From a virus: a DNA stretch of 26,099 nt. The position numbers were made by a program, and so were the translations under genes. Shown piece after piece: positions 1 through 26,099 of the stretch. The notes below the pieces were generated by a model. The model was not told the DNA's origin. It saw only the letters and a program-made list of their open reading frames with translations, and made no database searches. The stretch lies in IMG/VR virus record IMGVR_UViG_3300028041_000101, positions 1-26,099 of that record; one strand, written 5' to 3'. Each line of letters opens with the position of its first letter. The stretch's first letter is position 1.

Positions 1-543
1 ATGGGCGGACACGGGAGCGGGGGTCGGCGAGCTGGGGCCGGCCGGAAGAAGAAGGCCGAGCACCTTCGGCTGATCGACGGCGGCGCCGGCCGCCGCGGTC
101 GGCGCTCGACGGGCGACCAGGCGATCGGCGCCGAGGACGCTCCGGCGGCCGATGCTCCGGTCCTCGAGCCGCCCGACACGCTGCTGGCAGAAGAACGGGC
201 AGTGTGGGACGAGTGGGCGCCGCTCGCGCTCGCCGCTCGGACTCTCACGTCCACAACGCTCCCGAACTTCGTGACGCTTTGTGAACTCGAGGCCGACCGG
301 CGCGATCTGCGCGGCCGCTACCTTCGGGCGAAGGTGAAGAAGACCGGCGAGCCGCTGCCGCTGGTGTTTATGGAGCCGGACGAGGAGCTGGCGTTTCGGC
401 GCGAGCACCGGACGCTCGCGAAGGACATCCACTCGCGGTGCAAGGACTTCGCGATCGCGCCGTTCGGAAAAGAGATCGACGCGGGCGCCGGCGCCGCCGC
501 CGCGGCGGATCCGCTGGACGCGTTCACGCGCAGGAGAGGGTGA
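1..543 (+). CDS. terS: Terminase small subunit (P27-like)
   Basis: This 180-residue protein would recognise the packaging site and recruit the large terminase to start DNA packaging. The basic Gly/Arg/Lys-rich N-terminus (AGAGRKKK near residues 11-18) followed by an acidic and Pro-rich linker and a helical segment (about residues 55-150, containing LCELEADRRDLRGRY) matches the P27 family of phage small terminases. Its position directly before the large terminase supports the call. The ATG is the first base of the window, so the ribosome binding site and any upstream cos or pac site cannot be seen and an earlier start is possible. The Ala/Gly-rich C-terminus is low complexity. The family is inferred from composition and context; no catalytic residue is expected. 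Confidence 0.85.
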   Translation: MGGHGSGGRRAGAGRKKKAEHLRLIDGGAGRRGRRSTGDQAIGAEDAPAADAPVLEPPDTLLAEERAVWDEWAPLALAARTLTSTTLPNFVTLCELEADRRDLRGRYLRAKVKKTGEPLPLVFMEPDEELAFRREHRTLAKDIHSRCKDFAIAPFGKEIDAGAGAAAAADPLDAFTRRRG

Positions 544-794
544 TGGACATCGTCAACGAACTCACCGGCGAGACCTCGACGCTACCGGAGCTGCTGGCTT
601 CTATGCGGTCGACGGAACGGGCGATCCAGCGGCTCGACGACACGATCTGCGCGTTCAGCGCCGAGCTGAAGGCGGCGAAGCAGGCGCGCGAGAAGGCGAT
701 CGCTGAGCTGCGGTCGATCATCCGTGAGGTGAAGATCCTCGAGCGCGGGCCCGGGCGCGCCGTTCGGAAGCCGAGCAAGGCAGGGGGCGCATAG
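543..794 (+). CDS. Small coiled-coil protein between terminase subunits
   Basis: An 83-residue protein whose ATG overlaps the stop codon of the small terminase by one base (TGATG), which implies translational coupling. Residues about 20-68 form a predicted long helix with heptad-like spacing of Leu, Ile and Ala (MRSTERAIQRLDDTI, then FSAELKAAKQAREKAIAEL), so a coiled-coil dimer is likely. The tail (about 70-83) is basic and Pro/Gly-rich. I do not recognise a family. Position suggests an accessory packaging or head-assembly factor, but that is inference only. A longer in-frame start at 438 would overlap the small terminase by about 100 bases and is less likely than the coupled ATG at 543. Confidence 0.7.
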   Translation: MDIVNELTGETSTLPELLASMRSTERAIQRLDDTICAFSAELKAAKQAREKAIAELRSIIREVKILERGPGRAVRKPSKAGGA

Positions 795-875
795 CGAAAT
801 ACCACGAGGGGGACGACGCGAGAGCGATCGACAAATCCGGGGTGCTTCCGTAACCGAGCAAGTGGTAAAGCTGCC

Positions 876-889
876 CGCGTCCCCCGCAC
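876..889 (+). repeat. 14-nt direct repeat, copy 1
   Basis: The sequence CGCGTCCCCCGCAC lies four bases before the large terminase ATG and recurs exactly at 8135-8148, upstream of the head-tail connector gene. Its CGTCCCCC portion can also pair with GGGGGACG at 808-815. No Shine-Dalgarno sequence is visible before the terminase ATG, so the element occupies the place where one would be expected. Function unknown; chance is possible in such GC-rich DNA. The rest of the 99-base gap (795-893) shows nothing else. Confidence 0.4.
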
Positions 890-893
890 ATCC

Positions 894-2816
894 ATGGCGA
901 AGAAACCGACTGAATTCCTCGACCCCGTGACGCGATACGCGACCGACGTCGTGGCAGGCACGATCGTGGCCGGGCGCCTGGTGCGCCTCGCGTGTCAGCG
1001 TCATCTCGACGACTTGCGCGACGCCGCGACGAAGGGGCTGGAGTGGCGTCCAGGGGAGGCTCAGCGGGTCATCGACTTCTTCCCCGCAATCCTTCGGCTG
1101 CCCGAGCAGGTGGACGTCGGCGGCGACGACGAGGTGATCGACGATGACGACGACGACGGCGACGGCGACGACGGCGAAGGTGACGACGAGCCGGAACCGT
1201 TCGTGCTCTCGCCCTTCCAGCAGTTCATCGCGGGCTCGCTCTTTGGCTGGTACAAGCGCAACGGTCGCCGGCGCTTTCGCTTCGCGTACGTGGAGACCGG
1301 CAAAGGCAGTGGCAAGACGCCGTTCGGTGTCGGCCTGATGCTCTACCGGTGCGTCGCTGACGGCGAGCGGCGGGCCCAGATCTACTTTGCGGCGACGAAG
1401 TTGGATCAGGCGAAGATTCCCTTCGCCGACGCCGTTGCGATGGTGGACGCATCCCCTTCGCTGCGCAAGCGCTTCATCGCGACGGTGAACAACCTCGCGA
1501 TGCCGTCGACGGGCTCGTTCATCCGTGCGATCTCGTCGGAGAAGAAGGGCCTCGACGGTAAGCGCGTCAGCTCAGCGCTCCTCGAGGAGCTCCACGAGCA
1601 CCCGACTGCCGACGTCGTGCAGAAGGTCCGCAAGGGGATCAAGGGTCGCCCGAACGCGCTCATCCTCGAGATCACAAACGCGGGCTTCGACCGAAACTCC
1701 ATCTGCTGGGATCACCACGAGCTCTCGCGCCAGGTGCTCGAGGGGACGGTCGTGAACGACCGCTGGTTCGCTTTCGTCGCGCAGCTCGATGCGTGCGACC
1801 GATGTCACGCGGAAGGCAAGTTGCAGCCGCAGGACGGGTGCCCGACCTGCGATGACTGGCGCGTCGAGGGCCCGCACTGGTTGAAGCCGAACCCGAACCT
1901 CGGAGTCTCGCTGCCGTGGTCCCAGCTGCGGGAGGAGGTCAACATCGCCATCGCGGTGCCCTCTGAGCAGAACATGACGAAGCGCCTGAACTTCGGCATC
2001 TGGACCGACCAGGTGACCGTCTGGCTGCCGGTCAACCAGTGGGCCGAGTGCAAGGGCACGGCGACGGCCGCGAGTCTCCTTGGTCGCGAGTGCTACGTCG
2101 GCATCGACGTGTCGAGCAAGATCGATCTGACGGCCGTCTCGTTGCTCTTCCCGAAGCCGATTGAGGACGCCGGTGACCTTGCCGTCGACCTCGGGCCGGA
2201 CTGGAAGGGTGAGCAGCCGCATGACCGCCCCGACGAGCGGCGGACGCTGAATCTGAACTGCGCCTTCGACATCGTCACGGAGTTCTGGCTTCCGAAGCAG
2301 ACGCTGATCGAGCGTGTGAAGGACGACAAGGTCCCATACGACCAGTGGGAGCGCGAGGGTTGGCTCCGCGTCACGACCGGCAACATCGTTGACCAGGATG
2401 AGATTCTGGACTTCCTCGTCAAGGACATCGCGAAGAAGTACAGGGTGCTCGGCTTCGGCTACGACCCGAAGGATGCGACGCAGCTCGCGCTGCGCCTCCA
2501 GCAGCACTTTGGCCCCGATCGTGTCACCGAGGTGCCGCAGGGCTTCCGCCAGCTCTCCGAGCCATCGAAGGTGTTCGAGGCGCTGGTGAGGAGCGGTCGC
2601 GCGAACCACGACGGCAACAAGGTGCTCGCCTGGAACGTCGCGAACGTCGGCAAGGAAGAGAACAAGTGGGGCGACATCCGCCCCGTAAAGCTCCACCAGC
2701 GGAAGCGAATCGATGGCGTGGTCGCCGCGATCATTGGTCTCCGCATCTGGATGCTCAACCCGCCCCCGAAACAGTCCGTGTATGCCACGCGAGGAGCGCA
2801 TGTCATCAGAGGCTAA
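894..2816 (+). CDS. terL: Terminase large subunit (HK97-like packaging ATPase/nuclease)
   Basis: This 640-residue motor protein pumps DNA into the prohead and cuts the concatemer. Visible parts are an N-terminal segment (1-75), an acidic linker (78-100), a Walker A-like loop ETGKGSGKT (134-142), a Walker B-like segment SALLEELHEH (227-236) and a coupling motif LILEITNAG (256-264). A possible zinc knuckle follows, with CDRC at 301-304 and CPTC at 316-319, ahead of the conserved KPNPNLG. The C-terminal nuclease has candidate metal-binding aspartates D405 (YVGIDVS), D524 (FGYDPKDA) and D607 (RIDGVVA). The length is slightly above the usual 500-600 because of the acidic insert. No Shine-Dalgarno precedes the ATG. 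The last 17 bases overlap the next gene. Confidence 0.95.
   Translation: MAKKPTEFLDPVTRYATDVVAGTIVAGRLVRLACQRHLDDLRDAATKGLEWRPGEAQRVIDFFPAILRLPEQVDVGGDDEVIDDDDDDGDGDDGEGDDEPEPFVLSPFQQFIAGSLFGWYKRNGRRRFRFAYVETGKGSGKTPFGVGLMLYRCVADGERRAQIYFAATKLDQAKIPFADAVAMVDASPSLRKRFIATVNNLAMPSTGSFIRAISSEKKGLDGKRVSSALLEELHEHPTADVVQKVRKGIKGRPNALILEITNAGFDRNSICWDHHELSRQVLEGTVVNDRWFAFVAQLDACDRCHAEGKLQPQDGCPTCDDWRVEGPHWLKPNPNLGVSLPWSQLREEVNIAIAVPSEQNMTKRLNFGIWTDQVTVWLPVNQWAECKGTATAASLLGRECYVGIDVSSKIDLTAVSLLFPKPIEDAGDLAVDLGPDWKGEQPHDRPDERRTLNLNCAFDIVTEFWLPKQTLIERVKDDKVPYDQWEREGWLRVTTGNIVDQDEILDFLVKDIAKKYRVLGFGYDPKDATQLALRLQQHFGPDRVTEVPQGFRQLSEPSKVFEALVRSGRANHDGNKVLAWNVANVGKEENKWGDIRPVKLHQRKRIDGVVAAIIGLRIWMLNPPPKQSVYATRGAHVIRG
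1125..1190 (+). repeat. GAC/GGC trinucleotide-rich tract coding an acidic linker
   Basis: A run of GAC, GAT, GAG and GGC triplets inside the large terminase encodes about 22 residues that are almost all Asp, Glu and Gly (around residues 78-99). It separates the N-terminal segment from the ATPase core. Triplet runs of this kind can change length by slippage without breaking the frame. Confidence 0.8.
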
Positions 2817-3054
2817 TGAACGTTTGTATGGACTCCGCGCGGCCGCAGCCGTCGCGCGCTGGGTTCGACAGGAGGTCGGGCTGCAAGAGCTGCTCGTGCT
2901 CACGGGTCTCGTGCTTCTCGGTGCCGGCCTGTGGCAGGTCTCCCCGGCGGCCGGGTTGGCCGTGCCTGGGGCTGTGCTCGTGTGGGCCGCATTGCCGCAG
3001 CGCCCGCCATTTGTGACGCCGCCGCGGCGCGGCAACCGCAGGGAGGACTACTGA
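2800..3054 (+). CDS. Small two-span membrane protein
   Basis: An 84-residue protein starting at the ATG at 2800, preceded by GAGGAG at 2791-2796 and overlapping the end of the large terminase by 17 bases. Its stop overlaps the portal ATG by one base. A polar, basic N-terminus (1-28, ending RWVRQEVGLQ) is followed by two adjoining hydrophobic stretches, LLVLTGLVLLGAGLW (31-45) and AAGLAVPGAVLVWAAL (50-65), then a basic Pro-rich tail. This predicts a hairpin membrane protein. No family recognised. In-frame starts at 2713 and 2782 overlap the terminase more and lack this Shine-Dalgarno. A membrane protein between terminase and portal could be a holin-like or prohead-anchoring factor; both are guesses. 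Confidence 0.7.
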   Translation: MSSEANERLYGLRAAAAVARWVRQEVGLQELLVLTGLVLLGAGLWQVSPAAGLAVPGAVLVWAALPQRPPFVTPPRRGNRREDY

Positions 3055-4607
3055 TGGGACTGCTCTCAAGGCTCCACAATCGCGGGCTGCACGCGCGGAG
3101 CCGCGATCCGCTCGACGACTTCTGGTACTCGCCGCTCGCCGGCTACATCGGCCACGCCGGTGTGCGCGTGACGCCGGAGCTGGCGATGACGCTCTCTGCC
3201 ATCTGGGCGGCGACGACGATCTACGCCAAGACGATCGGTTCTCTGCCGTGCATCCTCTACCGCGCTCTCGATCGGGGGAAGGAGCGGGCTCGCGATCATC
3301 ACCTCTACGATCGCCTTCGGTGGCAGCCGAACCAGTGGCAGACCGCGATGGAGTTCTGGGAGATGGTTGTCGGCCACTGGTTTCTGCGGGGAATCCACTT
3401 CTCGCAGATCGTCGAGGGCTCGCGCAGCTTTGCTGAGCAGTTGATCCCTCGGAACCCGGACCGCATGACCCAGAAGATGCGGCCCGACAACACGCTCCAA
3501 TTCGAGTACCGGCTGCCGAACGGGGACACGAAGACGTTCTTCCAGGACGAGATGTTCGTGGTCCGCGGGTTTTCGAGTGATGGCGTGCATGCGCTGTCGC
3601 TGATCCAGTACGGGGCCCAGGCGTTCGGCGCGCACGTCGCGGCTGAGACGTTCGCCGCGAAGTTCTTCGCGCAGGGCGCGGCGCCGGCGCTCGCGGTGGT
3701 TCATCCAGGCCAGCTTGGAGAGGCTGGGCTGAAGAACCTGCGCGACTCCGTGACGTCCTACGCGAGTGGCCTGGCAAACGCGCATGGCGTCCTGGCGCTC
3801 GAGGAGGACGTGAAACTGACGGTGCTGGGGATCAAGCCGGCCGATGCGCAGCTCGTCGCCGTCCGCGAATTCGGCGTCGAGGACGTGGCCCGCTGGGCGG
3901 ATCTGCCGGTGCACCGACTTCGTGCGAACCGTCAGGGCACGTCCAGCTACGCGAGCGTCGAGATGTTCGAGATCGAGATGATCGTTCACTCGTTCCGCCC
4001 CGTCGCGGTCCGAATCGAACAGGCCATCCATCGCGATCTGATCCTGGAGCACGAGCGCGAGAGTCTCTTCGTCGAGTATCTCTTCGACGCGCTCGCCCGC
4101 GGCGACATGACGGCCCGTGGCGAGTTCTACTCGAAGATGTGGGATCGCGGCGCGTTCAGCGTCAATGACATTCTCGAGCTCGAGAACCGGAACCCCGTGG
4201 AGGGCGGCGATCGCCGTTTTGTCCCCGCCAACATGATGCCGCTCGATCGCGTCGACGAGGCGATCAACAACCGGAGAACTGGCCCCGTCGACCGGCGTGC
4301 CGCCCTGATTGCGCACGAGGTCGCGCAGGCGCTCGTGCGGAAGGAGGTCGCGGCCGTCACCGGCGCTGCGAAGCGGCACGCCGCCAGCCCGGATGCGTGG
4401 AACGCGGCGCTCGTCGAGTTCTATGAAGACTTCGCGCACGACATCTGTGTGCGCCTGAAGGTGTCGCCGGGCGAGGCCCGTGAGTATGCCGCGCGGCACG
4501 GGCTTGCGCTGCGCGAGCAGGGCGTTGTCGCGGCGAAGCACTGGGAGGCAACGGCGCCGGCGGAATTGGTCTGCCTGGCACTCGACGCGCGGCCGAGCGC
4601 CGCGTAG
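3054..4607 (+). CDS. Portal protein (HK97 family)
   Basis: This 517-residue protein forms the dodecameric ring at one head vertex through which DNA enters and leaves. The N-terminal region (VTPELAMTLSAIWAATTIYA, about 40-59) and the segment GHWFLRGIHFSQIVEG (about 105-120) match HK97-type portals, as do the length and the position between large terminase and protease. The start is the ATG at 3054, overlapping the previous TGA and preceded by GGGAGG at 3041-3046. The open frame extends upstream to 2931, but that would run through the preceding small gene. The C-terminal 90 residues are Ala/Arg-rich and more variable, as is usual for the crown. Confidence 0.95.
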   Translation: MGLLSRLHNRGLHARSRDPLDDFWYSPLAGYIGHAGVRVTPELAMTLSAIWAATTIYAKTIGSLPCILYRALDRGKERARDHHLYDRLRWQPNQWQTAMEFWEMVVGHWFLRGIHFSQIVEGSRSFAEQLIPRNPDRMTQKMRPDNTLQFEYRLPNGDTKTFFQDEMFVVRGFSSDGVHALSLIQYGAQAFGAHVAAETFAAKFFAQGAAPALAVVHPGQLGEAGLKNLRDSVTSYASGLANAHGVLALEEDVKLTVLGIKPADAQLVAVREFGVEDVARWADLPVHRLRANRQGTSSYASVEMFEIEMIVHSFRPVAVRIEQAIHRDLILEHERESLFVEYLFDALARGDMTARGEFYSKMWDRGAFSVNDILELENRNPVEGGDRRFVPANMMPLDRVDEAINNRRTGPVDRRAALIAHEVAQALVRKEVAAVTGAAKRHAASPDAWNAALVEFYEDFAHDICVRLKVSPGEAREYAARHGLALREQGVVAAKHWEATAPAELVCLALDARPSAA

Positions 4608-4620
4608 GAGGAACCTCACG

Positions 4621-5607
4621 ATGTGGCTGATTCCCTTTGCGCTGGAGCATCCGTGGGCGGTGTCGCCCGAGTTCATGCCGGTGGTTGCCGAGATTCTCGC
4701 CCGTCACGCCGCCGGCGAGCGGCTGAGCGAGGCTGAGATCGAGGCGCGCATCGGCGACAAGCGACGCGCGGCTGAACGCGAGCCCGAGCGATCCGGCGCT
4801 GTCGCTGTGGTCCCGCTCTTCGGCTTGGTATTCCCCCGCGCGAATCTGATGTCAGCTGTCAGCGGCGCGACAACAGCGGAGGGTGTGGGTCGGCAGCTGC
4901 GCGCGCTCGCGGCGGACGACGACGTCGGCTCGATCGTGCTCGACATCAACAGTCCGGGCGGCCAGGTAGCTGGGATCACCGAGCTCGCCGCCGTCGTGCG
5001 CGAGGTGCGCGCGCAGAAGCCGGTGATCGCCGTGGCGCACCACCTGGCCGCGTCCGCCGCGTACTGGATCGCCTCGCAGGCGACGGAGCTCGTCGCCACG
5101 CCGTCCGCCCAGGTCGGCGCCGTCGGCGTCTACACCATGCACGAGGACCTGTCGAAGGCGCTCGAGCAGCAGGGGATCAAGCGCACCATCATCGCCGCGG
5201 GCAAGCACAAGGTCGAGGCGAGCGAGATCGAGCCGCTGTCCGACGAAGCGCGCGCGGCGATCCAGGCGCGCGTGGATCACGTGTACGGTCTCTTCGTGAA
5301 GGACATCGCCAAGGGCCGTGGCGTGCCGGTCGCGGACGTTCGGAACGGGTTCGGCGAGGGCCGGACCGTGCACGCGGAGCTCGCCGTGCGCGAGCGAATG
5401 GCCGATCGAGTAGCGACCTTCGACGCGGTCGTCGCCGAGCTCGTCGCCGGGAAATGGCGGGAGCCGAGTCGAGGCGCTTCGGCCAGCGACGACTCTGTTC
5501 CGGAGCTGCGTGCGGACGCACCGACTGTGGGCGACCCTCCGCTCGACGATACGGACCTGCGCCGGCGGCGCGCCCGGCTCGCGGCGGCAACCGCTACCCA
5601 CGGGTGA
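4621..5607 (+). CDS. Head maturation protease, S49 (SppA-like)
   Basis: This 328-residue serine protease should cleave the capsid scaffold domain during prohead maturation. The S49 fold is visible as VAVVPLFGLV (61-70), IVLDINSPGGQVAG (105-118), the nucleophile Ser145 in HLAASAAYWIAS, and the general base Lys197 in AAGKHKVEAS, giving the Ser-Lys dyad of SppA-type enzymes. Residues 1-55 form a helical N-terminal segment. The C-terminus (about 275-328) is disordered and Arg/Asp-rich, too short for a full scaffold protein. The start at 4621 follows AGGAGG at 4607-4612. No signal peptide, so it acts in the cytoplasm. It lies between portal and capsid as in HK97-type modules. Confidence 0.93.
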   Translation: MWLIPFALEHPWAVSPEFMPVVAEILARHAAGERLSEAEIEARIGDKRRAAEREPERSGAVAVVPLFGLVFPRANLMSAVSGATTAEGVGRQLRALAADDDVGSIVLDINSPGGQVAGITELAAVVREVRAQKPVIAVAHHLAASAAYWIASQATELVATPSAQVGAVGVYTMHEDLSKALEQQGIKRTIIAAGKHKVEASEIEPLSDEARAAIQARVDHVYGLFVKDIAKGRGVPVADVRNGFGEGRTVHAELAVRERMADRVATFDAVVAELVAGKWREPSRGASASDDSVPELRADAPTVGDPPLDDTDLRRRRARLAAATATHG

Positions 5608-5613
5608 TATTCG

Positions 5614-5862
5614 GTGGCTGACGTCGTGCGAGTGGATCGGAAGGGGCGGCGATACCGCGTCCGCCCTGGCCGGAAGCCGGGTGGGCTGGCGACAAAGCCT
5701 CTCGTGATCCGGGTCTCGCCGGCTGCGCGCGCGCGCCTGGCGGAGCTCGCGCGGCAGAACGGGGTGACCGTCAGTGAGTTCTGCCGCGAAGCGATCGAGG
5801 AGGCGGCGAGTGATTGCTCTGACGTTTCCGTATTCTCGAACGTCAGCAGTAAGGCATCCTGA
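5614..5862 (+). CDS. Ribbon-helix-helix-type small protein
   Basis: An 82-residue protein with a GTG start at 5614, six bases after the protease stop. Residues 29-65 read as a ribbon-helix-helix unit: a beta strand (PLVIRVS), a first helix (PAARARLAELARQNG), a turn (VTVSE) and a second helix (FCREAIEEAA). A basic N-terminal arm (9-24) precedes it and a Ser-rich tail follows. Such proteins usually dimerise and bind DNA operators, often those of their own operon. Its place between protease and capsid is unusual for a regulator. An 8-bp inverted repeat covers its last codons (5819-5846). The fold call is by pattern only; target and role are unknown. Confidence 0.7.
   Translation: MADVVRVDRKGRRYRVRPGRKPGGLATKPLVIRVSPAARARLAELARQNGVTVSEFCREAIEEAASDCSDVSVFSNVSSKAS
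5819..5846. promoter_or_regulatory. Inverted repeat, possible operator or hairpin
   Basis: CTGACGTT (5819-5826) and AACGTCAG (5839-5846) are perfect 8-bp inverted arms with a 12-base spacer, covering the final codons of the ribbon-helix-helix gene and lying about 210 bases before the capsid gene. It could be a DNA operator for that protein or an mRNA hairpin. There is no T-run, so it is not a terminator. The operator idea rests on proximity only. Confidence 0.35.
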
Positions 5863-5893
5863 TTTCGTTCAACACAACTCAGGCCGGCGGGTG

Positions 5894-5918
5894 CCGCGCG
5901 CTCTGTAGAGTCGCGCGG
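5894..5918 (+). promoter_or_regulatory. Stem-loop in capsid leader
   Basis: CCGCGCG (5894-5900) pairs with CGCGCGG (5912-5918), and the intervening CTC (5901-5903) pairs with GAG (5908-5910) around a TGTA loop with one bulged T. The result is a stem of about 10 bp in the untranslated leader of the capsid gene. It may slow RNase decay or shape translation of the capsid message. No promoter boxes could be picked out around it. Confidence 0.45.
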
Positions 5919-5970
5919 TCCGGCGGAACACAACGAGCGGCTTTGGTGAAAGCGCGCGGTTGTTCGGAGG

Positions 5971-5991
5971 CAGGCCGTCAGGCCTGTCTTT
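5971..5991 (+). terminator. Weak terminator-like hairpin before capsid gene
   Basis: CAGGCC (5971-5976), loop GTCA and GGCCTG (5981-5986) form a compact 6-bp hairpin followed by TCTTTG. The short stem and interrupted T-run suggest a partial terminator, attenuator or processing site. It lies about 70 bases before the capsid ATG in the 195-base gap 5863-6057, which otherwise shows only the upstream stem-loop. Confidence 0.35.
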
Positions 5992-6057
5992 GTGCAGTCG
6001 CGCGCTTCTCGCGTACGGGCCGCGCGCGAGGTCAACAGACACGGAGTGAAAACACCA

Positions 6058-7644
6058 ATGAAGACTCTCATGCCCCTGCCGTTCATGGTGGCCCTGCTGA
6101 TCGGGGTCGCATCCATGCCGAATGCGGTCTTCCAGGTCTGCTCGCGCGGCGTCGGAACGGTTCGCGTCGACGGTGCCTGGGCGAAGGCCTGTGCTCGTCG
6201 CCTCGGTGATCGCCTCAAGCTCACCCTTCGCCGAATCGCCGGCGCCTGGCAGCGGCCGGCGCTCGCGCTCCTCGCCATCCTTCTGGCGGCGATCGTCCTC
6301 ACTCAGGCCGGGGCTGATGGTGGTGTGCTTCTGGCGCACGGCACCGTCCTCTCCGCGCCCGTCCTGAATCGCCTCAAAGCGTTGAAGCAGGAGCGAGCGA
6401 ATCTCGCAACGGAGTCGGAGCGGATGCTCGCCACCGCGGCCGCCGAGAACCGTGCCTTGACCGACGACGAGAAGAAGCGGGATGACGAAATCCACGCGAA
6501 GCTCGAGGGCGTCAACGACGAGATCAAGCGAATCGAACGCCTGAAAGCGTCGGAGCGCACGGCCGTCCTGCCGGAGGAAGAGAGGGCGGTGGATGGTGCC
6601 GGCGGTGATCCGAAGTGCGGATTCAAGGGGCTTGGCGATTTCGCGCGCGCCGTCTATCACGCGTGCCGGCCGGGCAGCGCCGTGGTCGATTCGCGCCTCG
6701 CGAACATGGTCGCCGCTCCGACGGGCTACCTGCAGGAGTCCGGCGGCGTCGCCGGCGAGGGCTACCAGGTGCCGCCTGCCATGCGGCAGCAGATCTTCGA
6801 GCTCGTGTTCGAGGACGAGGGGATCCTGAGCGCCATCGATCTCGAGCCCACCGAGTCGAACGCCGTCGAGATGGACGCCGACGAGACGACGCCCTGGGGC
6901 AGCGCCGGCGTACAGGCGAAATGGCGGAACGAGACCACCCAGATGACCGGCACGAAGCCGGACACCGATCACCGCATGACGCGGCTGCACGACCTGTATG
7001 CCTTCGTCATCGGTACTGACAACCTGCTGCAGGACGCGCCGCGGCTCGAGGCGCGGCTGACGCGCAAGGCGTCGCAGGCCATCCTGTGGAAGGTCGCCGA
7101 GGCAGTCTTCAACGGCACGGGTGCCGGGCAGCCGCTCGGGTGGATGAAGTCGGGTGCGCTCGTCACTGTCTCGAAGGAGAACGCTCAGGCAGCCGCGACG
7201 ATCGTCGCGAAGAACGTGCTGAAGATGTACGCCCGGCTCCTCGATGGCGCGGGTCAGCCCGCGTGGTACGCGAATCGCGATGTCGTGCCGGAGCTCGCCA
7301 CAATGACGATCGGCGATCAGCCTATCTGGACACCGCCTGTGGCCGGGCTTCAGCAGGCGCCTGGTGGTTTCCTGTTGGGGCTCCCGATCAAGTGGAGCGA
7401 GCACGCCGAGACGCTCGGGACGAAGGGGGACCTGCAGCTCGTGGCGCCCAAGGGCTACTACGGCATCAGCAGGGCGGCGGGGATCCAGTTCGCCTCCTCG
7501 ATCCATCTGTTCTTCGACTACGGCATGCAGGCGTTCCGCTGGACGTTCCGCATCGGCGGGCAGCCGTATCTGAGCGCGCCGGTGGCGCCGGCGAAGGGCT
7601 CCAATACGAAGAGCCACTTCGTGGTGTTGGAGACCCGGTCCTAG
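6058..7644 (+). CDS. Major capsid protein (HK97 fold) with hydrophobic N-terminal extension
   Basis: A 528-residue HK97 gp5-like capsid subunit. The mature part begins near GFKGLGDFARAV (188-199) and contains AVFNGTGAGQPLGWM (349-363) and VVPELATMTIGD, which are typical of the family. Before it lies a charged coiled-coil delta-like scaffold domain (about 102-168, LNRLKALKQERANLATESE), which the S49 protease should remove. Unusually, residues 1-100 form an extension with two hydrophobic segments (PLPFMVALLIGVASM near 6-20 and ALALLAILLAAIVL at 68-81) and two Cys (28, 45). The ATG at 6058 has GGAG 11 bases upstream. Other in-frame starts are a GTG at 6325, a TTG at 6382 and an ATG at 6424 that follows GGAG. 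High third-position GC shows the extension is coding. Confidence 0.9.
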   Translation: MKTLMPLPFMVALLIGVASMPNAVFQVCSRGVGTVRVDGAWAKACARRLGDRLKLTLRRIAGAWQRPALALLAILLAAIVLTQAGADGGVLLAHGTVLSAPVLNRLKALKQERANLATESERMLATAAAENRALTDDEKKRDDEIHAKLEGVNDEIKRIERLKASERTAVLPEEERAVDGAGGDPKCGFKGLGDFARAVYHACRPGSAVVDSRLANMVAAPTGYLQESGGVAGEGYQVPPAMRQQIFELVFEDEGILSAIDLEPTESNAVEMDADETTPWGSAGVQAKWRNETTQMTGTKPDTDHRMTRLHDLYAFVIGTDNLLQDAPRLEARLTRKASQAILWKVAEAVFNGTGAGQPLGWMKSGALVTVSKENAQAAATIVAKNVLKMYARLLDGAGQPAWYANRDVVPELATMTIGDQPIWTPPVAGLQQAPGGFLLGLPIKWSEHAETLGTKGDLQLVAPKGYYGISRAAGIQFASSIHLFFDYGMQAFRWTFRIGGQPYLSAPVAPAKGSNTKSHFVVLETRS

Positions 7645-7655
7645 CCGGGTCTCCA
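7628..7655 (+). other. 11-bp hairpin over capsid stop codon
   Basis: TGGAGACCCGG (7628-7638) and CCGGGTCTCCA (7645-7655) are perfect inverted arms around TCCTAG, whose last three bases are the capsid stop codon. No T-run follows, so it is not a classical terminator. A 3' hairpin at this place would protect the capsid message from 3'-5' RNases, a known way to raise the level of one cistron in an operon. Confidence 0.65.
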
Positions 7656-7693
7656 GTCCAAGTCACTCTGACGCACGAGGAGAACGAGACGTC

Positions 7694-8134
7694 ATGAATC
7701 CGAACGTTCCTACTACCGACCAGCTCACGCTGAAGGCGGTCCTGAATCCGATTTCGCAGGGCGCCGGGACGGTGACCACCGGGTGGGTGTCGATCGCTGA
7801 CTTCGACGCGATTCTCGCCGCGCTGCAGGTCGGCGTGCTCGGCGCCGCCGCCACCGTCGACGCGAAGCTGCAGCAGGCGACCAGTGCTGCCGGCGCGAAC
7901 GCCAAGGACATTTCCGGCAAGGCGATCACGCAGCTCGTGAAGGCGACCGACGACAACAAGCAGGTGTTCATCAACTGCCGGAGCGACGAGCTCGACGTGA
8001 ATGGCGGGTTCACGCACGTGCGGCTGTCCGTCACGGTGGGCATTGCCGCGTCGCTGATCGCCGCGCAGGTCTACGGCGTCAACGCGCGGTATCAGCCGGC
8101 CGCGCAGGCGAACACGGTCGCGCAGGTCGTCTAA
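7694..8134 (+). CDS. Capsid-proximal conserved phage protein, possible head decoration
   Basis: A 146-residue, beta-rich, Ala/Thr/Val-rich protein directly after the capsid gene, preceded by GAGGAGA at 7677-7683. The core (about 55-135) has ATVDAKLQQATSAAG, AKDISGKAITQL, a polar strand KQVFINCRSDELDV and FTHVRLSVTVGIAAS. I recall this pattern from unnamed proteins found beside capsid genes in many siphophages. Its position suggests a decoration or head-stabilising protein, or a receptor-binding head fibre. The same strand pattern occurs in the C-terminal domain of the tail tube paralogue at 10495-11220. One Cys, no signal peptide. Function not established. Confidence 0.75.
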   Translation: MNPNVPTTDQLTLKAVLNPISQGAGTVTTGWVSIADFDAILAALQVGVLGAAATVDAKLQQATSAAGANAKDISGKAITQLVKATDDNKQVFINCRSDELDVNGGFTHVRLSVTVGIAASLIAAQVYGVNARYQPAAQANTVAQVV

Positions 8135-8148
8135 CGCGTCCCCCGCAC
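8135..8148 (+). repeat. 14-nt direct repeat, copy 2
   Basis: An exact copy of CGCGTCCCCCGCAC found at 876-889 before the large terminase. This copy starts on the base immediately after the capsid-proximal gene and ends one base before a 9-bp hairpin. No known site type recognised. Confidence 0.4.
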
Positions 8149-8149
8149 C

Positions 8150-8173
8150 CGGAGCCGGGCCTGTCCGGCTCCG
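8150..8173 (+). other. 9-bp intercistronic hairpin
   Basis: CGGAGCCGG (8150-8158) and CCGGCTCCG (8165-8173) form a perfect 9-bp stem with a GCCTGT loop in the short gap before the connector gene. No T-run follows. It probably acts as an RNA stability or processing element that sets the level of the capsid-proximal protein above that of the downstream connector genes. Confidence 0.6.
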
Positions 8174-8189
8174 CGTGTCCGAGACCGCG

Positions 8190-8801
8190 ATGCGCCTCAA
8201 CCTTGTTACTGGCCCGGCGTCCGAACCGCTCTCGCTCGCTGAAGCGAAGGCGCAGCTTGTCGTGGATGCCGACGTCACCGCCGACGACGCGCTGATCACG
8301 TCGCAGATCGTGGCGGCGCGGATGCGCGCGGAGCTCGAGACGAATCGCGCCTTCATCAGCCAAGTGTGGGAGGTGTCGTTTGATGCCGGGTTTCCTCCGC
8401 TCATCGAGGTCCCGCGGCCGCCGCTGATCACGGTCGACGCCATCACCTACGTCGACGAGGCGGGTGTCTCGCGCGTGATGGATCCGAGCAAATACCAGGT
8501 CGACGCGCCGGCGGGACCCTATGCCGAGCGCGGGCGCATCGCCCCGGTGTATGGCGAGACCTGGCCGGTGACGCGGCCCGAGACGTTCAATGCCGTGGTC
8601 GTGCGGTTCACGGCGGGATATGGGGCGACTGCTGCCTCGGTGCCAGAGGCGATCAAGGCGGCCATGAGGCTGATCGTGGGCCACCTGTATGCGAATCGCG
8701 AGGACGTCCTCGTGACGCCGCTCGCGACGCAGCTCGTGGCGCTCCCCATCGGCGCGTCGAATCTGCTCGTGCCGTTCAAGAGCCGCCCGGTGCGCTGCTG
8801 A
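8190..8801 (+). CDS. Head-tail connector (gp6/adaptor-like)
   Basis: A 203-residue protein of the phage head-tail connector type, which forms a ring under the portal. The N-terminus LVTGPASEPLSLAEAKAQL, then helices with ITSQIVAARMRAELETNR, a strand region (PPLITVDAITYVDEAGV), YGETWPVTRPETFNAVVVRFTAGYG and a C-terminal helix IKAAMRLIVGHLYANRE follow the known order for this family. I chose the ATG at 8190. A GTG at 8175 is in frame and would add five residues. Neither has a clear Shine-Dalgarno. The stop overlaps the next ATG (TGATG), so the downstream gene is probably coupled. Confidence 0.88.
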   Translation: MRLNLVTGPASEPLSLAEAKAQLVVDADVTADDALITSQIVAARMRAELETNRAFISQVWEVSFDAGFPPLIEVPRPPLITVDAITYVDEAGVSRVMDPSKYQVDAPAGPYAERGRIAPVYGETWPVTRPETFNAVVVRFTAGYGATAASVPEAIKAAMRLIVGHLYANREDVLVTPLATQLVALPIGASNLLVPFKSRPVRC

Positions 8802-9127
8802 TGCCTTCACGGGCTGGTACCTACCGGCACCAGATCACCCTGCAGACGCTGCAGGCGTCGGCAGATTCAATGGGTGATGGCGGCGCCGAATCAGTCGCGT
8901 CATCCATTGCGACGAGGGCGGCCGTCGAGCCGCTCACCGGGCGCGAGCGGCTCCGTGGTGAGCAGACGGGCGCCGTCCATACGCATCGCGTCCGGATGCG
9001 GTATCGGCCTGGCGTGACGGTGCGCACGCGGGTGCTGTTCAAGGGACGGCGGCTCGACGTGCACGAGGTGCGGAACATCGAGGAGCGCAACCGGGAGCTC
9101 CATCTGATGTGCGAGGAGATCCAGTAG
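8801..9127 (+). CDS. Head closure / head-tail joining protein
   Basis: A 108-residue small beta-barrel protein of the phage head-tail joining type (SPP1 gp16-like). The features are an N-terminal HQITLQTLQ strand, the VEPLTGRERLRGEQ segment (about 43-56), HRVRMRYRPGVTVRTRV (62-78), a strand with FKGRRLDVHEV, and the ending NIEERNRELHLMCEE. It would stop up the connector after DNA filling and form the docking face for the tail. The ATG overlaps the previous TGA by one base. Gene order connector, closure, gp10-like is the standard head-to-tail block. Confidence 0.85.
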   Translation: MPSRAGTYRHQITLQTLQASADSMGDGGAESVASSIATRAAVEPLTGRERLRGEQTGAVHTHRVRMRYRPGVTVRTRVLFKGRRLDVHEVRNIEERNRELHLMCEEIQ

Positions 9128-9625
9128 ATGCCGGTGCAGCTGTCAGGACAGAGTCGCGGCGGCGCCCAGGGGCGCAGCTCCGTCGTCTTCGTCGACGGCA
9201 TCCCGGAGCTGCGGGAGGCGCTGCGGAACGCTACCCCGGAGGTGAAAGCGGCGGTCCGTAAGGTCGCGATCGAGGCGGCAGAGAGCATCGCGATACGCGC
9301 GGTGAACCACGTGATCGCGAATCCGTCCATCAAGACCGGCGCCCTCAAGGACAGCATCGAGGCGCGGCCGTGGAAGGACGACGGCGCCGGCGCGGTTGTC
9401 ACCGTGATTGGCACGCCGCGGCTGTACGCGCACCTGGTGGAGTTCGGCACGCGTCACTCCGCTGCGGAGCCGTTCCTGTTTCCGGCCGCCGAGGCGGAGC
9501 GCGGGCCGTATCTGGCGAAGCTTCTGGCGGCGGGCGGCGCCATCGAGCGGGCCGTCGGGCAGGCGTCATCGCGTGTCGTCAAGGGTTCGGCGCTCGGCGT
9601 CAAGGGTGCGGGGGGGCTTCTGTGA
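9128..9625 (+). CDS. HK97 gp10-like tail completion protein
   Basis: A 165-residue protein matching the HK97 gp10-like family, which sits at the head-proximal end of the tail. The signature is IKTGALKDSIEARP (about 58-71), RLYAHLVEFGTRH (98-110) and EPFLFPAAEAE (114-124). An upstream helix has PEVKAAVRKVAIEAAE. It starts immediately after the stop of the closure protein with no gap, and its C-terminus overlaps the next gene by four bases. The Gly/Ala-rich last 25 residues are probably flexible. Confidence 0.88.
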   Translation: MPVQLSGQSRGGAQGRSSVVFVDGIPELREALRNATPEVKAAVRKVAIEAAESIAIRAVNHVIANPSIKTGALKDSIEARPWKDDGAGAVVTVIGTPRLYAHLVEFGTRHSAAEPFLFPAAEAERGPYLAKLLAAGGAIERAVGQASSRVVKGSALGVKGAGGLL

Positions 9626-10047
9626 GCGGCCAGGCGGCCGTCCCGTTTCACCAGGCGGTTTACGCCGTGTTGAGCGCCGACCCGGCGCTGCGGGCGCTCG
9701 CTACCGGCGGCATCTTCGACCGCGTGAAGTCCGGCGCCGCGCTGCCGTACGTCCGGCTCGGGGAAGCGACGGCCACGCCGATCGAGACGATGGGGCGCAG
9801 CGGCGTGCGCGCCACTCTCACGATCCACACCTTTGCCGAATCGACGAGCGGCAAGAAGGCCGCCGCGGACGTCCAGGCGCGGATCTGGGCGCTGCTCCAC
9901 AACACGCGTCCCGCGGTCGCCGGATTCGAGACGGTGCTGGTGCGGTGCGAGCTCTCGACGGTGTTCGAGGAGAACGACCAGGCGATTCCCGAGCGGCGCC
10001 TGCAGCACGGTGTCGATCGTTACGGAACGGAGCTGTGGGCCGCATGA
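9622..10047 (+). CDS. Tail terminator / DUF3168-like protein
   Basis: A 141-residue protein with a GTG start overlapping the previous stop (GTGA). It opens with AVPFHQAVYAVLSADPALRAL, then ALPYVRLGEATATPIETMG, a strand RATLTIHTFAES, a helix GKKAAADVQARIWALLHN and a final strand region. This order is typical of DUF3168, the tail-terminator-like proteins that cap the tail tube. Its site after the gp10-like gene fits. The reading frame extends upstream of 9622 inside the previous gene, but that stretch has poor codon bias and the GTG fits the four-base overlap. Confidence 0.82.
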   Translation: MSGQAAVPFHQAVYAVLSADPALRALATGGIFDRVKSGAALPYVRLGEATATPIETMGRSGVRATLTIHTFAESTSGKKAAADVQARIWALLHNTRPAVAGFETVLVRCELSTVFEENDQAIPERRLQHGVDRYGTELWAA

Positions 10048-10319
10048 CCGTCGAGCAGCGCGCGATCGTGCAGGCGCTCATCGGGCACGCGGCCGCGGTG
10101 CTCGAACTCGGCCAGGCCCTGCTGCTCGAGGGCGCGTCAGCCGGCGCGCCGCCTGTGCAGACGTCTGCACAGGAGGGGTGCGTGGGTGGCTGCCCGAAGG
10201 ATCGGCAGAAGGCAATGGGCCGCGGCGCTGAGCGGGTCGTGATGTGTCTGGCGTGCGGCGCACAGCGCCCGGCAGTGGAGAACGTGAATGGCGAAGCGAA
10301 CGAGACAGCGGGCCGCTGA
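10044..10319 (+). CDS. Small protein with zinc-ribbon-like cysteine pattern
   Basis: A 91-residue protein whose ATG overlaps the previous stop (ATGA). A helical N-terminus (VEQRAIVQALIGHAAAVLEL) and a linker precede CVGGC (about 46-50) and CLACG (about 68-72). This C-x3-C and C-x2-C spacing is suitable for one zinc ion. I do not recognise a family. A 22-bp perfect palindrome (10152-10173) lies in the linker codons. AGGAGG at 10171-10176 sits five bases before an in-frame GTG at 10182, so a shorter product holding most of the ribbon may be made. Metal binding is a prediction from cysteine spacing only. Confidence 0.65.
   Translation: MTVEQRAIVQALIGHAAAVLELGQALLLEGASAGAPPVQTSAQEGCVGGCPKDRQKAMGRGAERVVMCLACGAQRPAVENVNGEANETAGR
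10152..10173. repeat. 22-bp perfect palindrome
   Basis: CCTGTGCAGAC (10152-10162) is followed at once by its exact reverse complement GTCTGCACAGG (10163-10173), with no spacer. As RNA it can fold to a 9-bp stem with an ACGT loop whose 3' arm includes the first bases of AGGAGG (10171-10176). As DNA it resembles a dimer-protein operator. It lies wholly inside a coding region. Confidence 0.85.
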
Positions 10320-10491
10320 CGCGGCGCCGGCGGCCGAGGCCTACGTCGCCGTCCGCGGCCTCAACTACGTACCCGCCGGCGGCGTCGGCGAGATCCGGGT
10401 CGAGCCTGGCGAGGTCCTCGCGCAGCTCCCGCCGGTGCGGGTGCTCGAGCAGGAGCTCGCGGACGGCACGATCGCGCGGGTGGAGGGCTGA
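10288..10491 (+). CDS. Small conserved-looking tail-module protein
   Basis: A 67-residue protein starting at an ATG with GGAG seven bases upstream and overlapping the zinc-ribbon-like gene by 32 bases in another frame. A basic, Ala-rich N-terminus (KRTRQRAADAAPAAEA) is followed by a compact beta-type domain: YVAVRGLNYVPAGG, then EIRVEPGEVLAQLP and LADGTIARVEG. Similar short proteins sit just before tail tube genes in some siphophages, but I cannot name a family. Spacing to the next gene is three bases. It could be a tail-tube accessory factor; function unknown. Confidence 0.6.
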   Translation: MAKRTRQRAADAAPAAEAYVAVRGLNYVPAGGVGEIRVEPGEVLAQLPPVRVLEQELADGTIARVEG

Positions 10492-10494
10492 GCG

Positions 10495-11220
10495 ATGGCA
10501 TTCGTGCACGGAAAGCGGACCGTTGTCCTGGCCGACGAGTACAACCTGTCGCCGTACTTCGACAGTGCCAACGTCGGTCGGACGCGCGACATCGCGACGG
10601 TTTCGCCCTTCACCGCCGCGGCGAAGACGAAGCTGACGGGCCTCGCCGACGGCAAAGCGTCCCTGTCGGGCGCCGGGGACTTCGCGCCGGCCGCCGTGGA
10701 CGACGTGCTGAACGCCGCGCTGACGGCGGCCGCCGGCGTCCTGCTGACCATCGGCCTCGCCGGGCTCGCGGTCGGCGCCCGCGTCCGGTTGCTGAAGACG
10801 CACGAGGCGTCCTACGACATCAGCACAACCGTTGATGACGCCGTGAAGGTGGCGGCGGAGATCGAACCCTCTGTCGACGGCGTGCTCGCCGGCGTCAGTC
10901 TGCATGACCTCGAGGCCGAGAACGCGAGCGGCAACGGCGCCGGCGTCGACAACGGTGCCGCGACGTCTGACGGCTGGGTCGCCCACGCGCACTGCACGGC
11001 GGCATCCGGCGGCGCGCCCACGCTCGATCTGAAGCTGCAGGACTCGGCGGACGGCAGCACGTGGGCCGACGTCGCCGGCGGCGCCTTCGCGCAGCTCGCG
11101 GCCGCTGGCAGGCAGCGGCTCGAAGGCGCGGGCACGCTTCGCCGGCACGCCCGCCTGGTGCGCACCATCGGCGGCTCTAATCCCTCGTTCACCTTCGCCG
11201 TGGCGATCGCCCGGCGGTAA
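10495..11220 (+). CDS. Tail tube protein paralogue with extra C-terminal domain
   Basis: A 241-residue protein whose first 70 residues match the next gene: MAFVHGKRTV, the FTAAAKTKLTGLADGKASLSG region and AAVDDVL correspond to MAFVHGKNTV, FGAAAKQRVKGMADAKISIGG and PALDAVL. The tail tube core runs to about residue 135. A further domain (about 150-241) has TLDLKLQDSADGSTW, DVAGGAFAQLA and SFTFAVAIARR, resembling the capsid-proximal protein at 7694-8134. It may be a minor tube subunit displaying an outward domain, or a second tube protein used at one tail end. Which paralogue is the major one is not known; the shorter one has the stronger ribosome binding site. Confidence 0.78.
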   Translation: MAFVHGKRTVVLADEYNLSPYFDSANVGRTRDIATVSPFTAAAKTKLTGLADGKASLSGAGDFAPAAVDDVLNAALTAAAGVLLTIGLAGLAVGARVRLLKTHEASYDISTTVDDAVKVAAEIEPSVDGVLAGVSLHDLEAENASGNGAGVDNGAATSDGWVAHAHCTAASGGAPTLDLKLQDSADGSTWADVAGGAFAQLAAAGRQRLEGAGTLRRHARLVRTIGGSNPSFTFAVAIARR

Positions 11221-11247
11221 TCACGGCTACGGCAGGAGGAGAGTGAC

Positions 11248-11661
11248 ATGGCTTTCGTGCACGGCAAGAACACGGTCTTCAAACTCGACAACCCGGCGGG
11301 CGTCCTCACCGACATCAAGGCGTACTGCGACCAGGCCAGCCTGCAGCGCATGAATGACCTCGTCGAGACGAACCCCTTCGGCGCGGCGGCGAAGCAGCGC
11401 GTCAAGGGGATGGCGGACGCGAAGATCTCGATCGGCGGCCCCTTCGACCCGGCGCTGGACGCGGTGCTTGCCACGGATCCCGCCGGTGACGCCTCGCGGA
11501 CGTTCGAGTTCCTGCCGGCCGGCGCGGGCGCTGGCCTGCCGAAGCGGACCGGCGAGTGCCATGTCAGCGACTACAACGTCGACTCCAGCAGCGATGGCGC
11601 CGTGACCTGGTCGGCCAATCTCGAGGTCACGGGGCCGGTCGACTCGACCGTTCAGGCGTAG
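11248..11661 (+). CDS. Major tail tube protein
   Basis: A 137-residue tail tube protein, likely the main one. It has a strong Shine-Dalgarno (AGGAGGAGA at 11234-11242) and a following hairpin, both signs of high expression. The sequence begins MAFVHGKNTVFKLDN, has a loop region DLVETNPFGAAAKQRVKG, and ends in strands with CHVSDYNVDSSSDGAVTWSA and LEVTGPVD. The length fits a single beta-sandwich tube domain that stacks in hexameric rings around the tape measure. It directly follows its longer paralogue and precedes the chaperone, which is the expected order. Confidence 0.85.
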   Translation: MAFVHGKNTVFKLDNPAGVLTDIKAYCDQASLQRMNDLVETNPFGAAAKQRVKGMADAKISIGGPFDPALDAVLATDPAGDASRTFEFLPAGAGAGLPKRTGECHVSDYNVDSSSDGAVTWSANLEVTGPVDSTVQA

Positions 11662-11672
11662 CTCGAAACCGT

Positions 11673-11697
11673 GAGGGCCGGCCCGTGGTCGGCCCTC
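11673..11697 (+). other. 8-bp hairpin after tail tube gene
   Basis: GAGGGCCG (11673-11680) pairs with CGGCCCTC (11690-11697) around a 9-base loop, 12 bases after the tail tube stop. No T-run follows. Its place after an abundant virion protein gene is like the hairpin at the capsid stop, suggesting mRNA stabilisation rather than termination. Confidence 0.6.
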
Positions 11698-11737
11698 GCG
11701 CTGAGGGTAATTCGCGGACCCAGCCGCGAGGAGGTGT

Positions 11738-12142
11738 GTGTTGCCCGTCGGAACATCGGAGCTCAAGCTCGCGCACGAGAAGCGCGCGTACCAACTGCGC
11801 ATCGATCACAACGCGATTGCCGACCTCGAGGACATGAGCGGCCTCGGGCTCGGCGAGTTCTTCCGGCGCCAGATGTCCTTCGCGACGCGCCGGCTGCTGC
11901 TCTGCGTGGCGCTTCGTCACGAGCGGCGTGGCCTGCAGCTCGCGGGCGCCGGGCTGCTGATCCAGCAGCACGTCGATGCCGGCGGCAAGCTCTCGGAGAT
12001 CGACGAGGCGCTCGGCCGGGCGGTGGAGGAGTCTGGTGTCCTCCGAGACGTGTTCGGGGAAGACGAGAAGGACGACCAGGAAGACGACGCGGCCGCCGCC
12101 GGGAGTGCCGGCGATGTGGACCCTACACCGGCGAACGGCTAG
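11738..12142 (+). CDS. Tail assembly chaperone, short form (G-like)
   Basis: A 134-residue protein between the tail tube and tape measure genes, the position of lambda G. The first 90 residues form a compact domain (LKLAHEKRAYQLRIDHNAIADLEDM with FATRRLLLCVALRHE), and the C-terminus is acidic and disordered (GEDEKDDQEDD, about 108-118). It binds the tape measure and tube subunits during assembly and is not part of the virion. Start: GTG at 11738 or TTG at 11741; GAGGAGG at 11728-11734 gives better spacing to the TTG. The gene ends in a TAG at 12140 inside the -1 frame extension. Confidence 0.8.
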   Translation: MLPVGTSELKLAHEKRAYQLRIDHNAIADLEDMSGLGLGEFFRRQMSFATRRLLLCVALRHERRGLQLAGAGLLIQQHVDAGGKLSEIDEALGRAVEESGVLRDVFGEDEKDDQEDDAAAAGSAGDVDPTPANG

Positions 12143-12420
12143 AGCAGCCGTTTCGCGACTATGTCCGGGCAATTGCGCCGCACGTCTATGGCGTGCTCGG
12201 TCTCAGTCCCCGGCAGTTCGGCAGACTCACGCCGCGCGAGTTTGAAGCGCTGTGCAAAGGGCACCGGCGGAAGGATCGCGCGGAGTGGTATCGGCAGGCC
12301 TGGGCCGTCAGCTACCTGATGCAGGCCCAGATCGGGAAAAAGGCGCCCAGCCCGGAAAAGCTCCTCGGTTGGGTCAAGCACTCGCGGAGCTCTCCACCAC
12401 AGGGACCGAAGCGTGCCTAG
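12121..12420 (+). CDS. Tail assembly chaperone -1 frame extension (T-like)
   Basis: An open stretch in the -1 frame relative to the short chaperone. It encodes FRDYVRAIAPHVYGVLGLS, RQFGRLTPREFEAL, an AWAVSYLMQAQIGKK helix and PSPEKLLGW. That order is typical of the T part of G/GT tail chaperones. No ATG begins it; the first possible in-frame start is a GTG at 12193, which would cut the domain. Programmed -1 frameshifting from the upstream gene is therefore likely. No canonical XXXYYYZ heptamer is visible. CCCT at 12121-12124 is a weak candidate site, so the left end given here is approximate. The right end overlaps the tape measure start by eight bases. Confidence 0.65.
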   Translation, partial: PYTGERLEQPFRDYVRAIAPHVYGVLGLSPRQFGRLTPREFEALCKGHRRKDRAEWYRQAWAVSYLMQAQIGKKAPSPEKLLGWVKHSRSSPPQGPKRA

Positions 12421-15400
12421 CGTTCTTGCAGCTCTGAAGGTCGTCATCGGCGGCGACATCTCGCAGTTCGAGAAGTCGATGAAGCAGGCCGAGCGGGCCG
12501 CGGACCGCTCCGGCCGGCGCCTGCAGGAGATCGGCTCGAAGCTGATGCCGGTCTCGGCGGCACTCGCGCTCATGGGCGGCGCTTCGCTCAAGGCGGCGAT
12601 CGACTTCGAGTCGTCCTTCGCTGGCGTGCGGAAGACCGTCGACGCGACCGAGGGGGAGTTCGCGAAGCTCGCGCAGGGGTTCCGGGACCTGGCGAAGACC
12701 ATCCCGGTCAACGTGAACGAGCTGAACAAGATCGGCGAGGCGGCCGGGCAGCTCGGGATCAAGAAGGAAAACATCCTCGGGTTTACGGAGACGATCGCCG
12801 CGCTCGGCGTCACCACGAACCTCTCCACTGATCAGGCCGCCACGTCGCTCGCGCGGCTCGCCAACATCACGGGACTCCCGCAGACGCAGTTCAGCAATCT
12901 GGGGTCCTCGATCGTCGCGCTGGGCAACAACTTCGCGACAACGGAGTCGGAGATCACCGAGTTCGGCCTGCGGATCGCCGGTTCCGCCACGCTCGCGAAG
13001 ATGAACGAGCCCGCGATCATGGGGATCGGTGCCGCGTTCTCGAGCGTCGGCGTCGAGGCCGAAGCGGGCGGTACCGCCGTGCAGAAGGTGCTCAACGAGA
13101 TGGTCGGCGCGACCGCGAAGGGCGGAAAGGAGCTCGAGAAGTTCGCCGCTGTCGCCGGGATGACGGCGAAGGAGTTCCAGGAGCTGTTCGCCCGTGACTC
13201 CGCGGAGGCCTTCACGCGGTTCGTCGAGGGGCTCGGCAAGTCCGGTGACAAGGCGGTCGTCGTCCTCGACAAGCTCGGACTGTCCGACCAGCGGCTGGTC
13301 CGCGCATTCACGTCGGTCGCCAATGCTGGGGACCTGATGCGCCGCGCGATCGACACGAGCACTACCGCGTTCGCCGAGAACACTGCCCTGCAGAAGGAAG
13401 CGGAACAGCGGTACAAAACCACGGCGTCGCAGATGACGCTCCTGAAGAACAACGTCCAGGATGCGGCGATCAGCTTCGGCCAGGCGTTCCTTCCGGTGGC
13501 GAACGCCACCATTCAGGCGATCAGGCCGATGGCCGGTGTGCTTGGCGACATCGGGCAGAAGTTCCAGCAGTTGCCCCAGCCGATTCAGGCGACCGCCGGT
13601 GCGATCGTCGGGCTGGGTGTCGCCATCGGCCCTGGGTTGTGGCTCCTGGGCGGGATGCAGAAGGCCTGGGCAGGCGTGATCGGAATTTTTCGATTCATGC
13701 CGACCCTTGCATCGGGTGTGTCGGTCGCCTTCGTCGCGTTGGCACGAACACTTGGCATTGGCACGATCGGAATGACGAGTGCGGCGGGCGCGTCGACGCT
13801 CCTGAAGGGTGTGATGGCTGCCCTTGGACCGGTGGTCGCTGCTGCTGGTGCGGCCTTTGCCGGATGGAAGCTCGGGGGTTGGATCGGTGAGGTGACGGGT
13901 GCGACCGACTGGGTCGGTCGGCTGTCGGCCAAGCTCGGAGAGATGATCGGCCTCCTGCCGAAGGGCGCCGCGGCGCAGTACGACGCGTCGCGGGCCGCGG
14001 CGCGTCATCGTGAGTCGATCCAGGGCGTGACCAGCGCGCTGGACGAGCAGACGGCAGCGATGCGTCGGCAGCTGAGTGGCGAGGACCTGGCGGAGCGATT
14101 GAAGTCGCTCGAGAACGCGTATCGGTCCCTGACGCCGGAACAGCAGAAGAGCGCGGACACGATGAATCGCACGGGCGAGCAGGCGTACTACCTGCAGCAG
14201 GCGGGCGCGAAGCTGACGCCGGAGCTTCAGGTTCTCGCCGACGCGTTCGCGAAGACGTTGACTAGTGCAGGCAGCCTCCCGGCGGGACTGGCTGGCGCCG
14301 GCGACGCCGCCGACGAATTTGCGAAGAAGCTCAAAGCGTTGAACGAGCGGCTCCTCGGCGTCGATGTGGTCGGCGAGGCGAAGTTGTGGGCCGCGGCGAT
14401 GAAGGATCCGAAGGTCGCCGCCGAAGTGCTCGCGAACCAGACGTTCCGAAACGAGTTCGTCGCGGCACTCGACGCAGTCATTGCCCGCTTCGGCTCCCTG
14501 AAGGCGAAGGGCCTCGAGGCGCTCGGCGCGATTCACGCCAGGGCGGCGAGCACGATGACCGGGCTGGTGTTCTCGCGTGATGAGCGCCGGCAGATTGAGT
14601 CGTCGTTCAGGGGCATTGAGCCTCGCAACGATGCGCAGCTCGTGACGACGATCGACCCCCGCCGTGGTCGTGTGCCGTTCGTCCCAATCCCCTACGGAAT
14701 GACCGATGAAGAGTTTCTGGGCGGCCGCCGTTCGATCTGGCCGGCGCCTCGGAATGACGCTATCGGTGTGAAGGGCTTTCTTCAGAGCGGCTTCGGCTCG
14801 TTCAAGGACTTTGGCGCTCAGTTGAGCGGGACCGTGATGTCGGCGCTTACCGGCGGCGGGAACCTGGGCAAGAGCCTCGGCGGGTTGTTGGGCGGTGGGG
14901 TCGGGAAGAGTCTCGTGGGGAGCTTCACCGACAAGTTCGCCGCGAGCAAAATCGGCGGCCTGCTCGGATCCGTCATTCCCGGGCTCGGCAACATTCTGGG
15001 CTCGGTCGGCGGGTCACTCGTCAGCAAGCTGTTCGGCGGCCTGTTCGGGGCGAAGAAGAAGAAGGAGGCGAAGGAAACGACCACGGCGCGCGATCAGTTC
15101 TTCGACCAGGTGGGTGGGCTCGAGAAGCTGAAGACGATGGCGGAGTCCGTCGACTTCAGTCTGTCGAAGATGCTCTCGACCAAGAAGCCGCAGGAGTTCA
15201 AAGCCGAGGTCGACAAGTTGAACGCGGCGCTCGAGGACAAGAAAAAACGCTGGGAGGGAATCCAGCTGGCGATCGAGGGTGTGAACGCGCGCTCGGCTGC
15301 CCTGCTTGGTCCGTTCGAGCGGCTGCGCGAGCAGCTCGGCGGCTGGAAGTCGGAGCTTGGTGGCGCGGAGGGGAGCGAGGCGGAAGGGCTCGCGGAGAAG

Positions 15401-16372
15401 ATCGCGAACGCGACCGTAGAGATGGCGGGCCTGCGCGACAAGGTGCAACCCGAGTTCGAGCGCCTGGGGCAGTTTGCCGCGGCCGCATTCGCCGGCGCGA
15501 TCCGTAACGGCATGACTGCCATGGAGGCGTTCTCGAGTCTGTCGCCGACGTTCGACGCGCTGTCCCGCGGCGTCAACGAGTTCGGGCTGCAGGGCACCGA
15601 GACGATCGGCAGGCTCCTGGGCATCAGGGACGTGATCACTGCGAACGAACACGCCTTCGCAGCGATCGCCGCGAACACGCAGATGATGTCCGCCTTCGGC
15701 CAGGCCGGCATCATGACGCGCGACCTGTTCGAGGCGTTCGGCGCCGATGTTGCCGCGCAACTGCAGAAGATCGCCGCTGGCGGCGGCGATATGGCGCAGG
15801 CGATGGCGCTCAGCCAGCCGGTGCTTCAGCAGCTCTGGGAGGCGCAGCAGAAGTACGGCGCCGTCACGGACGAATCGACGGCCGCGATGCTGCGCCAGGC
15901 CGAAGAGCAGGGTCTCGTCGGCGCGCACATGAAGAGCGTCAACGAAAAGATCCTGGATGTCCTGCTCGCGATCGGCGATGCGTTCGGCGCGAAGATCCCC
16001 GATAGCCTGCGGACCTTCCAGGGCGCCGCGGAGACCGCCGCTCGGAGCGTCGAGCGGACGTTCCAGAACATGCAGTTGCCGGAGGTGTCGATCCCGATCA
16101 GGTTTACAGGCGGCGGTGGCTCGCTCGAGTTCGGTGGCGGCAGCTACGAGCTGCCGGAGCCGCGGACGCAGCTCGCGAAGGGCGGCATCGTCCGTCGGCC
16201 GACCGTCGCGCTCATCGGCGAGCGTGGGCCCGAGGCAGTCGTGCCGCTCGATCGCTATGACGAGCGCGGTGGACGGTCAACGGCGGCGCGACAGGTCAAC
16301 TTGGTGGCGCCGGACGGCCGCACCCTCTGGAGCTGGATGCTCGAGCAGGCGGACGCGGAGGGCCTCGCGTAG
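12413..16372 (+). CDS. Tail tape measure protein
   Basis: A 1319-residue protein with a GTG start at 12413. It sets tail length and is ejected ahead of DNA. Residues 1-330 match TP901-1-type tape measures (KAAIDFESSFAGVRKTVDATE, LTTNLSTDQAA-like segments, MNEPAIMGIGAAFSSVGVEAEAGG). A hydrophobic region lies at about 385-490 (AIVGLGVAIGPGLWLLGG and others) that could insert in the host membrane. A Gly-rich glycine-zipper-like stretch lies at about 800-880 and charged coiled-coil at 885-1020. The C-terminus has the conserved GGIVRRPTVALIGERGPEAV (about 1256-1275). By the lambda rule of about 0.15 nm per residue, the tail would be near 200 nm. Confidence 0.95.
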   Translation: MPSVLAALKVVIGGDISQFEKSMKQAERAADRSGRRLQEIGSKLMPVSAALALMGGASLKAAIDFESSFAGVRKTVDATEGEFAKLAQGFRDLAKTIPVNVNELNKIGEAAGQLGIKKENILGFTETIAALGVTTNLSTDQAATSLARLANITGLPQTQFSNLGSSIVALGNNFATTESEITEFGLRIAGSATLAKMNEPAIMGIGAAFSSVGVEAEAGGTAVQKVLNEMVGATAKGGKELEKFAAVAGMTAKEFQELFARDSAEAFTRFVEGLGKSGDKAVVVLDKLGLSDQRLVRAFTSVANAGDLMRRAIDTSTTAFAENTALQKEAEQRYKTTASQMTLLKNNVQDAAISFGQAFLPVANATIQAIRPMAGVLGDIGQKFQQLPQPIQATAGAIVGLGVAIGPGLWLLGGMQKAWAGVIGIFRFMPTLASGVSVAFVALARTLGIGTIGMTSAAGASTLLKGVMAALGPVVAAAGAAFAGWKLGGWIGEVTGATDWVGRLSAKLGEMIGLLPKGAAAQYDASRAAARHRESIQGVTSALDEQTAAMRRQLSGEDLAERLKSLENAYRSLTPEQQKSADTMNRTGEQAYYLQQAGAKLTPELQVLADAFAKTLTSAGSLPAGLAGAGDAADEFAKKLKALNERLLGVDVVGEAKLWAAAMKDPKVAAEVLANQTFRNEFVAALDAVIARFGSLKAKGLEALGAIHARAASTMTGLVFSRDERRQIESSFRGIEPRNDAQLVTTIDPRRGRVPFVPIPYGMTDEEFLGGRRSIWPAPRNDAIGVKGFLQSGFGSFKDFGAQLSGTVMSALTGGGNLGKSLGGLLGGGVGKSLVGSFTDKFAASKIGGLLGSVIPGLGNILGSVGGSLVSKLFGGLFGAKKKKEAKETTTARDQFFDQVGGLEKLKTMAESVDFSLSKMLSTKKPQEFKAEVDKLNAALEDKKKRWEGIQLAIEGVNARSAALLGPFERLREQLGGWKSELGGAEGSEAEGLAEKIANATVEMAGLRDKVQPEFERLGQFAAAAFAGAIRNGMTAMEAFSSLSPTFDALSRGVNEFGLQGTETIGRLLGIRDVITANEHAFAAIAANTQMMSAFGQAGIMTRDLFEAFGADVAAQLQKIAAGGGDMAQAMALSQPVLQQLWEAQQKYGAVTDESTAAMLRQAEEQGLVGAHMKSVNEKILDVLLAIGDAFGAKIPDSLRTFQGAAETAARSVERTFQNMQLPEVSIPIRFTGGGGSLEFGGGSYELPEPRTQLAKGGIVRRPTVALIGERGPEAVVPLDRYDERGGRSTAARQVNLVAPDGRTLWSWMLEQADAEGLA

Positions 16373-18094
16373 ATGGCCGTGTACGTCATCACCCGCACGC
16401 GCGGCGGTGTCGGCGCATCGAAGGAGATCCAGCCCGACTTTTCCATCGCGGAGGCCGCTAATGGCCGGAACCGCCTGGAGTGCGCGGCAGTCTCTGTGGA
16501 CGGTTCTGACCGCTGGGAGCTCGATGACGAGATCGGGCTGACGGAGGATGGCGTCACGATCTTCGGCGGGATCCTGGACGTGCCCGTCGAGTCCGGCGTG
16601 GGCGGCTTTACGGGTTCTGCCGCGATCTCGCAGCGGCTGTCCTTCGTTGACTTCAACGTCTACCCCTCTCGGATCACCGTCGGCACTGATACTGATCGGC
16701 CGTCCGAGACGCTGCGGGCGAGGCTCGCGTGGATTGCCGGGCTGATGTCGGCGCAGGGAGTCAGCGCCACCGTCTATGTCAACGGCAGCACGGTGACGGC
16801 GGGGCCGATGCTCGTGGCAGCGTCCTATTCGGCGGACCGCTACCTGCTCGACGTGCTGAACGAGACGATGGCGCTCGCGAGCGGCACCGGCGCGACGTCA
16901 TGGGTGTGGGAGGTGGATTACACGAAGGTGCTGCGTGCGATCGAAGCCGGCACGTCCGCGGCGCCGTTCAACCTGGCTGACGGTGACGGCCAGGTGCTCG
17001 GGGACATCGTCGTCGAATCGTCGCGGCCGTCTGATTACGCGAACTACGTCATCCTGCTTGGCGGGCAGGGCACGCACGATGCGTCCGACAGCTTCACGGG
17101 TGACGGGGTCACGTCCAGCTTCACGCTCACCTACACGCTGTCCGCGACCTACGGGTACGTGACGGTGAATGGTGTGCAGGAAACGCTGGCGGTTCAGGGG
17201 ACGGGCTTCGATTCCGCTGTGTACTGGCTCTATTACGCGAGCGACAACACGATTCGCCGTGTGCCTGGCGCCGGGCCGCCGGCGGCTGGCGCCGCGATCA
17301 GCATCACCTACGTCGGGCAGTTCCCTGTTCGTGTGCTGGCCGACGGCGGAGTCGCAGCGGCGAACCGCGTCCAGCGCGTCTATCAGGAGCCGGAGGTGTT
17401 CGACAAGGCTGTGATGCAGGCGTTGGCGGATTCGTATCTCACGCGGGATATGCAATCGCCGAAGGTTGTGCGGTTCTCGTGTGCCTACGAGAAGACCGGC
17501 CTGCATCCGGGCCAGACGCTGACGATCACGAGTCCGAAGCGGAACCTGTCGGGAACGTTTCTGATTACCGACGTGCGGATCGCGCATGTTGCGGGGTCGC
17601 TGGTCCAGCGGCATGTCGTCGCGGTCGGCACGACGCGCTTGCCGCGCACCCTGCGAGAGAGATTCCGGCAGGCGTTTGCCGGACGGACGGGCGCCGCGAG
17701 CGCCAGCAGTGTGACGGTGGTCACGGGTGGCACCTTTCTGTCTTCGCCCGTGTTTCTCGGCGGATCGGATCGGACGTTTGTGGCGAAGAATCCGTCCGCC
17801 TGGGTGCGCGTGCCGAACGCGACTCCCTACGTCGCTCCGGCCAACTTGAGCGTCACGCTGCGGGCGATGGTGGCGGCCCGCACGGCAGGCGTAACCGTCG
17901 CGGTGCGCCTCTACGACGCGACGTCTCTCGCGGTGGCGTTCGCCTCGGCGCCGAAGGCGATCGCCGTCGCTGGTGAGCCGGAGGAGGTGACGGCCTCCGG
18001 CAGCCTCACGAGCGGACACAAGTATTTCCTCGAGATGTTGAGCGGCACCAACGGCGAAGGCGTGGCGGCCCTCGGCCACCTGGAGAGCGCGTGA
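16373..18094 (+). CDS. Tail tip / baseplate hub protein
   Basis: A 573-residue beta-rich protein starting directly after the tape measure stop. Its N-terminus (IAEAANGRNRLECAAV, then ELDDEIGLTEDGVTIFGGIL, 50-69) resembles the hub (gp27-like) domains of siphophage tail tips. Residues about 238-318 look like an inserted beta domain (FTGDGVTSSFTLTYTL through AAISITYVGQFPV). The segment HPGQTLTITSPKRNLSGTFL (about 381-400) closes the hub ring. Residues 455-573 form a jelly-roll-like domain after a linker. The protein would cap the tube and carry the fibre. Only one hub gene lies between the tape measure and fibre genes. Confidence 0.75.
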   Translation: MAVYVITRTRGGVGASKEIQPDFSIAEAANGRNRLECAAVSVDGSDRWELDDEIGLTEDGVTIFGGILDVPVESGVGGFTGSAAISQRLSFVDFNVYPSRITVGTDTDRPSETLRARLAWIAGLMSAQGVSATVYVNGSTVTAGPMLVAASYSADRYLLDVLNETMALASGTGATSWVWEVDYTKVLRAIEAGTSAAPFNLADGDGQVLGDIVVESSRPSDYANYVILLGGQGTHDASDSFTGDGVTSSFTLTYTLSATYGYVTVNGVQETLAVQGTGFDSAVYWLYYASDNTIRRVPGAGPPAAGAAISITYVGQFPVRVLADGGVAAANRVQRVYQEPEVFDKAVMQALADSYLTRDMQSPKVVRFSCAYEKTGLHPGQTLTITSPKRNLSGTFLITDVRIAHVAGSLVQRHVVAVGTTRLPRTLRERFRQAFAGRTGAASASSVTVVTGGTFLSSPVFLGGSDRTFVAKNPSAWVRVPNATPYVAPANLSVTLRAMVAARTAGVTVAVRLYDATSLAVAFASAPKAIAVAGEPEEVTASGSLTSGHKYFLEMLSGTNGEGVAALGHLESA

Positions 18095-20757
18095 TGTGGC
18101 GAACCTTGGTTTCGGTGGCTCTGATGGTGCTCGGTCTCGCGCTTCCGACGGCGGCGCAGGACGAGCAGTTGGTCAGCAAGCTCTATCTGACCTCCTGGAG
18201 TGGCGCGACCATCACGAGCGCCAGCGGGGCACCGAGTGCGAGTGAGCCGAACGGCAGCCTCTATCTCCGCACGGACACCGGGCAGTGGTATCAGCGCATC
18301 GGGGGCGCGTGGGTGACGCTGACCGATGCGAGCGGGAAGATCCCCGCGCTGTCCTCGACCTACTTCGCCTCACTCTCCGGGGCGAATCTGACCTCGCTCC
18401 CGGCTGGGCAGCTCACGGGGACGATCGCCAGCGGCGTGCGATTCGCCGACGGCTCGGCGGCTGGCCCGAGTATCTCATTCGCGAATGCTCCGACCGTCGG
18501 GTTCTACCTCTCGAGCAATGTGATTCATGTCGCTCATGCCGGCACGCGCATCGCCCGGTTCGCCGGCAGCACGAACGCGGCGAGTTGGCTGATGGGGCCG
18601 GCGGACGCGACGTACGTGCGACTCGGGAACGACGTGGGTCTCGCCAACGGCAACTCGAGTCGCAACGTGTTTCTCAACCCGAGTGGGGGCGGGGGTGTCC
18701 ACGTCGTGGGCAGCAACCCGTTCGGATGGGCGCCCAGCGAAACGAGCAGCCTCGCCGGTATGACACTTCAACTGTGGTCGCCTGCGAGCGATGTGCTCGA
18801 GCAACGGCGCGGCGCGAATCCGCAGACGTGGCGACTCGCCAAGACTCACACGAACGCCTCGAATTATGAGCGGCTCACCGTCTTCAGTGACGCGGGCGGC
18901 TACTACATCGGCACGGAGTGGGCCGGCACCGGAGAGGATCGCGCTCTCCGTATCGGCACGCGGAACGGCAGCGGAGGCTGGTTGTTCGCTGCGACGACGA
19001 ACGATCTGAGCGGCTCTGGCAACATCAGCACGAGCGGCACCGTGACGCTGGGCGGCGTCGCCTCGCATCTTATCCCGACGACCACGGACACCTACGACCT
19101 CGGCCGCCACGACCGCTACTGGGACGAGGCGTTCATCAGCACGCTCAACTCCGTCGTCTACCGCGAGAGCACGCAGCTCCTGTTTGGTGGCTACAGCACC
19201 GTCGGCCGGCAGGCGGGGAGCTTCGCAGCAGACGTGTCGAGCGCGGCGACGACGATCAACTTCGCCCAGACGATGACGCCGGGACACTGGGTCCAGGTCC
19301 GCGCGCATGACACTGCTGGTGCCGTGAAGGTGGAATACCTCACCGTCGGCTCGCTCGTCTCCGGGACGACCTACAACGTCACGCGCGATCTCGCCGGCGC
19401 GCACGGGACCGATCCCGCGTGGGCGGCTGGGACGCCGTTCCTCGTCCTCGGCACGGAGGGCGACGGGCGCATCGACCTGCTGGCCTACGACGGAAAACCG
19501 CGCATCGCCTTCGTCCAGCAGGGCGCGACGTTCAACGCTCAGCACGACCGCTGCGTCATTGGCAATCTGAACGGCTACTACTCCTACGCGTCGGACATCT
19601 ACGGTCTCGCCTGCGGCGACGCTGCGGCCGCCAACGTGACGACGGACCCGACCAACGGTTTCCGCGTGCGGCACGGGACGACCGAGCGGATCAAGCTGGC
19701 AGCGGACGGCAGCGGCTTCCTCGCCAACAGCAACATCGCCTGGAACGCAGCGGGCGCGCTGACGATCACCGGGGACGCCACGATCGGCGGCTGGTCGATC
19801 GGCGCGTCGTCGATCACCGGCGGCAACGCCACGTTGGCGAGCTCCGGCAACCTCACGCTCGGCACGAGCGATGACGTGCTGCGCGCCTCGGCCGACGACG
19901 CGACCTACCGCCTGTGGATTGGAGCCGCCACCGCGGCGATCGCGCCGTTCCGGGTGACGAAGGCCGGTGGCGTCACCATGGCCGGCGCGACGATCACGGG
20001 CTCTGACATCACGCTCGGGACAGCGGCGAGTTACCTGTCGAGCAATGCGCTGAAGTTCGCACGGCCATCGAATTACACCGGCGTGTTCGACCTCTATTCG
20101 GTCGCCGGATCCGGCCTCGCGGATCTGTATTTGGAGAACGACCTCGCGCCGGCGTTCGGCACGTCGCAAGGCCGGATCATCCTGCGCGCGCGCAGCTACA
20201 GCGTGGGCCCCACGCCCTCGAACTGGGCCTCGCTCACGCTCACGAGCCTGTCGAGCAACACCGTCTCCGCCGCGCAGCTCGTGGCCGATCAGATCGCGCT
20301 CACGGGTGCGACGAGCATCAGCGGCGCGTTCTCGACGTCAGGCGCGATCACGGAGCGGAACCGCGCGACGCCGCTCGGCGAATGGCAATCGGTCGCGTAC
20401 AGCAGCGGCCACTTTTCGGCGTCCTCAGGGTCGTGGACGGTGGAGAGTGCCGACCAGGAGGTGCTCGGCTACACGCTCGTCGGCAAAACCCTGACGGTGA
20501 CGTATCGGCTCACGTCGACCAGCGTGAGCGCGACGCCTGGCGCGTTGCGGGTGGCGATCCCCGGTGGCTTCACGGCCGCCCGCAGCACGCTCGTGCCCAT
20601 CGGCTACGCGGCGGACGCAGGCACGATCGTGGACGCGTATGCGTCGGTGGGCAGCGGGGGCACGAACATTGTGTTCAACAAGCGTAACGCCGCGAACTGG
20701 TCGACCGCGACCAACAGCACCGACGTGATCGGGCAGATCACGTTCGAGATTCAGTGA
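18094..20757 (+). CDS. Tail fibre-like protein with Sec signal peptide
   Basis: An 887-residue fibre-type protein. After the N-terminus comes GSLYLRTDTGQWYQRIGGAW (about 52-71), typical of phage fibres. A module at about 540-660 has GGWSIGASSITGG, RLWIGAATAA and PFRVTKAGG, and a terminal beta-sandwich (about 752-887) has LGEWQSVAYSSGHF, EVLGYTLVGKTLTVTY and LRVAIPGGF, like C-terminal receptor-binding heads. Unusually, residues 1-21 read as a Sec signal peptide (MWRTLVSVALMVLGLALPTA, predicted cut between A21 and Q22). The ATG at 18094 overlaps the hub stop. A GTG at 18091 is also in frame. The role is adhesion; receptor unknown. Confidence 0.8.
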   Translation: MWRTLVSVALMVLGLALPTAAQDEQLVSKLYLTSWSGATITSASGAPSASEPNGSLYLRTDTGQWYQRIGGAWVTLTDASGKIPALSSTYFASLSGANLTSLPAGQLTGTIASGVRFADGSAAGPSISFANAPTVGFYLSSNVIHVAHAGTRIARFAGSTNAASWLMGPADATYVRLGNDVGLANGNSSRNVFLNPSGGGGVHVVGSNPFGWAPSETSSLAGMTLQLWSPASDVLEQRRGANPQTWRLAKTHTNASNYERLTVFSDAGGYYIGTEWAGTGEDRALRIGTRNGSGGWLFAATTNDLSGSGNISTSGTVTLGGVASHLIPTTTDTYDLGRHDRYWDEAFISTLNSVVYRESTQLLFGGYSTVGRQAGSFAADVSSAATTINFAQTMTPGHWVQVRAHDTAGAVKVEYLTVGSLVSGTTYNVTRDLAGAHGTDPAWAAGTPFLVLGTEGDGRIDLLAYDGKPRIAFVQQGATFNAQHDRCVIGNLNGYYSYASDIYGLACGDAAAANVTTDPTNGFRVRHGTTERIKLAADGSGFLANSNIAWNAAGALTITGDATIGGWSIGASSITGGNATLASSGNLTLGTSDDVLRASADDATYRLWIGAATAAIAPFRVTKAGGVTMAGATITGSDITLGTAASYLSSNALKFARPSNYTGVFDLYSVAGSGLADLYLENDLAPAFGTSQGRIILRARSYSVGPTPSNWASLTLTSLSSNTVSAAQLVADQIALTGATSISGAFSTSGAITERNRATPLGEWQSVAYSSGHFSASSGSWTVESADQEVLGYTLVGKTLTVTYRLTSTSVSATPGALRVAIPGGFTAARSTLVPIGYAADAGTIVDAYASVGSGGTNIVFNKRNAANWSTATNSTDVIGQITFEIQ

Positions 20758-20765
20758 GAGGACCC

Positions 20766-21050
20766 ATGGAGATCACGATCGTCGGCACCAACCCACTCAC
20801 CGTCCAGATGGCCTTTGCGCCGAAGGAGCAGCGCGCCCTCGCGTTTGCCGCGCAGGAGGCGAGCCGGACGGAGGGCCGCGCGATCACGCCGCGCGAGCAC
20901 CTCGAGGGGCGGATCAACGAGTACGTCCAGGCCATGTTGCGCCGTTACCAGGAGCGTCTCACGAACGCGCTGCTCGAGCGGTTCCACGACGCGACGCCCG
21001 AACAGCAGGCGGCGGCGATACAGGCCGTCGGCGGCGAGATTCCGCAGTAG
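20766..21050 (+). CDS. Small tail-associated protein of unknown function
   Basis: A 94-residue protein at the ATG at 20766 with GAGAGG just upstream. A GTG at 20754 is in frame and overlaps the fibre stop. The N-terminal strand MEITIVGTNPLTVQMAF leads to helices with LAFAAQEASRTEGRAITPREHLEGRINEYV-type composition (about 25-54), YQERLTNALLERF (about 62-74) and an acidic end. It looks like a small alpha-helical phage protein found after fibre genes. No family named. It could be a fibre chaperone or tail accessory; this is inference from position. Confidence 0.65.
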   Translation: MEITIVGTNPLTVQMAFAPKEQRALAFAAQEASRTEGRAITPREHLEGRINEYVQAMLRRYQERLTNALLERFHDATPEQQAAAIQAVGGEIPQ

Positions 21051-21060
21051 GGGAGAGGAC

Positions 21061-21369
21061 ATGAAGCTCGTGACGTTCGCACTCATCACCCTCGTCGCCC
21101 TGGCGATCGCGGCGCCGCTCATCGCGCAGGACGCGCCGAGGACGGAAGACGCACCCGTGCTGTCCGTCGAGCAGAGGCAGGCCGTGACGATCCTCGCGCA
21201 GTCGATGGAGATCGCGCAGCTCCGTGCCCAGCAGGCCCAGCGCGACTTCGACCAGGCGCGCGAGCAGCTCGGGAAGCTCCTGCAGTCGCTCGAGCGCGAG
21301 GGGTTCGCGCTTGACCTCCAGACGATGACGTATGTGAAGAAGCCGGAGGCTGGCAAGCCGCCGAAGTGA
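21061..21369 (+). CDS. Small secreted coiled-coil protein
   Basis: A 102-residue protein preceded by GGGGAGAGG at 21051-21059. Residues 1-22 form a Sec signal peptide (LVTFALITLVALAIAAPLIA) with a predicted cut at A22, before QDAP, the same A|QD junction as the fibre protein. Residues about 42-82 form an amphipathic, Gln-rich helix (QRQAVTILAQSMEIAQLRAQ, then REQLGKLLQSLER), giving a periplasmic coiled coil. The Lys-rich end is unstructured. It could be a spanin-like lysis protein, but there is no lipobox and the inner-membrane anchor would be removed by cleavage. Otherwise unknown. Confidence 0.65.
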   Translation: MKLVTFALITLVALAIAAPLIAQDAPRTEDAPVLSVEQRQAVTILAQSMEIAQLRAQQAQRDFDQAREQLGKLLQSLEREGFALDLQTMTYVKKPEAGKPPK

Positions 21370-21379
21370 TCTTCTGACC

Positions 21380-21463
21380 CTCCGTCACAGCCTTGGCGGG
21401 CTGCGGCCCCTGCACTGACCCGGTGCAGGTGTTCATCGGGCGCCACCCGGTGAACCGACGGAG
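21380..21463 (+). ncRNA. Cloverleaf-shaped structured RNA (not a canonical tRNA)
   Basis: Four helices can form at once. The closing stem is CTCCGTC (21380-21386) with GACGGAG (21457-21463). Hairpin 1 is CAGCC (21388-21392) with GGCTG (21399-21403). Hairpin 2 is CCTGCAC (21409-21415) with GTGCAGG (21423-21429) and a 7-base loop. Hairpin 3 is GTTCATCGGG (21431-21440) with CCCGGTGAAC (21446-21455), 10 bp with one G-U pair. The result is a four-way junction of 84 bases. It lacks U33, a TTCRA loop and CCA spacing, so it is not an ordinary tRNA. The closing stem includes GGAG, a Shine-Dalgarno for the mini-frame at 21472. Folding is by eye. Confidence 0.5.
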
Positions 21464-21471
21464 ATGACCAC

Positions 21472-21522
21472 ATGGGTGTGGGGATCAAGGGCTCCCTGCT
21501 GATCGCCGGTGAAGTCCGGTGA
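21472..21522 (+). CDS. Possible 16-codon leader peptide
   Basis: An ATG at 21472 opens a 16-residue frame (MGVGIKGSLLIAGEVR) ending in TGA at 21520-21522. GGAG at 21460-21463 lies eight bases upstream and forms part of the closing stem of the cloverleaf. The frame covers the 5' arm of the terminator (21486-21495), so a ribosome translating it would block terminator folding. It looks like an attenuator leader rather than a functional protein. Such short frames also arise by chance, and the case rests on its placement. Confidence 0.3.
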   Translation: MGVGIKGSLLIAGEVR

Positions 21523-21547
21523 CGGCGGCGGAGCCCTTGTCTTTTTC
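21486..21547 (+). terminator. Intrinsic terminator between structural and lysis genes
   Basis: CAAGGGCTCC (21486-21495) and GGAGCCCTTG (21530-21539) form a perfect 10-bp stem, followed by TCTTTTTC at 21540-21547. The 34-base apical region can form an inner stem, CGCCG (21504-21508) with CGGCG (21523-21527). This is the only strong hairpin plus T-run in the window, and it lies before the lysis genes. No promoter boxes are visible between it and the next ATG at 21576, so downstream genes appear to need readthrough or antitermination. Confidence 0.8.
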
Positions 21548-21575
21548 GACGTGACGAAAACGGAGAGGAGCGCGA

Positions 21576-21869
21576 ATGCAGCTCACACCGACAGAGATTC
21601 TGAGTTTCGCGCTACCGGTTGTCGCGTTCATCGCGTGGCTCACGCGATTGGAGGCTCGCATGAATTGGTTCGAGGCGCAGCGAAAGGCGGATCTCCAGCT
21701 CGCCGAGGCGCAGCGCACGGCCGACAACGCGCTCGCCGACCAGCGGATGGCCGCCATCGACGAGAAGCTCGACGACATCCGCGAGGCCATGAAGGGGCTG
21801 GAAGGGTTGAAGGTGAAGGTCGATCGCATCAGCTCGTTCATCAGCGGGCAGGCGGCGGGGAGCGTGTGA
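21576..21869 (+). CDS. Single-span membrane coiled-coil protein, possible holin or lysis factor
   Basis: A 97-residue protein with GAGGAG at 21565-21570. One N-terminal membrane segment (about 8-24, ILSFALPVVAFIAWL) precedes a long, charged, heptad-like helix (25-90, MNWFEAQRKADLQLAEAQRT and DEKLDDIREAMKGLEGLKVK). The stop overlaps the transglycosylase ATG (TGATG), so the two are coupled. A small membrane protein coupled to an endolysin is usually a holin or holin regulator. The large cytoplasmic or periplasmic coiled coil would also fit an inner-membrane spanin. Topology cannot be set from sequence alone. Confidence 0.72.
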   Translation: MQLTPTEILSFALPVVAFIAWLTRLEARMNWFEAQRKADLQLAEAQRTADNALADQRMAAIDEKLDDIREAMKGLEGLKVKVDRISSFISGQAAGSV

Positions 21870-22396
21870 TGAGCGTTCGTCCGCTCATCGAAGCGGTCGC
21901 GCGGGGGGCGGGGCTCGATCCAGATCTCGTCGATGCGGTCGTCCGCAAGGAGTCCAGTGGCGTCACATGGGCCTGGAACCCGGAGCCGCACTACCGCTTC
22001 TTGTGGGACGTGAAGCAGCAGAAACCCTTCCGCCGCCTGACCCCGGAGGAGATCAAGTCCGAAACGCCGCCGGCGGACTTCCCGTGCCTTGCTGGGGATC
22101 GTGACCAGGAGTGGTGGGCGCAGCAGGCGTCGTGGGGACTCATGCAGGTGATGGGCGGCGTGGCCCGCGAGCAAGGGTTCCGCGGCGGCTACATCAACCA
22201 ACTCCACGATCCCGAGGTGGGGCTCTTCTACGGCGTGCGCGTGCTGCGCGCGCTGATCCTGTGGGCGGACGGCAATCTGCACCAGGCGCTCGCCGCCTAT
22301 AACGGCGGCCGCGGAGGCTGGACGGCGGAGCAGCCACAGCGATACGCGACCAGTGTGCTGCAGATCCTCGAGCGGATCCGAAAGGAGCGCCGATGA
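21869..22396 (+). CDS. Lytic transglycosylase (SLT-type endolysin)
   Basis: A 175-residue enzyme expected to cleave the MurNAc-GlcNAc bond of peptidoglycan. The catalytic Glu is E28 in VVRKESSG. The second motif ASWGLMQVMGGVARE (87-101) and the third, AAYNGGRGGW (142-151), are the standard order of soluble lytic transglycosylases. Both termini lie close to the catalytic core. There is no signal peptide or membrane segment, so export needs a holin, most simply the protein encoded upstream. An insert at 40-80 with KPFRRLTPEEIKSETPP is longer than in minimal enzymes. It could be a tail-associated murein hydrolase, but its lysis neighbours favour an endolysin. Confidence 0.88.
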   Translation: MSVRPLIEAVARGAGLDPDLVDAVVRKESSGVTWAWNPEPHYRFLWDVKQQKPFRRLTPEEIKSETPPADFPCLAGDRDQEWWAQQASWGLMQVMGGVAREQGFRGGYINQLHDPEVGLFYGVRVLRALILWADGNLHQALAAYNGGRGGWTAEQPQRYATSVLQILERIRKERR

Positions 22397-22788
22397 ATAC
22401 CGCGCCCCGCATCCCGCCCCGGCGGCCGGATTCTCACCAGAGTGGCGTGCCTGGCGCATGGATCGTCGCCATGCTGCTCGCGGCCGTGACCCTGTTGGCC
22501 GTTGCTATCGACGCGCAGCCGCCGACGGAATCATCGCTCGGCTACCACGATGCGATGCCGGAGATCGTCGGGATGAGCGGCGACTGCGCGGGCTATGTGA
22601 TTGGCTCCGGTCGCGTCGATGCTGCCGCGCACGAGATCGAGGAAGGCTTCGCCGCGATCGGCGGGGTTTCGTTGTCCATGCGGCCGTCGTCGCCCCTGTG
22701 GCGTCGGGTCGTGGAACTGCACGGACAGCCGGTGGAGGTCGTCATCCGCCCCGTGCGACCGCGTGGGCTCGAAAGGGTGGAGCGATAA
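22393..22788 (+). CDS. Membrane-anchored or secreted small protein, lysis cassette
   Basis: A 131-residue protein whose ATG overlaps the previous stop (ATGA). A basic, Pro-rich N-terminus (residues 1-20) precedes one hydrophobic segment (22-39, AWIVAMLLAAVTLLAVAI). A possible signal peptidase site is IDA|Q at 41-42. The remaining 90 residues carry a Cys (GDCAGYVIG) and an alpha/beta-like domain ending SLWRRVVELHGQPVEVVIRP-type composition. It is not coiled-coil, unlike a typical Rz. Coupling to the endolysin suggests a lysis role, but no family is recognised and no lipobox is visible. Confidence 0.65.
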   Translation: MNTAPRIPPRRPDSHQSGVPGAWIVAMLLAAVTLLAVAIDAQPPTESSLGYHDAMPEIVGMSGDCAGYVIGSGRVDAAAHEIEEGFAAIGGVSLSMRPSSPLWRRVVELHGQPVEVVIRPVRPRGLERVER

Positions 22789-22790
22789 CG

Positions 22791-25190
22791 ATGGATGTTC
22801 ATGTCACCGGCCGCGTGTGCGGCGGGCAGGAAATCGGCCGCCATGTGTGGATCGACGGCGAGATCATCGCCGCCGGCGGCGGCATCCGATGGGTCTCCCC
22901 GGCCGATCCTGATGATCTCCGCGTCGTGTTCGCCAGGCGCGAGGACGCGACCCTCGTCGTCGCGGACGGCCGCACGGGCGAAGTGCTCGTCGAGACGGGG
23001 CAGCGTGCGAACGCGATCGGCGCCGGCGGCGGGATCGTCGTTGGCTGGCTCCCGCCGCTCTTCGGCGTCGGAGTCGACCTGAGCGCGCTCGCGTCGATGC
23101 GTGTCCCGGATCACCAGCGGAGCACGTGGGTGTCACCGGACGGCGCGGTCGCCTACGTGCCCGATGCCGGCTACCCGGTGCGCGTGCGCGAGCGGGACGG
23201 TCGCGACTGGCTCCTGAGTGAGGAGCCCGTCTTCGACCTGCAGCTCCTCGCGGGCGGCCGCGCGGTCTGGAAAACGACGACGGGGACGCTCGGCACGCGC
23301 GGTGTCGTCGGCATCGCGCCGCCGGGGCATTGGGGACGGCCGCGCCTCGCGACCGTGGGCGTGCGCGACTACCTCTGCGTCTTCGTCCCGCAGCACGGCC
23401 TGGTCGTCTACCCGGCCGCGGACCTCCGGCAGGGGATCGTCGTGCCCGGCGTGGATCCCTGGAATGCCTACGCACACCTCGTGCGCGCCGTTGATCCGCG
23501 CACCGTCGAGGTGATCTGGAGCAGCGGCCCTGGAGAGCGCCCGCACGAACTGCGACGCGAGCACGTCGACGTCCTGGCGGGCCCCTTCATCAACCTCGCC
23601 GGCGGAGAGCCGGGGACGCCGCCGCCGGAGCGGAAGCCGGAACAGGAGATTCCCATGCGCAAGCCGGAAGTCACCGTCGATCGCTGGACCCTCGACGAGC
23701 TGAAGGACGGCCGCGAGTTCGTCTTCCGCGATCGGGAGAATCCGCACCTCGGATACTCGGTGCGGGTGTTCGTCCAGAACGGCTCGATGCACGCGGAGAT
23801 CACGAACGCGGCGGGCACTGGCGCGACAGGCGCTCGGCGCGCAGTGAAGCAGTCGCCGCCGGCGCCTGCCCCTCTGCCTCCTCCGCCCGCGCCGCAGGGG
23901 CCGGAGGCAGTCTGCCGCGCGATCTGGCGCGAGGAGCTCGAGCGTGAGATCGATCCTGACGGCTTGGCGGATTGCGTCGCGCAGCTCCGCGGGGGGCGGT
24001 CCGCGGAGGAGGTCCGCGCCGGTGTCCGCCAGTCGCCGGAGTATGCCGAGGTGCAGAAGCGGAAGCGCGAGCAGCCGGCGCCGGCGCCGACGCCGCGGGA
24101 CGAGATCGCGGGCCGCATCCGCGCGGAGGGGCGCCTGTTCAGGAACGACGCTGGGGCCTTCCGGCCGCGCTTCGTGTCGGCGCTCACCGCCCTCGCGAAG
24201 CGCGGCCAGGTGTCGGCGTATCTCGAGTGGGCCGCGCGGAGCGGGTTCAACGGGATCCGGGTGTTCGCAGGGCACCTCTCGTGGGCGGGCCAGACGGCCG
24301 CCGGCGCGCTCGACCGCCTGCCGGGGCTCCTCACGATGGCGCGCGCCCACGGCCTGTACGTGGAGGTCACCGCGCTGACGGACACGCGCGAGGGCGGCTA
24401 CGACCTCCGGGCGCACGTCCGCCGCTGCGCCGAGATCGTCAAGAGCCACGATCACGCGATCCTCGAGATCGCCAACGAGCCGTATCACCCGACGCAGGTC
24501 GGCGAGCTCCATGACCACGCGACGCTGCTGCGGCTCCACCAGGAGATCGTGGCGCCGCTCGGCGTGACGTGCGCGCTCGGAGCCCCGGACACCGACGAAC
24601 CGGAGCCGGGCCATCCCGTCGCGGATTACGTGACGCTCCACCTCGATCGCGGCCGTGATCCCTGGAACATGGTGCGCCGCGTGCGCGAGCTCGAGATGGC
24701 CAGCGGCGGCCTCAATCGGCCGGTGCTGAACAACGAGCCGATCGGCGCCGACGAGACGCCGTCGCGCGGCCGGCGCGAATCGGATCCCGCCATCTTCTTC
24801 ACGATGGGCGTCCTCGAGCGGATCTTCGAGACGGGGGGCGTGCACCACTCGCAGGCGGGGCTGCACTGCGACCTGCCGGGTCCGGTGCAGCGCGCGTGCG
24901 CCGAGGCGTATGTCCGCGGCGCGACGCTGATCCCGACGGCGGCCCGGCTGGCGTTCCACAACGCCAGGCGCCCCGAGGCGGCCGAGGGGTTCATCGTGGC
25001 CGCGAATCTCCCGGGGGATGGCGTCCAGCACACGATCATCCGCGCCTTCACCGGCGTCGCTGGCGACCGCGGCTGGACCGTCCTGGTCGGCCTCACGGGG
25101 GATCCGCAGGTCGAATGGCGTCAGGGCTGGCGGCGCGTCCGCACGGTCGCGGAGATGCCGGGCGTCCAGGTGATCGAGATCGCACGGTAG
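22791..25190 (+). CDS. Multidomain glycoside-hydrolase-like protein
   Basis: A 799-residue protein. Residues 1-270 are beta-rich with repeats of the SPDGAVAYVPD and DDLRVVFARRED type, suggesting a beta-propeller-like domain. After a Pro-rich linker (275-290), residues 291-345 form a small beta domain. After a second Pro-rich stretch (355-370), 373-418 resemble a DUF4214-like helix module (DPDGLADCVAQLRGGRS, SPEY). Residues 435-799 look like a clan-A TIM-barrel: acid/base Glu563 in LEIANEPYHP and likely nucleophile Glu649 in RPVLNNEPIG, with HHSQAG at 685-690. Possible roles are a capsule or envelope glycan depolymerase. The frame extends upstream, but 22791 lies just after the previous stop. 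No signal peptide. Confidence 0.78.
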   Translation: MDVHVTGRVCGGQEIGRHVWIDGEIIAAGGGIRWVSPADPDDLRVVFARREDATLVVADGRTGEVLVETGQRANAIGAGGGIVVGWLPPLFGVGVDLSALASMRVPDHQRSTWVSPDGAVAYVPDAGYPVRVRERDGRDWLLSEEPVFDLQLLAGGRAVWKTTTGTLGTRGVVGIAPPGHWGRPRLATVGVRDYLCVFVPQHGLVVYPAADLRQGIVVPGVDPWNAYAHLVRAVDPRTVEVIWSSGPGERPHELRREHVDVLAGPFINLAGGEPGTPPPERKPEQEIPMRKPEVTVDRWTLDELKDGREFVFRDRENPHLGYSVRVFVQNGSMHAEITNAAGTGATGARRAVKQSPPAPAPLPPPPAPQGPEAVCRAIWREELEREIDPDGLADCVAQLRGGRSAEEVRAGVRQSPEYAEVQKRKREQPAPAPTPRDEIAGRIRAEGRLFRNDAGAFRPRFVSALTALAKRGQVSAYLEWAARSGFNGIRVFAGHLSWAGQTAAGALDRLPGLLTMARAHGLYVEVTALTDTREGGYDLRAHVRRCAEIVKSHDHAILEIANEPYHPTQVGELHDHATLLRLHQEIVAPLGVTCALGAPDTDEPEPGHPVADYVTLHLDRGRDPWNMVRRVRELEMASGGLNRPVLNNEPIGADETPSRGRRESDPAIFFTMGVLERIFETGGVHHSQAGLHCDLPGPVQRACAEAYVRGATLIPTAARLAFHNARRPEAAEGFIVAANLPGDGVQHTIIRAFTGVAGDRGWTVLVGLTGDPQVEWRQGWRRVRTVAEMPGVQVIEIAR
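23644..23657 (+). promoter_or_regulatory. Internal Shine-Dalgarno and ATG in the glycoside hydrolase gene
   Basis: AGGAG at 23644-23648, then six bases, then an in-frame ATG at 23655, lie in the linker codons between the propeller-like N-terminus and the rest. Initiation here would give a 511-residue enzyme without the N-terminal domain. It marks the domain boundary exactly, so it may be a relic of a former separate gene or a working second start. Chance is possible in an AG-rich linker. Confidence 0.4.
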
Positions 25191-25204
25191 GAGGAGAGGG
25201 CAGG

Positions 25205-25837
25205 ATGCCGCGCTATCTGGCGATCGCCGGGACGCACGGGTCGCGCCGACGCCTGGACTGGGATCACCCGCGGTCGGCGTTCGCCGACTTCCTCCGCGCT
25301 CGCGGTCTCGAGCCGCTCGAGGAGGACGAGCGCCGGCGCTACGCGTGGTCGACAGTTCTGGACGGGATCGACGGCCGCGACGACACGTGGGATGCGGCAG
25401 GCCGTGCGCTCTATCACTACCTGGTGCCGCCCCTCGGTATCGGAGGTCCCGCGATTCCTCCGCGCGAGACGTTCATCGTCGCGCACTCGCACGCCGGCCA
25501 GGTGGTCGCGTTCGCCTGCGGCGTCTACGGCTTAGAGGTGGAGGGGCTGGTCACGGTCGGCACGCCGGTCCGCGGCGGGCGGATGACGGAGGTCTACGCG
25601 GCCGCGGCGCCGCGCATCCGGCGCCACCTGCACCTGCACAGCCGGCGCGACTGGTGGCAGGTTGTCGGGTCGCTGTTCGACGGCCGCTGGGGCATCCATC
25701 GGGAGCACCCGCACGCCGACAACCAGGAGATGCCGAAGGGGCACGGCGACGTCCTCCGCGATCCCGGGCTCTTCGCTCTCTGGGTCTCGAGAGGGTGGAT
25801 CTCCTACTTGCAGCCGGAGGTGGCTGGTGTCGGCTGA
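25205..25837 (+). CDS. Alpha/beta hydrolase (lipase/esterase-like)
   Basis: A 210-residue protein starting at an ATG at 25205 after a strong AGGAGGAG. It has a short strand with the oxyanion loop IAGTHGS (7-13), the nucleophile elbow VAHSHAGQVV with Ser95, a likely acid Asp149 (SRRDWW) and a likely base His180 (KGHGDV), in the order expected of an alpha/beta hydrolase. The elbow is HSHAG rather than the usual GxSxG. No signal peptide, no cap domain. It lies next to the glycoside-hydrolase-like gene, so ester hydrolysis of an envelope glycan or lipid is possible. Substrate unknown; the last 11 bases overlap the next gene. Confidence 0.75.
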   Translation: MPRYLAIAGTHGSRRRLDWDHPRSAFADFLRARGLEPLEEDERRRYAWSTVLDGIDGRDDTWDAAGRALYHYLVPPLGIGGPAIPPRETFIVAHSHAGQVVAFACGVYGLEVEGLVTVGTPVRGGRMTEVYAAAAPRIRRHLHLHSRRDWWQVVGSLFDGRWGIHREHPHADNQEMPKGHGDVLRDPGLFALWVSRGWISYLQPEVAGVG

Positions 25838-26099
25838 GCAGAAAGGTGATGTCCCTGGAGGTGTGGCGCTCCAGGCGCCGCCGGCGGAGCACTACGGGCG
25901 GATCAGCCAAGCCGTCGACGCGTTCGCGCAGACGCTTGCGCCTGAGCAGCGCGGCGGCGCCGTCGGGATCGCCACGACGAAGGGGGTGAACCTCGCGATC
26001 GTCCAGCGCGTGGGCGGCCGCAGCGCGATCGTCGGGTGGGTCGGCAAGTCGTGGGGGGAGCCGATCGAGGGCGGTCTCGCCTGGAAGCTCCGCTGGTAG
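25827..26099 (+). CDS. Small protein of unknown function
   Basis: A 90-residue protein from a GTG at 25827, preceded by GGAGG at 25816-25820 and overlapping the hydrolase gene by 11 bases. The N-terminus is polar; a helix with HYGRISQAVDAFAQTL (about 22-37) is followed by strands GGAVGIATTKGVNLAIVQRV (43-62) and AIVGWVGKSWGEP (67-79), then an aromatic end. No transmembrane segment is clear. I do not recognise a family. Starts further upstream in this frame would lie inside the hydrolase gene. The window ends on its stop codon, so the following gene is not visible. Confidence 0.65.
   Translation: MSAEQKGDVPGGVALQAPPAEHYGRISQAVDAFAQTLAPEQRGGAVGIATTKGVNLAIVQRVGGRSAIVGWVGKSWGEPIEGGLAWKLRW

Follow-up and report, generated by a model that had tools for sequence, protein, structure and literature searches.

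What does a phage gain from 206 nt of strongly folded DNA, devoid of genes, at the boundary between its tail and lysis modules? The locus lies in IMG/VR record IMGVR_UViG_3300028041_000101, a linear sequence of 26,099 bases from a soil-type uncultivated phage, which we analyzed over its full length (hereafter the window). The original prediction had read the gap (21370-21575, plus strand) as a lysis-timing switch in which a cloverleaf RNA, a leader peptide, and a terminator act together. Our findings support the terminator part of that reading and not the switch part. Thus, the gap is probably a leaky or antiterminator-bypassed intrinsic terminator, which would form the 3' end of the tail transcript and act as a brake on the lysis genes; attenuation through a leader peptide is possible but unlikely.

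Genomic Setting

The window reads as the late region of a tailed-phage genome, with genes for terminase, portal, capsid, tape measure, and tail proteins and for an SLT transglycosylase; family matches within it identify the terminase large subunit (PF03354/PF20441), the portal (PF04860), and the capsid (PF05065). Immediately 5' of the gap, a small gene without family assignment (21061-21369, plus strand) encodes a secreted-looking, coiled-coil-like protein whose N-terminus, by eye, resembles a signal peptide. On the 3' side, and on the same strand, lie a gene whose product has one N-terminal hydrophobic segment and a likely coiled coil (21576-21869) and the gene of an SLT lytic transglycosylase, a lysis or cell-wall enzyme (21869-22396; PF01464, E=1.1e-10). 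The term lysis genes, as first applied here, stands for the transglycosylase; it does not carry over to a holin label for the gene before it, whose product matches no Pfam family, gives a marginal Rz-like spanin match only (E=0.035), and is only possibly spanin- or holin-like. Further downstream, a 799-aa protein that looks like a glycoside hydrolase by eye (22791-25190) and a 210-aa hydrolase-like protein (25205-25837) are encoded, both without Pfam or PHROG match. Elsewhere in the window, between the genes of an S49-like protease and of the capsid, we observed the gene of a small ribbon-helix-helix (Arc/CopG-like) protein (5614-5862), a possible late-gene regulator.

Fold of the Gap

The three nested elements that had been described in the gap, a four-way junction, a short reading frame, and a terminator-like repeat, are all present. 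As a whole, the gap reaches a predicted minimum free energy of -112.2 kcal/mol, against -85.4 kcal/mol in dinucleotide shuffles (z -5.8, and z -5.35 in a repeat run); in the folding check proposed with the original prediction, the gap thus folds far better than shuffled sequence. Both halves contribute to this stability, with z -4.2 for the 92-nt cloverleaf segment (21376-21467) and z -7.2 for the hairpin alone. In the cloverleaf (21380-21463, plus strand) a 7-bp closing stem, CTCCGTC (21380-21386) with GACGGAG (21457-21463), surrounds three hairpins and contains the GGAG, in the sequence as well as in the predicted fold. The four-way junction is not a rare shape, being returned by 24 of 400 shuffled cloverleaf sequences (6%) and by 21 of 566 windows of the same phage; since 6% of its own shuffles also give a junction, the cloverleaf is specific in stability and not in shape. 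Between the cloverleaf and the terminator-like element, a small hairpin (CCACA-TGGG-TGTGG, 21468-21481, plus strand) is predicted. ARAGORN found no tRNA or tRNA-like element in the cloverleaf, which is thus not a tRNA, and no Rfam covariance model matched it.

A Candidate Terminator before the Lysis Genes

The second half of the gap contains a long GC-rich hairpin of 54 nt (21486-21539, plus strand; -42.7 kcal/mol), the putative stem of an intrinsic terminator, whose base is a perfect 10-bp repeat (21486-21495 with 21530-21539). Directly 3' of it stands a U-tract (TCTTTTTC, 21540-21547, with TCTTTTT), so that in sequence and predicted fold 21486-21547 has the layout of an intrinsic terminator, a GC-rich hairpin running straight into a U-run. 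In a scan that allows long loops (E<-18, at least 6 T in 8), this is the sole strong hairpin-plus-U-tract on the plus strand of the 26-kb record; a simple terminator scan missed the hairpin because of its loop limit of 8. Shuffled 26-kb windows give 0.57 such matches on average, and none of 60 has one at -42 or below. The perfect 10-bp stem claimed at the outset is thus present, and the hairpin with its U-tract is stronger than any in the shuffled windows. Its placement adds support: the hairpin falls exactly at the module boundary, 116 nt after the last stop codon, that of the upstream gene, and 28 nt separate the end of the U-tract from the next start codon (21576), with the SLT gene following. 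A terminator-like element immediately upstream of the lysis genes is therefore well supported.

How the genes beyond the hairpin are reached can be approached from the promoters. No TANNNT (-10) hexamer occurs over the 800 nt of 20900-21700, and a search for promoters of the sigma-70 type gave no match in 18000-26099. The gap itself holds no TA dinucleotide anywhere (21370-21575), which is not unusual in this GC-rich phage, where 84 of 518 windows of gap size are also without TA. Thus, no canonical sigma-70 promoter lies 3' of the hairpin, although the consensus may not suit the host and promoters of other types are possible; moreover, the 28 nt between the U-run and the start codon are too short for a promoter plus leader. 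With no TANNNT and only these 28 nt, transcription of the downstream genes probably depends on readthrough by polymerases that pass the hairpin. No antiterminator gene and no Q-like gene were identified in the window, which is a fragment of the genome.

A compact, stable fold with an intrinsic terminator at its end would also suit a trans-acting small RNA of about 170 nt, stand-alone or derived from the 3' UTR, made of the cloverleaf plus the terminator. Yet no TANNNT hexamer stands in front of such an RNA, it belongs to no known family, and no conservation was seen in the relatives or collections searched, all of which makes this origin of the fold very improbable.

A Probable Brake between Tail and Lysis Modules

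If the hairpin is a terminator, a polymerase on the late cluster would pass the last gene of the tail module, and its RNA would fold into the stable cloverleaf; the very strong hairpin and the U-run would then cause most transcripts to end near 21540-21547. Folded in this way, the 3' end could shield the structural mRNA against exonucleases, while the transglycosylase and its neighbors would be expressed only from the readthrough fraction, or with the help of a phage antiterminator that modifies the polymerase, and the lysis proteins would thus be kept low or late. In E. coli, ribosomes repress terminators only near an upstream stop codon, and efficiency climbs with distance to a maximum (PMC4824070). 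The 116-nt structured spacer may keep trailing ribosomes away from the terminator, the cloverleaf then being a folded spacer as well as a protection of the 3' end. A simple leaky or bypassed terminator, whose functional steps we infer, would account for all the observed parts of the gap. Nonetheless, the searches turned up no homologue of the gap, and the stem exceeds typical intrinsic terminators in length and might instead act as an RNase III or stability hairpin.

In the latter case the gap would be a region of mRNA processing or stability, where cloverleaf and hairpin, as RNase III structures or as barriers to exonucleases, fix the late-gene stoichiometry, with no termination. The long, nearly continuous duplex of 21486-21539 is consistent with such a role, as are two more strongly folded gaps beside structural genes. 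One, a 195-nt gap before the capsid gene (5863-6057; z about -4.8), has a long hairpin (GGCAGGCC-GTCA-GGCCTGTCTTTG) and a weak T-run; the other, after a tail-tube-like gene (11662-11737; z -3.5), has a near-perfect GC-rich stem (GAGGGCCGGCC..GGTCGGCCCTC) and no T-run. Yet, among the folded gaps, only 21370-21575 has a proper U-tract, which a processing site does not need. Because of the folded gaps before the capsid and after the tail-tube-like genes, we keep a stability or processing role in view as a minor but realistic alternative.

The minimum free energy structure also pairs 21371-21375 with the Shine-Dalgarno (SD) region of the first downstream gene (ACGGAGAGGAG), whose unpaired probabilities are mostly low. 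Translation could in this manner be controlled by the 5' sequence of the gap (CUUCU/CCUCCGU), which would hide the SD as long as no ribosome completing the upstream gene covers this sequence. The pairing is short, however, its partners are 200 nt apart, and pyrimidine-rich segments often pair with SDs by chance; we give this form of control hardly any credence.

The 16-Codon Frame and the Proposed Leader-Peptide Switch

According to the original prediction, the SD of a 16-codon frame is masked by the folded cloverleaf; once the cloverleaf opens, a translating ribosome blocks the terminator arm, so that the lysis genes are read. The frame (MGVGIKGSLLIAGEVR*, 21472-21522, plus strand) does exist, with GGAG 8 nt upstream, but is probably fortuitous. 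The gap contains four mini-frames preceded by an SD, this one included; among shuffled gaps, 17% have one or more SD+ATG frames of 8-60 codons, a share that rises to 64% when any start codon is accepted. The frame is thus near chance expectation and weakly supported. Several features do fit a leader: the SD lies in the closing stem and would take only about 4 kcal/mol to open within the full gap, the frame overlaps the 5' arm of the hairpin and has its stop codon within this hairpin, and the GC3 of the frame (81%) resembles the 84-87% of the phage's genes. The SD is paired with a probability of about 0.99, and the sequence gives no indication of what might unpair it.

Leader ORFs that overlap a terminator are found in the amino-acid biosynthesis and pyrBI attenuators. 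The gap, its frame being probably fortuitous, would share this overlap with them but differs in having no run of regulatory codons in the 16-codon peptide, no competing antiterminator, and no demonstrated pause site. The one alternative pairing of any size, between 21379-21388 and 21519-21528, is less stable by about 24 kcal/mol and was rejected as an antiterminator on energy; the competing fold of comparable energy that characterizes a ribosome-mediated attenuator is therefore lacking. Experiments in E. coli also argue against the switch. A construct of Li et al. came close to the geometry of the mini-frame plus hairpin, with a terminator 30 bp downstream of the AUG and the stop codon beyond that terminator (PMC4824070); in the gap, hairpin and U-tract occupy 14-76 nt past the AUG. 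At this distance the terminator keeps most of its efficiency, translation costing only ~10%, and exceptions such as pyrBI rely on a pause site (PMC4824070). With a mini-frame near chance, a buried SD, no identified trigger, and no homologue found in which the frame is conserved, the coupling of cloverleaf and leader is not borne out, and leader-peptide attenuation is highly unlikely. Just as doubtful is a lysis-timing RNA switch in which the cloverleaf, as a sensor of a protein, a metabolite, or the state of the ribosome, would free the leader frame and let the polymerase enter the lysis genes.

Comparison with Known Systems

The accompanying statement that the arrangement is not known from any named phage system was too strong, given lambda tR', the Pseudomonas alp terminator tB, and Gifsy-1 IsrK. 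In the lambda Q system, the intrinsic terminator tR' follows a structured leader and precedes the S-R-Rz lysis genes, which are expressed only via readthrough; a promoter and the qut site lie just before tR', and the lysis genes precede the structural genes. The gap resembles tR' in placing a terminator after structured RNA and before lysis genes, but it follows tail genes, with no promoter visible and no Q-like gene identified. In Pseudomonas aeruginosa, tB directly precedes the lysis gene alpB (of alpBCDE), begins 54 nt downstream of the start site of its own promoter, and is bypassed by AlpA, its deletion raising reporter expression >28-fold; lambda tR' served as a test terminator (PMC7969949). 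The likeness to tB, an intrinsic terminator directly before the first lysis gene, is one of placement and implies no sequence relation, and it does not extend to a promoter with an AlpA element, none being found at the gap. By analogy, the function of the gap would resemble that of tR' and especially that of tB. Membership of this type cannot be claimed, because the sequence just upstream yielded no dedicated promoter that carries an antiterminator site (search for TANNNT in 20900-21700 and for sigma-70 matches in 18000-26099).

In the Gifsy-1 prophage, the isrK-orf45-anrP region likewise joins a structured RNA, a leaky terminator, and an upstream ORF coupled to the downstream gene; there, a short isoform acts in trans and the alternative structures are near equal (-85.7 and -84.2) (PMC4825925), whereas the only long alternative pairing of the gap lies about 24 kcal/mol above its fold. 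The transcription map of LUZ100 comprises many termination sites, sequential readthrough, and many transcription units (PMC10134795); those sites were mapped experimentally, whereas the terminator of the gap is predicted. Lambda and Pseudomonas alp thus already provide terminators that meter lysis genes, and the candidate in the gap would not, alone, establish a new mechanism.

Relatives and Counterparts

Homologues of the gap were found neither in phages or plasmids nor in an IMG/VR pattern search, and homology searches with the flanking small proteins, the tail protein, and the 800-aa gene gave nothing useful; TerL relatives were rejected as a source of homologues, being too distant. The single-sequence covariance models R1 and R2, searched against some 0.9 Mb of loci plus 30 relatives' records, gave a significant match to the window only, and R1 had no match in 297 genomes; a one-sequence model has little reach, and these negatives are therefore weak evidence. 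From p20754 we arrived at L082/L083, with 88% nucleotide identity to 19992-21052 of the window followed by divergence, and with different genes and no cloverleaf past the end of the match. There, around 3224-4287, the C-terminus of the tail fibre and the next gene match, and the similarity stops at the module boundary, likely a recombination junction.

Hairpins unrelated to that of the gap, each with a T-run, stand directly before the SLT gene in L014 (TAGGGCCGC...GCGGCCCTACTTTTTTG) and L025 (GACATGGCGGCC...GGCCGCCATGTCTCTTTTTG), two distant phages that share no recognized gene other than that of the transglycosylase. The presence of such unrelated hairpins where the soil-type phage has its candidate terminator suggests that the arrangement may recur independently. 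In relatives' loci, the 250 nt on the 5' side of the SLT gene have hairpins with U-tracts at 0.28 per kb, against 0.10 per kb overall (about 2.8x), an enrichment that is suggestive at most, since only about six of the eight matches are independent. In L025, a near-perfect hairpin (4927-4965) contains the SD and the start codon of the transglycosylase gene and is followed by TCTTTTT, possibly a combined terminator and translation block.
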